Assembly (NCBI RefSeq): GCF_001969365.1
Contig: NZ_CP019312.1
Location: forward strand, 1,488,001-1,552,000
Direction: 5' to 3'
DNA: 64,000 nucleotides
Source: Tateyamaria omphalii
GTDB lineage: Bacteria > Pseudomonadota > Alphaproteobacteria > Rhodobacterales > Rhodobacteraceae
The notes beneath the pieces were generated by a model that ran no database searches, was not told the origin of the DNA, and was given only the letters and a program-made list of their open reading frames with translations. Both the position numbers and the translations under genes were made by a program. This document shows, piece by piece, positions 1-64,000 of the stretch; position 1 is the first letter of the stretch; each line of letters begins with the position of its first letter.

Positions 1-664
1 CAATATCGCGCTGTGCTGCCTCGGAGGCGGCGCCAAATCCGGCGATGCCGATGACGTTTTCGGTGCCGGACCGGCGGCCCATTTCCTGTCCGCCGCCGCG
101 CACCTGCGCCTGCACATCCAACCCCTGGCGCAATACAAGCGCACCGATGCCCTTCGGTCCGCCCAGTTTGTGGGCAGAGACCAGGCCCATTTCGGCGCCC
201 AGCCAGTCAAAACCGAAAGGCAGTTTACCAAAGGCCTGCGTCAGATCGCTGAGCGCGAGGTCAGACGGCAAGTCCTGCACAACCCCTGTTTCGGAATTGG
301 CAAGCTGCAGGCAAGATGCAGCGGGTGTTTCAATGCGCACGACACCATGCGCATCGGCCAACAAAACCGGATCGATCCACGCGCAAACTGCATCATGTTC
401 AATGGCCGCGCCTTGCAGGGACCGCCCGGCACAGGCCAGCGCCGCCGCCTCCGTCGCGCTGGCGGTGAACACGATGTCGGCATGGGATGCGCCTAGGGCG
501 TCGGATATCTGCCCCCGCGCCCTTTCAACAATTGCCTTGGCCGCCCGCCCCTCGGCATGCACCGACGATGGATTGCCCAACGCATCCATGGCGCGCAGCA
601 TTGCCTCCCGTGCTTCCGCCCTCAGAGGTGTCGTTGCGTTATGATCCAGATAGACCCGGGTCAT
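1..664 (-). CDS. Cysteine desulfurase of the iscR-suf operon (partial, C-terminus beyond window)
   Basis: A PLP-dependent class V aminotransferase-fold enzyme that takes sulfur from cysteine for Fe-S cluster assembly. The 221 visible residues begin MTRVYLDHNATTPL, the usual N-terminus of NifS/IscS-type desulfurases. The PLP lysine is Lys166 in SAHKLGG, and the late motif GGGQEMGRRSGTEN is present around residues 190-203. The start ATG is at 662-664 and the reading frame runs off the left edge, so the active-site cysteine loop is not visible. It lies 66 bp downstream of iscR on the same strand; in Rhodobacterales this is the known order before sufB, sufC, sufD and sufS. The gap to iscR holds a GC-rich repeat. 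Group I (NifS/IscS-like) is favoured over SufS by the motifs. Confidence 0.9.
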   Translation of the reverse strand, partial: MTRVYLDHNATTPLRAEAREAMLRAMDALGNPSSVHAEGRAAKAIVERARGQISDALGASHADIVFTASATEAAALACAGRSLQGAAIEHDAVCAWIDPVLLADAHGVVRIETPAASCLQLANSETGVVQDLPSDLALSDLTQAFGKLPFGFDWLGAEMGLVSAHKLGGPKGIGALVLRQGLDVQAQVRGGGQEMGRRSGTENVIGIAGFGAASEAAQRDI

Positions 665-666
665 AT

Positions 667-723
667 CTTCTCTGGTTCAAGAAAATCCCGGGGGAGTCGC
701 GCAAGCGACGGGGGCTGGCCCCC
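667..723. repeat. Intergenic repeat family A, copy 1
   Basis: A short element beginning CTTCTCTGGTTCAAG and followed by a C3G5 block. It contains a GTCGC/GCGAC hairpin and ends in a GGGGGC-TG-GCCCCC hairpin. The same arrangement recurs at 7873, 19100, 27375 and 59057, with 59057 the closest match. It sits between iscR and the cysteine desulfurase, so it should be transcribed within the operon. Confidence 0.75.
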
Positions 724-730
724 AGCAGCA

Positions 731-1192
731 TCAACCATCATCGACCACCGCAAACAGGTTGGGCACCGCAGGACACGGCGCCAGATCATTGCCAATCACA
801 TCCGATAAACGCGTCTGGTGCAGGAACACGTAAACATGCGCGCTCAACCCCTCCCACAACCGGTTGGTCAGCGATTGCGCCTTGGACCCTGACGCCGCAC
901 CGGACGCGCCTGCGCCCTTGTGCATGGCGTCCACCTTTTCATCGACCGCCGCCAGCACATCGGCCACCCGGATGTCCGATGCTGACCGCGCAAGGCGGTA
1001 GCCACCCCCCGGTCCCCGCACAGACACCACCAGATCGGCGCGCCGCAACTTGACGAACAGCTGTTCAAGATAGGGCAGCGAAATGTCCTGCCGGCCGGAG
1101 ATGTCGCTCAGGCTGACGAGCTTATCCTCGGCCTGCATCGCGATATCGGCCAGTGCCACCATCGCATAGCGCCCCTTTGTCGACAATTTCAT
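731..1192 (-). CDS. iscR: Rrf2-family regulator IscR
   Basis: Transcriptional regulator of Fe-S cluster assembly. The 153-residue protein starts MKLSTKGRYAM, the standard Rrf2 beginning; an upstream in-frame ATG at 1234 is less likely because it adds a non-homologous tail. The winged helix-turn-helix covers about residues 1-80 and includes the wing RGPGGGYRLAR. Classical IscR binds a 2Fe-2S cluster through three closely spaced cysteines after the EKVDA segment. Here that segment (residues 85-110) has no cysteine, and the only cysteine in the protein is Cys140 near the C-terminus. A Rhodobacter sphaeroides IscR lacking the triad has been described as a distinct Fe-S-binding type, so this looks like a lineage property rather than decay. 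The gene heads the suf operon and is preceded by an Irr-type box on its promoter. Confidence 0.92.
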   Translation of the reverse strand: MKLSTKGRYAMVALADIAMQAEDKLVSLSDISGRQDISLPYLEQLFVKLRRADLVVSVRGPGGGYRLARSASDIRVADVLAAVDEKVDAMHKGAGASGAASGSKAQSLTNRLWEGLSAHVYVFLHQTRLSDVIGNDLAPCPAVPNLFAVVDDG

Positions 1193-1270
1193 CGCACAGC
1201 CCCCAATTGACGTTACCGGCCCAAGGTCATACATCCGTGGCCACCGCAGGATGCACGCCTGCCCGAGAAG

Positions 1271-1285
1271 TTAGAACCGTTCTAA
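1271..1285. promoter_or_regulatory. Irr/ICE-type iron box
   Basis: TTAGAA-CCG-TTCTAA is a perfect inverted repeat and fits the published alphaproteobacterial Irr-box pattern TTAGAA-N3-TTCTAA. It overlaps the predicted -10 element of the leftward iscR promoter, which suggests iron- or haem-dependent control of the suf operon. The divergent hydrolase start is 65 bp away. Confidence 0.75.
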
Positions 1286-1307
1286 GGTAACCGATCAATT
1301 CCGTCAA
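1279..1307 (-). promoter_or_regulatory. Predicted sigma-70 promoter of iscR
   Basis: On the minus strand, TTGACG (1302-1307) and TAGAAC (1279-1284) are separated by 17 bp. The -10 hexamer lies inside the Irr-type palindrome. Transcription would start about 80 bp upstream of the iscR ATG. Confidence 0.6.
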
Positions 1308-1349
1308 GAAATCGGATGCCGAAAAGACGCGACAAGGACAGTAACGCAT

Positions 1350-2003
1350 ATGCCCGAGGTCATTTTTCCCGGACCCGAAGGCCGTCTCGAAGGCCGCTAT
1401 CACCCACAAAAAGAACGTGACGCCCCCATTGCCATCGTGCTGCATCCGCATCCGCAGTTTGGCGGAACGATGAATCACAAGGTGGTGCATGCGCTGCACT
1501 ACGCGTTTTTCAACATGGGTTTTACCGTTCTGCGCTTCAACTTCCGGGGTGTGGGGCGCAGCCAGGGCGAGTATGATCAAGGGATTGGCGAGCTTTCCGA
1601 CGCCGCCTCCGCCCTCGACTACCTTCAGTCGATGAACAACAATTCCAAGCATTGCTGGGTGGCGGGCTTCAGCTTTGGCGCGTGGATCGGGATGCAACTT
1701 CTGATGCGACGGCCCGAAATCACCGGATTCATTTCGGTCTCGCCTCCCGCGAACATGTACGACTTCTCGTTTCTGGCGCCCTGCCCGTCGAGCGGCCTGA
1801 TCATCAACGGAACCGCCGACCGCGTGGCGCCGCCCGCGGACACGGAATCGCTGGTGTCGAAGCTGCACGACCAAAAGGGCATCACGATCACCCACACCCA
1901 AGTCGAAGGTGCCGGGCACTTCTTTGAAGACCCGCATCTGGACACGCTGATCGGCAACACAACCGACTACGTCAAACGCCGCCTGACCGAGACGACGCGC
2001 TGA
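1350..2003 (+). CDS. Alpha/beta hydrolase (COG2945-like)
   Basis: A 217-residue cytoplasmic serine hydrolase-fold protein of unknown substrate. The nucleophile elbow is GFSFGA around residues 107-112. An HPHPQFGG motif near residue 32 resembles the oxyanion loop of this family. An Asp in NGTADRVAP and a late His in EGAGHFFE complete a plausible triad. There is no signal peptide. It is the first gene of a tight rightward operon: the next gene starts 1 bp after its stop and the HD protein overlaps that one. It is divergent from iscR, and the shared intergenic region carries the Irr-type box. Homologues are often labelled simply alpha/beta hydrolase. Confidence 0.82.
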   Translation: MPEVIFPGPEGRLEGRYHPQKERDAPIAIVLHPHPQFGGTMNHKVVHALHYAFFNMGFTVLRFNFRGVGRSQGEYDQGIGELSDAASALDYLQSMNNNSKHCWVAGFSFGAWIGMQLLMRRPEITGFISVSPPANMYDFSFLAPCPSSGLIINGTADRVAPPADTESLVSKLHDQKGITITHTQVEGAGHFFEDPHLDTLIGNTTDYVKRRLTETTR

Positions 2004-2004
2004 T

Positions 2005-2244
2005 ATGGCCGATCCTGTTGTTGTCGAAATGGCCAACAAACTGGCCGAGGAATGCCTGGCTGTGCAGAACGAGATTGGCAACGACCGGCTGTTCATGGAA
2101 GTGGGCGACGTTCTGGGCGCGTCCTCGCAAACCCTGGAAGAGGCATTCCTGACCGCAATCCGCACGCGGATGGCGAACGATCAGGGCCGCCGGTTCTTGG
2201 CGCAGAAGATCAAGGCGCACAGGGCGGCGCAGGCGACCGAGTGA
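2005..2244 (+). CDS. Conserved hypothetical protein, 79 aa
   Basis: A small, mostly helical acidic and basic protein that I do not recognise. It is probably soluble, with no membrane segment and no signal peptide. The start ATG lies 1 bp after the hydrolase stop, and its stop overlaps the GTG start of the HD-domain gene (GTGA), so the three genes are probably translated from one message. The coding assignment rests on this tight packing and on the absence of a better frame. Confidence 0.72.
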   Translation: MADPVVVEMANKLAEECLAVQNEIGNDRLFMEVGDVLGASSQTLEEAFLTAIRTRMANDQGRRFLAQKIKAHRAAQATE

Positions 2245-2819
2245 CGCGGCTCGACAAGCAAATCGCCTTTCTGAACGAGGCGGACAAGCTGAAATCAGTT
2301 CTCCGCGCCACCACGCTCGCCGATGCCAGCCGGGCCGAGAACAGTGCCGAACACTCGTGGCATCTGACCCTATATGCTCTTGTTCTGGCCGATCAGGCCG
2401 GGCCGGATGTGGACATCGACCGGGTTATCAAGATGCTAATCCTGCATGATCTGGTCGAGATTGATGCGGGCGACACGCCCATCTTTGAGAATGTCGATGC
2501 GGCGGAGGTCGCTGCGAAAGAGGAAGCGGCAGCTGACCGGATCTTTGGGCTGCTTCCCGCGGACATTGCCAGCGCGTTGCGCCCGATCTGGGAAGAGTTC
2601 GAAGCGGCGTTGACCCCCACCGCACAATTCGCCAAGGCGCTGGACCGCTTCCAGCCGCCCATGCAGAACCTCGCTTCGGGTGGCGGCAGCTGGCGCGCAT
2701 ACAACGTGACTCAAGACACCATTGCGGCCCGTGTCGGGACCAAGATCGAGCGCGGCGCGCCCGGTTTGTGGGCCTATGCCCGCAAACGCATCGCCGCGTT
2801 CTTTGCCTCCGCCTCTTAA
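2241..2819 (+). CDS. HD-domain phosphohydrolase (YfbR-like)
   Basis: A 192-residue protein of the HD superfamily. Metal-ligand candidates are His38 in ENSAEHSW, the His69-Asp70 pair in ILHDLVE and a later Asp in the C-terminal half. The ENSAEHSW and HDLVE motifs resemble 5'-deoxynucleotidases and related HD_3 proteins, so dephosphorylation of a nucleotide is a reasonable guess. The GTG start at 2241 is chosen because it overlaps the upstream stop in GTGA and begins exactly where the HD homology begins; the open frame extends further upstream only as an overlap. It is the last gene of the hydrolase operon. Confidence 0.8.
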   Translation: MTRLDKQIAFLNEADKLKSVLRATTLADASRAENSAEHSWHLTLYALVLADQAGPDVDIDRVIKMLILHDLVEIDAGDTPIFENVDAAEVAAKEEAAADRIFGLLPADIASALRPIWEEFEAALTPTAQFAKALDRFQPPMQNLASGGGSWRAYNVTQDTIAARVGTKIERGAPGLWAYARKRIAAFFASAS

Positions 2820-2832
2820 CTCCACACTTTTT

Positions 2833-2850
2833 TGTATACCATTGCATACA
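2833..2850. promoter_or_regulatory. Inverted repeat upstream of icd, candidate operator
   Basis: TGTATAC-CATT-GCATACA has 6 of 7 arm bases paired and lies 70 bp before the icd start, in an otherwise AT-richer patch. The half-site resembles those bound by some GntR/FCD regulators. No regulator is encoded beside it. Confidence 0.4.
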
Positions 2851-2919
2851 CTCTTTCCAAACCGGCCCTGACACGCTAAGCGACGCTCAGAGTTTTCGCG
2901 CGCGCAAAGGACCCTCCCC

Positions 2920-4134
2920 ATGAGCAAGATCAAGGTAGAAAATCCAATCGTCGAGATGGACGGGGACGAGATGACCCGCATCATGTGGGACTTCATCAAG
3001 AAGAAACTGATCGAGCCATATCTGGACATCGACCTGCTCTATTACGATCTGGGGATCGAAGAACGCGACCGGACCGAAGACCAGATCACTATCGACGCCG
3101 CCGAAAAGACCAAGGAGGTGGGCGTTGCCGTCAAATGCGCGACCATCACCCCGGACGAGGCGCGGGTGGAAGAATTTGGCCTCAAGAAGATGTGGCGCAG
3201 CCCCAACGGCACCATCCGCAACATCCTCGGCGGGGTGATCTTTCGCCAGCCGATCATCTGCCGCAACGTCCCCCGCCTTGTGCCCGGCTGGACACGCCCC
3301 ATCGTCGTGGGCCGCCATGCCTTTGGCGATCAGTACAAGGCCACGGACATGAAGTTCCCGGGCGCCGGCACGCTAACGATGAAATTCGTGGGCGAGGACG
3401 GGACCGAGATTGAGCACGAGGTCTACAAGGCCGACAGCCCGGGCGTGTTCCTGTCGATGTATAACATAGACAAGTCGATCTACGATTTCGCGCGTGCGTC
3501 GTTCAACTATGGTCTGAACCTGGGCTGGCCGGTCTACCTGTCGACCAAGAACACGATCCTGAAACAATATGACGGCCGGTTCCTTGAAATATTCCAGGAA
3601 GTCTATGATGCCGAATTCAAGGACCAGTTCGAGGCCAAGAAGATCTGGTACGAACACCGCCTGATCGACGACATGGTGGCCTGTGCGATCAAGTGGAATG
3701 GTGGCTTTGTCTGGGCCTGCAAGAATTACGATGGCGATGTGCAGTCTGACGTGGTTGCGCAAGGCTTTGGCTCTCTGGGTATGATGACCAGCCAGCTGAT
3801 GACACCCGATGGCAAGATCGTGGAGGCAGAGGCCGCCCACGGCACTGTCACGCGACACTATCGCCAGCATCAGGCGGGCGAGCAAACCTCGACCAACTCC
3901 ATCGCGTCGATCTATGCGTGGACCGGGGGCCTCAAGCACCGGGCCAAGCTGGACGACAACGCAGCCCTCATGACCTTTGCCGAGACGCTGGAGAAGGTGA
4001 TCGTGCAGACCGTGGAGAGCGGGCACATGACCAAGGATCTGGCCCTGCTGGTCGGTCCCGATCAGGGTTGGCTCACCACCATGGGGTTCTTGGAAAAGAT
4101 CGACGAGAACCTGAACGCCGCTTTGGCGGGCTGA
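2920..4134 (+). CDS. icd: NADP-dependent isocitrate dehydrogenase
   Basis: Oxidative decarboxylation of isocitrate to 2-oxoglutarate in the TCA cycle. The 404-residue sequence (N-terminus [20 protein letters not shown]) is of the eukaryote-like homodimeric type common in alphaproteobacteria. The substrate-binding segment [12 protein letters not shown] is present around residues 94-105. [14 protein letters not shown] motif follows near residue 133, and the nucleotide region [11 protein letters not shown] is near residue 307. Length and ends match the family. It appears monocistronic: upstream is a non-coding 100 bp with a palindrome, and downstream are 103 bp before the YitT gene. Confidence 0.96.
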
Positions 4135-4237
4135 TCCGCGCAAAATCCATGCACAGGCTGCGGGTCCGCCATGCGCGGGCCTGTTTATGCGCTGCCGCGG
4201 CTGGAAGTAACAGCGGCGCTGTCCTAGCTCTGGCCGC

Positions 4238-4852
4238 ATGGTGACAATCGACGAAACCAAGGTGCGGCACACCGCATTGGATGACGCGCAGGGTCTGGGA
4301 CTGGGCGTGTTCCTGTGCGGCCTTGGGATGCACGTGCTGACCCATGTGGGCCTTATCACCGGGCAGACGGCAGGCATTGCCGTCATCATCAGCTACATGA
4401 CCGGCTGGTCCTTTGGCGCGGTGTTCTTTGTGATCAACCTGCCCTTTTACCTGCTGGCTTACCGGCGGCTGGGACTGGAATTCACGGTCAAGTCGCTGGT
4501 GTCTGTAACGGCGCTGTCACTGGTCACCGATCTGCTGCCGTTCGGATTTACTATTGATACGCTGCACCCCGCGTTGGGCGCCGTGATCTTTGGCGCGACG
4601 GTGGGCATCGGCCTGCTTGCGATGTTCCGGCACAATGGCTCGCTTGGCGGGCTCGGAGTCGTCGCACTGCTTGTGCAGGACAAGACAGGGTTCAAGGCAG
4701 GCTATGTGCAGCTGATTTCGGACGCTGTCATCTTTGCCATCGCGGCGCTGCTGTTTCCGCTGAGTGTGGTGGGGTGGTCACTGCTTGGCGCAGTCATTTT
4801 GAATATGATCATAACCTTCAACCACCGCCGGGACAGGTACATCGCCACCTGA
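4238..4852 (+). CDS. YitT family membrane protein (DUF161)
   Basis: A 204-residue inner-membrane protein with about five hydrophobic segments (around residues 20-40, 45-68, 78-97, 105-128 and 165-190). The GLITGQTAGIA and NGSLGGLGVVAL glycine-rich stretches are typical of the YitT/DUF161 family. Its function is unknown; transport has been suggested for relatives. It is transcribed alone. Its last 75 bp are overlapped on the other strand by the DUF6356 gene. Confidence 0.82.
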   Translation: MVTIDETKVRHTALDDAQGLGLGVFLCGLGMHVLTHVGLITGQTAGIAVIISYMTGWSFGAVFFVINLPFYLLAYRRLGLEFTVKSLVSVTALSLVTDLLPFGFTIDTLHPALGAVIFGATVGIGLLAMFRHNGSLGGLGVVALLVQDKTGFKAGYVQLISDAVIFAIAALLFPLSVVGWSLLGAVILNMIITFNHRRDRYIAT

Positions 4853-5056
4853 CGTTTTCCGGCTTTGAATCCTTGCGTGCATCTTGGCGATCATACGGCT
4901 CGCTGTCTGCTCAAACAGGGACGGGATGACGGCATGGACTGCCGCCGCACCGGCTGCCAACGCCAGCTGAATTGCAAATCTACTTGCAAAAACAGCGTGT
5001 TGAACATAGGTCTCATCCACGGCGCGCGGATGGGTCAGAAAGATACGTGTAAACAT
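4778..5056 (-). CDS. DUF6356 family small membrane protein
   Basis: A 92-residue protein beginning MFTRIFLTHPRAVDETYVQH, which matches the DUF6356 pattern of a short amphipathic start followed by one hydrophobic segment (about residues 22-45) ending at HAVIPSLFEQT. The conserved part lies in residues 1-60, entirely in the region free of other genes. The C-terminal 30 residues run antisense through the end of the YitT gene and could be poorly conserved. Function unknown. Confidence 0.7.
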   Translation of the reverse strand: MFTRIFLTHPRAVDETYVQHAVFASRFAIQLALAAGAAAVHAVIPSLFEQTASRMIAKMHARIQSRKTSGGDVPVPAVVEGYDHIQNDCAKQ

Positions 5057-5171
5057 GGGGCCTCGTGCTTATTTGTCATGACGATACAGCGCAGCCAGTG
5101 GTAAATGTTCCCAAATCTTTCCCAGTAGAGCAGTTTTTAGATGAGATTATCCCGTTCTTCGGAGAAGTAAG

Positions 5172-5627
5172 ATGACTTTTGATGCGATCGACATAAAAAT
5201 AATGAATGCGCTGCAGCGCGATGCAGGACAGTCGCTTGAAACGCTTGGTGCGGATGTGGGGCTGAGCCGCAATGCGTGTTGGCGCCGGGTGAAATCGCTG
5301 GAGGAGTCCGGGGCAATTACGTCGCGCGTCGCTCTGGTCGACGCCAAGGCGGTGGGCCTGGGCCTGATGGTGTTCATGCAGGTCAGAACGCACAGCCATG
5401 ACCCCGACTGGCAAATGCAGTTCAAACGCGCCACCTGCACGATCCCCGGGATTTTGAGCGTCTACCGCATGACGGGCGATCTGGACTATCTGATCCGCGC
5501 GCGTGTGCCGGACATGGACGGGTACGATACGCTTTACCAGCAATTGATCAGCCAGGTGCCGATTGCGGATGTATCGGCAAGCTTTGTTATGGAAGAGATT
5601 AAGGACAGCACCGCGCTGCCTCTTTGA
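5172..5627 (+). CDS. Lrp/AsnC family transcriptional regulator
   Basis: A 151-residue regulator with an N-terminal helix-turn-helix (about residues 4-60, FDAIDIKIMNALQRDAG) and a C-terminal RAM/AsnC ligand-binding domain (about 65-145, including MTGDLDYLIRARVPD). The effector is not predictable from sequence. The SMR transporter starts 12 bp downstream on the same strand, so the two are probably co-transcribed. It is divergent from the DUF6356 gene across about 115 bp. Confidence 0.88.
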   Translation: MTFDAIDIKIMNALQRDAGQSLETLGADVGLSRNACWRRVKSLEESGAITSRVALVDAKAVGLGLMVFMQVRTHSHDPDWQMQFKRATCTIPGILSVYRMTGDLDYLIRARVPDMDGYDTLYQQLISQVPIADVSASFVMEEIKDSTALPL

Positions 5628-5639
5628 AGGACACCCCAG

Positions 5640-5975
5640 ATGCCCCTGCACTATATTTATCTGATCGTGGCCGTCGCCGCGGAAACCATTGGCACGACCG
5701 CGCTGCAGGCCAGCAATCAGTTCACCCGAACCGGACCGACGATTCTGGTGATCGTGGCCTATGGTTTTGCCTTCTATTTCCTGGGCATCGCGCTGAAATA
5801 CATCCCCGTCGGCATCGCCTATGCGCTGTGGTCGGGGCTTGGGATCGTGCTGATCGCCCTCATCGGCGTTGCCGTCTTCGGCCAGCGGCTGGACCTGCCT
5901 GCCGCGCTTGGCCTTGCCATGATCATCGGGGGGATCGTGGTGATCCAGCTCTTCTCAAAGACGGCCACACACTAG
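5640..5975 (+). CDS. SMR family efflux transporter (EmrE-like)
   Basis: A 111-residue four-helix inner-membrane protein of the small multidrug resistance family. The membrane-embedded essential glutamate is Glu15 in AVAAETIGTTAL, equivalent to EmrE Glu14. The family signature around YAFAFYFLGIAL and IPVGIAYALWSGLG is intact. It probably works as a dual-topology dimer exporting cationic compounds in exchange for protons. It follows the AsnC-type regulator by 12 bp, which suggests local control. Substrate unknown; a guanidinium-type SMR cannot be excluded. Confidence 0.87.
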   Translation: MPLHYIYLIVAVAAETIGTTALQASNQFTRTGPTILVIVAYGFAFYFLGIALKYIPVGIAYALWSGLGIVLIALIGVAVFGQRLDLPAALGLAMIIGGIVVIQLFSKTATH

Positions 5976-6047
5976 AGGCGCGTTGGGGGCTTCCTTTCTG
6001 CACTGCGGCGCTATATGGGCCGGGCAACAATCATTGAGGCTCGTTTC

Positions 6048-7865
6048 ATGGATCTGCGCAACATCGCTATCATCGCACACGTCGACCACGGCAAGACCAC
6101 GCTGGTGGACGAATTGCTGAAGCAATCGGGCACGTACCGCGACAACCAGGCCACGACTGAACGGGCGATGGACAGCAACGATCTGGAGCGTGAGCGCGGG
6201 ATTACCATTTTGGCCAAGGCCACATCCGTGGAGTGGAAAGGCACCCGCATCAACATCGTCGACACGCCCGGCCACGCCGACTTCGGGGGCGAGGTCGAGC
6301 GCATCCTGTCCATGGTCGATGGCGTTGTGCTGCTGGTCGATGCCGCCGAAGGGCCCATGCCGCAGACCAAGTTTGTCACCTCAAAGGCGCTCGCCCTTGG
6401 TCTGCGCCCCATCGTGGTATTGAACAAAGTCGATAAGCCCGATGGTGAACCGGACCGCGCGCTGGACGAATGCTTTGATCTGTTTGCGAACCTCGGCGCC
6501 GATGACGACCAGCTGGATTTCCCTGCCATGTATGCATCGGGCCGGTCCGGCTGGGCGGACATGGAGCTGGACGGGCCGCGCAAGGACCTGTCGGCCCTGT
6601 TTGACCTGATCGTCGATCACGTGCCTGCGCCTGCGCAGTTGGAGGCCAAGGATGAGCCGTTCCGTATGCTGGCAACGACCCTTGGCTCCGACCCATTCAT
6701 CGGGCGCATCCTGACGGGTCGGGTCGAATCCGGCACACTGAAAGCAGGTGAAACCGTCAAGGCCCTGTCGCGTGACGGTACGCTGATTGAAAATTTCCGC
6801 TGCACAAAGATCCTCGCGTTCCGGGGTCTGGGCCAGCAGCCGATTGAACAGGCCGAGGCGGGTGACATCGTCACGCTTGCAGGGATGTCAAAAGCGACCG
6901 TGGCCGACAGCATCGTCGCCACGTCCGTCAATGACGCGCTACCCGCGCAGCCCATCGACCCGCCGACCATCACCGTGACCTTCGGCATCAACGATTCGCC
7001 CCTTGCGGGACGGGACGGCAAGAAGGTGCAGTCCCGTGTGATCCGCGACCGGCTGATGAAAGAGGCGGAGTCGAACGTCGCCATAAAGATCTCGGACACG
7101 CCCGGTGGCGACGCGTTCGAAGTGGCAGGGCGCGGCGAATTGCAGATGGGCGTTCTGATCGAGAACATGCGCCGCGAGGGGTTCGAGCTGAGCATTTCGC
7201 GCCCGCAGGTGCTGTTCCAGGAAATTGACGGCGTGCGCCATGAGCCGATCGAAGAGGCCACCATTGACGTAGACGACGAGTATTCCGGCGCGGTCATCGA
7301 GAAGCTGACCGGTGTGCGCAAGGGCAATCTGGTCGAGATGAAACCGGCCGGTGCGGGCAAGACACGCATCGTGGCACATGTCCCGTCACGGGGGCTGATC
7401 GGCTATCACGGCGAATTCCTGACCGACACGCGCGGCACCGGCGTGCTGAACCGCGTATTCCACGAATGGGCGCCACACAAGGGCCCAATCCCGGGCCGCC
7501 GTGCCGGTGTGCTCATTTCCATGGAAAATGGGCAATCTGTCGCCTTCGCCCTCTGGAACCTGGAAGAACGCGGGCGCATGTTCATTGGTGCCCAGGCGGA
7601 CGTGTACACCGGCATGATCATCGGCGAGCACAGCCGCGAGAATGATCTGGAAGTGAACCCGCTCAAGGGCAAGAAACTGACCAACGTCCGCGCGTCCGGC
7701 ACCGATGAAGCGGTGCGTTTGACCACGCCGATCTCGATGTCGCTGGAAGAGGCGATTGCCTATATCGACGATGATGAGTTGGTAGAGGTGACGCCGAACG
7801 CAGTGCGGTTGCGCAAGCGGTATCTCGATCCGCATGAACGCAAGCGGATGGCGCGCGCGTCATAA
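6048..7865 (+). CDS. typA: Ribosome-associated GTPase TypA/BipA
   Basis: A 605-residue translational GTPase related to EF-G that acts on the ribosome in stress and cold adaptation. The G1 loop is [10 protein letters not shown] (about residues 10-19), G3 is [10 protein letters not shown] and G4 is NKVDK. These are followed by domain II, the EF-G-like domains III and V, and the BipA-specific C-terminal domain. I chose the ATG at 6048 over the upstream in-frame ATG at 6015 because [18 protein letters not shown] is the canonical beginning. It is convergent with the DUF1330 gene; the 54-bp gap holds a repeat-like hairpin. Confidence 0.95.
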
Positions 7866-7872
7866 GGGTGGA

Positions 7873-7917
7873 CTGGGGCGCTGCCCCAGACCCCGTGGTA
7901 TTTGCAGTCAGAAGAAG
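7873..7917. repeat. Intergenic repeat family A, copy 2 (short form; possible terminator)
   Basis: A CTGGGGC-GCT-GCCCCAG hairpin is followed by ACCCCG, GTATTT and CAGAAGAAG. This is the family A element in the opposite orientation to copy 1 and without the central hairpin. It lies between the convergent typA and DUF1330 genes and could terminate either transcript. Confidence 0.65.
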
Positions 7918-7919
7918 AT

Positions 7920-8207
7920 CTATTCCGTGGTCTCAACGATCAACAGTTCGCGCTCTGATGCGCCGCGGGCGTACGCAAGAGCGGCTTGATATGCATCAGA
8001 GTGATAGCAACGTTCGGCGGTTTCCACGTCCGGAAACCTGGCCACCACGTTGCGCGGGCGGTCTGTTCCTTCGAGCTGCACATAGCGACCGCCACGCGCG
8101 ATGAAGGTGCCGCCATGATCGGCGATGGCGACGGTCGCACCTGCCGCATACTTCTTGTATGCGTCTTCATCCGTCACTGTGACATGCGCAATCCAGAGTG
8201 CTGGCAT
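7920..8207 (-). CDS. DUF1330 domain protein
   Basis: A 95-residue protein that fills the DUF1330 domain, a dimeric alpha-beta barrel fold of the ABM/EthD type. The segments AYKKYAAGATVAIADHGGTF and RFPDVETAERCYHSDAYQ are characteristic of the family. The biochemical role is unknown. The ATG at 8207 is used because homology begins at MPALWIAHV; the open frame extends upstream into alaS without similarity. It starts 1 bp after the alaS stop and is probably co-transcribed with it. Confidence 0.85.
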   Translation of the reverse strand: MPALWIAHVTVTDEDAYKKYAAGATVAIADHGGTFIARGGRYVQLEGTDRPRNVVARFPDVETAERCYHSDAYQAALAYARGASERELLIVETTE

Positions 8208-8208
8208 C

Positions 8209-10863
8209 TTATCCTCCCATGACCGCTTTGGCCGCCGCGATGGCGGCGTCGGCGTTGCTTGCATCCTTGGCGCCGCCCTGGGCCATATCGGGACGGCCCC
8301 CGCCACCCTTACCACCGAGTTGGCCGACGGCCGCCTTGACCAGATCAACCGCGTTCACGCTGTCCGTCTTGTCCTGCGTGACCCCTGCGGCCACGGCGAC
8401 CTTGCCGTCGGCATCCGCAATCAACAGGATCGCGCCGGAGCCGATGCGCCCCTTGTGTTCGTCAATCAGCGCGGGCAGGTCCTTGCCCGTCACGCCATTC
8501 AGAACCTGGGCCAGGAACTGCGTGCCGTTCACATCCTCAGCCTCTGGCGCGACTTGTCCACCGCCGGCCATTGCCAGATCCCGGCGCAGCTGTGCCACCT
8601 CGGCGGCCAGCGCCTTGCGTTCGTCCATCAGCGCCTTGACCCTTGCAGGCACGTCCTGCGCCTGCGCTTTGAGTTCGGTTGCGGTTTCGGCTAGCAGATG
8701 GTCCTGCCCGCGTAGGTAATCCATCGCCGCCTGCCCGGTCAGCGCCTCGATCCGGCGCACACCGGCGCTCGACGCACTGTCGCCCAACGTAACAAAGGCG
8801 CCGATGTCGCCCGTCTGGCGCACATGGGTGCCGCCGCACAGTTCCAGCGAATAGGTGTCGCCGCCTGTGCCCTTGCCGGAACCTGCCTGCATGCCCATCG
8901 ACACAACACGCACCTCATCCCCATATTTCTCGCCAAAGAGCGCCTGCGCCCCAAGCGCGCGGGCGTCATCCGGCGTCATGATCCGCGTTTCGACCGGCGC
9001 GTTTTGACGGATATAGGCGTTCACCTCGGCCTCTACCCTGTTCAAATCTGTAAGGCTAAGCGCTTTGCCGTGGCTGAAATCGAACCGCAGGCGGTCAGGC
9101 GCGTTCAGAGAGCCGCGCTGCGCAACATGATCGCCAAGCGCGCCCCGCAGCGCCTCGTGCAGCAAGTGCGTGGCCGAGTGATTGGCCCGGATCATCGAGC
9201 GGCGCGCGTGATCGACTTCAAGAACGGCAGCTTCACCATTGGAAACGCTTCCTTTTATGACGTCGGCAATATGAACGAACACATCCGCTGTCTTGCGTGT
9301 GTCCGTCACGCGGGCCTCACCGCTTTCGGTGCGGATGAGACCCGCATCCCCAACCTGCCCACCGCTTTCGGCGTAGAACGGTGTCTGGTTGAGGGCGATC
9401 TGCACTTGGGTGCCTTCGCCTGCGGTATCAGCCTGCGCCCCATCCACGACCAGTGCAACGATCTGGCCCTCTGCGGTTTCGGTGTCGTAACCTAGGAATT
9501 CGGTTGCGCCATTGGCTTCGGCCACGTCGAACCAGACCGTCGCGTCCGCCGCCTCGCCCGACCCGGACCAAGCTGCGCGCGCCTTTGCCTTCTGTTCCGC
9601 CATGGCCGTGTCAAAGCCGTCTGTGTCAACGCCAAGACCCTTTTCGCGCAGCGCATCCTGCGTCAGATCCAGCGGGAAGCCATAGGTGTCGTAGAGTTTG
9701 AAGGCGGCATCGCCAGGCAAGTCAGCGCCTTGGGAGAGGCCCGCCACCTCATCGTCCAGCAGCTTCAGACCACGGTCGAGCGTCTGCTTAAACCGGGTTT
9801 CCTCGGCCTCGAGCGTCTCGGTGATCAGCGCTTGCGCCCGGCTCAATTCCGGGAAGGCCGCGCCCATCTGCTGCACGAGCGCGGGCACCAGACGGTACAT
9901 CACGGGGTCCTTCGCGCCCAACAGATGCGCATGGCGCATCGCCCGGCGCATGATGCGGCGCAGCACATAGCCGCGCCCGTCATTCGACGGCATTACCCCG
10001 TCGGCGATGAGGAATGAGGTCGAGCGTAGGTGATCCGCGATCACCCGGTGGTGCACATTCTGTTCGCCGTAGGGGTCCACACCCGTCGCATCCGCCGACG
10101 CCTCAATCAGCGATTTGAACAGGTCGGTATCGTAGTTGTCGTGGCTGCCCTGCAAAAGCGCGCCGATCCGCTCAAGCCCCATACCCGTGTCGATGGACTG
10201 CATGTCCAGATCGACCATCGACCCGTCTTCGAACTGCTCGTTTTGCATGAAAACGATGTTCCAGATCTCGATAAACCGGTCACCGTCTTCCTCGGGGCTT
10301 CCCGGCGGGCCGCCCCAGATATGATCGCCATGGTCATAGAAAATCTCGGTACACGGACCGCAAGGGCCGGTCGGCCCCATCTGCCAGAAGTTGTCCGAGG
10401 TGGCGATGCGGATGATCCGGTCTTCGGGTACGCCGACTTTCTTCCAGATCTCGAAGGCCTCGTCATCGGTGTGGTAGACGGTGACGTAAAGCCGATCCTT
10501 TGGAATGCCGAACTCGCCCGTGATCAGGTTCCAGGCGAATGGGATCGCCTCGTGCTTGAAGTAATCGCCGAAGCTGAAGTTGCCCAGCATCTCGAAAAAC
10601 GTGTGGTGCCGCGCAGTATAGCCGACATTGTCGAGGTCGTTGTGCTTGCCGCCTGCCCGGACACATTTCTGGCTGGTTGTGGCGCGCGTGTAGTCGCGTT
10701 TCTCAAGACCTGTGAACAGGTTCTTGAACTGGACCATGCCAGAGTTCACGAACATCAGCGTGGGGTCATTGCGCGGCACCAGCGGGCTGGAGGGCACAAC
10801 CGCATGCCCTTGTTTTTCAAAGTAATTCAGAAAGGTCGAGCGGATGTCGTTGAGCGATGGCAT
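8209..10863 (-). CDS. alaS: Alanyl-tRNA synthetase
   Basis: Charges tRNA-Ala; 884 residues, close to the family norm. The class II catalytic core starts at [15 protein letters not shown] with motif 1 and the [11 protein letters not shown] segment. The editing domain contains the zinc-site motifs HSATHLLH and CGGTH, and a C-terminal DHHA1-type domain ends in a [12 protein letters not shown] motif. The ATG at 10863 fits the conserved N-terminus; earlier in-frame codons to 11106 give an unrelated tail. It is flanked by recA upstream on the same strand (a 169-bp gap with a hairpin) and DUF1330 downstream. Confidence 0.97.
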
Positions 10864-10932
10864 GGCCGTGGTCCCAGGCGTCTGATTGGTCGCACTGACA
10901 TAGCGCCGCGCCGGGGCGGTGTCTACAAACGA

Positions 10933-10962
10933 AACGGGGCGCCGCCGTCGCGACACCCCGTT
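10933..10962 (-). terminator. Probable recA terminator
   Basis: On the minus strand an AACGGGG/CCCCGTT stem (with further GC pairing inside) is followed by TCGTTTG. It lies between the recA stop and the alaS start. The U-tract is weak. Confidence 0.5.
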
Positions 10963-11032
10963 CCCGCGTATTGTCCACACCACGTCTTGTGCGCCGGGGG
11001 CGTTCTGGGCCGAGCCCCCCGTGCCCGACCGG

Positions 11033-12112
11033 TCACGCCTCGAGGATGTCGTCATCCTCGGACTGTTCATGTTTGGGCATTTCGAAATCCAGCCCGTGCG
11101 CGGCACGGATCTTGTCCTCGATGTCCAGCGCGATGCGGCTGTTTTCCTTCAGGAAGGTTTTGGCATTCTCGCGCCCCTGCCCGATGCGTTCGTCGCCATA
11201 GCTGAACCACGAGCCGGATTTTTCCACGACGCCCGCTTTGACGCCCAGATCCAGCAGCTCGCCCATTTTCGAGATGCCTTCGCCATACATGATGTCGAAT
11301 TCCACCTGCTTGAAGGGTGGCGCAACTTTGTTCTTCACTACCTTCACGCGGGTGGCATTGCCAACCACTTCGTCGCGATCCTTCAGCGCGCCGATGCGGC
11401 GAATATCAAGACGAACGGAGGAATAAAATTTCAGTGCGTTGCCACCCGTTGTAGTCTCGGGCGAGCCGAACATGACGCCGATCTTCATCCGGATCTGGTT
11501 GATGAAGATCACCATGCAGTTCGACCTGCTGATCGACCCGGTCAGCTTGCGCATGGCCTGGCTCATCAGTCGGGCCTGCACGCCGACGCTGCTGTCGCCC
11601 ATATCACCCTCAAGCTCGGATTTTGGCGTCAGCGCCGCAACTGAGTCGACAACAACCATGTTCACGGCGCCAGAGCGCACCAGCGTGTCGGTGATCTCAA
11701 GCGCCTGCTCGCCCGTGTCGGGCTGCGAGATCAGTAGCTCGTCCAGGTTCACACCCAGCTTGCGGGCATATTGTGGGTCGAGCGCGTGCTCGGCATCGAC
11801 GAAGGCGCACACGCCGCCCGACTTCTGCTGTTCCGCTACACAATGCAGCGTCAGCGTGGTTTTACCCGACGATTCAGGGCCATAGATCTCGACAATCCGC
11901 CCCATGGGCAGCCCGCCGATCCCCAGCGCGATGTCGAGACCCAGGCTACCGGTCGAGCTGGCCTTGATATCCTGGATGGCGCCCTCGTCGCCCAGTTTCA
12001 TGATCGAACCCTTGCCGAACTGCCGTTCGATCTGGGCCAGGGCACTGTCCAGCGCCTTTTGTTTGTCTGCCGATTTCTTGTCTGTCATTGTCAAAAGGTC
12101 TGCCGTTGCCAT
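11033..12112 (-). CDS. recA: Recombinase RecA
   Basis: The central DNA strand-exchange protein and LexA co-protease. The 359-residue protein carries the Walker A motif GPESSGKTT, the conserved [20 protein letters not shown] start, the L1/L2 DNA-binding loops ([35 protein letters not shown]) and an acidic tail ESEDDD-like near the C-terminus. The ATG at 12112 is the usual alphaproteobacterial beginning MATADLL; an upstream in-frame ATG at 12133 is possible. Its promoter region contains a GTTC-N7-GTTC LexA box, so SOS induction is expected. Confidence 0.97.
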
Positions 12113-12145
12113 TGCTTTGGTCCTTTGTGTCATACCCGCCGGGGG

Positions 12146-12162
12146 GCGGCAATCATTGCCGC
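12146..12162. promoter_or_regulatory. Perfect palindrome in the recA leader
   Basis: GCGGCAAT-C-ATTGCCGC is an 8-bp perfect inverted repeat with one central base, between the LexA box and the recA ATG (34 bp upstream of it). It could be a second operator or a leader hairpin; the one-base centre favours a protein site over an RNA loop. Confidence 0.4.
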
Positions 12163-12174
12163 TTCTGCATCGAT

Positions 12175-12189
12175 GTTCCCCTTGCGTTC
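12175..12189. promoter_or_regulatory. LexA (SOS) box of recA
   Basis: GTTC-CCCTTGC-GTTC fits the alphaproteobacterial LexA consensus GTTC-N7-GTTC exactly. It abuts the predicted -10 of the leftward recA promoter, the expected place for repression. Confidence 0.85.
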
Positions 12190-12218
12190 CTTATGAGATC
12201 AAATCGGGAACATTTCAA
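12190..12218 (-). promoter_or_regulatory. Predicted sigma-70 promoter of recA
   Basis: On the minus strand TTGAAA (12213-12218) and CATAAG (12190-12195) are spaced 17 bp apart. The LexA box directly follows the -10. Confidence 0.55.
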
Positions 12219-12309
12219 TAAATTTCTACACAGCCACCTTTTGCGCCGAGGGGTTAAGGAGTAGTTTACAGCCCAATGCGAATACGAGAAAAACGGATCG
12301 GGGCAGGAA

Positions 12310-12909
12310 ATGTTGGTGTTCTACAAGGCACGGCTCGCCTTCTTGTCAGTGCCTAAGACGGGCACATCCGCATACGAAACTGCGCTGCGACCGCATGCGG
12401 ATCTGGTCATTTCCGAACCGCCCGACCTGAAACACGCGCCGGTTTATCGCTACAACCGCTTCATCCGGCCCATGTTCGAAAAGGTTTGCGATGTAGAGCT
12501 TGAGGTGATGGCCGTGATGCGCGAGCCGATCAGTTGGCTGGGCAGCTGGTGGCGCTACCGCCAGCGGCCCTTCATGCAAGGCAAGCCAAACGCCACACAC
12601 GACATCAGCTTCGATGACTTCGTGCTGGCGTATATGAAAGGGCAGCGCCCCGGTTTTGCCAATGTCGGCAGCCAACTCAAGTTTCTCGAACGACAAGCAA
12701 ACGGGACCGGCGTCACCCATCTTTTCCGCTACGAAGATCAAGCGCGTTTGCAGTCCTTTCTCACGGACCGGGTCGGCGTGAGATTTAAGTTGGGGCGCGA
12801 AAACGTGTCGCCCGCACGGCGGGTTGAATTGTCAGAAGCTGTCGAACGCAGGTTCCGCCGCAAATTCGCTGAAGAGTTCGCGCTTTATGACGAAATCCCG
12901 ACCGACTGA
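12310..12909 (+). CDS. Sulfotransferase-like protein
   Basis: A 199-residue protein with the 5'-phosphosulfate-binding-like loop VPKTGTSAYE (about residues 14-23) and an REPISWLGSWWRYR segment (about 76-90) that resembles the 3'-phosphate-binding region of sulfotransferases. It is shorter than typical enzymes. Roseobacter homologues are sometimes misnamed gamma-glutamyl kinase. The substrate is unknown, but a PAPS-dependent role on a cell-surface glycan is plausible. It is a single gene, divergent from recA and convergent with cckA (3-bp gap). Confidence 0.7.
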   Translation: MLVFYKARLAFLSVPKTGTSAYETALRPHADLVISEPPDLKHAPVYRYNRFIRPMFEKVCDVELEVMAVMREPISWLGSWWRYRQRPFMQGKPNATHDISFDDFVLAYMKGQRPGFANVGSQLKFLERQANGTGVTHLFRYEDQARLQSFLTDRVGVRFKLGRENVSPARRVELSEAVERRFRRKFAEEFALYDEIPTD

Positions 12910-12912
12910 CGC

Positions 12913-15231
12913 TCAGTGCAGCTGCTGGTGCACCGTTTCGGCCAGATCGTTCAGTGAAAACGGCTTGGGCAGGAACACGGAATTCGGGATTGCGCGCTGC
13001 TGGTCACTCAGTCGATCTTCGGCATAGCCGGACACGAACACCACGCGCACATCCGGCCGCTCTTGCAAGGCTTCGCGTACCCAGGACGGGCCGTCCTTTC
13101 CGGGCATCACCACATCCGTGACAAACAAATCCACATTCAGCGATGCATCCTCAAGCGTCTTGAGCGCAGCTTCGGCCGAATCCGCCTCGAGGACCGTATA
13201 GCCGCGCAGACGCAGCGCCCGGCTGGCAAAGGCGCGCACCGGCGCCTCATCTTCAACCAGAAGAATCACGCCGTCGCCGTGCTTGGGTTCGGCCAGCTTT
13301 GCAGGAGCCTTGGGCGCAGGTGCCTTTGCCGCCGGCGCTTCGATCACGGGGAAGATGATGGAGAAGCAGGTGCCCTGCCCCACTGTACTATCAACAAAGA
13401 TAAACCCGCCGGTCTGCTTGACGATCCCGTAGGCGGTGGACAGACCCAAACCTGTGCCCTCGCCCGTTTTCTTGGTGGTATAGAACGGCTCGAACACCTT
13501 TTGCAGCTTGTCCGGTGAAATGCCGACGCCCTGATCGACCACGCGCAAGCAAATGTATTCCCCGGCCGGCACGTTGACCCGGTCCCGCTCAAGCGGTTCG
13601 GTCAGGGTCATGCTCTCGGTCTGGATCTGGATTTCTCCGCCCTCGGGCATGGCATCGCGGGCGTTCACGACCAGGTTCATCAGCACCTGTTCCAACTGGC
13701 GCTTGTCCGCCCGGATCGGTTTCAGGATCGGATCATGCGACAGCGTCAGCGTCACCTTTTCACCCACCAGACGGTTCAACAGATGGGTTAGGTCGGACAT
13801 CGTGTCACGCAGATCCAACTCTTCGGGGCGCAGGGTCTGTTTGCGGGAAAAGGCCAGCAATTGCCCGACAAGCGCCGCGGCGCGGTTGGCGTTCTGGTTG
13901 ATTTGCACCAGGTCGCTGTAATCCGGGTCGCCCTGATCGTGGCGCAAGAGCAGCAGGTCGCAATGCCCGGAAATCGCTGTAAGCAGGTTGTTGAAATCGT
14001 GCGCCACGCCGCCCGCAAGCTGGCCGATGGCCTGCATTTTCTGGCTCTGGACGAATTGCGCCTCAAGCGTCTTAAGTTCCGTCGCGTCCGCAAGAACGGC
14101 AATGACAGACACTTCGCCATCATCCTGCATCCGGTTCAGCGCGACCTGCACGAACATTTCCTTGTCCGATCGGCTTAGGCGCAAGAATTCCGATTGCTGA
14201 ACCGCCCGGTCCGACACCGTTTCCTCAAGCCAATCCGTAATGGGCCGCCCCAGCCCCGCCATGAGGTCGGAGATATGCTCACCCGCGGCAAGCGCCGGGC
14301 CGATCAGGTCGGCAGCGCTACGATTGAAACTGCGCACATCGCCCTCGGGCGAAAACCGCACCAGAGGCACGGGCAAATCCTCGAACGAGGCCCAACTTCC
14401 GGTAGTATCACCGCCGTTTTCGGGCGGGGGCAGCAGATAGTAGGCGTGCCGCCCGGCCCCTGCATCGATCTGCGTTACAAGCACGTCGACGGGGCCGTCA
14501 TTCGTGGTGACCGGGCTGACCGCTCCTGCGGCCACCGGCGTGCGATCAAATACAGATTCCAGGGTCTTGACCCGCGACCCGATCAGTTTGCGCGCGCTTT
14601 CGTTCATGTAAAGGATCGCACCGGTGCGACCGACCATGAGCATCGGCAGACCCGGCCCATCTGCGCCGCGCCCCTGCCCCGTGTCCGGTGCCGCTTCAAG
14701 CCGCCAGAGCAAGGTGTCATCGTCCATATGGTGGACCGCCAGGCGCATGTGCCCGCGCCGCGTCACGATATCCTCGCGCGCCGCGCCCTCGACGGCGGCC
14801 TGACCTTTCAGCCGGAACAGAATGCCGCCCGGATTTGCAAATGTGTTGCGTAACGTCCCAGCCAGCGTCTCGCCGCGCCGCGTGGCATAGGCCTGCCGCG
14901 CCGCCGCATTGGCGCGCAGCACTTCGCCATCTGCCGTACAGACAAAGCTTGGCGACGCGTCCTTTTCAATGAACGCCCCGATATTGGAGAGAGCCGTGTC
15001 CTGCTTGGCCCGGGACCGCCGGGCCGTCAGCATGAAAGTCAGCCCCAGACCAAAAAAAGTGAGTGCCGCCGCGAGCAGTCCCAGCTGGATCAAACGCTCA
15101 GGCGCCAGCGCGCCCATCACGCCCAACAGCGCAGACGCGCCGAGCAGGCTGACGGCGCGGTTCGATCCGCCCCGATCAGGACGGTTCAAGCTAAAGGGCG
15201 TTTGCACGCTGTCGGACACCAGGCACCTCAC
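12913..15231 (-). CDS. cckA: Hybrid histidine kinase CckA
   Basis: Cell-cycle kinase/phosphatase at the head of the CckA-ChpT-CtrA phosphorelay, which in Rhodobacterales controls motility, gene transfer agents and differentiation. Counting from the GTG at 15231 (772 residues): two membrane segments at about 27-41 and 47-69, PAS regions at about 85-180 and 190-390, phospho-acceptor His411 in [11 protein letters not shown], an HATPase domain with [10 protein letters not shown] and GTGLGLS, and a C-terminal receiver with Asp706 in VTDVVMPG. There is no ATG. A second GTG at 15219 has a better ribosome-binding site (AGGTGAGG, 6 bp away), so the true start may be there. The gene is monocistronic and convergent with the sulfotransferase-like gene. 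Confidence 0.93.
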
Positions 15232-15367
15232 CTTTGCGATTCGATGTGCCTTTTTGCGAGGAAAACGGTTAATTGCCGCTTAACCGGCACCCGTCACCTG
15301 CATACGATGTCATCACGATAAGGCGAAACATCCGGCAGCAATAAACCTGAGGTTGAGTAAAGCCCGC

Positions 15368-16528
15368 TCAATCGGCGCGCGTCAAGTGCGCGCTGTAAAA
15401 TCCGTCGCCCCATTCATCGACGGGCCAGCACGTTTCACGCTCGACCTCAAAGGTTGAGGTTTGACTTGCAAACCATTCTACCTGCTTACTATTTTCCGAC
15501 TGCAGAACAGAGCACGTCGCATAGACCAGGGCGCCGCCCGGCGCGACCAATGGTGCGGCTTTGGTCAGAACTTCACGCTGCATGGCGGAGAATTCTGCCA
15601 GCCGCGCGGGCGTGAGCGCCCATTTCGCCTCCGGTGCACGCCGCCAGGTGCCCGCCCCGGAACAGGGCGCATCGACAAAAACAAGATCAAAGGGCGCGCG
15701 CGCGTCCACCTGTTCCGCCGCGCAAATGTCGATCTTGTGCCGCCCGCGCGCTGCGCGTTCCGGCAGGTCCTTCATCCGTTTGGGATCAATATCGCTTGCC
15801 GTGACTGCCCACCCATAGGCGGCAAGGGCAAGAGCCTTGCCCCCACCCCCGGCGCACAGATCAAGCGCCCGGCCCGGCCGGCCCAATGCGGCAACGGCGG
15901 CCTGGCTCGACGCGTCCTGGATCTCGACCCGGCCCTCGCGATAGGCGGCGCTGTTGCGCAGCCGCCGCGCGCCTTCGGTCACAGTCAACGCCGTATCAGC
16001 GCGCGGGTTTGGGACGGTTTCGATCCCCTCTTGCGCCAGCATGGCACCCGCCTTGGACATATCGCACAGGCTCAGGTTCACACGCAAAGTCACAGGCGCG
16101 CGGCCCGTCAAAGCGAGCGCTTGTGACTTTGCGTGCGGACCCAGACTGTCCTCGAACACAGGCACCAGCCAATCGGGCAAATCCCACGCCGTGCCCCGGT
16201 CGCCCGGCATATCGTGCGGGGCCCGTTCGGCAACCGACAAACGTGCAGGCGCGTGGCCCTGGCCGTCAAAGAGGGTGTCAGGGTCGATGCCTTGCGCCCG
16301 CAGACGCCCGATCATCCGGGCACGTCCCGTCTCTGCCCCGCCGCGGGCCGCGTCGCTGCGCCAGTGACGCAGGACGTCAAACACATGGTCACGCACCGCG
16401 GCACGGTCCTTGGACCCGGCAAAGCGGCTGGCCCTCGCCCAACGGCTCAGCGCTTGTTCGGCCGCCTGTCCAGCGGCAATCGCATCCAGAATATCAATGG
16501 CAGCCGCCACGCGTGCGCCCGGTGTCAT
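15368..16528 (-). CDS. RsmB/NOP-family rRNA cytosine-C5 methyltransferase
   Basis: A 386-residue SAM-dependent enzyme expected to methylate a cytosine in 16S rRNA. The N-terminal part (1-130) is NusB-like and helical, as in RsmB. The C-terminal Rossmann domain has the SAM motif LDLCAGGGGKALALA and two catalytic cysteine motifs, DAPCSGAGTWRR and YATCSVLQSEN. The PC motif contains the cysteine that releases product and the TC motif the nucleophile. It follows guaB on the same strand with a 44-bp gap and may be co-transcribed. RsmB is the closest named relative, but shorter Rhodobacterales members may differ in target. Confidence 0.85.
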   Translation of the reverse strand: MTPGARVAAAIDILDAIAAGQAAEQALSRWARASRFAGSKDRAAVRDHVFDVLRHWRSDAARGGAETGRARMIGRLRAQGIDPDTLFDGQGHAPARLSVAERAPHDMPGDRGTAWDLPDWLVPVFEDSLGPHAKSQALALTGRAPVTLRVNLSLCDMSKAGAMLAQEGIETVPNPRADTALTVTEGARRLRNSAAYREGRVEIQDASSQAAVAALGRPGRALDLCAGGGGKALALAAYGWAVTASDIDPKRMKDLPERAARGRHKIDICAAEQVDARAPFDLVFVDAPCSGAGTWRRAPEAKWALTPARLAEFSAMQREVLTKAAPLVAPGGALVYATCSVLQSENSKQVEWFASQTSTFEVERETCWPVDEWGDGFYSAHLTRAD

Positions 16529-16572
16529 GGGTTCATGTCCACGTCAACACAGGACCGCAACATGTTGTTTTC

Positions 16573-19092
<2,520 letters not shown>

Positions 19093-19099
19093 TGCGGAA

Positions 19100-19159
19100 G
19101 GGGGCCAGCCCCCTAGGCGCGATGCGCCTCACCCCCGAAGTGTTTTCGGCCAGAAGAAG
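19100..19159. repeat. Intergenic repeat family A, copy 3
   Basis: GGGGGC-CA-GCCCCC, then a GGCGC/GCGCC hairpin, then ACCCCCGAAGTGTTTTCGG and CCAGAAGAAG. Same architecture as copies 1 and 5 read from the other strand. It lies between the ureohydrolase and the corrinoid activator gene. Confidence 0.75.
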
Positions 19160-19255
19160 GAACAATGTGCCGCCTTGATACCCGGCGATGTCGTTTGACA
19201 CCTTTCCCTTGCCTGCGCGGTCACTATTGTAACGACAGGCAAATCCGAGGCACGC

Positions 19256-21292
19256 ATGAGCACTGACCCACTTGTGGTTTTCACCCCCTCCGGCAAGCGC
19301 GGGCATTTTCCCGTGGGCACGCCCATTCTGACGGCCGCGCGGCAGCTGGGGGTGGATCTTGATTCCGTCTGTGGCGGGCGCGGGATCTGTTCCAAGTGCC
19401 AGATCACACCCAGCTATGGCGAGTTTGCCAAGCACGGGGTGATGGTGTCGGACGGTGCACTGTCCGAATGGAACAGTGTCGAGGAACGCTACAAGTCCAA
19501 GCGCGGCCTCATCGACGGGCGCCGCCTTGGCTGTCAGGCCACCGTACAGGGTGATGTGGTCATCGACGTGCCCCCCGAAAGCCAGGTCCATAAGCAGGTC
19601 GTGCGCAAACGAGCCGAGGCGCGGGACATCGTTATGAACCCCTCCACCAAACTCTACTATGTTGAGGTGGCGGAGCCCGACATGCACGATCCGTCCGGCG
19701 ATTTGGAGCGTTTGGTGGCCGCCATCGAAGCAGATTGGGGTATCACCAACATCCACGCCGATCTGCACATCCTGCAGGACCTGCAGCCCGTTCTGCGCAA
19801 GGGCGCATGGAAAGTCACCGTCGCCATTCACTTGGGCGATGATGAAAACGCGCCGCGCATCATGCACATCTGGCCGGGATACTACGAAGGGGCGGTCTAC
19901 GGCCTCGCCGTCGATCTGGGCTCCACGACCATCGCGGCACATCTGTGCGACCTGACCAGCGGCGATGTGGTGGCCTCCTCCGGCATTATGAACCCCCAGA
20001 TCCGCTTCGGCGAGGACCTGATGAGCCGCGTCAGCTACGGCATGATGAACCCGGGCGGCGCGGGCGAGATGACGCAAGCAGTGCGCGAGGGGATGAACGC
20101 GCTTTTCACCCAGATCGCGACCGAGGCGGAGATCGACAAGGGGCTGATCGTGGATGCCGTGTTCGTCTGCAACCCGGTCATGCACCACTTGCTTCTGGGC
20201 ATCGACCCGTTCGAGCTGGGCCAGGCACCCTTTGCGCTCGCCACATCGAACGCGCTGCGTATGCGGGCCGACGATCTGGACCTGAACATCCACCCCTCGG
20301 CGCGCATCTACCTGCTGCCCTGCATCGCGGGGCATGTGGGCGCGGACGCTGCCGCCGTAGCACTCAGCGAGGCGCCAGACAAATCCGACGACCTGGTGCT
20401 GGTGGTTGATGTCGGCACAAACGCTGAAATCCTGCTGGGCAACCGCGATATGGTGCTCGCCTGCTCGTCGCCGACCGGCCCCGCCTTCGAAGGGGCGCAG
20501 ATCACCGCCGGTCAACGCGCCGCCCCAGGCGCCATCGAACGCGTTGAGATTGACCCCACCACCAAGGAACCGCGCTTTCGCATAATCGGCGTCGATATGT
20601 GGTCGGACGAGGATGGGTTCGAGGCCGCTGCCGCGGGCACTGGCATCACCGGCATCTGCGGTTCTGGCATCATCGAGGCGATTGCCGAGATGCGGCTGGC
20701 CGGTGTGCTAGACGCCTCGGGCCTGATCGGCAACGCAGCGCAAACCGGGACGGGTCGCTGCGTGCCCGACGGGCGTACGCATGCGTACCTTCTGCACGAC
20801 GGCACCGCCGCCGGGGGCCCACGCATCACCATCACCAACCCCGACATCCGCGCGATCCAGATGGCCAAAGCGGCGCTTTATTCCGGGGCGCGCCTGCTGA
20901 TGGACAAGTTCGGCGCTGATACCGTGGACCGGGTCGTGCTGGCCGGGGCCTTCGGCGCGCATATCTCGTCAAAACACGCCATGGTGCTGGGCATGATCCC
21001 CGACGCCCCGCTGGACAAAGTCACCTCGGCCGGCAACGCGGCAGGCACGGGCGCCCGCATCGCGCTCCTGAACCGTGATGCACGGGGCGAGATCGAGGAA
21101 ACCGTCCGCCGCATCCACAAGGTCGAGACCGCCATCGAACCGAGGTTCCAGGAGCATTTCGTGAACGCCTCCGCCATCCCCAACTCCGCCGACACGTTCC
21201 CGATCCTGAACGGAATCGTCGACCTGCCCGATGTCAGCTTTAACACCGGCGGCGAGGCCGAAGGCGGCCGCAGACGCAGGAGACGCGCGTGA
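19256..21292 (+). CDS. 2Fe-2S/ASKHA corrinoid activation protein (RamA/RACE-like)
   Basis: A 678-residue ATP-dependent reductive activator of corrinoid proteins. The N-terminal 2Fe-2S ferredoxin domain has ligands Cys39, Cys45, Cys48 and Cys93 (CGGRGICSKC and LGCQA). A middle domain follows, then an ASKHA ATPase domain with phosphate loops VDLGSTTIAAHL and VVDVGTNAEILLG. Related proteins return oxidised Co(II) corrinoids to Co(I). In Phaeobacter-type roseobacters a RamA-like protein has been linked genetically to a split B12-dependent methionine synthase, and that is the most likely client here; no corrinoid protein is encoded nearby. Its TGA overlaps the GTG of the next gene, so translation is coupled. 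The C-terminus ends in a run of arginines. Confidence 0.85.
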   Translation: MSTDPLVVFTPSGKRGHFPVGTPILTAARQLGVDLDSVCGGRGICSKCQITPSYGEFAKHGVMVSDGALSEWNSVEERYKSKRGLIDGRRLGCQATVQGDVVIDVPPESQVHKQVVRKRAEARDIVMNPSTKLYYVEVAEPDMHDPSGDLERLVAAIEADWGITNIHADLHILQDLQPVLRKGAWKVTVAIHLGDDENAPRIMHIWPGYYEGAVYGLAVDLGSTTIAAHLCDLTSGDVVASSGIMNPQIRFGEDLMSRVSYGMMNPGGAGEMTQAVREGMNALFTQIATEAEIDKGLIVDAVFVCNPVMHHLLLGIDPFELGQAPFALATSNALRMRADDLDLNIHPSARIYLLPCIAGHVGADAAAVALSEAPDKSDDLVLVVDVGTNAEILLGNRDMVLACSSPTGPAFEGAQITAGQRAAPGAIERVEIDPTTKEPRFRIIGVDMWSDEDGFEAAAAGTGITGICGSGIIEAIAEMRLAGVLDASGLIGNAAQTGTGRCVPDGRTHAYLLHDGTAAGGPRITITNPDIRAIQMAKAALYSGARLLMDKFGADTVDRVVLAGAFGAHISSKHAMVLGMIPDAPLDKVTSAGNAAGTGARIALLNRDARGEIEETVRRIHKVETAIEPRFQEHFVNASAIPNSADTFPILNGIVDLPDVSFNTGGEAEGGRRRRRRA

Positions 21293-22125
21293 GCAATACC
21301 GAACAGGAAGACTTCTGGACCTCAGACGCAGGCCCGCACTGGGTGGCGGAACAGGAAAACATGGATGCGGTACTGGCACCTGTGCTGGACCTTCTCATGG
21401 ATCGCGCAGCGCTTAAACCGGGCGACCGGGTGCTCGACATAGGCTGCGGCACCGGTGTTAGCGTAGCCAGGGCGGCGCAGGCGGTGGGGTCGTCGGGCCA
21501 TGTCACGGGCCTCGACATCTCGCCAACGATGCTCGATCTGGCCGCCAGTCGGAACACGGGCAACACCACATCCTTTCTCAAGGCGGATGCGCAAACCCAC
21601 GATTTTGCCACAGCTTATGACGCGATGATCTCACGCTTTGGCGTGATGTTTTTCGACAACACCGTGGCGGCGTTCGCCAACCTGAACGCAGCCCTCGAGC
21701 CGGGCGGCAAGATGACCTTTGCCGCATGGGGACCGGCGCCACAAAACCCCTATTTCATGGTACCGGCCAAGGCCGCCATTAGCGTGCTGGGCGACATGCC
21801 CAAGGTGGACCGCACCCTGCCTGGCCCCTTCGCATTCGAGGATGCGGATCATGTGCTGGGCATGATGCATGACGCCAAGCTGACCGAATCCGAAGTAGAC
21901 ACTGTCCACCTCGACCTCACACCACCGGGCGATGCCGCCGATACCGCCGCCCTGCTGCTCAAGATCGGGCCAGCACAACGGGCTGTTACCTACCACGAGG
22001 CCGACGCCGCCACGACAGCACGGGTCAAAGACGCCGTGGCCGACGCCATCGCACAATTCGATACGGACCTCGGCCTGCGCATCCCGGCCTGCGTCCACAT
22101 CTTCTCGGCCCGCAAACCCGCTTGA
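21289..22125 (+). CDS. Class I SAM-dependent methyltransferase
   Basis: A 278-residue methyltransferase with SAM motif I VLDIGCGTGVSVARAA (about residues 48-63) and the acidic residue after GLDIS. The remaining motifs fit UbiE/Methyltransf_11-type enzymes. It starts with GTG in the GTGA overlap with the corrinoid activator and has no other good start, so the two proteins are probably made together. The substrate is unknown. The pairing with a corrinoid activator hints at methyl-group metabolism, but nothing in the sequence proves this. A tRNA gene follows 36 bp downstream. Confidence 0.82.
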   Translation: MSNTEQEDFWTSDAGPHWVAEQENMDAVLAPVLDLLMDRAALKPGDRVLDIGCGTGVSVARAAQAVGSSGHVTGLDISPTMLDLAASRNTGNTTSFLKADAQTHDFATAYDAMISRFGVMFFDNTVAAFANLNAALEPGGKMTFAAWGPAPQNPYFMVPAKAAISVLGDMPKVDRTLPGPFAFEDADHVLGMMHDAKLTESEVDTVHLDLTPPGDAADTAALLLKIGPAQRAVTYHEADAATTARVKDAVADAIAQFDTDLGLRIPACVHIFSARKPA

Positions 22126-22161
22126 CGCCAGCCACCGCCGCGCCTATCCCAACCCCCGAGC

Positions 22162-22235
22162 GCGGGTATGGTGAAAAGGTATCACGGCAGCTTCCCAAGC
22201 TTTAGTTACGGGTTCGATTCCCGTTACCCGCTCCA
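22162..22235 (+). tRNA. tRNA-Gly, anticodon CCC
   Basis: The 74 nt fold as a cloverleaf: acceptor GCGGGTA/TACCCGC, D-stem GTGA/TCAC, anticodon loop TTCCCAA, T-stem ACGGG/CCCGT with loop TTCGATT, discriminator T and encoded CCA. The anticodon stem GCAGC/GCTTT has three good pairs next to the loop, but the outer two are G-U and C-U. Confidence 0.93.
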
Positions 22236-22292
22236 CTCCCTACTTGCGTCTAACGCGCCCACCGGCCAAGCATGGACGGCGGGAGGGGAGCT

Positions 22293-23936
22293 ATGAATAT
22301 CCTGTTCATCATGTATGACCAGCTGCGGTTCGATTACCTCGGCTGCGCTGGGCACCCGCACCTGCACACGCCGAACTTCGACCGAATCGCGGCCCTGGCC
22401 GTGCGGTTCACGAACGCCTATGTACAATCGCCGATCTGCGGCGGCTCACGCATGTGTTTCTATACGGGCCGGTATGCGTCATCCCATGGCGCGCACTGGA
22501 ACGGCTTTCCACTCCGCGTCGGCGAGCAGACCTTGGGCGACCACCTGCGCAAGATCGGCATGTCCTGTCACCTGATCGGCAAGACCCACATGACCGTCGA
22601 CGGTGAAGGGATGGAACGGCTCGGCCTCGACGCGGGCAGCCTGATCGGCGTCCGCACATCCGAATGCGGGTTCGACCCATGGGTTCGCGATGATGGGCTC
22701 TGGGCCGAGGGCCCGGACGGATTTTATGACGAAAGACGAAGTCCTTACAACGAATACCTCAAGTCTCAAGGGTACGACGGCACCAACCCGTGGGCCGACT
22801 ATGCCAATGCAGGGGTCAGGGGTGGTCGGATCGCCTCGGGCTGGTTCTTTGACAACACCGACCTGCCTGCCAATATCCGCGAAAAAGACAGCGAAACGCC
22901 CTGGCTCACCTCCGAAGCGATCCGCTTCATTGATCAGGCGCAAGGCCCATGGTGCGCGCATCTGAGCTATATCAAACCCCACTGGCCGTACATCGTGCCT
23001 GCCCCCTATCATGCCATGTACGGCCCTGAACACGTGCCGCCCGCGACCCGCGCCGACGCGGAAAGGGAACAGGCGCACCCGGTCTACGACGCCTTCATGA
23101 ACGGCCCTGTCGGCCGCGCCTTCCAAGACGAACAGGTGCGGGCCAAAGTCATCCCCGCCTACATGGGCCTCATCAAGCAATGCGACGACCAGCTTGGCCG
23201 CCTGCTCGATCACCTCGAGGGCACCGGGCGCATGCAAGACACCATGATCGTGCTGACATCGGACCATGGCGATTATCTGGGCGACCACTGGCTGGGCGAG
23301 AAAAACCTGTTCCACGACCCATCGGTCAAAGTGCCGCTGATCATCTACGACCCGCGCAATGCGGCAAACAGCACGCGCGGCACCACCTGCGACGCGCTGG
23401 TGGAATCCATCGACCTCGCAGCGACCTTCATCGAAGCGGCCGGCGGCACCGTCCCCGACCACATCATCGAAGGGCGTAGCCTCCAGCCCTGGCTCCACGG
23501 CCAAACTCCATTATGGCGCGACTACGCCATCTCCGAATATGATTTCTCGGCCACCCCGGTGGCCGTCAAACTGGAGCTCGAACCACGCGACTGCCGCCTC
23601 TTCATGGTCTTCGACGGACGCTACAAGCTCATGCATTGCGCCGCGCCCACCTTGCGCAACATGCTCTTCGACCTCGCAACCGACCCCGAAGAGCTGCGCG
23701 ACCTGGCCAAGACCGAAGCGCACCGCGACATCGAAGCCAAACTGCTCGCCCACCTCCGCGACTGGGGCCTGCGCATGTCGCAACGCACGACGCGGTCGGA
23801 GGACCAGATCAAGGCCATGCGCGGCGCCTCGACAGCCAAAGGCGTCCTGATTCACCTCAAGGACGGATCGGAAGTCGATGAAAAGCTGACAGAAAAATAC
23901 CGCGGATTTGCCCGCCAGAACCACCTGACGGACTGA
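22293..23936 (+). CDS. Sulfatase / phosphonate monoester hydrolase-family enzyme
   Basis: A 547-residue alkaline-phosphatase-superfamily hydrolase. Metal ligands are visible at Asp9-Gln10 (MYDQLRFD) and in TSDHGDYLGDHW. The nucleophile position is Cys49 in CGGSR, where formylglycine would form. The usual sequon is C-x-P/A-x-R; here the third position is Gly. There is no signal peptide, so it is probably cytoplasmic like phosphonate monoester hydrolases, and the overall layout is closer to those than to secreted arylsulfatases. The ATG at 22293 follows a strong GGGAGGGGAG site; an in-frame ATG at 22272 is less likely. It is convergent with the ligase gene (3-bp gap). Confidence 0.82.
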   Translation: MNILFIMYDQLRFDYLGCAGHPHLHTPNFDRIAALAVRFTNAYVQSPICGGSRMCFYTGRYASSHGAHWNGFPLRVGEQTLGDHLRKIGMSCHLIGKTHMTVDGEGMERLGLDAGSLIGVRTSECGFDPWVRDDGLWAEGPDGFYDERRSPYNEYLKSQGYDGTNPWADYANAGVRGGRIASGWFFDNTDLPANIREKDSETPWLTSEAIRFIDQAQGPWCAHLSYIKPHWPYIVPAPYHAMYGPEHVPPATRADAEREQAHPVYDAFMNGPVGRAFQDEQVRAKVIPAYMGLIKQCDDQLGRLLDHLEGTGRMQDTMIVLTSDHGDYLGDHWLGEKNLFHDPSVKVPLIIYDPRNAANSTRGTTCDALVESIDLAATFIEAAGGTVPDHIIEGRSLQPWLHGQTPLWRDYAISEYDFSATPVAVKLELEPRDCRLFMVFDGRYKLMHCAAPTLRNMLFDLATDPEELRDLAKTEAHRDIEAKLLAHLRDWGLRMSQRTTRSEDQIKAMRGASTAKGVLIHLKDGSEVDEKLTEKYRGFARQNHLTD

Positions 23937-23939
23937 CCG

Positions 23940-25559
23940 CTAACCGATCAGGACCTCGCCAAACGCGTCCCGCAGGGTCCGCTTCAGCACCTTGCCCGTC
24001 GCGTTGCGTGGCAGTACATCTGTAAAGACAACCTTGTCCGGCACCTGCCACTTGGCGATCTTGCCCTCGAAAACCTCCAGCACCTCTGCCTCCGACGGGC
24101 TCTGCCCCTCGGCGGGCACAGCCACCAGCACCGGCCGCTCGTCCCACTTCTCGTGCCGCGCACCAATCACGGCAGCGTCGGCAAGTGCGGGATGGGCAAT
24201 GGCGATATTCTCCAGATCCACGGACGAAATCCACTCGCCCCCGGACTTGATGATGTCCTTCGACCGATCCTTGATCGACAGATACCCGTCAGGATCCAGC
24301 GTCGCCACATCGCCCGTATCAAACCACCCATTCGTCAGCGTCTCGTCCCGTGACTTCAGGAAATAGCTGTCCAAAATCCAGTGCCCCCGCACCATCAGCG
24401 CGCCCTGCGCCTCGCCATCATGGGGCAGCGGGTTGCCGTCCTCGTCCATGATCTCCAACTCAACGCCCCAAGGCGGACGCCCTTGGTTCTCGCGCAGCTT
24501 ATGCTGCGCCTCGATCGGCAGATCGGCGTGCTTGGCCAGCGGTTGGTTGCTGGATCCCAGTGGCGACATCTCGGTCATGCCCCAGGCGTGGATCAACTCC
24601 ACGTCATATTTCTCGCGGAAGGCCGCTATCATCGACGGCGGACAGGCCGACCCACCCACAACGGTCCGCTTCAACGACGCTAATTGCGAGCCTGACGCCG
24701 CCGCCTCGCCCAAAAGCCCCAACCAGATCGTCGGCACACCAAGGGCAATCGACACCTTGCACCCGTCAATCAGCTTGACCAGCGACGGCCCATCCAGTCC
24801 CGGCCCCGGCAACACCATCCGCGCGCCCACCTGCGCACAGGCATAGGGCGTCCCCCAGGCATTCACATGAAACATCGGCACAACGGGCAGGACGACATCG
24901 CGGGCTGAAACCCCTATGCAATCCGGCGTGTTGAACGCAAACGCATGCAGCACAGTCGACCGATGCGAATAAAGCACCCCCTTCGGGTTCCCGGTCGTCC
25001 CCGACGTATAGCACAGCGATGACGCCGTATTCTCATCGAACTCCGGCCATTCAAAGTCAGGCGCGCCGGTCTCAACCAACGCGTCGTAGAATTCCAATCC
25101 CTCGATCTCGGCAGCCGCGTCTTCATCGCGCCCTTCCATCAAAACGATATGCTGCACACCGGGGATCTTGTCCCGGATCGCCTTCACCAACGGGACAAAG
25201 GTACGGTCGATAAACAGCACACGATCCTCGGCATGGTTGATGATGTAGATCAGCTGTTCCGGAAACAGCCGCGGGTTGATGGTGTGGCACACCAGCCCCG
25301 CGCCGGACACGCCAAAATAAATCTCCAGATGCCGCCGGTTGTTCCACGCAATGGTCGCGCAACGCGCCTGCGGCTCCAGCCCCAGCTTCAGCAGTGCATC
25401 ACCCAAACGGCGGCTGTTGGCGCCTACCGTCCCCCAATTCGTTTCCTCAACACCACCACCCGTGTTGACAGACGAAATGACCGTCTCTGCATGATACCGT
25501 GCCGCATGGTCTACAAGGGACGAAATGGTCAGAGGATAGTTCATCATTTGGCCAAGCAT
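23940..25559 (-). CDS. dmdB: Acyl-CoA synthetase, DmdB-like (3-methylmercaptopropionyl-CoA ligase candidate)
   Basis: A 539-residue AMP-forming acyl-CoA ligase. The P-loop is YTSGTTGNPKG, the A5 motif is AWGMTEMSP, the A8 hinge is GWFDTGDVATLDPDGYLSIKDRSKD, and the catalytic lysine lies in NATGKVLKR. The N-terminus MLGQMMNYPLTISSLVDHAARYH closely resembles, from memory, the Ruegeria pomeroyi DmdB enzymes that activate methylmercaptopropionate in DMSP demethylation. Medium-chain fatty-acyl-CoA ligases share the motifs, so the substrate remains an inference. No dmdA, dmdC or dmdD is in the window. It is a single leftward gene. Confidence 0.75.
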   Translation of the reverse strand: MLGQMMNYPLTISSLVDHAARYHAETVISSVNTGGGVEETNWGTVGANSRRLGDALLKLGLEPQARCATIAWNNRRHLEIYFGVSGAGLVCHTINPRLFPEQLIYIINHAEDRVLFIDRTFVPLVKAIRDKIPGVQHIVLMEGRDEDAAAEIEGLEFYDALVETGAPDFEWPEFDENTASSLCYTSGTTGNPKGVLYSHRSTVLHAFAFNTPDCIGVSARDVVLPVVPMFHVNAWGTPYACAQVGARMVLPGPGLDGPSLVKLIDGCKVSIALGVPTIWLGLLGEAAASGSQLASLKRTVVGGSACPPSMIAAFREKYDVELIHAWGMTEMSPLGSSNQPLAKHADLPIEAQHKLRENQGRPPWGVELEIMDEDGNPLPHDGEAQGALMVRGHWILDSYFLKSRDETLTNGWFDTGDVATLDPDGYLSIKDRSKDIIKSGGEWISSVDLENIAIAHPALADAAVIGARHEKWDERPVLVAVPAEGQSPSEAEVLEVFEGKIAKWQVPDKVVFTDVLPRNATGKVLKRTLRDAFGEVLIG

Positions 25560-25693
25560 GGGCGCCTCCCGTTTTTCCTGTCAGAGCAACGCCTTGCCCA
25601 CACGAGCCCTCCCAGACCGCGCGCGTTCCTCCCTTGACCCGACCCTGCCAAGCGGCGGCGCGCCTTGCAAGCACGACGTCGAATGGCTGACGC

Positions 25694-25724
25694 AAAGAAA
25701 AGGGCCGGCACAGTGGCCGGCCCT
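25694..25724 (-). terminator. Rho-independent terminator of the haem peroxidase gene
   Basis: On the minus strand the 9-bp perfect stem AGGGCCGGC/GCCGGCCCT, with a 6-nt loop, is followed by TTTTCTTT. It begins 22 bp after the peroxidase stop. Confidence 0.75.
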
Positions 25725-25745
25725 CCCTCCGTCACAACAGTCAGT

Positions 25746-27230
25746 TCACCCGCACTGCAGGTCCTCGGCATGGGCAATATGCCCACGATGCGCTTCCACA
25801 TAGGCGATCAGACCCGCCATCACGCTCGGCTGCCCTTTGAAACCGTGCCACGGCTTGAAGTGCGGCACATGCAGGAAGGTGGTGGGATCACGCTTGAGCA
25901 GATTGGCAAAGACGGACGCCACCAGACGGCCACCCGCACCGGTCAGCTTGCCATGGCCTTTCTCGCCCGCCTCTTGCAGGCAGTAGAACCAAAGTGGCGT
26001 CTTGGTAATGCCCTTGGCTCTCAGAATGTCCGGCACATCAAGGACATGGGTGCCCAGATGGGCCGCCAATTGCTGCCCGCTCGCCAGCTGGTAAGTATAG
26101 CGATCACGCACCATGTTGCGCAGCGCGAGGTTGCGCGACTGCTCCAGCGTCAGCTCCTCCTCGATGTCACCAAGCGCGATGGGCGCATGCACAAAGGGCA
26201 GGTTCAACAGCGGCGTACCCAGCTTCGGCCCCACGGGCCGCGCCTTTTGCGACGTCACCGCACCGTTCAGCCCAAAAAACATCGCATAGTCGATGTTGCC
26301 GTCCACGGGCCGCGGACCAAAGCCGGGCAATGCAAACAGACCCTTGGGGGCGGCCCCATCCGTCAGCGCATATTCAAACTGCGTGGTAGCATGACCAAAG
26401 CGGTACGCAGCCCCGGTGAACTCCACAGGCATCACCGGCGCATCCCAACCAAAGGGATCGTTCTGCAACGCCCAATCGAGGCATTCCTGCTGAACGAACG
26501 CGGGCAGCAATTCACACCACACAATCCACTGGTAATGCAGACGGATGAACCGGCGCACCTCCTCGAAATTCGCGAGCTTCGGGCTGACATGATCGTGCCA
26601 GACATGTTTGGGCAGCCCCTCATGGGCGCAGGCACTGATGTCCTTGGCATCTTCGCCCCCTTCGACCCGCTTGCTCATCAGAATGTTGTGCAGCTCGATG
26701 AAAATCGACTGGACTTGGGCCACGAGAATATTCTCGTCATTGCGTGGATCACCGATCAGCGCCTTGCCCGCGCAGGTCCGCGCCAGGTCGCGGGGGTTGT
26801 CCTCGCGGCCATGGACAAGAAACTGCTCCGCCTCGCCAGCGCCATACAGATGCGGCGATGCCTCCGGCCCCGCGCCATACACGCAATCCAGATCCAGGCT
26901 GGGCGTGCGCACATTGGGAATGGTCGAAGGATCAATCCGCGTCCCTAGGGCCGAGGTCGCGTCGAGCGTGATGTCGTGATCGACGAACTGCCCCAGAAAG
27001 GTCATACCCGCATCCGCGGGCCCGTCCTCATTCTCTGTAGCGCCCATCGCATTCGCCAGCGCGTGCAGCGTCGCAATCACATCTGCATGAGAGATGTTTT
27101 TGATGTGAACCGGGTTCGCAGGCAGAACCCGCCCCAGCGTCTGCGCAAAGGGCCGCGCAGGCCCATTGCCTTGAATACATGTTTTGAAAAGTTGATCGAG
27201 CCGTGTCAGCCCGTGCTGTGTGCCAGCCAT
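25746..27230 (-). CDS. Animal-type haem peroxidase
   Basis: A 494-residue member of the peroxidase-cyclooxygenase superfamily. Residues equivalent to the myeloperoxidase active site are all present: Gln81, Asp84 and His85 in GQFVDHDIT (distal site and one ester-linking Asp), Arg163 and Glu166 in GDPRNDEN (catalytic Arg and the other ester-linking acid), and proximal His280 in YRFGHATT. It therefore looks catalytically competent and able to attach haem covalently. There is no signal peptide or membrane segment, so a cytoplasmic location or a non-Sec export route must be considered. The substrate is unknown. It is a single gene with its own terminator. Confidence 0.83.
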   Translation of the reverse strand: MAGTQHGLTRLDQLFKTCIQGNGPARPFAQTLGRVLPANPVHIKNISHADVIATLHALANAMGATENEDGPADAGMTFLGQFVDHDITLDATSALGTRIDPSTIPNVRTPSLDLDCVYGAGPEASPHLYGAGEAEQFLVHGREDNPRDLARTCAGKALIGDPRNDENILVAQVQSIFIELHNILMSKRVEGGEDAKDISACAHEGLPKHVWHDHVSPKLANFEEVRRFIRLHYQWIVWCELLPAFVQQECLDWALQNDPFGWDAPVMPVEFTGAAYRFGHATTQFEYALTDGAAPKGLFALPGFGPRPVDGNIDYAMFFGLNGAVTSQKARPVGPKLGTPLLNLPFVHAPIALGDIEEELTLEQSRNLALRNMVRDRYTYQLASGQQLAAHLGTHVLDVPDILRAKGITKTPLWFYCLQEAGEKGHGKLTGAGGRLVASVFANLLKRDPTTFLHVPHFKPWHGFKGQPSVMAGLIAYVEAHRGHIAHAEDLQCG

Positions 27231-27374
27231 AATATTGGCCTCCGGTGCATGTTAAAAGAAACAGGGCAAAATATCTGACGCCCTGCGCAACGGTATTGCG
27301 CTTTCAACCGCAAGTCAGGTCAGAGATTCCCCACCCGAAAAGGCGCGCAAAGGAAAAATCCGCGCAACGCCCCC

Positions 27375-27426
27375 CTTCTTCTGGCTGAAAATACTTTCGG
27401 GGCGTTTGAGGGGCAGACAGCCCCTC
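27375..27426. repeat. Intergenic repeat family A, copy 4
   Basis: CTTCTTCTGGCTGAAAATAC, a CGGGGCG block, then GAGGGGC/GCCCCTC. It has the same orientation as copies 1 and 5. It lies in the 248-bp space between pgi and the peroxidase gene, where I see no other feature. Confidence 0.7.
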
Positions 27427-27478
27427 ATTCAAAAAAGTGAATCGCGTGCGCCGCAGGCGCGCCTTTCGACAGTGGGCC

Positions 27479-29053
27479 TTAGCGGTGCGTATGCAAATAT
27501 CGCACCAACGCCTGGGTCGAGCCGTCCTTGTCGTCCGCGGGGGCCTCTCCCTCGACAATCGGCTGCAATGCGGTTGCTAGTTCTTTGCCCAACTCCACGC
27601 CCCATTGGTCGTAAGAATTGATGCCGAGGATTACGCCCTCGACAAAAACCCGATGCTCGTACAGCGCCACGATCTGGCCCAGCGTGAACGGATCCAACTT
27701 GGGATAGATAAGCGTCGTGGACGGCCGGTTCCCGGCAAAGACGCGGTGTGCCGCCTGCCGCTCCAACTCTGTACCCTCGAATTTGTCCGCTATTTTCGCC
27801 CGCGCCTCGTCCAGGGACCGCCCGCGCATCAACGCCTCGGACTGTGCCAGGCAATTGGCCACCAACAGGTCGTGATGATGGCGCAGCTCCGGCTCGTGGC
27901 CCTCACAGGCGACCATGAATTCGCAGGGGATCACGGACGTCCCCTGATGGATCAACTGGTAAAACGCGTGCTGCCCGTTTGTACCGGGCGCACCCCAGAC
28001 CACAGGGCCGCTCTCCTCCGGCACGGCACCGCCATCCATAGTCACCGACTTACCGTTAGATTCCATCTCAAGCTGCTGGAAATAGTCTGGCAGCTGCCCC
28101 AACCGCTGGTCATAGGGTAACACGGCCCGCGTCGCATGGCCCAGCACCTGCCGATGCCAGATGCCGACCAGGGCCAGCATCAGCGGCATGTTCTCAGCGC
28201 CTTCGGCCGCACAGAAATGCCGGTCCATCTCCTGACCGCCGCGCAGGAACGCACGGAACCCATCCGGCCCGATGGCCAGCATGACCGACAGGCCGATCGG
28301 CCCCCACATCGAATAGCGGCCGCCGACCCAATCCTCGAAGCCAAAAACACGGGCTTCGGGAATACCAAACTCCGACGTCTTCTCCAGGTTCGTCGACAGC
28401 GCCGCAAACTGCGCGCCGGGATCACCGCCGTGGTCCTGCATCCACGCCCGCGCCGTGCGCGCATTGGTCATCGTCTCGATGGTGGTAAAGGTCTTGGACG
28501 CCACAATCACCAGCGTCGTTTTCGCATCCAGCCCCCGCAACGTGTCAGCAATATGCGCCCCATCGACATTGGACACGAAATGAACACGCGGCCCGTCGTG
28601 GTAGGGCGACAGCGCCTGCACCGCCATGGCAGGGCCAAGGTCCGACCCGCCAATCCCGATATTCACGACATCGGTAATGTCACTGCAACGCACCTCTCCG
28701 GCATAGTCCTCCATCCGCGCCAACGTATCCAACACGCCCGGCATGACATCCTCGCCATCCACATGCACTGGACCACCATCCAGGTTGCGCAGTGCGGTAT
28801 GCAGCACCGCACGCCCCTCGGTCTCGTTGATCTTTTCACCCGCAAACATCGCGTCGCGCCGCGCTGCCACATTGGCGCTGCCTGCCAGCGCGAGAAGCAA
28901 GGCGCGCGTGTCGGTGTCGATATTGGTCTTGGAGTAATCAAATCGCATGTACTGCGTCTGCACGGCGAATTCATCCGCACGCGCCTCGTCAAACAGGTCC
29001 AGAATGGCGCGCCCGTCCACGGACGCGGCCTTCGTCTTCAATTCAGTCCACAT
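27479..29053 (-). CDS. pgi: Glucose-6-phosphate isomerase
   Basis: Interconverts glucose-6-phosphate and fructose-6-phosphate. The 524-residue sequence has both family signatures, [14 protein letters not shown] in the middle and [14 protein letters not shown] near the C-terminus, plus the active-site segment [10 protein letters not shown]. It is the third gene of the leftward zwf-pgl-pgi cluster, 4 bp after pgl. In Rhodobacterales glucose is mostly broken down by the Entner-Doudoroff route, and Pgi then serves to recycle or supply hexose phosphates. Confidence 0.96.
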
Positions 29054-29057
29054 GAAA

Positions 29058-29726
29058 TCACTCCGCCCAATGCACCGTAAGGCCGCTCATAACCGTCTTG
29101 ATTGGCGCTTGCGTGACATCCAAACCCTCGGCCCGCTCAAGCGCGGCCCGCTTTTCAACGCCATAAATCACCAGGTGCTTGGCCATGGCTCCGGCCAAAG
29201 CAGGGCCAGAGAACGAAATCCGCGGCTCCTGCCCCTCGACCGACACGGGCACGACAATGGGCGCGTCATCGGCCAGCATATCGGCCAGCCCCTCGGCACC
29301 CGGAAACAGCGATGCCGTGTGCATGTCCGCCCCCATGCCCAACAAAAGCAGAGAGATCGGCAATTCTTCGGCCAATTGCACGGACAATCCGGGCGCTGCC
29401 TCCTCCGGCGTCTGCCCCTCCGCGTAGAACGGCGCAAACTGCGCCGCTGCCGCACGGCTCTGAAACAAACGGTCCTTGAGCAGCGCGGTATTGGACCGCG
29501 CATGATCCTCCGGCACCCACCGTTCATCGCTCAGGATCACATGCACCCGCGCCCAATCCAGATCGGCCGCGCACAAGTTGTCAAAGATCGGCCCCGGCGT
29601 GGTCCCGCCGGGCACCACAAAGGATGCCCACTCATGCACCAGAAGACAATTCTTCAACTCGCTGGCCAGCGCGTCGGCCAGCCCCATGGCCAGCAGATCG
29701 CGGTCGGGATACTCGACGATGTTCAT
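29058..29726 (-). CDS. pgl: 6-phosphogluconolactonase
   Basis: Hydrolyses 6-phosphogluconolactone, the product of Zwf. The 222-residue protein has the typical [13 protein letters not shown] and [14 protein letters not shown] motifs (about residues 42-54 and 73-86) and a late RISFSGPAL segment. The ATG at 29726 overlaps the zwf stop in ATGA, which argues for translational coupling; the in-frame ATG at 29744 lies inside zwf and is less likely. Second gene of zwf-pgl-pgi. Confidence 0.93.
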
Positions 29727-31174
29727 GGGGTGACCTTTCTCCACACGCGGGTGTCGCGGGCCAAAAGCTGTACCGCATCCACCGGCCCCTCGCTACCGGC
29801 ATCATAGGTCTTGGGCACATCTCCGCGCGCCTCCCAGCCGTGGATGATGGGATCGGTCCAGGCCCAGGCGGCCTCCACCTCGTCCCCGCGCATGAATAAG
29901 GTCTGGTTGCCACGGATCACATCCATGATCAGACGTTCATAGGCATCGGTCTGATCCGCACCATCCGGCCCCAACGCCTCGGCAAAGGACATATCAAGCG
30001 GCACATTCATCAGCCGCATGCCACCCGGCCCAGGCTCCTTGATGGTCACACCCAGCGTGATCCCCTCATTCGGCTGCAAGCGAATGGACAGCTCATTGCG
30101 ATGCTCCCCCGCCTCGCCAAAGATCGAATGGTTCAACTCCTTGAAGACAACGACAATCTCGCTCGACCGCGCCTTGAGCCGCTTGCCGGTGCGCAAATAG
30201 AAAGGCGTGCCCGCCCACCGCCAGTTTGAGATGCCGACCTTCATTGCAATGTAGCTCTCGGTCCGGGATCTGGCATCGCCCACCGCCTCGCGGTAGCTCG
30301 GGTCGCCGCCTTCTGCCTCATACTGGCCGCGCACGATGTGATGCGGTACCACAGCGTCCAGCGCCCGGATGACCTTCAACTTCTCATCGCGCACCGCATC
30401 GGGGTCAAATTTCGAGGGCGGCTCCATCGCGATCAGGCACAGCAATTGCATCAGGTGGTTCTGCACCATGTCGCGCATGGCACCTGACTTATCATAATAT
30501 TCACCGCGCCCGCCCACGCCCACGGTCTCGGCCACGGTGATCTGGATGTGATCGACATACTGGCTGTTCCACAACGGCTCGAACAGCATGTTGCCAAAGC
30601 GGACGGCCATAAGGTTCTGCACCGTCTCCTTGCCCAGATAATGGTCGATCCGGTAAATCTGGCGCTCGTCGAAATGCTTGGCCAGGTCGCGGTTCAGCGC
30701 CTGCGCCGTGTCCAGATCGCGGCCAAAGGGTTTTTCGACCACAATCCGGCTGTCCGCATCGGTCAGGCCGTGCTTGGTCAGGCGTTCGGCCAGATCACCA
30801 AACAGGCTCGGCCCAACCGAAAAGTAGAACGCACGCACCACATCGTCGCGCATCAACGTGACCAGATCAGTCCAGCCAGTGTCGCCGCGCGCATCAATGG
30901 TGACGAACTCCATCCGCTCCAGAAACCCATCCAGCGTGCCGTCTTCGCAGGCGCCCTCTCCACCGAACTCTGCAACAGCCTCGGCGACGAACTCACGGTA
31001 CTCTGCACTGCTCATGTCGCCGCGGGCGGCCCCGATCACACGTGCATCCTTGGGCATCTGCCCGGCACAGAACCGGCGGAACAGCCCGGGCAGGATCTTG
31101 CGGCGGGCCAGATCGCCGGTGCCTCCGAAAATCACCAGATCAAAAGGGTCCACGGGAATGACGCGCGATACCAT
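29723..31174 (-). CDS. zwf: Glucose-6-phosphate 1-dehydrogenase
   Basis: First enzyme of the oxidative pentose phosphate and Entner-Doudoroff routes. The 483-residue protein has the dinucleotide motif FGGTGDLARRK (about residues 16-26), the active-site signature RIDHYLGKETVQN, and a C-terminal beta domain ending in ARDTRVWRKV. It is the first gene of the leftward zwf-pgl-pgi operon. A LacI-type candidate operator lies 32 bp upstream of the start codon and a second palindrome lies further upstream. Confidence 0.96.
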   Translation of the reverse strand: MVSRVIPVDPFDLVIFGGTGDLARRKILPGLFRRFCAGQMPKDARVIGAARGDMSSAEYREFVAEAVAEFGGEGACEDGTLDGFLERMEFVTIDARGDTGWTDLVTLMRDDVVRAFYFSVGPSLFGDLAERLTKHGLTDADSRIVVEKPFGRDLDTAQALNRDLAKHFDERQIYRIDHYLGKETVQNLMAVRFGNMLFEPLWNSQYVDHIQITVAETVGVGGRGEYYDKSGAMRDMVQNHLMQLLCLIAMEPPSKFDPDAVRDEKLKVIRALDAVVPHHIVRGQYEAEGGDPSYREAVGDARSRTESYIAMKVGISNWRWAGTPFYLRTGKRLKARSSEIVVVFKELNHSIFGEAGEHRNELSIRLQPNEGITLGVTIKEPGPGGMRLMNVPLDMSFAEALGPDGADQTDAYERLIMDVIRGNQTLFMRGDEVEAAWAWTDPIIHGWEARGDVPKTYDAGSEGPVDAVQLLARDTRVWRKVTP

Positions 31175-31205
31175 GGCAAGGGCTCCCTCTTGCGTGCCTG
31201 CAAAA

Positions 31206-31219
31206 TGTTTGCGCTACCA
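31206..31219. promoter_or_regulatory. LacI-type candidate operator for zwf
   Basis: TGTTTGCGCTACCA matches the symmetrical LacI-family pattern TGTTAGCGCTAACA at 12 of 14 positions, with the central CG intact. Its location just before zwf suits a carbon-metabolism repressor such as CceR, which controls this pathway in Rhodobacter sphaeroides. Confidence 0.42.
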
Positions 31220-31251
31220 GTAGCAGATTCAAACAGATACTCAACGCCCGA

Positions 31252-31267
31252 TGCTGCAAGTGCAGCA
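31252..31267. promoter_or_regulatory. Palindrome between zwf and the radical SAM gene
   Basis: TGCTGCA-AG-TGCAGCA is a perfect 7-bp inverted repeat with a 2-bp centre, about 80 bp from zwf and 100 bp from the radical SAM gene. It could be an operator for either. Confidence 0.35.
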
Positions 31268-31284
31268 CGGACCCATGTCTTTCT

Positions 31285-31329
31285 ATCACAAAGGCGTCAG
31301 GGGGCCACAGCGCGCTTTTCCCTTGTGAT
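31285..31329 (+). other. Long inverted repeat in the leader of the radical SAM gene
   Basis: ATCACAAAGG (31285-31294) and CCCTTGTGAT (31320-31329) pair at 9 of 10 positions around a 25-nt GC-rich loop. It lies 40 bp before the radical SAM start and may be an RNA stem or a DNA site. Confidence 0.35.
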
Positions 31330-31368
31330 CGCAGGGCTTAGGTCTAACCTCCGATCGCAATCGCAGAA

Positions 31369-32325
31369 ATGGACCGCACGCGCATGAAAGACTTGGCCAA
31401 TCTTGGCAAATTCCAGGACCCCAACGTGACCGCCAAGGGCGAACCCCGCGCCAAGGTTTCGCTGACACATCCGGAAACGCTGTGGTTCAACACTGGCACG
31501 CTCTGCAACATCGCCTGTGCCAATTGCTACATTGAAAGCTCGCCCACCAACGACGCGCTGGAATTCATGACCGCGGACGAAGTGTCCGACTATCTCGACC
31601 AACTCGAAGACCGGAATTGGAACGTGCGCGAGATCGGGTTCACGGGCGGCGAGCCGTTCATGAACCCCGCCTTTCTCGCTATGGTCGACCAGTCGCTCGC
31701 GCGCGGATACGAGGTGCTGATCCTCACCAACGCCATGGCCCCCATGATGCGTCCCAAGATCAAGGCGGGCATTGTGCCACTGATCGAGGCCTATGGCGAC
31801 AAGCTGACCTTCCGCATCTCGCTTGACCACCACGCCGCCGCCGTCCATGACGCCGAGCGGGGCGTGGGCACCTTTGCCAAGACCTTGCGCGGCATCCACT
31901 GGCTGTCTTCCATCGGAGCGCGTCTGGCAGTCGCAGGCCGGATCGAAATGGCCGAAAGCGAGGCTGAGGCGCGGGACGGCTACGCCGCCCTCTACGCCAA
32001 ACACGGCTGGGACATCGATGCGCAAGATCCCGGCATGACCGTCCTCTTCCCCGAAATGGACGCCCAGGTCGAAGTGCCCGAAATAACGACTGCCTGCTGG
32101 GGCATCCTGAACAAGCACCCCGACGCGGTGATGTGTTCGTCGTCGCGCATGGTGGTCAAACGCAAAAGCGCAGCCGCGCCAGCCGTGCTGGCCTGCACCC
32201 TCCTGCCCTACGACCCGCAGTTCGAAATGGGCGCGACACTGAAGGAAGCCGAGGCCGACGTGTCCCTTAACCACCCCCACTGCGCGAAATTCTGCGTGCT
32301 GGGCGGGGCGTCCTGTTCGGCCTGA
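31369..32325 (+). CDS. Radical SAM protein with C-terminal cysteine cluster
   Basis: A 318-residue radical SAM enzyme. The 4Fe-4S/SAM motif is CNIACANC (Cys46, Cys50, Cys53), followed by the GGEPF motif FTGGEPFMNP for SAM binding. The C-terminus carries three more cysteines, 305, 309 and 316, in an HPHCAKFC...ASCS tail, plus others at TTACWG, VMCSS and LACTLL. These could hold an auxiliary Fe-S cluster as in SPASM-type enzymes. The substrate is unknown and no small precursor peptide is obvious nearby. A second in-frame ATG at 31384 is also possible. It is divergent from zwf and convergent with usg (3-bp gap). Confidence 0.85.
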   Translation: MDRTRMKDLANLGKFQDPNVTAKGEPRAKVSLTHPETLWFNTGTLCNIACANCYIESSPTNDALEFMTADEVSDYLDQLEDRNWNVREIGFTGGEPFMNPAFLAMVDQSLARGYEVLILTNAMAPMMRPKIKAGIVPLIEAYGDKLTFRISLDHHAAAVHDAERGVGTFAKTLRGIHWLSSIGARLAVAGRIEMAESEAEARDGYAALYAKHGWDIDAQDPGMTVLFPEMDAQVEVPEITTACWGILNKHPDAVMCSSSRMVVKRKSAAAPAVLACTLLPYDPQFEMGATLKEAEADVSLNHPHCAKFCVLGGASCSA

Positions 32326-32328
32326 CCA

Positions 32329-32598
32329 TCACTGCAGAGTGAATTCGCCTGTCACGTTGCGCCATTCACCCGGCGCGATCATCTTGCGATGCGTAAAGCG
32401 CACCGAATGCAAGGCGCCTTCGATCTCCGCACGCCAAAAATCAATGAATTTGAACAATCTGGGATGATCCGGCGCCAGATCATAGTCCTGCCAAACAAAA
32501 GTGTTCAGCACATGGGTGTAATCCGGCATGCGATAAAACATCTCCGCCGTGGTCAGCCCGTATCCTTTCAACATCAACTCGGTCTCTGTTTCCGCCAT
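32329..32598 (-). CDS. Usg family protein
   Basis: An 89-residue protein that matches the alphaproteobacterial Usg family (ELMLKGYGLTTAEMFYRMPDY, then LNTFVWQDYDLAPDHP). Database names linking it to phosphoribosylanthranilate isomerase have no support in the sequence; it is too short and has no barrel. It is probably soluble; function unknown. It is a single gene, divergent from gyrA across 190 bp in which I see no clear promoter. Confidence 0.85.
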   Translation of the reverse strand: MAETETELMLKGYGLTTAEMFYRMPDYTHVLNTFVWQDYDLAPDHPRLFKFIDFWRAEIEGALHSVRFTHRKMIAPGEWRNVTGEFTLQ

Positions 32599-32788
32599 GT
32601 GGCACCTCTTTTTCTGCTCCCGTGGCAGCAGAGCCGATCACCGATTAATTTTCAATGAAAACAATATACTAGCACCGTTCACGCCCGAGTGCTAACAACC
32701 AGAAGCGCCCAAGCATTGCACCTTATCTGCGCTTTCTGATAGACTGCACCGCAACATATAGCGCACGCGACAGAACGGGCAGAAACAC

Positions 32789-35533
32789 GTGAACGACACG
32801 CCACAACCTCCTGAAAATGATGATGAAATGATGCCAGAGCGCCCCCCGTATGACGGCCCCTCTGTCTCGATCGAAGACGAAATGCGCACGTCCTATCTGG
32901 ACTACGCAATGTCGGTCATCGTCAGCCGCGCCATCCCCGATCTGCGCGACGGCCTAAAACCTGTGCACCGGCGCATCCTTTATGCAATGCACGAAACGGG
33001 CAATACGCACGACAAATCCTACCGCAAGTCCGCCCGCCCTGTCGGCGACGTGATGGGGAAATACCACCCCCACGGTGACAGCGCGATCTACGACGCCCTT
33101 GTCCGCATGGCGCAGGATTTTTCCATGTCCTTACCGCTACTTGACGGTCAGGGCAACTTTGGTTCCATGGACGGCGACAACCCCGCAGCCATGCGCTACA
33201 CCGAAGTGCGGATGGACAAACCGGCGGCATTCGTCCTGGCGGACATCGACAAAGACACCGTTGATTTCCAAGACAATTACGACGGAAAGGACCGCGAACC
33301 GACCGTCCTTCCCGCGCGTTTCCCCAACATGCTTGTCAACGGCGCCGGCGGCATCGCCGTCGGCATGGCCACCAACATCCCGCCCCACAACCTGGGCGAA
33401 GTGGTCGACGCCTGCCTTGCCCTGATTGAGGACCCCGACCTGTCCTCCGAAGCGCTCATCGACTACGTCCCCGGCCCCGACTTCCCCACCGGTGGCATCA
33501 TGCTCGGGCGCTCCGGCGCGCGGAAAGCCTATCTCGAGGGGCGCGGCAGCGTCATCGTGCGGTCCAAAACCCGGGTAGAGGAGATTAGGAAAGACCGCTA
33601 CGCCATTGTTATCGATGAGATTCCCTATCAGGTGAACAAGGCCACGATGATCGAGCGCATCGCCGAAGCAGCGCGCGAAAAACGCATCGAGGGTATCTCT
33701 CACGTGCAGGATGAATCCGATCGTAACGGTGTGCGCGTCGTGGTCGAGCTTAAGCGCGATGCCACAGCAGAAGTTGTGTTGAACCAACTCTTTAGGTTCA
33801 CACCGATGCAGACCTCATTCGGCTGCAACATGCTCGCCCTGAACGGCGGGCGGCCCGAACAACTCACGCTGCGCCGATTCCTGACCTCCTTCCTCGATTT
33901 CCGCGAAGAGGTTGTGATCCGCCGCACCGCATTCGATCTGCGCAAAGCCCGCGACCGTTCGCACATCTTGTGTGGCCTCGCCGTCGCAGTCTCGAATGTT
34001 GACGAAGTTGTCGCCACCATCCGGTCCTCCGCCGACGGTGCCGAAGCGCGTAAAAAGCTCATGGAACGCCGCTGGCCCGCCGCCGAGATCGAAGGCTACC
34101 TGCGCCTCATCGACGATCCACTGTCGAAGATGCACGACGATGGCACCTACAACCTGACCGAAGTCCAGGCGCGCGCGATCCTTGATCTGCGCCTGCAACG
34201 CCTGACCCAGATCGGGGTCAAAGAAGTCACCGACGAACTTGAAGAGCTGGCGGCAAGGATTAAGGAATACTTGGACATTCTCGGATCACGCGAACGGATC
34301 ATGGGCATCATCTCGGACGAATTGACCGAGGTAAAAGACCAGTTTGCCGTGCCTCGCCGCACCGAAATCGTCGACTGGTCCGGCGATATGGAAGACGAGG
34401 ACCTAATCGAGCGCGAAGACATGGTCGTGACGGTGACCTCAGGAGGCTACATCAAGCGCACCCCGCTCGCCGACTTCCGCAGCCAGAAACGCGGCGGCAA
34501 GGGTGTCAGCGGCATGCAGACCAAGGAAGAGGATGTGATCACCACCCTCTTCGTCGCCAACACGCACACCCAGCTTCTGTTCTTCACCACCGACGGCATG
34601 GTCTACAAGCTCAAGACCTGGCGTCTGCCGCAGGGCGGCCGCACCTCCAAGGGTAAGGCGATCATCAATATTCTACCTATCCCCCAAGGGGTTAGCATTG
34701 CCGCCATTATGCCCGTCGATCGGGATGAAAATGAATGGGACGACCTGCAAGTGGTCTTCGCCACCTCCGCAGGCACGGTACGCCGCAACAAGCTGAGCGA
34801 CTTCACCAACGTCATGCGCAACGGCAAGATTGCGATGAAGTTCGAGGATGAGCACGCCGATACGACCCTGATCAACGCCCGCATCGCCTCGCACGACGAC
34901 GACGTGATGCTGGTTACGAATTCCGGCCGCGCCATCCGCTTCCCTGCCACCGACGTGCGCGTGTTCAACAGCCGCGCCTCCGTCGGTGTCCGCGGGATCA
35001 AGCTGAATGGGGCCGACCGAGTCGTTTCAATGTCGATTATCCGCCACTTCGACGCCACCAGCGAAGAGCGCACAGCCTATCTGAAAATGCGCCGCGCCAT
35101 GGCTGGCATAGCAGATGACAGCGAAACGGATGAAGACGAAGCACCCGCCGATCCAAATTTCTCAAACGACCGTTATGTGGAAATGTCCGCGGCTGAAAAC
35201 CTGATCCTGACGATCACCGCGCAAGGCGCAGGGAAACTGAGCTCGTCACACGATTACCCTGTGCGCGGGCGCGGCGGTCTTGGCGTGACGGCCATGGACA
35301 AGGCGATGCGCGGCGGCGACATCGTGGCCTCCTTCCCCGTCGACATGGACGACCAGATCATGCTGGCCACATCCAAGGGGCAATCCATCCGCGTCCCCGT
35401 CGACGGCATCAGCTTCCGGTCGCGCAGTGCGGGCGGGGTCAAGGTGTTCAACACCGGCAAGAACGAAGAGGTCGTCAGCGTCGCTTGGATTGCAGATCAG
35501 GGTGACGAAGACGCTGGCAGCGACGCCGAATAA
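32789..35533 (+). CDS. gyrA: DNA gyrase subunit A
   Basis: The breakage-reunion subunit of gyrase, 914 residues. The catalytic tyrosine is Tyr137 in AAMRYTEV (E. coli Tyr122). The quinolone-resistance region is [10 protein letters not shown] with Ser98 and Asp102, matching the susceptible E. coli residues Ser83 and Asp87. The C-terminal domain has six repeated blades and the GyrA box QKRGGKG. The start codon is GTG at 32789, with MNDTPQ as the expected beginning. It is monocistronic, ending in a shared terminator region with the convergent carboxypeptidase gene. Confidence 0.97.
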
Positions 35534-35536
35534 GTT

Positions 35537-35569
35537 CTTCACTTTGCAAAATAAACCGCTCCCGGAGGG
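35537..35569. repeat. Intergenic repeat family B, copy 1
   Basis: This 33-bp element starts CTTCACTTTGC, has the core AAATAAACCGC and ends CCGGAGGG. It matches copy 2 (39127) at about 27 of 33 positions. It lies just after the gyrA stop. Confidence 0.6.
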
Positions 35570-35582
35570 GACGAAAACAAAG

Positions 35583-35610
35583 GCGGCGCGGCCTCTACGG
35601 AACGCGCCGC
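35583..35610. terminator. Shared terminator of gyrA and the carboxypeptidase operon
   Basis: GCGGCGCG (35583-35590) pairs perfectly with CGCGCCGC (35603-35610) around a 12-nt loop. On the minus strand it is followed by CTTTGTTTTCG, so it mainly terminates the carboxypeptidase transcript; on the plus strand the U-tract is poor. Confidence 0.6.
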
Positions 35611-35677
35611 TTCGCATATGCGCAATCAATGAATGTCGTGCGGCCCGTCGGGGCCGCTCCGCAAGGTCACGGCACGT

Positions 35678-37153
35678 CTACAACCCGTAAATGCCGCTGA
35701 ACTTACCCGTCAAATACGCCAAGAGAGGTTCAGGTCCGGGCACACGCCCGCTCGCCTTCTCGATCACCTCGCGCGGCTCATAGAGGCTGCCATGCACCTG
35801 CAAATTGTCCTGCAGCCACCCTGTGGCAGACGATGTGTCGCCTTGGGCCAGTTGGGCATCCAGATCCGGCACCGCCCCACGCAATGCCTCGTGCAAGCAC
35901 CCTGCATAGACATTGCCCAGCGAATAGGTCGGGAAGTACCCAAACAGACCGACCGACCAGTGCACGTCCTGCAAAACCCCGTTCGACGGCTTGTCCACTG
36001 CATAGCCGAAATCGGCCTCGAACCGGTCATTCCACGCCGCCTCAAGATCGCCGACAGTCAGATCGCCGGACATCAGCGCCCGCTCCAGATCAAAGCGCAA
36101 GAGCACATGCAGGTTGTACTGCACCTCGTCCGCCTCGGTCCGGATGTAGCCATTCGACACACGATTGACAGCGGCATAGAACGCCTGTTCATCCGCTATC
36201 CCGAAATCGCCAAACGCATCGCGCATCTGACCATAGAGCCATCTGGTGAAGGCGCGGCTGCGCCCCAATTGGTTCTCGTAAATCCGGCTCTGGCTTTCGT
36301 GCACACCCATCGACACGCCCCGGCCCAGCGGGCTCAGCAGATAAGCGTCGTCGATATTCTGTTCATAACAGGCGTGACCGACCTCGTGGATGGTCGAGTA
36401 AAAGCAGTTGAACGGATCTTCGGGGTTGGTGCGCGTGGTGATGCGCACATCACTGCCCGATCCGGACGAAAACGGGTGGACCGCCTTGTCGATACGACCA
36501 TGTGTGAGATCGTAGCCAAAAGTCTCGGCCAGAAGCGTGCTGAGCTTCAGCTGCGCCGCTTCATCAAAACGCCCGGCCACGCCGGCAGGCGCGGGCTTGT
36601 CCAGAATGGCGGCGCGCAACTCCGTCAACGCAGGGCGCAATGCGCCAAACATCGCCTCGAGGTCGGCGCCGGTCGTGCCGGGCTCGTAGTCCTCCAGCAT
36701 CGCGTCATAGATGTCGCCGCCATTGGCCAGCGCCGCGCCTTCCTCGCGCTTCAGCGCAATGACCTCGGCCAGTACAGGGGCAAAGGCGGCGTAGTCGTCC
36801 GCCTCCCGCGCCTCGGCCCATTTGCCTTGCGCGTTGGACGTAACGCGCGCGATCTGCGCGGCCAGATCGCCGGGCACCTTTGATGCGCGGTCGTAGCTGC
36901 GCTTGATTTCCCGCAACTTGGCCGCATCCACAGCGGCGAGGGCCCCCGCATCAATCGCAGCCAACCAGTCGCCCACCTTGGGATCCGTCCGGCGGGCGTG
37001 CAGAACGCTTTCCATCGCGGCCATCTCTTCGCCACGCTGCGCGGCAGCACCGCGGGGCATCATCGTCTCCTGATCCCAGCCCAGTCGTCCCGCCACCTGT
37101 CCCAGAGCTTGCGTAGTTTGGTCATAGGCCAGAAGGTCGTCAAAGGCGCTCAT
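35678..37153 (-). CDS. M32-family metallocarboxypeptidase
   Basis: A 491-residue thermostable-carboxypeptidase-type zinc enzyme that removes C-terminal residues from peptides in the cytoplasm. The zinc motif is HEVGH in STIHEVGHACYEQN, followed by the family-specific HESQSR motif and the late YFPTYSLGN segment. The ATG at 37153 forms an ATGA overlap with the ctaA stop and begins at MSAFDDLLAYDQ, where homology begins; the open frame continues upstream antisense-free but inside ctaA. It is coupled to ctaA and ends at a GC-rich terminator. Confidence 0.93.
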   Translation of the reverse strand: MSAFDDLLAYDQTTQALGQVAGRLGWDQETMMPRGAAAQRGEEMAAMESVLHARRTDPKVGDWLAAIDAGALAAVDAAKLREIKRSYDRASKVPGDLAAQIARVTSNAQGKWAEAREADDYAAFAPVLAEVIALKREEGAALANGGDIYDAMLEDYEPGTTGADLEAMFGALRPALTELRAAILDKPAPAGVAGRFDEAAQLKLSTLLAETFGYDLTHGRIDKAVHPFSSGSGSDVRITTRTNPEDPFNCFYSTIHEVGHACYEQNIDDAYLLSPLGRGVSMGVHESQSRIYENQLGRSRAFTRWLYGQMRDAFGDFGIADEQAFYAAVNRVSNGYIRTEADEVQYNLHVLLRFDLERALMSGDLTVGDLEAAWNDRFEADFGYAVDKPSNGVLQDVHWSVGLFGYFPTYSLGNVYAGCLHEALRGAVPDLDAQLAQGDTSSATGWLQDNLQVHGSLYEPREVIEKASGRVPGPEPLLAYLTGKFSGIYGL

Positions 37154-38298
37154 CACGAAGTCCCCCGGATGGATGTGGCAATGGGATAGGCCGCAAGGAA
37201 CCGCGCCCGCAGGATCAGCGCCCAAAGGATCACGGCCAGAAACTGGTGCAGGATCGCGATTTGCCACGGCGCGCCGTACAGAACCGTGACGATCCCCAGC
37301 ACGATTTGCAGGCTCATGGCGGCAAAGACGGCATTGAACGCAAAACGCGTGTTGGCATGGGCGGACGCGCGGCCGCGCCACCAGACGACCACTGCAAAGG
37401 CAGCGAGCAGATAGCCCGTCACCCGGTGGATGAACTGCACAAGACCGGGGCTTTCAAAAAAGTTCCGCCACCACGGCTCGAACACAAAGGCCGTCGCCGG
37501 AAACACCTGCCCGCCCATCAACGGCCAATCTGTATAACTGCGCCCAGCGTCGATACCCGCCACCAGAGCACCAATCAGGATTTGCAGAAACGCAAAGTGC
37601 ATCAGGCCCGTGGACATGGAAAACAGCTTGGCTTCCTTGCCGCGCCGCGCCTGCATCAGATCGCGCTCCGATCGGCCCAGAAGGTAGGTGTACCACGCGA
37701 TAAAGCCCAGAATGACGAAGGCCAAGCCCAGATGCGTGGCCAAGCGGTAGCTGGCCACGTCCAGCATCCCCTCGCCCTGTGTCACACCACTGGCGACCAT
37801 CCACCAGCCGATGGCGCCTTGCAGACCTCCCAATGCGCCAAGACCCAAAAGGCGCGGCGTCCAGCCCGTAGGGATTTGACGACGGATCAGGAACCAGAAG
37901 AAGCCAATGGCCCAGACCAGACCAATCACCCGGCCCAACTGCCGATGCCCCCATTCCCACCAATAGATGACCTTGAAATCGGCCATCGTCATCCATTGAT
38001 TTTGCAGGCGAAACTCGTCGATCTGTTGGTACAGCGCGAACTCGGCCTCCCAATCGGCCTGGTTCAGCGGCGGGATCGCCCCGGTGAAAGGTCGCCATTC
38101 AGTGATGGATAGCCCACTGTCCGTTAGACGCGTCAGCCCGCCCACTGCAATCATCACGACGACCAGGGCAAAGAGCATCATAAGCCACACGCGGATGGCA
38201 CCGCGCGCACCGCCCCTGCCCTTGTCGATCACACCTGTTTCGACCACTTGCTTTTCGGTGGTCCCGACCTCTTCGAAAATACTACGGTTTTTTGCCAT
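37153..38298 (-). CDS. ctaA: Haem A synthase
   Basis: A 381-residue integral membrane enzyme that oxidises haem O to haem A for cytochrome c oxidase. Hydrophobic segments are seen at about residues 36-55, 125-140, 150-175, 185-205, 235-255, 285-305, 325-345 and 350-370, as expected for eight helices. Haem-ligand histidines are in WEWGHRQLGR, ATHLGLAF, FIHRVTGY and LHQFLAV. It is the type 2 (COX15-like) form found in alphaproteobacteria. The M32 peptidase follows with an ATGA overlap. Confidence 0.94.
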   Translation of the reverse strand: MAKNRSIFEEVGTTEKQVVETGVIDKGRGGARGAIRVWLMMLFALVVVMIAVGGLTRLTDSGLSITEWRPFTGAIPPLNQADWEAEFALYQQIDEFRLQNQWMTMADFKVIYWWEWGHRQLGRVIGLVWAIGFFWFLIRRQIPTGWTPRLLGLGALGGLQGAIGWWMVASGVTQGEGMLDVASYRLATHLGLAFVILGFIAWYTYLLGRSERDLMQARRGKEAKLFSMSTGLMHFAFLQILIGALVAGIDAGRSYTDWPLMGGQVFPATAFVFEPWWRNFFESPGLVQFIHRVTGYLLAAFAVVVWWRGRASAHANTRFAFNAVFAAMSLQIVLGIVTVLYGAPWQIAILHQFLAVILWALILRARFLAAYPIATSIRGTS

Positions 38299-38357
38299 CT
38301 TGGCTCCGGTCCTTGCTCACCGCGCAACCTAAGTCTGCCGTGCGGGGTCGTCCATAG

Positions 38358-39086
38358 TCACTGGCGGCTGGCCCAGCGGACCATCTGACGCAGCATGCCG
38401 TGCAGGGTCTGCACATCGGCCCGGGTCAGGGGCATCCGGCTCCAGAAATTTCGCAGGTTCATCTTCATGCTGGGGGCCTTGTGTTCGGGGAAAAAGAACC
38501 CGGCCCCCTCCAGCCGTTCCTCGAAATGGCGCGCCAGGTGTTCAATCTCCTGCCCATCGGCCCAGTCGGTGCCCGCCATCTCGGTGACTTGGTGTTCGAT
38601 CTCTGCGCTGGCACGCACCCATTCATAGCCCACAAGCAACACGCACTGGGCCAGGTTCAGAGAGGGAAACTCGGGGTTCACCGGAACAGTGATCAGCGCA
38701 TTCGCCTGCGCCAGATCCTCATTCTCAAGTCCCGCGCGCTCGGGACCGAACATCACCGCCACGTGTTGGCCTTCGGCAATGCGGCGGGCCGCGTCCTGCA
38801 TCGCGGCCTCGGGGCTCAGCACCTCTTTGGTCATGTCGCGCATACGGGCCGTGGTGGCGTAGACATAGGTGCAGTCACTGACACTGCCCGCCACATCCGG
38901 ATGCACGGTGGCGGCATCCAGCACCCGGCCTGCGCCACTCGCCATGGCCACAGCCGCCCGATTGGGCCAACCATCGCGCGGGTCCACAATGCGCATCCGG
39001 TCCACGCCGAAATTCAGCATCGCCCGGGCTGCTGCCCCGATGTTCTCGCCCATCTGCGGGCGTGTCAGCACAAATGTCGGTGTCAT
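38358..39086 (-). CDS. TrmJ-type tRNA 2'-O-methyltransferase (SpoU superfamily)
   Basis: A 242-residue SPOUT methyltransferase with the three SpoU motifs: RPQMGENIGAAARAMLNFG, VMFGPERAGLENEDL and VPVNPEFPSLNLAQCVLLV. The arrangement matches TrmJ, which methylates position 32 of tRNAs. The C-terminal tail holds the helical extension seen in TrmJ. The ATG at 39086 begins at MTPTFVL; an in-frame ATG at 39122 is less likely. A family B repeat lies upstream. Confidence 0.87.
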   Translation of the reverse strand: MTPTFVLTRPQMGENIGAAARAMLNFGVDRMRIVDPRDGWPNRAAVAMASGAGRVLDAATVHPDVAGSVSDCTYVYATTARMRDMTKEVLSPEAAMQDAARRIAEGQHVAVMFGPERAGLENEDLAQANALITVPVNPEFPSLNLAQCVLLVGYEWVRASAEIEHQVTEMAGTDWADGQEIEHLARHFEERLEGAGFFFPEHKAPSMKMNLRNFWSRMPLTRADVQTLHGMLRQMVRWASRQ

Positions 39087-39126
39087 GTCGCGCCGTCTAT
39101 CGCGGCTTGTAAGGCCCGACAATCCC

Positions 39127-39159
39127 CTTCATTTCGCCAAATAAACCGCCGCCGGAGGC
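39127..39159. repeat. Intergenic repeat family B, copy 2
   Basis: This 33-bp element starts CTTCATTTCGCC, has the core AAATAAACCGCC and ends CCGGAGGC. It differs from copy 3 (45614, opposite strand) at two positions. It lies in the divergent gap before the ThiE-like gene. Confidence 0.7.
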
Positions 39160-39222
39160 ATAAATCTTTTCAAACACAGGCTTTTCCGGCTAGAGCGGCA
39201 CCCAGAACAAAGGACAACACCA

Positions 39223-39837
39223 ATGAGTGCCCCCGAGCAGCCGCAGATCTACCTTCTCACCCCGCCCGTCTTTGAGTTGTCCGTATTCCCCGGACAGCTG
39301 AATGCCGTGCTCGAAGCGCATGATGTCGCCTGCATTCGCCTCGCCCTTGCCACGCGGGAAGAGGACCGCATTTCCCGCGCAGCCGACGCCTGCCGCGAGG
39401 TGGCCCACGCCCATGATGTCGCACTTGTCCTGAACGATCACGTCAGCCTTGCCGAGCGGCTGGGCCTCGATGGCGTGCACCTCAGCGACGCGGCCAAATC
39501 GGTGCGCGACGCACGCAAGGCGCTGGGGCCGGACGCGATCGTGGGCAGCTTTTGCGGCACGTCCCGCCATGACGGCATGACGGCAGGCGAAGCAGGGGCC
39601 GACTATGTCTCTTTCGGCCCACTCACAGGCATGGCCGAGGAGGCGACAGCCGAGAACGCCCTCTTTGCCTGGTGGTCAGAGATGATCGAAGTCCCCATCG
39701 TGGCCGAAGGTGGCCTGACCCTCGACACGGTCAAACGGCTCGCCCCCGTCACGGACTTCTTTGGCGTGGGCGAAGAGATCTGGGGCGATGAGGACCCCGC
39801 CGCCGCCCTCGCCCGCCTGATGGACCCAATCGGTTAA
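39223..39837 (+). CDS. ThiE-like protein (divergent thiamine phosphate synthase family)
   Basis: A 204-residue TIM-barrel protein related to thiamine phosphate synthase. LNDHVSLAERLGLDGVHLS corresponds to the pyrophosphate-binding strand, and GADYVSFGPL to the phosphate loop. Differences from true ThiE are clear: HLGQ is HLSD, and the region after FGPL lacks the Thr-Lys pair that contacts the substrate in canonical enzymes. It may therefore not make thiamine phosphate; a TenI-like role is an alternative. Its stop codon overlaps that of the convergent HupE-like gene. Confidence 0.75.
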   Translation: MSAPEQPQIYLLTPPVFELSVFPGQLNAVLEAHDVACIRLALATREEDRISRAADACREVAHAHDVALVLNDHVSLAERLGLDGVHLSDAAKSVRDARKALGPDAIVGSFCGTSRHDGMTAGEAGADYVSFGPLTGMAEEATAENALFAWWSEMIEVPIVAEGGLTLDTVKRLAPVTDFFGVGEEIWGDEDPAAALARLMDPIG

Positions 39838-41027
39838 AGCAGCGTCCGTTCAATCACCCAGTAGATCGCCACCACCGCAATGATCAGCGACCCGGTCATC
39901 GACCAGGCGCGGAACATGACGTTGTAGTCGGTGATGGTCTCTTCCTGGCCGTCGAGCTCGGACACACGCGCTGCGCGCACACCCAGCCACAGCGCGATGG
40001 CGGCCAGGGCGATGACGGTCAGCTGGCCAATCTCGACCCCGACATTAAAGCCGATAAGCGCAGGGATGAATTGCCCCTCCGGCAAGCCGAACTCGCCCAG
40101 CACGGATGCAAAACCAAGCCCGTGCAGCAGGCCAAAACCGAAGATGATCATGGGCCGCCACTTGTTCAGCCCCCGCGCAAAGATGTTTTCAATCGCGACG
40201 TACACAATAGAGGCAGCAATCAGCGGCTCCACGATGCTGCCCGGCATGGTGACGATGCCAAGCGCGCCAAGCGCCAGCGTGACAGTGTGCGCAAGCGTGA
40301 AGGCCGTTACCTGCCACAACAGTGGCGCCAGCCGCGTGGACAGGAAAAACAGACCCAGCACAAACAGGATATGGTCCAGCCCCTTCGGCAAGATGTGGTC
40401 AAAGCCAACCGGGATATACGCGCCAAAGGTCTGCCAGCCGGACGCAGCATCGCCGCCCGCAACAGCAATCGGTCCGCTCGCATCGCCGCCCGAAATCAGC
40501 CCGGTATAGGGCGCCTCCACCCCCTGTTGCCGCAGGATCAAATCGCCAGCGCCAGCGGGCCAAGCCACCTCGACAGCATCTGTCCCCGCGGGGACAGATC
40601 CGGTCAGCACGATGTCGGTGATGCGTGCAAGTTCCGGATTGGACACCTCCGGAACATTCACGTCGTCGATGGCCATTGGCACCGCCGCACCGGCCGCCGT
40701 CACGAGCGGGACAGTGTTCAACACCTCGACAAGATCCGGAACGCGCGCCGCAACCTCAGCACCGCCCAACGCACGCAACACATCATAGTCAGCTGCGTTC
40801 TCGGCATTGTTCGTATCGGTCACGACATCCAAGTCGATCCCGGACAGCTGCGCCTCGACATTCACGCGCAACGCGACCTGCACTGTGCCGTCTGCCACGG
40901 TCAGATCTGCAATCGTCGGCACAACCTCGTGTGCGGCGGACATGCTGGCCCACATGCCACAGCAAAGAGTTGACAACACCGCCCAAAGCCGCAGCTTCAA
41001 GGACAGTAGAACAAAGGCAGTCTTCAT
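39834..41027 (-). CDS. HupE/UreJ-like membrane protein
   Basis: A 397-residue protein with a signal peptide (about residues 1-32, cut near SAAHE), a periplasmic domain of about 170 residues, and a C-terminal membrane domain of about six helices carrying the HupE/UreJ motifs (PVGFDHILPKGLDHILFV, TLAHTVTLAL and FGLLHGLGFA). Relatives are thought to import nickel or cobalt. The histidine-rich motifs at the first helix and in FGLLHG are likely metal ligands. The start ATG at 41027 shares two bases with the start of the divergent DUF4198 gene; an alternative in-frame ATG at 41066 would deepen the overlap. Confidence 0.8.
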   Translation of the reverse strand: MKTAFVLLSLKLRLWAVLSTLCCGMWASMSAAHEVVPTIADLTVADGTVQVALRVNVEAQLSGIDLDVVTDTNNAENAADYDVLRALGGAEVAARVPDLVEVLNTVPLVTAAGAAVPMAIDDVNVPEVSNPELARITDIVLTGSVPAGTDAVEVAWPAGAGDLILRQQGVEAPYTGLISGGDASGPIAVAGGDAASGWQTFGAYIPVGFDHILPKGLDHILFVLGLFFLSTRLAPLLWQVTAFTLAHTVTLALGALGIVTMPGSIVEPLIAASIVYVAIENIFARGLNKWRPMIIFGFGLLHGLGFASVLGEFGLPEGQFIPALIGFNVGVEIGQLTVIALAAIALWLGVRAARVSELDGQEETITDYNVMFRAWSMTGSLIIAVVAIYWVIERTLL

Positions 41028-41829
41028 GTTTCTCACCCGATTGATCGCATCGCTTTGGTGCGCCATCTGCGCCGCAAGCGCAACCGCCCATGAGTTCTGG
41101 ATCGAACCCGAAAACTTTCAATTGCCCCCCTCGGCGCAAATTGTGGCGCGGCTGAAGAACGGCGAAGAATTTGAGGGCGTGAACCTCGCTTATTTCGAAC
41201 GGCGGATTGAACGGTTTGATGTTGTGGTCGGCGACACCATACGCCCGGTTCAGGCGCGGATGGGCGATAACCCGGCCCTTGACGTGCCAGGGCCCGTGGG
41301 TGGGCTTGTCGTCGTGGTGCACGAAACCAAGCCATCACTTCTGACCTACCGGGATTGGGCGAAGTTCCAGAAATTCGCCAAGCACAAGGATTTCCCGGAC
41401 ATTGCGGACCGCCACACGGCCAACGGGTTCCCAGAACCGCCGTTCAAGGAACGCTACACACGCCACGCCAAGGCACTGGTCGCTGTCGGTGAAGGCGTCG
41501 GCCTCGACCGCGCGCTGGGTCTGAAGACCGAATTCATCGCGCTGACAAACCCCTATGCCCCGGAGTTCGATGGCACCATGCAGGTGCAACTCACTCTGGA
41601 CGGTGAGATCCGGACAGACGCGCAAGTGGAAGTCTTCGACCGCGCACCCAATGACAGCGTCACCATCACCCTGCACCGCACCGACGACACTGGCATTGCA
41701 GCAATCCCTGTGACAGCCGGACATGACTACCTGTTCGACGCAGTCGCCATTGCGCCCACAACGGATGGCACGACCGACGCCGTGTGGGACACCTATTGGG
41801 CCGCGCTCACCTTTGGCGTGCCGGAGTAA
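41026..41829 (+). CDS. DUF4198 periplasmic protein
   Basis: A 267-residue exported protein. A signal peptide covers about residues 1-21 (MFLTRLIASLWCAICAAS, cut before TAHEFWIEP). The mature start HEFWIEP and the immunoglobulin-like beta pattern are typical of DUF4198, which has been associated with cobalt and nickel uptake. It is divergent from the HupE-like gene, and the two ATGs share bases within CATG. An AAAGG ribosome-binding site 10 bp upstream supports this start. The two proteins probably act together in metal transport. Confidence 0.8.
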   Translation: MFLTRLIASLWCAICAASATAHEFWIEPENFQLPPSAQIVARLKNGEEFEGVNLAYFERRIERFDVVVGDTIRPVQARMGDNPALDVPGPVGGLVVVVHETKPSLLTYRDWAKFQKFAKHKDFPDIADRHTANGFPEPPFKERYTRHAKALVAVGEGVGLDRALGLKTEFIALTNPYAPEFDGTMQVQLTLDGEIRTDAQVEVFDRAPNDSVTITLHRTDDTGIAAIPVTAGHDYLFDAVAIAPTTDGTTDAVWDTYWAALTFGVPE

Positions 41830-41873
41830 CGGGCGCCCTTGCCTCTTGCCGCCGGCAGCGGCACAACACCGCC

Positions 41874-42767
41874 ATGACGCAAACGCCTGACATTCTGTGC
41901 ATCGGATCGGTCCTGTGGGACGTGATTGGGCGCGCGCCACTGGCGATGCGACAGGGATCTGACGTGCCGGGGCGGATCACGCGGCTGCCCGGCGGTGTCG
42001 CCATGAACATTGCCATGACGCTCGCGCGCTTCGGTCTAACGCCTGCGCTGCTCACGGCCATTGGCCGCGATGCCGAAGGGGACGAATTGGTCGCCGCCTG
42101 CACCGCGCGGGGCATGATCACCGACACTGTCTACCGCTCTGAGGACTTGCCAACGGACCAGTACATGGCCGTCGAGGGCGCGAACGGCTTGATCGCCGCC
42201 ATTGCCGACGCCCATTCATTGGAAAGCGCGGGCGCCAAGATCCTGCGCCCTTTGACAAACGGCACAATCGCCACGCCGGAGGCGCCCTATGGCGGGCTGG
42301 CTGCGCTGGATGGGAACCTGACGCTCGATCTGCTGAACAAGATCGCCACCAGCCCTGTTCTTTCGCATGCGGATCTGCGCGTGGCGCCTGCCTCGCCAGG
42401 CAAGGCGGAACGGCTTGGTCCGTTTCTCAACCACAGCCGCGGCACGCTTTACGTGAACCTCGAAGAGGCCGGGCTGCTGTGCCAGCGCGGCTTTGACAAC
42501 TCAGTCGAGGCCGCTGACGGTCTGCTCGCACGCGGGGCGGCGCGGGTGCTGGTGACGGATGGCGGCAAGACCGCGACCGAAGGGTCGGCGGACGGGCTGG
42601 TCAGCGAAACGCCCCCGCAGGTCCTTGTCACCCGCATCACCGGTGCGGGCGACACGTTCATGGCCGCACATATTGCGGCCGAGGTGCGCGGAGCCAACCG
42701 CTCTGACGCCCTGCACGCCGCACTTGAGGCGGCCGCCATCTACGTTTCAGGAAAGACGCCCACATGA
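41874..42767 (+). CDS. psuK: Pseudouridine kinase (PfkB family)
   Basis: A 297-residue PfkB-type sugar kinase. The N-terminal CIGSVLWDVIGRA and GGVAMNIAMTLARFG motifs and the C-terminal catalytic signature TRITGAGDTFMAAHIA are present. It overlaps psuG by ATGA, and that context assigns it to pseudouridine phosphorylation, the step before PsuG cleaves pseudouridine 5'-phosphate to uracil and ribose 5-phosphate. Other PfkB substrates cannot be excluded on sequence alone. The ATG at 41874 begins the conserved region; upstream codons to 41784 are not family-like. Confidence 0.88.
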   Translation: MTQTPDILCIGSVLWDVIGRAPLAMRQGSDVPGRITRLPGGVAMNIAMTLARFGLTPALLTAIGRDAEGDELVAACTARGMITDTVYRSEDLPTDQYMAVEGANGLIAAIADAHSLESAGAKILRPLTNGTIATPEAPYGGLAALDGNLTLDLLNKIATSPVLSHADLRVAPASPGKAERLGPFLNHSRGTLYVNLEEAGLLCQRGFDNSVEAADGLLARGAARVLVTDGGKTATEGSADGLVSETPPQVLVTRITGAGDTFMAAHIAAEVRGANRSDALHAALEAAAIYVSGKTPT

Positions 42768-43684
42768 CGCTCTTCACCCCTTCGCCCGAAGTTGCAGCAG
42801 CACTAAGTAACGGCACACCCGTGGTCGCGCTGGAAAGCACGATCATCACCCACGGCATGCCCTATCCTCAAAACCTTGAGGTCGCGCGGCAGGTCGAGGG
42901 TGACATCCGCGCGGGCGGCGCCGTGCCAGCCACCATGGCCGTGATCGACGGCGTGCTGCACGCGGGCCTCACGGACACGCAGCTTGAAGGTCTGGCGCAG
43001 TCCAAAAACGTGGCCAAACTCAGCCGCGCCGACATGGCGGTGTGCATCGCGGGGGGCGGAACAGGGGCGACAACGGTGGCGGCCACGATGATCGCTGCAC
43101 GCCTCGCTGGTATCTCCGTCTTTGCCACCGGCGGCATCGGCGGCGTGCACAAGGGGGCCGAACACAGCTTTGACATCTCCGCCGACCTGCTGGAACTGGC
43201 GCAAACCCCCGTCACCGTGGTTGCGGCGGGGGCCAAGGCGATCCTCGACATTCCCAAGACGCTGGAAGTGCTGGAAACCCAGGGCGTGCCGGTCATCGCC
43301 TATGGTCAGGACGACATGCCCGCCTTCTGGTCGCGCAGCGCAGGCATCCTTGCCCCGTTGCGCATGGACACCGCCGCCGCCATCGCTGCGGCCCATGTCC
43401 AGCGCAGCGCCATGGGCCTGCCCGGCGGACAGCTGGTGGTGAACCCGATCCCGGAAGCGGACGAGATTGATCGCGCGACCCTCGCACCGATCATCGCGCA
43501 GGCCACGCGGGATGCCGATGCGCATGGGATCAGCGGCAAGGGTGTGACACCCTACCTGCTGCAACGCATCTTTGAATTGACGGACGGGCGCTCGCTGACC
43601 GCGAATATCGCGCTTGTCCGCAACAATGGCCGGCTCGCCGCGCAAATCGCCGCCGAATTGGGCACGCAAACGAGCGATGCCTGA
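42764..43684 (+). CDS. psuG: Pseudouridine-5'-phosphate glycosidase
   Basis: A 306-residue enzyme that splits pseudouridine 5'-phosphate reversibly. The family motifs VALESTIITHGMPYP, GGGTGATTVAATM, FATGGIGGVH and SAGAKAILD-like AAGAKAILDIPKTLE are all present. The last contains the Schiff-base lysine. Length and ends fit. It is translated from an ATGA overlap with psuK. A GGGCAC/GTGCCC hairpin shortly after the stop lacks a U-tract and is not a convincing terminator. Confidence 0.95.
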   Translation: MTLFTPSPEVAAALSNGTPVVALESTIITHGMPYPQNLEVARQVEGDIRAGGAVPATMAVIDGVLHAGLTDTQLEGLAQSKNVAKLSRADMAVCIAGGGTGATTVAATMIAARLAGISVFATGGIGGVHKGAEHSFDISADLLELAQTPVTVVAAGAKAILDIPKTLEVLETQGVPVIAYGQDDMPAFWSRSAGILAPLRMDTAAAIAAAHVQRSAMGLPGGQLVVNPIPEADEIDRATLAPIIAQATRDADAHGISGKGVTPYLLQRIFELTDGRSLTANIALVRNNGRLAAQIAAELGTQTSDA

Positions 43685-43756
43685 ACAAAGGGCACAAAGC
43701 ATTGTAGTGCCCGAACCGTTGCCTTACGTAACCTGTGAAGAAGTGCCGGGACCACG

Positions 43757-44503
43757 ATGAATACCCCATTTGATCCAGAAACACCCAGGCGCCCCGGCCT
43801 GTTTTCCAGGCTGCGGGCGTCTTTCCTGACCGGCATTGTCGTCATCGCCCCCGTGGGATTAACGGTCTGGCTGATCTGGACGGTGATCGGTTGGGTCGAT
43901 GGATTCGTCTGGCCGCTCGTGCCAGCTGCGTGGCAACCGGATTCCATCGTCAATTTCTGGCTGAACAACCCGCGTTTCATCGACCAGAACGGGGTTCGTG
44001 TGCCCAATCCGGACTGGATTCATGTAAACGTGCGCGGCGTGGGCGTGATCGTCTTTTTGCTGTTCACCATCTTCGTGGGCTGGATCGCCAAGGGGTTCAT
44101 CGGGCGGTCCCTGATCCGCTGGGCCGAAAGCCTGGTGGAGCGGACGCCGGTCGTGCGGTCGATCTATTCCGGGATCAAGCAGATCTCCGAGACGATCTTT
44201 GCCCAATCCGAACGATCCTTCGAAAAAGCGTGCCTGATCGAGTATCCGCGCAAGGGCATCTGGGCCATCGGCTTTATCTCGACCACAGCCAAGGGCGAAG
44301 TGAGCGACCGGGCGGGCAGTACGGGCGCGCTGCTCAGCATCTTTGTGCCCACGACGCCGAACCCGACGTCCGGTTTCCTGCTTTTCTTTCCGGCAGAAGA
44401 CGTCATCGAATTGGACATGTCAGTCGAGGATGCGGCAAAGCTGGTGATCTCGGCGGGCCTTGTGTATCCGAACGGCAAGGACCCGACCAAACCGCCGTCG
44501 TGA
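43757..44503 (+). CDS. DUF502 family membrane protein
   Basis: A 248-residue inner-membrane protein with two hydrophobic segments (about residues 22-46 and 95-115) and the family features ASFLTGIVVIAPVGLTVWL and RTPVVRSIYSGIKQISETI. A soluble C-terminal domain of about 110 residues follows. Function unknown; plant relatives (COV proteins) act in development, which says little here. It is a single gene, convergent with the patatin gene. Confidence 0.88.
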   Translation: MNTPFDPETPRRPGLFSRLRASFLTGIVVIAPVGLTVWLIWTVIGWVDGFVWPLVPAAWQPDSIVNFWLNNPRFIDQNGVRVPNPDWIHVNVRGVGVIVFLLFTIFVGWIAKGFIGRSLIRWAESLVERTPVVRSIYSGIKQISETIFAQSERSFEKACLIEYPRKGIWAIGFISTTAKGEVSDRAGSTGALLSIFVPTTPNPTSGFLLFFPAEDVIELDMSVEDAAKLVISAGLVYPNGKDPTKPPS

Positions 44504-44547
44504 CAAAACGAGACTGTGCCGCAAAAATCCGTGTCGGAATTTGGCGT

Positions 44548-45579
44548 TTAGCTGAACATGTCGCGCAGATTGATGCTGTCGCAGGTGCCGACCCGATCAA
44601 AATGCGTGTCCAGAAACTGCTGTGCCGCCCGCGCACCTGCGTCGCGCAACCGCCCCATGACAAAGCCATTTGGCACAACCTTGGTTGCCACGCTCAGATC
44701 GTTCATCAGCGCATCATCAGCGATCATATGCATGTTGATCCGCCGCATCTGGCCCTCTTCGATCGTGCCCTCATCAATCAGTCGTTTCACAAATGAGATC
44801 GCCCGCATCTCGCGCAATAGTGACGAGTTAAAGCTGATCTCGTTGATCCGGTTCTGGATCTGTTGCGGCGTGCGCGGCAGGTGTTCGCGTTCCAGCGGGT
44901 TGATGTTGATGACCACGATGTCATCCGGCAGCGACGTATCAAAGAGCGGGAAAAGTGCGGGATTGCCGGTATAGCCGCCGTCCCAGAACTCCTCCTCCTG
45001 TCCGGTCTCATCATCGTGGACCACAACGGCCTGAAACAGCGTCGGCAGACAGGCCGATGCCATGATGACGTCCGGTGTCACCTCTGCCTGTCTGAACACG
45101 CGCAGCTTGCCGTTGCGCACGCGCGTGGCGTTGATGAAAAGCTGCGGGCCGTCATCGCAGCACACTTTCTCCATGTTGAACTTGGACACGATATCGGTGA
45201 GTGGATTGCGGTAGAAGGGACCGAAAGAATAGGGCGACACCATGCGCCCCACCGCATCGCCAATGGCGTAAGGCAGCGAGTATTCCAGCGCCTGGGACAC
45301 TTGAGCGGGCCCAAAGGGTGCCATCCACGTCGCCATGCGCATGTCCTGTACCCCCGCCACCTGGTCCCACAACCAGTCGAGGTTGGCGCGCGCGTCCGTC
45401 TCACCCCCGAGCGCGAGGCCCGCCTTGATGGCAGCACCGTTAAGCGCGCCTGCAGATGTGCCGGACACGCCCGCAATCTCGATCCGGTCATCGGCCAGGA
45501 GCACATCGAGCGCACCCCAGGTGAAAGCGCCATGCGCTCCGCCCCCTTGCAGGGCCACGTTGATCTTCTTGCGCGTCAT
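44548..45579 (-). CDS. Patatin-like phospholipase
   Basis: A 343-residue acyl hydrolase with the patatin catalytic parts: the oxyanion loop QGGGAHGAF (Gly12-Gly14), the nucleophile Ser42 in GTSAG and the catalytic Asp in WDGGYTGN. There is no signal peptide. It follows bdhA on the same strand by 72 bp, a pairing seen in other roseobacters, which suggests a link to polyhydroxybutyrate or membrane lipid turnover. The gap contains a family B repeat. Confidence 0.88.
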   Translation of the reverse strand: MTRKKINVALQGGGAHGAFTWGALDVLLADDRIEIAGVSGTSAGALNGAAIKAGLALGGETDARANLDWLWDQVAGVQDMRMATWMAPFGPAQVSQALEYSLPYAIGDAVGRMVSPYSFGPFYRNPLTDIVSKFNMEKVCCDDGPQLFINATRVRNGKLRVFRQAEVTPDVIMASACLPTLFQAVVVHDDETGQEEEFWDGGYTGNPALFPLFDTSLPDDIVVININPLEREHLPRTPQQIQNRINEISFNSSLLREMRAISFVKRLIDEGTIEEGQMRRINMHMIADDALMNDLSVATKVVPNGFVMGRLRDAGARAAQQFLDTHFDRVGTCDSINLRDMFS

Positions 45580-45613
45580 GGGTTGACCTCTGGTCTGGGT
45601 GGAGAGTCCTGGA

Positions 45614-45646
45614 GCCTCCGGCGGCGGTTTACTCGGCGAAATGAAG
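45614..45646. repeat. Intergenic repeat family B, copy 3
   Basis: The reverse complement of the 39127 element, with 31 of 33 positions identical. It lies between bdhA and the patatin gene, probably within one transcript. Confidence 0.7.
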
Positions 45647-45651
45647 ATGGA

Positions 45652-46437
45652 TCACAGCGCGGTCCAGCCGCCGTCCACGCTGATTGTTGTGCCGGTGATC
45701 TGATCTGCAGCGGGCGAGCAGAGGAAAACTGCAGTGCCGCCCATCTGTTCGGTCGTGGCGAATTCCTTCGAAGGCTGACGCTTGAGCATGACGTTCTTGA
45801 TCACCTCTTCGCGGCCCATGTCGTATTCCTTCATCGTGTCGGGGATCTGGCTTTCGACCAGTGGGGTCAGCACGTAGCCCGGGCAGATCGCGTTGGCGGT
45901 GATCGGTTCCTCTGCCGTCTCGAGCGCGGTTGTCTTGGTCAGGCCGACAATGCCGTGCTTGGCCGCGATATAGGCCGACTTGTAAGGCGAGGCCGTCAGA
46001 CCGTGGGCGGAGGAGACGTTGATGACGCGGCCCCAACCCGCATCCCGCATCATCGGCAGTGCCGCCGCTGTGGTGTGGAAGGCGGAGCTGAGGTTGATGG
46101 CAATGATGGCGTCCCATTTGTCGACCGGAAACTCGGGTATGCCGGCCACGTGCTGGATGCCTGCGTTGTTGATGAGGATGTCACAGGCGCCCGCCTGTTC
46201 GATCAGCGCACGGCATTCGTCGCCCTTGGACATGTCGGCCTTGATGTAGCGGGCGTTGGTGCCCGTCTTATCCGCGATCTCCTTGGCGATGGCATGATCC
46301 TCGTCGCTGTCGGTGAACGAATTCAGCACCACATCCGCCCCGGCGCGCGCCAGTTCCCATGCCATGCCCAGGCCGATGCCCGAGTTCGAGCCCGTGATGA
46401 CGGACGTCTTGCCGCCCAGTGAGATTTCAAAAGCCAT
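45652..46437 (-). CDS. bdhA: 3-hydroxybutyrate dehydrogenase
   Basis: A 261-residue short-chain dehydrogenase that oxidises D-3-hydroxybutyrate to acetoacetate in polyhydroxybutyrate breakdown. The NAD site is TGSNSGIGLG, the stabilising motif is NNAG, and the catalytic residues are Ser in VSSAHG and the Tyr/Lys pair in SAYIAAKHG. The segment CPGYVLTPLVE matches known D-3-hydroxybutyrate dehydrogenases. It is the first gene of the bdhA-patatin unit. A candidate small RNA is encoded upstream on the same strand and ends 92 bp before the start. Confidence 0.92.
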   Translation of the reverse strand: MAFEISLGGKTSVITGSNSGIGLGMAWELARAGADVVLNSFTDSDEDHAIAKEIADKTGTNARYIKADMSKGDECRALIEQAGACDILINNAGIQHVAGIPEFPVDKWDAIIAINLSSAFHTTAAALPMMRDAGWGRVINVSSAHGLTASPYKSAYIAAKHGIVGLTKTTALETAEEPITANAICPGYVLTPLVESQIPDTMKEYDMGREEVIKNVMLKRQPSKEFATTEQMGGTAVFLCSPAADQITGTTISVDGGWTAL

Positions 46438-46529
46438 TGCGATGATCCTTTCATCAGAGTTGTGCGCATCCTGTCATGCTGCACCTGCGAAAGGAATGGT
46501 TCTGCCCGCGTATCGGTTGCGTACACGCC

Positions 46530-46558
46530 AAAAAAAACGCCAGCACGAAGCTGGCGTT
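46530..46558 (-). terminator. Rho-independent terminator of the candidate small RNA
   Basis: AACGCCAGC/GCTGGCGTT is a 9-bp perfect stem with a 5-nt loop, directly followed on the minus strand by eight U residues (including those pairing at the stem base). It lies upstream of the bdhA start, where no gene would be expected to end. Confidence 0.85.
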
Positions 46559-46605
46559 AAGTTATTGAGGCAGGTTTCATACAGGCAAGAAACCTATCGA
46601 GCAGT
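46530..46605 (-). ncRNA. Candidate small RNA between bdhA and the peptide-binding protein gene
   Basis: A roughly 76-nt transcript is predicted on the minus strand. It has its own promoter (TTGGAC 46636-46641 and TATAAC 46612-46617, 18 bp apart). A first hairpin AGGTTTC/GAAACCT (46589-46595 and 46572-46578, 10-nt loop) follows, then a strong terminator. It overlaps no gene. It could act in trans, or be a prematurely ended leader of bdhA. A 7-codon ATG-to-TAA frame (46559-46582) lies inside but has no ribosome-binding site. I do not recognise a known family. Confidence 0.6.
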
Positions 46606-46611
46606 GGCCTT

Positions 46612-46641
46612 GTTATACGCAAACCCGCCCGAAGAGTCCAA
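46612..46641 (-). promoter_or_regulatory. Predicted sigma-70 promoter of the candidate small RNA
   Basis: TTGGAC and TATAAC hexamers on the minus strand with 18-bp spacing; the start site is expected near 46605. Confidence 0.6.
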
Positions 46642-46720
46642 GCTAAAAGTTTGATAATGCGTAAGTGTCCCCGGGCCGCTATTGTTAACAAAACAAGGGC
46701 GATCGAGGATTGTTTACGAA

Positions 46721-48553
46721 ATGAGCAGGCATTTTTTCCAAACCGGACCCAGCAAAAACCGCGCCATGTCGGCGATTCTCGCGGGTCTTGTTGGCCTTGC
46801 CGCAATGGCACAAGCAGAGCCACAACATGGCATAGCTATGTATGGAGACCCGGCCCTACCACCGGATTTTGTGGCTCTTCCACACGCGAATCCCGATGCG
46901 CCGACAGGCGGTGCCATCACCCTCGCCAATACGGGCAGCTTTGATTCGCTCAATCCCTACATCCAGAAAGGCAACGTGCCCTGGCAGCTGCGCTTTCTCA
47001 CCCACGAAAGCCTGATGGGCCGCAGCCGCAACGAACCCTTCGCGCTCTATGGCCTGCTGGCCGAATCGATTGAGACAGATCCGGACCGGACCTGGGTCGA
47101 ATTCACGCTGCGCGAGGAGGCGCGTTTTTCCGACGGCAGCCCGGTAACGGTCGAGGATGTCCTGTGGTCGTACGAAACGTTGGGGACCGAGGGGCACGGG
47201 CGCTATCGCAGCCTGTGGACACAAATCGAAACACTGGAACAGACCGGCCCGCGCAGCATCAAGTTCACCTTCAACACCGAGAACCGCGAACTCGCCCTGC
47301 TCGCCGGAATGCGCCCCATCCTGCAAAAGGCACAGTGGGAGGGGCAGGATTTCGCAGCCGCCACTATCAATGACGTCCCCATCGGATCCGGCCCCTACGT
47401 TGTGAGCGACTACGAAAGCGCGCGGTACGTCACCCTGACCCGCAATCCGGACTACTGGGGTACGGACCTTAACTTTCGCCGCGGCACGTTCAATTTCGAC
47501 GAAATCACCATAGACTTTTACGGCGATGGCGATGTGGTGCTGGAAGCGTTCAAGGCAGGCGAGATTTCGGCCTGGCGCGAGTTCAACGCCGAGACATGGA
47601 ACAGCGAATACGATTTCCCGCGCGTGCAGTCCGGCGATGTTGTCAAAACCGAGGTGGAGCACCAAAAGCCGTCAGGCATCACCGGCTTCGTGATGAACAC
47701 CCGCCGCGCGCCCTTTGACGACTGGCGGGTGCGCGAGGCGCTGATCACCGCGTTCAACTTCGAGTACATCAACGACACGCTGACCGGCGGGGCGCAACCG
47801 CGCATCACCTCGTACTTCTCGAACTCGCTGCTGGCAATGGAACCGGGTGCCGCCAAGGGGCGCGTGGCCGAACTGCTGGCGCCCTTCAACGGCACGCTGC
47901 TGCCCGGGGTGATGGAAGGATACACCCTGCCCGAAAGCGATGGATCGCTGCGCAACCGACAGGGACTGCGCCGCGCCATTGGCCTACTGGAAGAGGCGGG
48001 GTGGAGCACGCAAGACGGCAAGATGCGCAATGCCGATGGGCAGGCGATGGCATTTACAATCCTGCTGGACCAGCAACGGACCGAAGACCGCGCTATTGCC
48101 AATCTGTACATTCAGGCGCTGGAACAGCTTGGCATCGACGTGAACATCGACCTGGTCGATGGCGCCCAGTTCACCGCGCGCGAGGATTCGTTCGATTTCG
48201 ACATGACATATTACCGCCGCGCCCTGTCTCTGAGCCCCGGCAACGAACAATGGTTCTACTGGGGCTCCACCGCCGCGGACGAGGAAGGGTCAGCCAACCT
48301 CATGGGAGCACAGGACCCGGCAATTGATGCAATGATCACCGCTATGCTGACCGCAACCACCCGCGAAGACAGCATTGCCGCAACACGCGCACTCGACCGG
48401 CTGCTGACGGCGGGTCGTTATGTGGTCCCGTTCTGGCAGTTCACCACAGGCCGCATCGCGCATGTGTCAGAGATGAAGCACCCCGACGTGATCCCGATTT
48501 ATGGCGATGGGCCCGACTGGATGCCCCAGTTCTGGTGGTGGGACGCGAACTAA
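46721..48553 (+). CDS. ABC transporter solute-binding protein, family 5 (YejA-like)
   Basis: A 610-residue periplasmic binding protein for peptides or related compounds. A signal peptide spans about residues 1-34 (AMSAILAGLVGLAAMAQA, cut before EPQHG). The family 5 signature region is seen in FTLREEARFSDGSPVTVEDVLWSYETL, and the C-terminal WMPQFWWWDAN ending is typical of YejA-type proteins. No permease or ATPase gene follows, so it is an orphan component here; the next gene is an aquaporin. The ATG at 46721 is preferred over 46682 because it gives a more normal signal peptide. Confidence 0.88.
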   Translation: MSRHFFQTGPSKNRAMSAILAGLVGLAAMAQAEPQHGIAMYGDPALPPDFVALPHANPDAPTGGAITLANTGSFDSLNPYIQKGNVPWQLRFLTHESLMGRSRNEPFALYGLLAESIETDPDRTWVEFTLREEARFSDGSPVTVEDVLWSYETLGTEGHGRYRSLWTQIETLEQTGPRSIKFTFNTENRELALLAGMRPILQKAQWEGQDFAAATINDVPIGSGPYVVSDYESARYVTLTRNPDYWGTDLNFRRGTFNFDEITIDFYGDGDVVLEAFKAGEISAWREFNAETWNSEYDFPRVQSGDVVKTEVEHQKPSGITGFVMNTRRAPFDDWRVREALITAFNFEYINDTLTGGAQPRITSYFSNSLLAMEPGAAKGRVAELLAPFNGTLLPGVMEGYTLPESDGSLRNRQGLRRAIGLLEEAGWSTQDGKMRNADGQAMAFTILLDQQRTEDRAIANLYIQALEQLGIDVNIDLVDGAQFTAREDSFDFDMTYYRRALSLSPGNEQWFYWGSTAADEEGSANLMGAQDPAIDAMITAMLTATTREDSIAATRALDRLLTAGRYVVPFWQFTTGRIAHVSEMKHPDVIPIYGDGPDWMPQFWWWDAN

Positions 48554-48572
48554 CGGCAAACGGACAGTCAAA

Positions 48573-49229
48573 ATGATCCAGAAACTCTGGGCCGAGGGGC
48601 TGGGCACCGCCCTGCTGCTTGTCGGCGTGGTCGGCTCCGGCATCATGGGCGACACATTGGCGGGTGGTAACGTCGGTATTGCACTGCTCGCCAATGCGAT
48701 TGCCACGGGCTGTATGCTCTATGTGATCATCACGGTTCTGGGGCCGATCTCGGGCGCGCATTTCAACCCGGCGGTGACGCTGGCATTTTGGCTGAGGGGT
48801 GAGATCACGGCGCGGCTGGCGCTGCTCTACGTGATGGTGCAGGTGGCGGGCGGCGTGTTGGGGGTCTGGGCCACGCACGCCATGTTTGACCTGCCAATTT
48901 TACAGGCATCGACGACGATGCACAGAACCGGACCGGCGCAATGGTGGTCCGAAGGGATCGCCACCTTTGGTCTGCTTTTTGTCATTTTCGGCGGATTGCG
49001 CAGCCGTCCGGAGGCGGTGCCAACGCTGGTCGCGCTGTATATTACAGGGGCCTATTGGTTCACCGCCTCGACCAGTTTCGCCAACCCTGCCGTCACCATC
49101 GCACGCGGATTTTCTGATACGTTTGCAGGTATTTACCCCGGTCACGCGCCTGCATTCATTGTGATTCAACTGGTGGCTGTGGGTATCGCACACGCGACCT
49201 TACGTCGGCTGTTCGCGGTCAAAGGTTGA
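48573..49229 (+). CDS. MIP family aquaporin
   Basis: A 218-residue channel with six membrane helices and the two NPA boxes: HFNPAVTL (Asn65-Ala67) and FANPAVTIARG near residue 175, with the selectivity-filter Arg three residues later. The short loops favour a water or small neutral solute channel rather than a large glycerol facilitator. It begins 19 bp after the peptide-binding protein gene and is probably co-transcribed, although no functional link is obvious. Confidence 0.87.
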   Translation: MIQKLWAEGLGTALLLVGVVGSGIMGDTLAGGNVGIALLANAIATGCMLYVIITVLGPISGAHFNPAVTLAFWLRGEITARLALLYVMVQVAGGVLGVWATHAMFDLPILQASTTMHRTGPAQWWSEGIATFGLLFVIFGGLRSRPEAVPTLVALYITGAYWFTASTSFANPAVTIARGFSDTFAGIYPGHAPAFIVIQLVAVGIAHATLRRLFAVKG

Positions 49230-49343
49230 TCTGTCAAGAAAATGCAATATTGTGTGCGCAGTGGTGGATGTCTGGCCCGCTGTGGGAGGCGGAAGCGGAC
49301 ACGCGTTCAGCACATCGGACAAGCCGCAACCTCGGGGGTACGC

Positions 49344-49562
49344 ATGAACTGGAATGATCTGACCCGCAACTGGGCGGAAAACTATTGTGCGCTCCGCCAG
49401 GAATTCCCCAAACTCGAACCCAGCGCGATGCCGTTTCTCAAAGCGGATCAAGACCGGTTCGAAAGCTATCTTGCCGCAACGCATGATATGTCTCTGAAAG
49501 AGGCGCAAGAGGCGTTTGACGCTTTCCTATCCCGGCACGCCAAAGCGCTGCGCACCGCCTGA
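49344..49562 (+). CDS. Hypothetical protein, 72 aa
   Basis: A small soluble protein (MNWNDLTRNWAENY start, then a helical KLEPSAMPFLKADQDRF segment and a charged C-terminal helix). I do not recognise it with certainty. The ATG at 49344 follows a short non-coding stretch; upstream in-frame codons to 49242 give an unlikely sequence. It is convergent with the XRE-cupin gene. Confidence 0.62.
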   Translation: MNWNDLTRNWAENYCALRQEFPKLEPSAMPFLKADQDRFESYLAATHDMSLKEAQEAFDAFLSRHAKALRTA

Positions 49563-49567
49563 CACGG

Positions 49568-50191
49568 TCAGGCGAGCGACGTGACCCACAGGATCAGCGC
49601 ATCCTCATCACTGACCGACACGACATTGTGGCCCATCGTGGCATCATAATAGGCGCTGTCGCCCCGCCGCATATCGACGGGCTCGTAAAACTCGGTATAG
49701 AGACGCGCAACACCGGTCAGCACATACAGGAACTCTTCACCGTCGTGCCGCACCCAACCATCGAATTCGTCCATCGACCGCGCGCGCACCCGGGCGCGGT
49801 AGGGCAGCATCTGCTTTTTGGTCAGCGTCTCGGCCAGCAACTCATGCTCATACGTGACCGTGGCCTGCGCGTTGCCCTGCCCCGATTGGGTCACAACCAT
49901 GCGGCCGTTGATCTGCCCCTTTTCCGGCGGCGTGAACAGCTGCGGCACGCTGATCTCAAGCCCCACGGCCAGCTTCTTGAGCGCCTCATAGGTTGGCGAC
50001 ATTTGCCCGTTTTCGATCTTGGACAGGGTCGAGCGCGCCAAACCGGCCTGGCTGGCCGCCTGCTCCAGCGTCCAGTCGCGCGCCTTGCGCAACTCGCGCA
50101 CGCGCGCGCCCAGATCAAGCGGTTCCGCGGTCTCGTCCCGGCCTGTCGACCGGGCGATCTGGATCAGGGTTTTGGGGTCTTTGCCTTGCAT
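49568..50191 (-). CDS. XRE-family regulator with cupin domain
   Basis: A 207-residue regulator with an N-terminal helix-turn-helix (about residues 27-85, ARVRELRKARDWTLEQAA and SQAGLARSTLSKIENGQ) and a C-terminal cupin domain (about 115-205, WVRHDGEEFLYVLTGVARL). Such PuuR/SutR-like proteins sense small metabolites. Its target is unknown. It is divergent from the AMP ligase gene with about 45 bp between starts, and that ligase operon is the obvious candidate for control. Confidence 0.87.
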   Translation of the reverse strand: MQGKDPKTLIQIARSTGRDETAEPLDLGARVRELRKARDWTLEQAASQAGLARSTLSKIENGQMSPTYEALKKLAVGLEISVPQLFTPPEKGQINGRMVVTQSGQGNAQATVTYEHELLAETLTKKQMLPYRARVRARSMDEFDGWVRHDGEEFLYVLTGVARLYTEFYEPVDMRRGDSAYYDATMGHNVVSVSDEDALILWVTSLA

Positions 50192-50235
50192 GGCGACCTC
50201 TATAGGACGCGTGGTTCAACCATGCAACGCCGCCC

Positions 50236-51756
50236 TTGCTAAGCGTTGTCCGCAGCACGCCGCTGCCGCCCTGCCCCAACCCGTTCAACATGGCAGCCCA
50301 TGTGCTCGCCCACGCCGACGCGATACCGGACAAGATCGCGGTGTCGGTTGTTGACGGGCCGCGTGCCGACACGCTGACCTACGGCGCCCTGAAACGCGCC
50401 GTCCTGGGCACCGGCGGAGGATTGCTCGCCACAGGCTGCGCGCCCGGCGACATCGTGCTGTTGCGGCTGGGCAATACAATCGACTTTCCCATCGCCTATC
50501 TGGGCGCGCTGGCGGTCGGGCTGGTGCCGGTGCCGACCTCTGCCGCGCTGACCGCACCGGAGGTGGCGCAGATTGTCGCCGATCTGCGGCCCCGTCTGAT
50601 CCTGCGCGATCCCAACGTCGCCTCCGCCCCGGGCGCGCCGGAAATCGGGCCCGCCACATTGGCCGCCCTGCGCAGCCATCCCCCCGCCGACTGGCACATG
50701 GGGGATCCCAACCGTCTGGGATACATCATCTACACCTCCGGCACCTCCGGCCAGCCACGCGCCGTCGCCCACGCCCACCGCGCCATCTGGGCACGCCAGA
50801 TGATGCACGAGGGCTGGTACGGGCTGCGCCCCGATGACGCGCTGATGCATGCGGGCGCGTTCAACTGGACCTACACGTTGGGCACCGGGCTGATGGACCC
50901 GTGGTCCGTCGGGGCAACGGCGCTGATCCCCGCGCCCGGCACGGCACCGGAGGCCCTTGCCAGCCTGATGGCGCAACACGGCGCCACGATTTTTGCAGCA
51001 GCCCCAGGTGTTTACCGCCAGATGCTCGCACATGGCGATATGCCGGACCTGCCCCGCCTGCGCCACGGACTCAGCGCCGGGGAAAAGCTGCCGGACAACA
51101 CGCTGACCACCTGGCGCAGCGCCACCGGCACCGACATCTTCGAAGCCTACGGGATGTCGGAATGCTCCACCTTCATCTCCTCCAGCCCCGCGCATCCCGC
51201 CAAACCCGGCGCGCTCGGGCAACCGCAAGCGGGGCGGCATATCGCCATTCTCTCCGATGGCGCACCCACGCGGCGTGGCACCGCGGGCACCATCGTCGTC
51301 CATCGCTCGGACCCCGGGCTGATGCGGGAATACCTGAACGCGCCCGAAGACACCGCCGCCCGGTTCAGGGGCGACTGGTTCCTCACCGGCGACATGGGCG
51401 TCATGGATGACGACGGGCAGATCACCTACTTGGGACGCGACGACGACATGATGAACGCAGGCGGCTACCGCGTCTCTCCGATCGAGGTTGAGGCAGCACT
51501 CGCCGACGCCCCCGGTATCACGGGGGTTGGCGCCACGCAGATTGAGGTTAAGACCGGCGTTTTCATCATCGCGGCCTTCTACACGGCGGCGGCCCCACTG
51601 GACGCGGACGGCTTGCGTGCCTATGTCGAGCCGAAGTTGGCGCGGTACAAACAACCCCGCGCCTATGTTCACGTGCCGGTGCTGCCCACGGGCGCAAATG
51701 GCAAGCTGGTCCGGCGGCGTCTGCCCCTGTTCTGGCCCAAACAAACGAAAGCCTGA
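50236..51756 (+). CDS. AMP-dependent acyl-CoA synthetase
   Basis: A 506-residue ligase of the acetyl/benzoyl-CoA synthetase group. The A3 P-loop reads YTSGTSGQPRAV, with Arg in place of the usual Lys. The AYGMSECST, GDMGVMDDDGQITYLGRDDDMMNAGGYRVSP and PTGANGKLVRR motifs are present, with the catalytic lysine in NGK. The first ATG (50290) falls inside PNPFNMAAHVL, which looks conserved, so an upstream TTG at 50236 is used here; the true start is uncertain. Substrate unknown. The FrnE-type gene follows after 2 bp. Confidence 0.8.
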   Translation: MLSVVRSTPLPPCPNPFNMAAHVLAHADAIPDKIAVSVVDGPRADTLTYGALKRAVLGTGGGLLATGCAPGDIVLLRLGNTIDFPIAYLGALAVGLVPVPTSAALTAPEVAQIVADLRPRLILRDPNVASAPGAPEIGPATLAALRSHPPADWHMGDPNRLGYIIYTSGTSGQPRAVAHAHRAIWARQMMHEGWYGLRPDDALMHAGAFNWTYTLGTGLMDPWSVGATALIPAPGTAPEALASLMAQHGATIFAAAPGVYRQMLAHGDMPDLPRLRHGLSAGEKLPDNTLTTWRSATGTDIFEAYGMSECSTFISSSPAHPAKPGALGQPQAGRHIAILSDGAPTRRGTAGTIVVHRSDPGLMREYLNAPEDTAARFRGDWFLTGDMGVMDDDGQITYLGRDDDMMNAGGYRVSPIEVEAALADAPGITGVGATQIEVKTGVFIIAAFYTAAAPLDADGLRAYVEPKLARYKQPRAYVHVPVLPTGANGKLVRRRLPLFWPKQTKA

Positions 51757-51758
51757 CG

Positions 51759-52403
51759 ATGCCAGACCCCATCAAACTCGACATCATGTCCGATCCGATC
51801 TGCCCCTGGTGCTATATCGGCAAGGCGCATCTGGACCGCGCGCTTGAGGCGAACCCGGACCACCCGTTTGTGATCGAATGGCACCCCTTTCAGTTGAACC
51901 CCGACATGCCGGAAGAAGGGATGGACCGTCGCGCCTATCTCGAAGGCAAGTTCGGCGGTAAGGACGGGGCCGTGAGCGCCTATGCGCCCGTTGTCGAAAA
52001 CGCCGAAAAGGCCGGGCTCAAGATCGACTTCGAAGGGATGCAACGCACCCCCAACACGATGGACGCGCACCGGCTGATCCACTGGGCAGGGATCGAGGGC
52101 AAGCAAACGGCAGCCGTGTCCGCGCTTTTCAAAGCCTATTTCGTCGATGCGCGCGACATCGGCGATCACGAGGTGCTGGCGGATATCGCAGACAGCATCG
52201 CCATGGATGCAAGCGTGGTCCTGCGCCTACTCACCTCTGACGCAGACAAAGAGGATATCGCCGCCCGTGACGCCCATAGCCGTCAGATGGGAATCAGCTC
52301 TGTCCCGACCTTCATTGTCGCAAATCAACACGCCGTGCCGGGCGCCCAACCGCCCGAGCTTTGGTCAAAGGTCATCCAAGAGCTGCGGCAGGGCGCAGCC
52401 TGA
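51759..52403 (+). CDS. DsbA-family oxidoreductase (FrnE-like)
   Basis: A 214-residue thioredoxin-fold protein with the redox motif CPWC (Cys15-Cys18) near the N-terminus and an inserted helical domain. The cis-Pro motif is in SSVPTFIV. There is no signal peptide, so it acts in the cytoplasm, as FrnE-type proteins do. It resembles 2-hydroxychromene-2-carboxylate isomerase-like members of the DsbA family. It begins 2 bp after the AMP ligase stop and is probably translated with it. Confidence 0.87.
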   Translation: MPDPIKLDIMSDPICPWCYIGKAHLDRALEANPDHPFVIEWHPFQLNPDMPEEGMDRRAYLEGKFGGKDGAVSAYAPVVENAEKAGLKIDFEGMQRTPNTMDAHRLIHWAGIEGKQTAAVSALFKAYFVDARDIGDHEVLADIADSIAMDASVVLRLLTSDADKEDIAARDAHSRQMGISSVPTFIVANQHAVPGAQPPELWSKVIQELRQGAA

Positions 52404-52529
52404 GCCACACAAACGATCACAATTTAACCAATTGGTCGGATTTCAACCTTAAGTCGTTGCCAATCCCAATCCGCAACGGCAATGTGCTGCGCAATAGCGT
52501 CACATTAGCCGAGCAAAGCCAAGTACACC

Positions 52530-53741
52530 TTGACCAAACCAGAGGGACAAAGACTGGGCAAGCCAGAGTTCATCGCCCTCATGGCGATGATGTTTGCGAC
52601 CATTGCGTTTTCTATCGATGCAATGCTGCCGGCCCTGCCTGCAATAGCGAACGACATCGCACCCGGCGGTGTGGCGCAAGCTGCGCTCGTCATGACTTTC
52701 TTCGTGATCGGAATGGGCGCTGGCACCTTTTTCACCGGACCACTGTCGGACGCCATCGGACGCAAGCCCGTCGTCTATCTGGGCCTCGCCGTCTATGCGC
52801 TGGGGGCCGTGCTCAGCTGGTTGGCGCCCACGCTCGAATTGATGCTCGCCGCGCGGGTGCTGCAGGGTCTGGGCGCGGCCGGTCCGCGCGTGGTGTCTGC
52901 TGCGATCATCCGCGACCTGTATTCCGGACGGGCGATGGCCAGCATCCTGTCGCTGACCATGATGGTGTTCCTGCTGGTGCCCGCCATCGCACCGCTTCTG
53001 GGCAAGATCATCATGGACGCTGCGGGATGGCGTGCCATTTTCCCGTCTTTCCTGATCTTTGCGCTGGTCCTGCTGGTGTGGTTCGGCGCCCGCGTGTCCG
53101 AAACCCTGCCAAGGGAGCACCGCCGCCCCCTGCGCTGGCCACTGATGGTGGACGCCGTGCGCCAGATGTTCGGCAACCGCACAGTCCGCCTGTCGATCTA
53201 TGTGCAAACCCTGATGTTGACGATCCTGTTCTCCATCCTGACCATGGTGCAACCGATCTTCGAAGTCTCCTTTGACCGGGCAGAGACGTTCCCCATGTGG
53301 TTCGGCGCCATTGCGCTGGCCTCGGGCGTATCCAGCCTGCTGAACGCGGCCATCGTCGGCCGCTTCGGCATGCGAAGACTGGTCACATGGGCGCTGACGG
53401 CACAGGTGGTGATCTCGACCGTGTTCGTCATGTGGATGGTCACGGACATGCCGGGGCTCTTCTGGTTCTACATCTTCTGGCAGTGGGGTGTGATGTTCCA
53501 GGGTGGGCTTACGGTCGCAAATCTCAACGCCATCGCGATGGAGCCGATGGGCCACATCGCGGGCATGGCCGCATCGGTCATAGGCGCCGTGTCCACCGTG
53601 CTCGCCGCAGCGTTCGCCTCCCCCATCGGGCTTCTGTTCGACGGCACGCCTATGGCGCTGGTCGCGACGGTTCTGATCGCCTGCATCATCGCATCCGTGC
53701 TGATGCAGCAGATGCGCCGGGCGGAAGAGGCAGTCGCCTAA
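52530..53741 (+). CDS. MFS exporter, Bcr/CflA type
   Basis: A 403-residue transporter with about twelve hydrophobic segments and the DHA1 motif A GPLSDAIGRKPV (about residues 69-80). The ARVLQGLGAAGPRVVSAAIIRD stretch (around residue 110) is typical of the Bcr/CflA subfamily, which exports drugs or small peptides. The start is a TTG at 52530 giving MTKPEGQRL; the next ATG would remove part of the first helix. Its stop overlaps that of the convergent mfd gene by 4 bp. Confidence 0.87.
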   Translation: MTKPEGQRLGKPEFIALMAMMFATIAFSIDAMLPALPAIANDIAPGGVAQAALVMTFFVIGMGAGTFFTGPLSDAIGRKPVVYLGLAVYALGAVLSWLAPTLELMLAARVLQGLGAAGPRVVSAAIIRDLYSGRAMASILSLTMMVFLLVPAIAPLLGKIIMDAAGWRAIFPSFLIFALVLLVWFGARVSETLPREHRRPLRWPLMVDAVRQMFGNRTVRLSIYVQTLMLTILFSILTMVQPIFEVSFDRAETFPMWFGAIALASGVSSLLNAAIVGRFGMRRLVTWALTAQVVISTVFVMWMVTDMPGLFWFYIFWQWGVMFQGGLTVANLNAIAMEPMGHIAGMAASVIGAVSTVLAAAFASPIGLLFDGTPMALVATVLIACIIASVLMQQMRRAEEAVA

Positions 53742-56700
53742 ACCGCCTTGGCCTTCTTCTTCTGCGCCACGACCTTCTCTGCCAGATCGCGCGCAATGGC
53801 AAAGGCGCCCTTGATCTTGTCGCTGTCCTTGGCCCAATCCCGGCGCACGACGATCTTGTTGTCCTTGACCTTGGCCATACCGCGCTGGTCCTGAATGAAC
53901 TCGACCAGCCCCTGGGGCGAGGCGAACTTGTCGTTATGGAACTGGATCGTCGCGCCCTTCGGCCCGCCATCCAACTTCGCGATGCCCGCCCGCTTGCACA
54001 TCGCCTTGATGCGCACGACCAGCATCAGGGTGTTCACCTCCTTGGGCAGTTTGCCGAACCGGTCGATCAACTCGGCGGCAAAGCCCTCAAGCTCAACCTT
54101 GGTGGTCAGGTCCGACAAGCGCCGGTAAAGCCCCAGACGGACATCCAGGTCAGGGACGTAGGCTTCGGGGATCAGCACCGGTACGCCCAGATTGATTTGG
54201 GGCGCCCATTGCCCGTCATCGTCGGCCAGGCCCTCCATCTCGCCCGCCTTGATCTTGCCAATCGCCTCTTCCAGCATGGATTGGTACAGCTCAAAGCCCA
54301 CGTCGCGCATCTGGCCCGACTGCTCTTCACCCAGCAGGTTCCCGGCCCCGCGAATATCAAGGTCCTGAGAGGCCAGCGTAAACCCGGCCCCAAGCGTATC
54401 AAGCGAGCCCAGCACGCGCAGCCGCTTCTCTGCCGTGGCCGTCAGCTTGGTGCGCGGCTTCGTGGTTAGATAAGCATAGGCCCGCGTCTTCGACCGCCCC
54501 ACACGGCCCCGGATCTGGTACAGTTGCGCCAGACCGAACATGTCCGCCCGGTGCACCACCATCGTGTTGGCCGTGGGGATATCCAGACCGCTCTCCACAA
54601 TCGTCGTCGCCAGCAGCACATCGAACTTGCCGTCGTAGAACGCATTCATGCGGTCATCCAACTCGCCCGCCGCCATCTGCCCATGGGCGACAACGTAATT
54701 CAGTTCCGGCAGCTGTTCCTTCAGAAACGCCTCGATCTCCGGCAGATCACTGATGCGTGGCACAACGTAAAACGACTGCCCGCCCCGGTAATGCTCGCGC
54801 AGCAGCGCCTCGCGAATGGTCACGGCGTCGAACTCGGACACGTAAGTGCGGATCGCCAACCGGTCGACCGGCGGCGTCCCGATGATCGACAGATCGCGCA
54901 CGCCTGTCAGGCTCAATTGCAAGGTGCGCGGAATGGGCGTCGCCGTCAGCGTCAGCACATGCACATCCGACCGCATCTGCTTCAGCCGCTCCTTGTGCCC
55001 CACCCCGAATTTCTGTTCCTCATCAATGACGAGCAGGCCCAGGTTCTGAAACCGCACCCCCTTGGCCAGCAGCGCATGCGTGCCCACCACGATATCCGCC
55101 GTGCCCTTCGACATCCCATCGCGCGTGGCAGCGGCATCCTTGGCGCTGACAAAACGGCTCAACTGCCGCACCTCGATTGGAAAACCCCGAAACCGCTCCG
55201 CAAAGCTTTTGTAGTGCTGCCGCGCCAACAGCGTCGTGGGCGCGATCACCGCAACCTGCACACCTGACATCGCCGCGACAAAGGCCGCGCGCATCGCGAC
55301 CTCGGTCTTGCCAAAGCCAACGTCGCCACAGATCAGCCGGTCCATCGGCTGGCCCGCGGTCAGATCGTCCATCACGGCAGCGATGGCGTTCAGTTGATCA
55401 TCCGTCTCCTGATAGGGAAAGCGCGCCGAAAACGCGTCCCACATCCCCGGCGGAGGCTCCAGAATGGGCGCCTTGCGCAGCGCGCGCTCGGCGGCAATGC
55501 GAATGAGCCGATCCGCCATCTCGCGAATGCGCTCTTTCAGCTTCGCCTTCTTGGCCTGCCACGCGCCGCCGCCCAGGCGGTCCAGCAACCCCTCCTCATG
55601 CCCGTACCTGGACAACAACTCGATATTCTCGACCGGCAAATAAAGCTTCGAGCGTTCCGCATATTCCAGCAGCAGGCACTCATGCGCCGCCCCAGCGGCG
55701 GTAACGACCTCCATCCCCTGATAGCGGCCAATGCCGTGATCGACATGCACGACCAGATCCCCCGGCGACAGCGACTGCGTCTCGGTCAGAAAGTTCTCCG
55801 CCCGCCGCTTCTTCTTCGGCTGCCGAATGAGGCGATCACCCAGCACATCCTGCTCCGAGATCACAGTCAGGCCGGGCGCCTCGAACCCATGCTCCAGCGC
55901 CCAGACTGCCAGGTGCAGACCCCGCTTGCCGACGCGCGTGGCATTCGGAATGGGAACGACCTCCGCCAGCCCCTCATCCTCGATCAGTCCGGTCAGGCGT
56001 TCGCGCGCACCCTCGGAATAGCTCGCGATAACAACCGGTCCATCCGCCATCTTCGCCTTAACATGGCTCGCCAAGGCCCCGAAAAGGCTGATGGATTCCT
56101 GTTGTCGCTCGGGCGAAAAGTTGCGCCCGATCCGTCCACCCGCATCCGTGACGCCGGGGCCCGTCGCCTGCGGCAACTGCGCAAAGGACAACACGCGAAA
56201 GCCCTCAACCGCCGCCTCCCACGCCGCATCGTCCAGATACAGCCCGGCCGGGGCCGCAGGCTTGTAGACCGAGTCCATCTTTGACCGGTTCTGCATCGCC
56301 ATCCGCCGCGTCTCGTACTGGTCCTCGATGCTCTCCCACCGCGCCAACCGCGATGGTGTGACCTGATCATCCAGCGTAATGGTCGCGCCGGGCAGGTAGT
56401 CAAACAGCGTATCAAGCCCATCATGGAACAGCGGCAGCCAATGCTCCGCCCCCTGATGCTTGCGCCCCGCACTTACCGCCTCATACAGCGGATCGTCAGT
56501 GCCCGCCGCCCCAAACTCCAGGCGGTAATTCTGCCGAAACCGCGTCACCGCCGCCTCATCCAGGATCACCTCGGACACCGGCGCCAGTTCGATCACATCC
56601 AGCTTTTCCGTCGTCCGCTGCGTCGCCGGGTCAAAGCGGCGCGCACCGTCCAGCACATCGCCAAACAGATCCAGACGCACAGGGCCCAGATCACCCGGTG

Positions 56701-57193
56701 GGTAAATATCAATGATCCCCCCGCGAATGGCATAATCGCCCGGTTCTATCACCGTCGGGCTCTGCACAAAGCCCATACGGACAAGGAAATTCCGCAGCGC
56801 ACCCTCGTCCACCCGGCTGCCGACAGTGGCCGAAAACGCCGCCTCGCGCAGCAGATCCCGCGCAGGCACCCGCTGTGTCGCCGCATTCAGCGTGGTCAGC
56901 AGGATGAACCGCTCCGGCATCCCATGCACCAACGCGGCCAAGGTCGCCATCCGCTGGGCCGAAATATCAGCGTTCGGAGATACGCGGTCGTATGGCAGGC
57001 AATCCCAACCCGGAAACACAAGTACCGGCATGTCGGGCACAAAGAACCTCAAGGCCGCCTGCATGGCCGCCAGCCGCTTGTCATCGCGCGCCACATGGCA
57101 GACGGGACCACCCTTGGCGACTTCGTCAAGGATCAGCCGCGCGTCAAACCCCTCGGGCGCGCCGGATACGGTGATGTGTTGGGCGTTGGGCAT
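53738..57193 (-). CDS. mfd: Transcription-repair coupling factor
   Basis: A 1151-residue DNA translocase that removes stalled RNA polymerase and recruits UvrA. In order: the UvrB-homology region at the N-terminus, the RNA polymerase-interacting domain around [14 protein letters not shown] (about 490), the RecG-like helicase core with Walker [12 protein letters not shown], the DEEQ box (IDEEQKFG) and motif [11 protein letters not shown], and a C-terminal TRCF domain. The length matches the family. A lysine-rich tail KKKAKAV ends the protein. It is a single leftward gene with its stop overlapping the MFS gene. Confidence 0.97.
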
Positions 57194-57250
57194 GGATCAG
57201 CAGATGTTCGGGGACCAAGGACGCGTAACTTGGCGTTTTCGCCCCGACTG

Positions 57251-57778
57251 TCAACCGGCGAAGGGCCCGACAGCCAGGTTTTGATACATCCCCCACAGCG
57301 CGGTGATAAAAATCGACACCATCCCGATGGCCTGCACGATGGTGCGGTGCCGGGTCAGGCGGCGCCACAACGCCTCGCCGGTCGCGTCCTCGTCCCGGAT
57401 CAGCCGCGCGGTGGACAGGTTCAGCGCGCCCACGATGCTCATGGGAAAGCCCAGCAAAAACACGGCCTGCGCAAACTCCACGCCATAGACAAAGCCCAGC
57501 AGGATCAGCCCAGTCATCAGAAAACAGGCAATGCCCAGCAGCCACAGCCCCGAAACCGCGCCAATGTAAAGCAGCCGGTTGGTGTTGATGCGGATCAAGT
57601 CTTCGAGGTCTTCAGCCGCCTGCCCGCCATGGCGCCGCGCCCGCGCCACCATGTCATAGGGCACGCCCAGCACCCAATGGCTGGCCGTCGACCACACCAC
57701 CGCCAGCGCGATCCAGAACCACAGGTTCGAGAACGAGCGCATGTCGATCAGCTCGAAAATGGTGTCGTACCAGTCCAC
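57251..57778 (-). CDS. Small membrane protein (family labelled component of SufBCD complex)
   Basis: A 175-residue protein with four hydrophobic segments (about residues 17-34, 72-92, 94-118 and 150-168). I recall that Rhodobacteraceae homologues are called component of SufBCD complex, but nothing in the sequence supports a role in Fe-S assembly: no cysteine cluster or ATPase motif is present. The start is GTG at 57778, giving VDWYDTIFELIDMRSFSNLWFW; an ATG at 57742 would remove a conserved-looking 12 residues. It lies between mfd and hemB, divergent from hemB. Confidence 0.75.
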   Translation of the reverse strand: MDWYDTIFELIDMRSFSNLWFWIALAVVWSTASHWVLGVPYDMVARARRHGGQAAEDLEDLIRINTNRLLYIGAVSGLWLLGIACFLMTGLILLGFVYGVEFAQAVFLLGFPMSIVGALNLSTARLIRDEDATGEALWRRLTRHRTIVQAIGMVSIFITALWGMYQNLAVGPFAG

Positions 57779-57919
57779 GCCTGTCCCGTTGCGGCTGCTC
57801 TGGGGCCATCTTGCCCCGGTTGGCGTCCCTCTTAGCGCGGGTGCGTTGCGGTGCCTAGGCTTGGCAAGCGCAAAATTCCATGCCACCCATGCACTGTCAC
57901 TCAAACTGGACACTTTGCC

Positions 57920-58921
57920 ATGCGCCCGACCCAAGCCCCCTTTCCCGCCACACGCCTGCGCCGCACACGGCAAAGCGCCGCGCTGCGCGGCATGGTCCGC
58001 CAAAATACTCTAACGGTCGATGATTTCATCTGGCCGGTGTTTGTGCGCGAGGGCGAAGGGATCGAAGAGCCCATCCCCTCCATGCCGGGCGTCATCCGCC
58101 GCTCGGTGGACAAGGTGGTCGATGCCGCGCGCGAGGCCGCCGATCTGGGCATCCCCGCCATCTGCATCTTCCCTTACACAGGGCTCGAAGAACGGACCGA
58201 GGATTGCGCAGGCGCCTGGGATCCCGACAACCACGCCAACCGCGCCATCCGCGCGATCAAAAAAACGGTGCCAGAGATCGCGATCATGACGGATGTTGCA
58301 CTCGACACCTACAATATCAACGGCCATGACGGCTTCGTCGAAAACGGCGAGATCGTGAACGACCGCACGGTCGCGGCGCTGGTGAAAATGGCGCTGGCGC
58401 AAGCCGAGGCCGGCGCAGACATCATCGGCCCCTCCGACATGATGGACGGGCGCATCGGCGCAATCCGCCACGCGCTCGAAGGCAACGGCCACCAGAACGT
58501 GATGATCCTCAGCTACGCCGCCAAATACGCCTCTGCCTTCTACGGCCCGTTCCGCGACGCGGTGGGTGCATCGGGCGCGCTGACAGGGGACAAGAAAACC
58601 TACCAGATGGATCCCGGCAACTCGGACGAGGCGCTGCGGCTCATCGAACGCGACCTCAGCGAAGGGGCCGACATGGTCATGGTCAAACCCGGCCTGCCCT
58701 ATCTCGACATTTGCCGCCGGGTGAAAGACGCATTCGGCGCGCCCACCTTCGCCTACCAGGTGTCCGGCGAATACGCGATGATCAAAGCCGCCAGCGCCAA
58801 TGGCTGGGTCGACCACGACCGGGTGATGATGGAAAGCCTGATGGCCTTCAAACGCGCAGGTTGCGACGGCATCCTGACCTATTTCGCCCCCGCAGCGGCG
58901 CGGATTTTGAACGGCGGATAG
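57920..58921 (+). CDS. hemB: Delta-aminolevulinic acid dehydratase (porphobilinogen synthase)
   Basis: Condenses two aminolevulinate molecules to porphobilinogen. The 333-residue protein has both Schiff-base lysine segments, YAAKYASAFYGPFRDA and MVMVKPGLPYLD. The metal-site region TDVALDTYNINGHDG has Asp residues instead of the cysteine triad, as in the Mg- or metal-independent Rhodobacter type. The ATG at 57920 is chosen because homology begins close to MRPTQAPFPATRLRR; the longer GTG-started frame from 57851 is not needed. Confidence 0.95.
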   Translation: MRPTQAPFPATRLRRTRQSAALRGMVRQNTLTVDDFIWPVFVREGEGIEEPIPSMPGVIRRSVDKVVDAAREAADLGIPAICIFPYTGLEERTEDCAGAWDPDNHANRAIRAIKKTVPEIAIMTDVALDTYNINGHDGFVENGEIVNDRTVAALVKMALAQAEAGADIIGPSDMMDGRIGAIRHALEGNGHQNVMILSYAAKYASAFYGPFRDAVGASGALTGDKKTYQMDPGNSDEALRLIERDLSEGADMVMVKPGLPYLDICRRVKDAFGAPTFAYQVSGEYAMIKAASANGWVDHDRVMMESLMAFKRAGCDGILTYFAPAAARILNGG

Positions 58922-58977
58922 CGTGCAAGTGGGCGCTGCGACGGCCCAAGGCTCCACTCATTCGAACCTCAAATGCC

Positions 58978-59009
58978 GCCCGTTCAGCGGGCAAACGCCC
59001 GTCCCGGGC
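58978..59009 (+). terminator. Tandem hairpins after hemB, possible terminator
   Basis: GCCCG-TTCAG-CGGGC (58978-58992) is followed by a second GCCCG/CGGGC stem (58997-59009) and CCTTTACT. The U-tract is short. This lies in the 312-bp gap between hemB and the SYLF gene, which otherwise holds only the family A repeat. Confidence 0.35.
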
Positions 59010-59056
59010 CTTTACTGATCCGCTCCACCGTTTGCCGCTGCGCGAACCATTCCTCA

Positions 59057-59110
59057 TTCTCTGGTTCAAAAAAATCCCGGGGGAGGCCGCAGGCCGGGGG
59101 CAGAGCCCCC
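59057..59110. repeat. Intergenic repeat family A, copy 5
   Basis: TTCTCTGGTTCAAAAAAATC, a C3G5 block, a GGCCGC/AGGCC hairpin, then GGGGGC-AGA-GCCCCC. It is nearly identical to copy 1 in its first 30 bases. It is upstream of the SYLF lipoprotein gene. Confidence 0.75.
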
Positions 59111-59233
59111 AAAACCCCGGCAAAAACCTGCGCACTGCATACCCCATAGTGACACACCGCCACAATCGGCGTATATCTGCGCATGAGGCCCGGAGAAACC
59201 GGGCACGAACAAGAGCAACACAGGCGGTTCAAC

Positions 59234-59800
59234 ATGAAATCGAACGGAATCTCGCGGCGCGCATTCGCCGCAGGGGCGCTTGCTGGCACGGGGCTGCTGG
59301 CGGCATGCGGAAACGGCATCGGCAGCCGGGGCGGGTCGCTCATCGACGCCCGCGTCGACGCAACGCTGAACGAAATGTATCGCAGCTACCCCAACACCGT
59401 GCAGCTTGCGCAAAAGTCCAACGGCATGCTGGTCATGCCGCTCGTGACCGAGGCGGGCCTGGGCTTTGGCGGCGCCTACGGGCGCGGCGCTTTGCGGGTC
59501 AACGACGCGACCATCGACTATTACTCAGTGGTCAAAGGCTCCGGCGGGCTGCAAATCGGCGCGCAGCAATACGCCCACGTCCTCTTCTTCATGACCGAAG
59601 AGGCGTTGAGCGAGTTCCGCCGCAGCCCCGGCTGGGCGGCAGGCGCCGACCTGGAATACGTCGTGTCGGACGAAGGCGACAGCGTTGCCGCAGACACGAC
59701 GACCGCACTTTCACCGGTCTTGGCCGCCGTCTTCGCCCGCGCGGGCCTGCGCATCGGCGCCACACTCGAAGGCACCAAATACACGCGGATCATCCCCTAA
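59234..59800 (+). CDS. SYLF/YSC84-domain lipoprotein
   Basis: A 188-residue exported protein. The N-terminus has a twin-arginine-like SRRAF and a lipobox LLAAC with Cys25 as the lipid attachment site. The rest is an SYLF (Ysc84) domain (about residues 60-188) with VMPLVTEAGLGFGGAYGRG and YYSVVKGSGGLQIGAQ. The domain binds lipids in eukaryotic relatives; in bacteria its role is unknown. The ATG at 59234 is selected to give the lipoprotein signal. It is convergent with the dehydrogenase gene across a strong hairpin. Confidence 0.87.
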   Translation: MKSNGISRRAFAAGALAGTGLLAACGNGIGSRGGSLIDARVDATLNEMYRSYPNTVQLAQKSNGMLVMPLVTEAGLGFGGAYGRGALRVNDATIDYYSVVKGSGGLQIGAQQYAHVLFFMTEEALSEFRRSPGWAAGADLEYVVSDEGDSVAADTTTALSPVLAAVFARAGLRIGATLEGTKYTRIIP

Positions 59801-59806
59801 TTCCGG

Positions 59807-59852
59807 GTCGGTGGGTGGGCGATCCAGCCTTGCTGGGAGCGCACCCACCGAC
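59807..59852. terminator. Long hairpin between convergent genes (bidirectional terminator)
   Basis: GTCGGTGGGTG (59807-59817) pairs perfectly with CACCCACCGAC (59842-59852). Inside are a GCG/CGC pair set and a CCAGC-CTT-GCTGG stem, so nearly the whole 46 bp folds. There is no U-tract on either strand. Confidence 0.6.
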
Positions 59853-59857
59853 ATCCC

Positions 59858-60730
59858 TCACCCCATACTGCGCAGCCGCTTGAACAGGCTGGACGTATCC
59901 CAGCGACCGCCCCCCATCTTCTGCACATCCTTGTAAAACTGATCGACCAGCGCCGTCACCGGCAGGCTCGCGCCGTTCTCATCCGCAGTGTCCAGGCAAA
60001 TCCCCAGATCCTTGCGCATCCAGTCGGTGGCAAAGCCGTGCTCGAAATGATCGTCCAGCATCGTCTCGTACCGGTTTGACATCTGCCACGACCCCGCAGC
60101 GCCCTGCGAAATCACCTCGACCACCGCACGACCATCCAAACCGGCCTTCTCCGCAAAATGCAGCGCCTCCGACAGCCCCTGCACGACACCGGCAATGGCA
60201 ATCTGGTTGCACATCTTGGTCATCTGACCCGCACCGCTCTCGCCAATCCGGCGGCACAGCTTGGCATAGGCGGCCATGATCGGCTCGGCCCGCGCGTAAG
60301 CCCCCTGATCGCCCCCGCACATGATGGACAGGGCACCATTCTCGGCCCCCGCCTGCCCGCCCGAGATCGGCGCATCCACAAAACTGATCTGTGCGGCATC
60401 GGCGGCCGCATACAGCTCCGCCGTCACCTTCGCGGACACGGTCGTGTGATCGACAAACACGGTGCCGCTGCCCATCCCGGCAAAGGCGCCGTCCTCTCCC
60501 AAACACACCGACCGCAAATCGTCGTCATTGCCCACACAGGCCATGACGAAATCCGCCCCCTCGGCGGCCGCCCGCGGGGTTCGCGCCATGGCCCCGCCAT
60601 GGTCGCTGACCCAATCCTGCGCCTTGGCCGCCGTGCGGTTGTACACCGTCACCTCATGGCTCGCCTTCAGCAGATGCCCCGCCATCGGCGCACCCATCAC
60701 GCCCATCCCCAAAAACGCCAGCTTCGCCAT
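59858..60730 (-). CDS. NAD(P)-dependent oxidoreductase, 3-hydroxyisobutyrate dehydrogenase family
   Basis: A 290-residue beta-hydroxyacid dehydrogenase. The Rossmann motif is FLGMGVMGAPMAGHL, the substrate motif DAPISGGQAGAENGAL, and the catalytic lysine lies in GSGAGQMTKMCNQ. The C-terminal DLGICLDTADENGASLPVT segment is typical. The exact substrate (3-hydroxyisobutyrate, glyoxylate, tartronate semialdehyde or succinic semialdehyde) cannot be fixed from these motifs. The ATG at 60730 begins at MAKLAFLG. It is divergent from the acylase gene. Confidence 0.87.
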   Translation of the reverse strand: MAKLAFLGMGVMGAPMAGHLLKASHEVTVYNRTAAKAQDWVSDHGGAMARTPRAAAEGADFVMACVGNDDDLRSVCLGEDGAFAGMGSGTVFVDHTTVSAKVTAELYAAADAAQISFVDAPISGGQAGAENGALSIMCGGDQGAYARAEPIMAAYAKLCRRIGESGAGQMTKMCNQIAIAGVVQGLSEALHFAEKAGLDGRAVVEVISQGAAGSWQMSNRYETMLDDHFEHGFATDWMRKDLGICLDTADENGASLPVTALVDQFYKDVQKMGGGRWDTSSLFKRLRSMG

Positions 60731-60837
60731 GCCAGGATCCCTCACCTTGTTTTGCGCAGCCGGTGGCTTGCGCTTCCGTCCCCGCCTACCTAACAGTCAT
60801 GGCCCAAGGGTCAACGCGGACGGCAAGGACAGACGGA

Positions 60838-63303
60838 ATGGCAGTGGTGTTTCAATGGCTGGTCCGGCTCACGGCGGCACTGATCGTGCTGGCCGTTCTG
60901 GCGGTGGGCATGGTCTACTACCTCGCCTCCCGCTCGCTGCCCAACTACGACGCGCGGGTGCGCGTGCCCGCCATCTCGGCACCGGTCGAGATCGTGCGCG
61001 ACAACGCCAACGTGCCGCATATCTTCGGCCAGACGGACAGGGATGTGTTCCACGGTCTGGGCTTTGCCCACGCGCAGGACCGGCTCTGGCAAATGATGAT
61101 GCTGCGCCGCACGGCCCAGGGGCGGCTGAGCGAGCTTTTCGGCACCACCACCGTCGATATCGACAGCTTCATCCGCCGCCTCGACATCTACCGGCTCTCG
61201 GTCCAATCGGTAGACGCCCAAGACGCCGACACCCGCGCCGCGCTTGAGGCCTACGCCTCTGGCGTCAATGCCCGCCTCGACCAGATCAACGCCGAGGCAC
61301 TGGGGCGCGGCGCGCCAGAAATGTTCCTCTTCAACACGCCCCTCGCCCCGTGGCGACCCGCCGACAGCATTGCCGTCGCGAAACTCATGGGTCTTCAACT
61401 CTCCGGCCACCTGAGCGAGGAAGTGCTGCGCGCCCGCATGTCGCTGGCCCTCGATGACCCCGCACGGCTCGCCGACATCCTTCCGGACGTGCCGGGCGAC
61501 GGCATCGCCAGCCTGCCCGAATACGCGACACTCGTGCCCGGCACGACACCCGACTTTGCTGCAACCGAACCCGACCCGCACCCGCTCTCCCCCTTTCGCC
61601 CGCGCGGCTTTGCGGGTGCCTCCAACGCCTGGGCCGCCGCCGCCATACGCTCCGCCTCGGGCGGCACGCTGCTGGCCAACGACCCGCATCTGGGATTCTC
61701 TGCACCCGCCATCTGGTATCTCGCCCGGCTGGAGCTTCAGACCGGCGGCGTCATCGGCGGCACCATCCCCGGCATGCCCGTGGTCCTCACGGGCCGCTCC
61801 GACCGGCTCGGCTGGGGGCTGACGACGGCCTATGTCGACGATCAGGACGTGTTCATCGAGGAACTGAACCCCGACAATACCGGCCAATACCGCACCCCCA
61901 CAGGCTGGAAGGATTTCGAGACGCGCGATTCCATCCTGCAGATCGCGGATCAGGATCCAGTCACGCTCACCCTGCGCTGGACCGACAACGGCCCCGTGCT
62001 GCCGGGCAGCGTCCGCAATCTGGGCGCCGTGACACCGCCGGGCCACGTGGCCGCACTCAGCTGGACCGTGCTCAGCCCCAATGACACCTCGCTCAGCGCT
62101 GCCCTGGGCATCATGAAGGCGCAAAACGTCGCCGAGGCGATCATCGTAGGCGAAGACTACATCGCCCCGGCCCAGAACATCACGCTGGTGGACCGCAGTT
62201 CCATCGCCATGAAGACCATCGGCGCGGTGCCGAACAGGAACTCCGCGCATCAAAGCCAGGGGCGGCTGCCCTCGCTCGGATACCGGGCCGAAAACCGCTG
62301 GCAGGGGCGCATGCCCTACGCCTCGAACCCTGGCTTCGTCTCGCCCATCGGCGGCATTCTCGGCAACACCAACAACAAGACGGTGGACCGCCCCTTCCCC
62401 AACCACATCAGCTTCACCTGGGGCGACACACAGCGCGTGCAGCGCTGGCGCAGGCTCATGCAGGCGCGCGAGGTCCATACCCGCGACAGCTTTATCGAGG
62501 CGCAGCTCGACACTGTCAGCTTCACCGCCCGCTCGCTTCTGCCTCTGATCGGGGCAGAACTGTGGTTCACGGGCGAAGCCGCACCCACAGGCACCCCCGA
62601 ACGCCAACGCCAACGCGCGCTCGCGCTGCTCGCCGAATGGAATGGCGAGATGAACGAACACTGGCCCGAACCGCTGATCTACGCCGCCTGGATCCGCAAG
62701 CTGCAGGACAGGCTGATCCGGGACGAGCTGGGCCCTATGGCCGACACACTGACGCATCCAGAGCCTCTGTTCATCGAACGCGCGTTCCGGGATGTGGACG
62801 GCGCAAGCATCTGGTGCGACGTGCGGCAGTCGGCACCGATTGAAACCTGCCCCGACATGGCGCGCCTCGCGCTCGACGACGCCCTGCTCGAGATCAACGA
62901 GACCTGGGGCACGCAACTGGAATCGCTGCGCTGGGGCGACGCGCATCAGGCCACCCATGACCATCAGGTGCTGGGTACGGTGCCGATCCTGCGCTACTTC
63001 GTCAACATCCGGCAAAGCACGTCGGGCGGCGACAACACGCTCCTGCGCGGACTGACCCGGGGCACCGGACCCGACCCGTTCCACAACGTGCACGGCGCAG
63101 GCTACCGGGGCGTCTACGACTTTGCTGACCCGAACTCCTCGGTCTTCGTGATCTCCACGGGTCAATCCGGCCACTTCCTGTCGCGCCACTACGATGATCT
63201 GGCGCAGCTCTGGCGGCGCGGCGAATACATCCCCATGTCGCTTGACGAAGGGCTGGCACGGGCCGCTGCCGTGGGCATCACACGGCTCGAACCGCTGCGA
63301 TGA
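60838..63303 (+). CDS. Penicillin acylase-family N-terminal nucleophile hydrolase
   Basis: An 821-residue precursor with a membrane anchor or uncleaved signal (about residues 9-29). Self-cleavage would occur before Ser262 in FAGASNAW, which becomes the N-terminal nucleophile of the large subunit. The alpha-chain part has IPHIFGQT-like VPHIFGQTDRDVFHGLGFAHAQDRLWQM. The beta chain has NDPHLGF and the GIPG-like GTIPGMP segment. Relatives include penicillin and AHL (quorum signal) acylases. An AHL substrate is possible in a roseobacter, but the sequence does not decide this. The ATG at 60838 is preferred over 60763 because of the signal segment. Confidence 0.85.
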   Translation: MAVVFQWLVRLTAALIVLAVLAVGMVYYLASRSLPNYDARVRVPAISAPVEIVRDNANVPHIFGQTDRDVFHGLGFAHAQDRLWQMMMLRRTAQGRLSELFGTTTVDIDSFIRRLDIYRLSVQSVDAQDADTRAALEAYASGVNARLDQINAEALGRGAPEMFLFNTPLAPWRPADSIAVAKLMGLQLSGHLSEEVLRARMSLALDDPARLADILPDVPGDGIASLPEYATLVPGTTPDFAATEPDPHPLSPFRPRGFAGASNAWAAAAIRSASGGTLLANDPHLGFSAPAIWYLARLELQTGGVIGGTIPGMPVVLTGRSDRLGWGLTTAYVDDQDVFIEELNPDNTGQYRTPTGWKDFETRDSILQIADQDPVTLTLRWTDNGPVLPGSVRNLGAVTPPGHVAALSWTVLSPNDTSLSAALGIMKAQNVAEAIIVGEDYIAPAQNITLVDRSSIAMKTIGAVPNRNSAHQSQGRLPSLGYRAENRWQGRMPYASNPGFVSPIGGILGNTNNKTVDRPFPNHISFTWGDTQRVQRWRRLMQAREVHTRDSFIEAQLDTVSFTARSLLPLIGAELWFTGEAAPTGTPERQRQRALALLAEWNGEMNEHWPEPLIYAAWIRKLQDRLIRDELGPMADTLTHPEPLFIERAFRDVDGASIWCDVRQSAPIETCPDMARLALDDALLEINETWGTQLESLRWGDAHQATHDHQVLGTVPILRYFVNIRQSTSGGDNTLLRGLTRGTGPDPFHNVHGAGYRGVYDFADPNSSVFVISTGQSGHFLSRHYDDLAQLWRRGEYIPMSLDEGLARAAAVGITRLEPLR

Positions 63304-63352
63304 CCCCGCCCTTCATTGTTCCAAAAATATGCACGTCCACGGCGGCCACCCC

Positions 63353-63894
63353 GTGACCACGATCCTTTTCAACAAACCCTACGGCGTGCTGTCGCAATTC
63401 ACCGACACAGGCACCGCAGGCTCCCCCGCCCCACGCTGTCCAACTACATCGACCTGCCCGGCGTCTACGCCGCAGGGCGGCTCGACCGCGACAGCGAGGG
63501 GCTCATGGTCCTGACCAGCGACGGCAAACTGCAAGCCCAGATCGCGCACCCGAAATACAAGGCGCCCAAAACCTACTGGGCGCAGGTCGAGGGTACGATC
63601 ACCGACACGGCCCTCACCCAACTGCGCAAGGGTGTCACTCTCAAGGACGGCCCCACCAAACCCGCCAGGGCGCAGGCCATCGCAGTACCAAGGATCTGGG
63701 ACCGCGACCCGCCCATCCGGGTGCGCAAATCCATCCCCGACAGCTGGCTCGAACTCACCCTCACCGAGGGACGCAACCGGCAAGTGCGGCGGATGACGGC
63801 CCATGTGGGCTTCCCCACGCTGCGCCTCATCCGGGTGCAGATCGGGGACTGGCGCCTGGGCGATCTTGCACCTGGGGCATGGCGCCCGGCCTAG
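63353..63894 (+). pseudogene. RluE-type 23S rRNA pseudouridine synthase, frameshifted
   Basis: The N-terminal part [19 protein letters not shown] is in one frame and the remainder, [29 protein letters not shown] to the C-terminus, is in the next. The join falls at a run of five C residues (63423-63427); a sixth C would restore one open frame of family length. The catalytic Asp is in GRLDRDSEG and the C-terminal [14 protein letters not shown] motif is normal. Either a 1-bp deletion, a sequencing error or a phase-variable tract explains it. The start is GTG 63353, with an in-frame ATG at 63329 as an alternative. It lies 50 bp after the acylase gene. Confidence 0.78.
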
Positions 63895-63955
63895 GGACTT
63901 GGCAGCGGACCAGCCTCTCGCTTAGTCTGATGACATTTCCAGATTGAGCCTTTCG

Positions 63956-64000
63956 ATGAAACGCATTGCTTTTTTGCTTGTTTGCCTGGCCTGCGGTGCG
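63956..64000 (+). CDS. Secreted or lipoprotein gene, first 15 codons (truncated by window edge)
   Basis: Only MKRIAFLLVCLACGA is visible: a basic start followed by a hydrophobic stretch with a lipobox-like LAC. This indicates an exported protein. Nothing can be said of its function. Confidence 0.5.
   Translation, partial: MKRIAFLLVCLACGA

Follow-up and report, generated by a model that had tools for sequence, protein, structure and literature searches.

The question raised by this locus is whether the short interval upstream of bdhA in Tateyamaria omphalii encodes a small RNA in its own right, and if so which one, or whether it belongs to a bdhA leader in which transcription is terminated prematurely. 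Both readings had been put forward in a preliminary description of the 64,000-nt stretch of genomic DNA analysed here, which is termed the window. The features of the locus are given below, with positions counted from the first nucleotide of the window.

46605-46530, minus strand: small RNA gene (highly probable StsR orthologue, see below), 76 nt, with the A of ACTG as its first base and the eighth T of the tract as its last; supported by alignment A1 and covariance model R1
46571..46595, minus strand: hairpin 1, with a 7-bp stem AGGTTTC/GAAACCT and a 10-nt loop, TTGCCTGTAT
Minus strand, listed between hairpin 1 and the terminator stem: single-stranded stretch CCTGCCTC
46530..46558, minus strand: intrinsic terminator with T8 tract; 9-bp stem at 46558-46536, then eight T's
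46570..46587, minus strand: segment comprising small RNA nt 19-36, perfect complement of the mraZ leader of the same genome
46598..46604, minus strand: segment CTGCTCG, small RNA nt 2-8, which may pair with the mraZ leader at a second site
46641-46636, minus strand: -35 element TTGGAC (conserved TTG), here 18 nt from the -10 element
46617-46612, minus strand: -10 element TATAAC (conserved TATAA), its TAT starting 12 nt upstream of the initial A of the RNA
46643..46654, minus strand: conserved upstream element TCAAACTTTTAG, directly upstream of the -35 element
45652..46437, minus strand: bdhA, 3-hydroxybutyrate dehydrogenase (TIGR01963, 352.6 bits, cut-off 307.05); a neighbour, not part of the RNA
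46721..48553, plus strand: gene for an extracellular solute-binding protein, family 5 (PF00496, 241.5 bits); divergent neighbour

The predicted RNA

The 7-bp hairpin, the terminator with eight U's, the hexamers 18 nt apart and an RNA of about 76 nt, as originally outlined, are all present on the minus strand. Judging from the sequence, the RNA measures 76 nt to the end of the T8 tract, or 72 nt should transcription stop after the fourth T. Its predicted fold consists of two separate hairpins and has a z-score of -4.3 against 200 dinucleotide shuffles. The result of a simple terminator scan is weak evidence when taken alone, as three terminator-like sites were found in 4 kb where 3.6 are expected. 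It is the fold score, together with the sequence conservation across Rhodobacteraceae described below, that places the locus beyond chance. On these sequence-based grounds the locus very probably does encode a small RNA, one that is conserved family-wide.

Phylogenetic distribution and conservation

A blastn search with the locus yields a match in 146 of 149 genomes, which represent Rhodobacteraceae with one genome per genus; the three genera with no match are represented by assemblies of 73, 74 and 90% completeness. A second, weaker hit in one genome (L162 in G130) is excluded from all counts of 146. The first 40 nt of the RNA are nearly invariant, and the first 46 nt are identical to those of the window RNA in 83 of 147 loci, a total that includes the later dropped L162. 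Among the matches listed, the exact 39-nt core is found in Ruegeria pomeroyi, several Paracoccus species, Leisingera, Roseobacter and Sulfitobacter.

Alignment A1, from which covariance model R1 was built, contains 93 of the 143 distinct sequences, hand-picked for diversity. Hairpin 1 is paired in 99.8% of the cells of these 93 relatives and six of its seven base pairs never vary; the stem is so nearly invariant that no covariation test of it is possible. The terminator stem does covary. Changes are present on both sides in seven of eight counted pairs, a level of covariation reached by none of 500 shuffles.

The preliminary description looked to a covariance search of the order for conserved stems with compensatory changes and for a conserved promoter. 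Model R1 has a match in all 196 sampled genomes of the order, with a single match in 195 of them; the terminator shows the compensatory changes, and the promoter is conserved in 139 of 146 relatives (see below). In one further genus, 124 of the 125 genomes have a match to the model. When 289 genomes of the class were searched, eight showed a match. Four of these are in Rhodobacteraceae (E about 1e-25 to 1e-24), and the 285 genomes outside the family contribute only four weak matches (E 2.7e-4 to 9.5e-4). No Rfam family reaches its gathering score at any of these four loci, and the one that was inspected (L305) has a terminator-like hairpin and no core. The four are probably chance matches. With so few and such weak matches outside the family, the RNA appears limited to Rhodobacteraceae.

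Promoter

The -35 and -10 hexamers had been regarded as good ones. They are indeed present and their TTG and TAT trinucleotides are found at conserved places in 139 of 146 relatives, but TTGGAC matches the sigma-70 consensus TTGACA at only three of six positions, and a sigma-70 scan of the locus does not report the promoter. The base that follows TTG is G, not A, in 128 of the 139 relatives. Spacing between the hexamers in these 139 is 17 nt in 124, 18 nt in 11 and 16 nt in four, and the T, A and T of the -10 element have frequencies of 0.97, 0.98 and 0.97 among the 146 relatives. With the A of ACTG taken as +1, TAT starts at -12. For one RpoHI/RpoHII target, the published account gives a motif with TTG at -35 and TAT at -12 (PMC10673084). 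The small RNA promoter fits this motif, and at the level of the motif it may depend on the RpoH sigma factors.

The sequence TCAAACTTTTAG (46643-46654) is conserved across the family, and more so than a promoter alone would need. Within 70 nt upstream, CAAACTTTT is present in 113 of 146 relatives and TCAAACTTTTAGCTTGG in 76 of 146. Perhaps the element is UP-like or is a site for a regulator.

Relation to bdhA

The neighbourhood of the RNA gene is itself largely conserved. The divergent solute-binding protein gene is found upstream in 140 of 146 relatives, and 121 of the 146 have bdhA, counted at an identity of at least 55%, in the same orientation as the RNA gene and downstream of it, at distances of 15 to 2933 nt. 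bdhA is within 300 nt in 105 of the 121, an arrangement that speaks for a regulated attenuator in the bdhA leader, whereby the terminator stops transcription and some signal lets it through into bdhA. This was the alternative originally proposed, with premature termination tied to polyhydroxybutyrate use. However, in 12 of the 121 relatives the distance to bdhA exceeds 700 nt, and the gene was not found in the available stretch of 25 of the 146, 15 of which have at least 2.5 kb of downstream sequence. The variable distance and the absences are not the constant coupling that an attenuator needs. In addition, sequence conservation stops at the T tract in the 30 closest loci, the predicted fold has two separate hairpins, and the invariant core of the RNA pairs with mraZ leaders, as described in the next section. 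The attenuator is therefore rejected as very unlikely, and the RNA gene probably lies before bdhA as part of a conserved neighbourhood, without regulating it.

Pairing with the mraZ leader

A search of the genome with the locus gives, as second-best match, 18 identical nucleotides (G000:C1:1869406-1869423), antisense to the leader of mraZ. The leader thus holds a perfect complement of small RNA nt 19-36. In this genome mraZ is followed by rsmH/mraW, which marks the start of the dcw cluster (gene names are from reading of the translations). The pairing site is about 214 nt before the start of the mraZ match, and a GC-rich hairpin is found downstream of the site.

Is this complementarity a property of one genome or of the family? 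Of the 145 genomes with mraZ, 144 show a single match to the MraZ sequence of T. omphalii. Leaders were taken from 89 of these 145 genomes, one per genus (the 30 best matches and 59 hand-picked), and two (G098 and G019) were dropped on account of contig ends, which leaves 87 leaders. The longest perfect complement to the genome's own small RNA is at least 11 nt and falls within small RNA nt 14-42 in 77 of the 87. In control searches, made with a shuffled core or in the sense orientation, the longest complement was 5-9 nt in 170 of 174 cases and 10-11 nt in the other four. Most of the ten leaders that fail the exact-match test form a long duplex that is interrupted by a mismatch or a bulge or contains a G-U pair.

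Duplex energies give the same picture. The median over the 87 leaders is -33.4 kcal/mol, compared with -19.6 kcal/mol for shuffled small RNA, and 84 of the 87 leaders pair as strongly as or more strongly than the best of 87 shuffled controls (-27.0 kcal/mol). The three weaker ones are G121 (-24.5), G014 (-22.3) and G059 (-20.8 kcal/mol, at -136); by duplex energy the G059 leader has no convincing pairing site. The best site is at -260 to -140 in 86 of 87 leaders. These results lend strong support to the earlier suggestion of a free-standing, trans-acting RNA. The main pairing segment comprises small RNA nt 18-39, in agreement with the proposal that the loop and the CCTGCC segment are base-pairing regions.

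The mraZ leader of T. omphalii (L002:1305-1520, minus strand) is long, and contains a GC-rich hairpin and an element that is conserved family-wide. The consensus of this element from the 87 leaders is agATCCGgCgCgcg.gcGAGcAGACatccccccAGgtgGcgcGcGcag.

Identity with StsR

A small RNA with these properties has been described in Rhodobacter sphaeroides. StsR (formerly RSs0827) is reported to be a 72-nt RNA that is under the control of RpoHI/RpoHII and is induced in stationary phase, and that binds UpsM and targets rpoE (PMC8307010). UpsM is described as the 206-nt terminated form of the 268-nt mraZ leader and as a feature of Rhodobacteraceae (PMC5089854). Binding of StsR to UpsM and to the dcw leader is said to promote cleavage by RNase E (PMC8307010; PMC11354728; PMC8625941). 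Like StsR, the window RNA is about 72-76 nt in length, is free-standing, has a TTG/TAT promoter and is complementary to the mraZ (dcw) leader. The two differ in that StsR is from R. sphaeroides, where photosynthesis-related effects have been reported, whereas the window RNA is from another genus; also, rpoE, the second published StsR target, is not supported as a pairing partner in the window genome (see below). UpsM is not to be confused with the RNA itself: it is the partner and target, made from the dcw promoter, and the window RNA comes from a separate locus. The long mraZ leader found here is probably the UpsM of the T. omphalii genome.

From its target, size, free-standing gene, promoter and family-wide single copy, we infer with high confidence that the window RNA is the orthologue of StsR. 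The assignment was made by the published description, which leaves some room for another reading: the window RNA could correspond to an R. sphaeroides RNA other than StsR that has UpsM/dcw as its target too, with StsR proper encoded elsewhere. Such an arrangement would require a common target for two free-standing RNAs, each of about 72 nt. Genomes as a rule have a single match (195 of 196 with model R1), and the arrangement is regarded as very improbable. Orthology with StsR remains the favoured reading.

If the findings in R. sphaeroides apply here, the RNA would be transcribed with the aid of the RpoHI/RpoHII sigma factors under stress and in stationary phase. Together with Hfq, it would pair with UpsM, the product of termination in the mraZ leader, and with the dcw leader in its full length. 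This would alter the structure of the leader and expose it to RNase E, whereupon dcw mRNA would fall and growth would slow.

Two expressed RNAs of 80-84 nt from Paracoccus denitrificans, Intergenic 60 and Intergenic 134, are reported to be conserved in sequence in Rhodobacteraceae (PMC5107571). One or the other could be the same RNA as that of the window.

Comparison with Rfam and the MmgR/alpha-r8 family

The RNA had been termed previously unannotated. This is true in so far as no Rfam 15 family reaches its gathering score over the locus, but the RNA matches the published StsR. The only hit at gathering level in the window is a tRNA gene at 22162-22232.

The best Rfam match of the locus, with 21.4 bits, is to suhB/mmgR (RF00519). 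MmgR/alpha-r8 RNAs, which include Caulobacter SisA-D, resemble the window RNA in that they are short alphaproteobacterial RNAs in which a weak hairpin is combined with a strong terminator, and the founding member of this family affects polyhydroxybutyrate in Sinorhizobium. That bdhA is also related to polyhydroxybutyrate speaks for membership of the window RNA in the family. The score, however, is below the gathering threshold of 41. The family is defined by a single-stranded 10-mer, UUUCCUCCCU (PMC12559287), and this core is missing from the window RNA. Moreover, RF00519 has a better match elsewhere in the same genome (32.5 bits, also below gathering), which carries CTTCCTCCCT. Membership is rejected and is considered extremely improbable. 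The better match (L038, C1:1470397-1470477, plus strand) is located about 17.5 kb before the window and, from its sequence, is probably the alpha-r8 RNA of the T. omphalii genome.

Other sub-threshold matches were to RyhB, Hrs12, sroD, NsiR1 and SorY (12.5 bits for the last, gathering 111) on the same strand and to Hammerhead_1 on the other strand. All are below gathering and were discarded.

A possible second pairing site and other targets

Nucleotides 2-8 of the small RNA have a complement in the leader as well. CGAGCAG is found 29-45 nt downstream of the first site in 73 of 87 leaders, and permuted 7-mers occur at the same place in a mean of 2.95 of 87. One overlapping permutation, however, scores 71. 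Since the motif is inside a strongly conserved element, and in view of this permutation, its conservation may stem from the leader's own structure. In all 14 genomes whose leader has no CGAGCAG, the small RNA still starts with ACTGCTCGA. Retention of this 5' end where the second site is missing points to other targets of the 5' end.

Pairing with rpoE in the T. omphalii genome shows no signal above shuffles. Two relatives, G721 and G719, are members of a genus with plasmid sequence in common with C. sphaeroides 2.4.1, and here the result is mixed: the top predicted site in rpoE is about 10 nt after the GTG taken as the start codon in G721, not in G719. The G721 site is similar to the published StsR-rpoE pairing, which starts about 10 nt after the rpoE start codon. 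G051, of the same genus, has one copy of the small RNA and shows no match to ChrR, the partner of rpoE. Thus rpoE was set aside as a conserved target, being not above shuffles in the window genome and mixed in the two relatives.

A different candidate is motB. The motB leader of one genome, G032, contains a 20-nt perfect complement of small RNA nt 21-40 (G032:C17:169550-169569; L314:1551-1570, minus strand), situated about 8 nt before the start codon. This complement is absent from the other 29 leaders among the 30 best motB matches, of which three are at loci cut by contig ends, where leaders are possibly misplaced. As a conserved target motB was likewise set aside, as only G032 has the site, which suggests a target gained in a single lineage. 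The pairing in G032 is possibly a lineage-specific one that ties the small RNA to motility.

Significance

In the literature searched, we found no mention of StsR, or of its pairing with the mraZ leader, as being conserved throughout Rhodobacteraceae, although this may already be in print. The same searches found neither the core-sequence strings of the RNA nor a paper that joins StsR, Rhodobacteraceae and sRNA. As far as these searches show, it is new that both the RNA and its mraZ-leader pairing are conserved across the family.

A broader reading can be offered, tentatively and with somewhat less than even confidence: that StsR and its pairing with the mraZ leader form an ancestral, near-universal stress-to-division switch of Rhodobacteraceae as a whole, rather than a trait particular to R. 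sphaeroides, and that the switch is bipartite. Nucleotides 18-39 would hold the leader upstream, and nt 2-8, at a near-fixed spacing of about 36 nt, would invade a conserved leader hairpin and pry it open. The invariant 5' end, unchanged where the leader has no second site, would in addition serve a second, equally conserved set of targets, and some lineages would have targets of their own, e.g. motB in one genus.

With this analysis, an anonymous candidate becomes an orthologue that can be tested and for which a target is predicted; the group concerned has many model bacteria of marine and soil habitats (Ruegeria, Paracoccus and others). With no Rfam 15 family at gathering score for this locus, the alignment and the covariance model could found one. 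The conservation of both the RNA and its target site throughout the family suggests that control of the cell-division cluster by this small RNA in response to stress is ancient and general.
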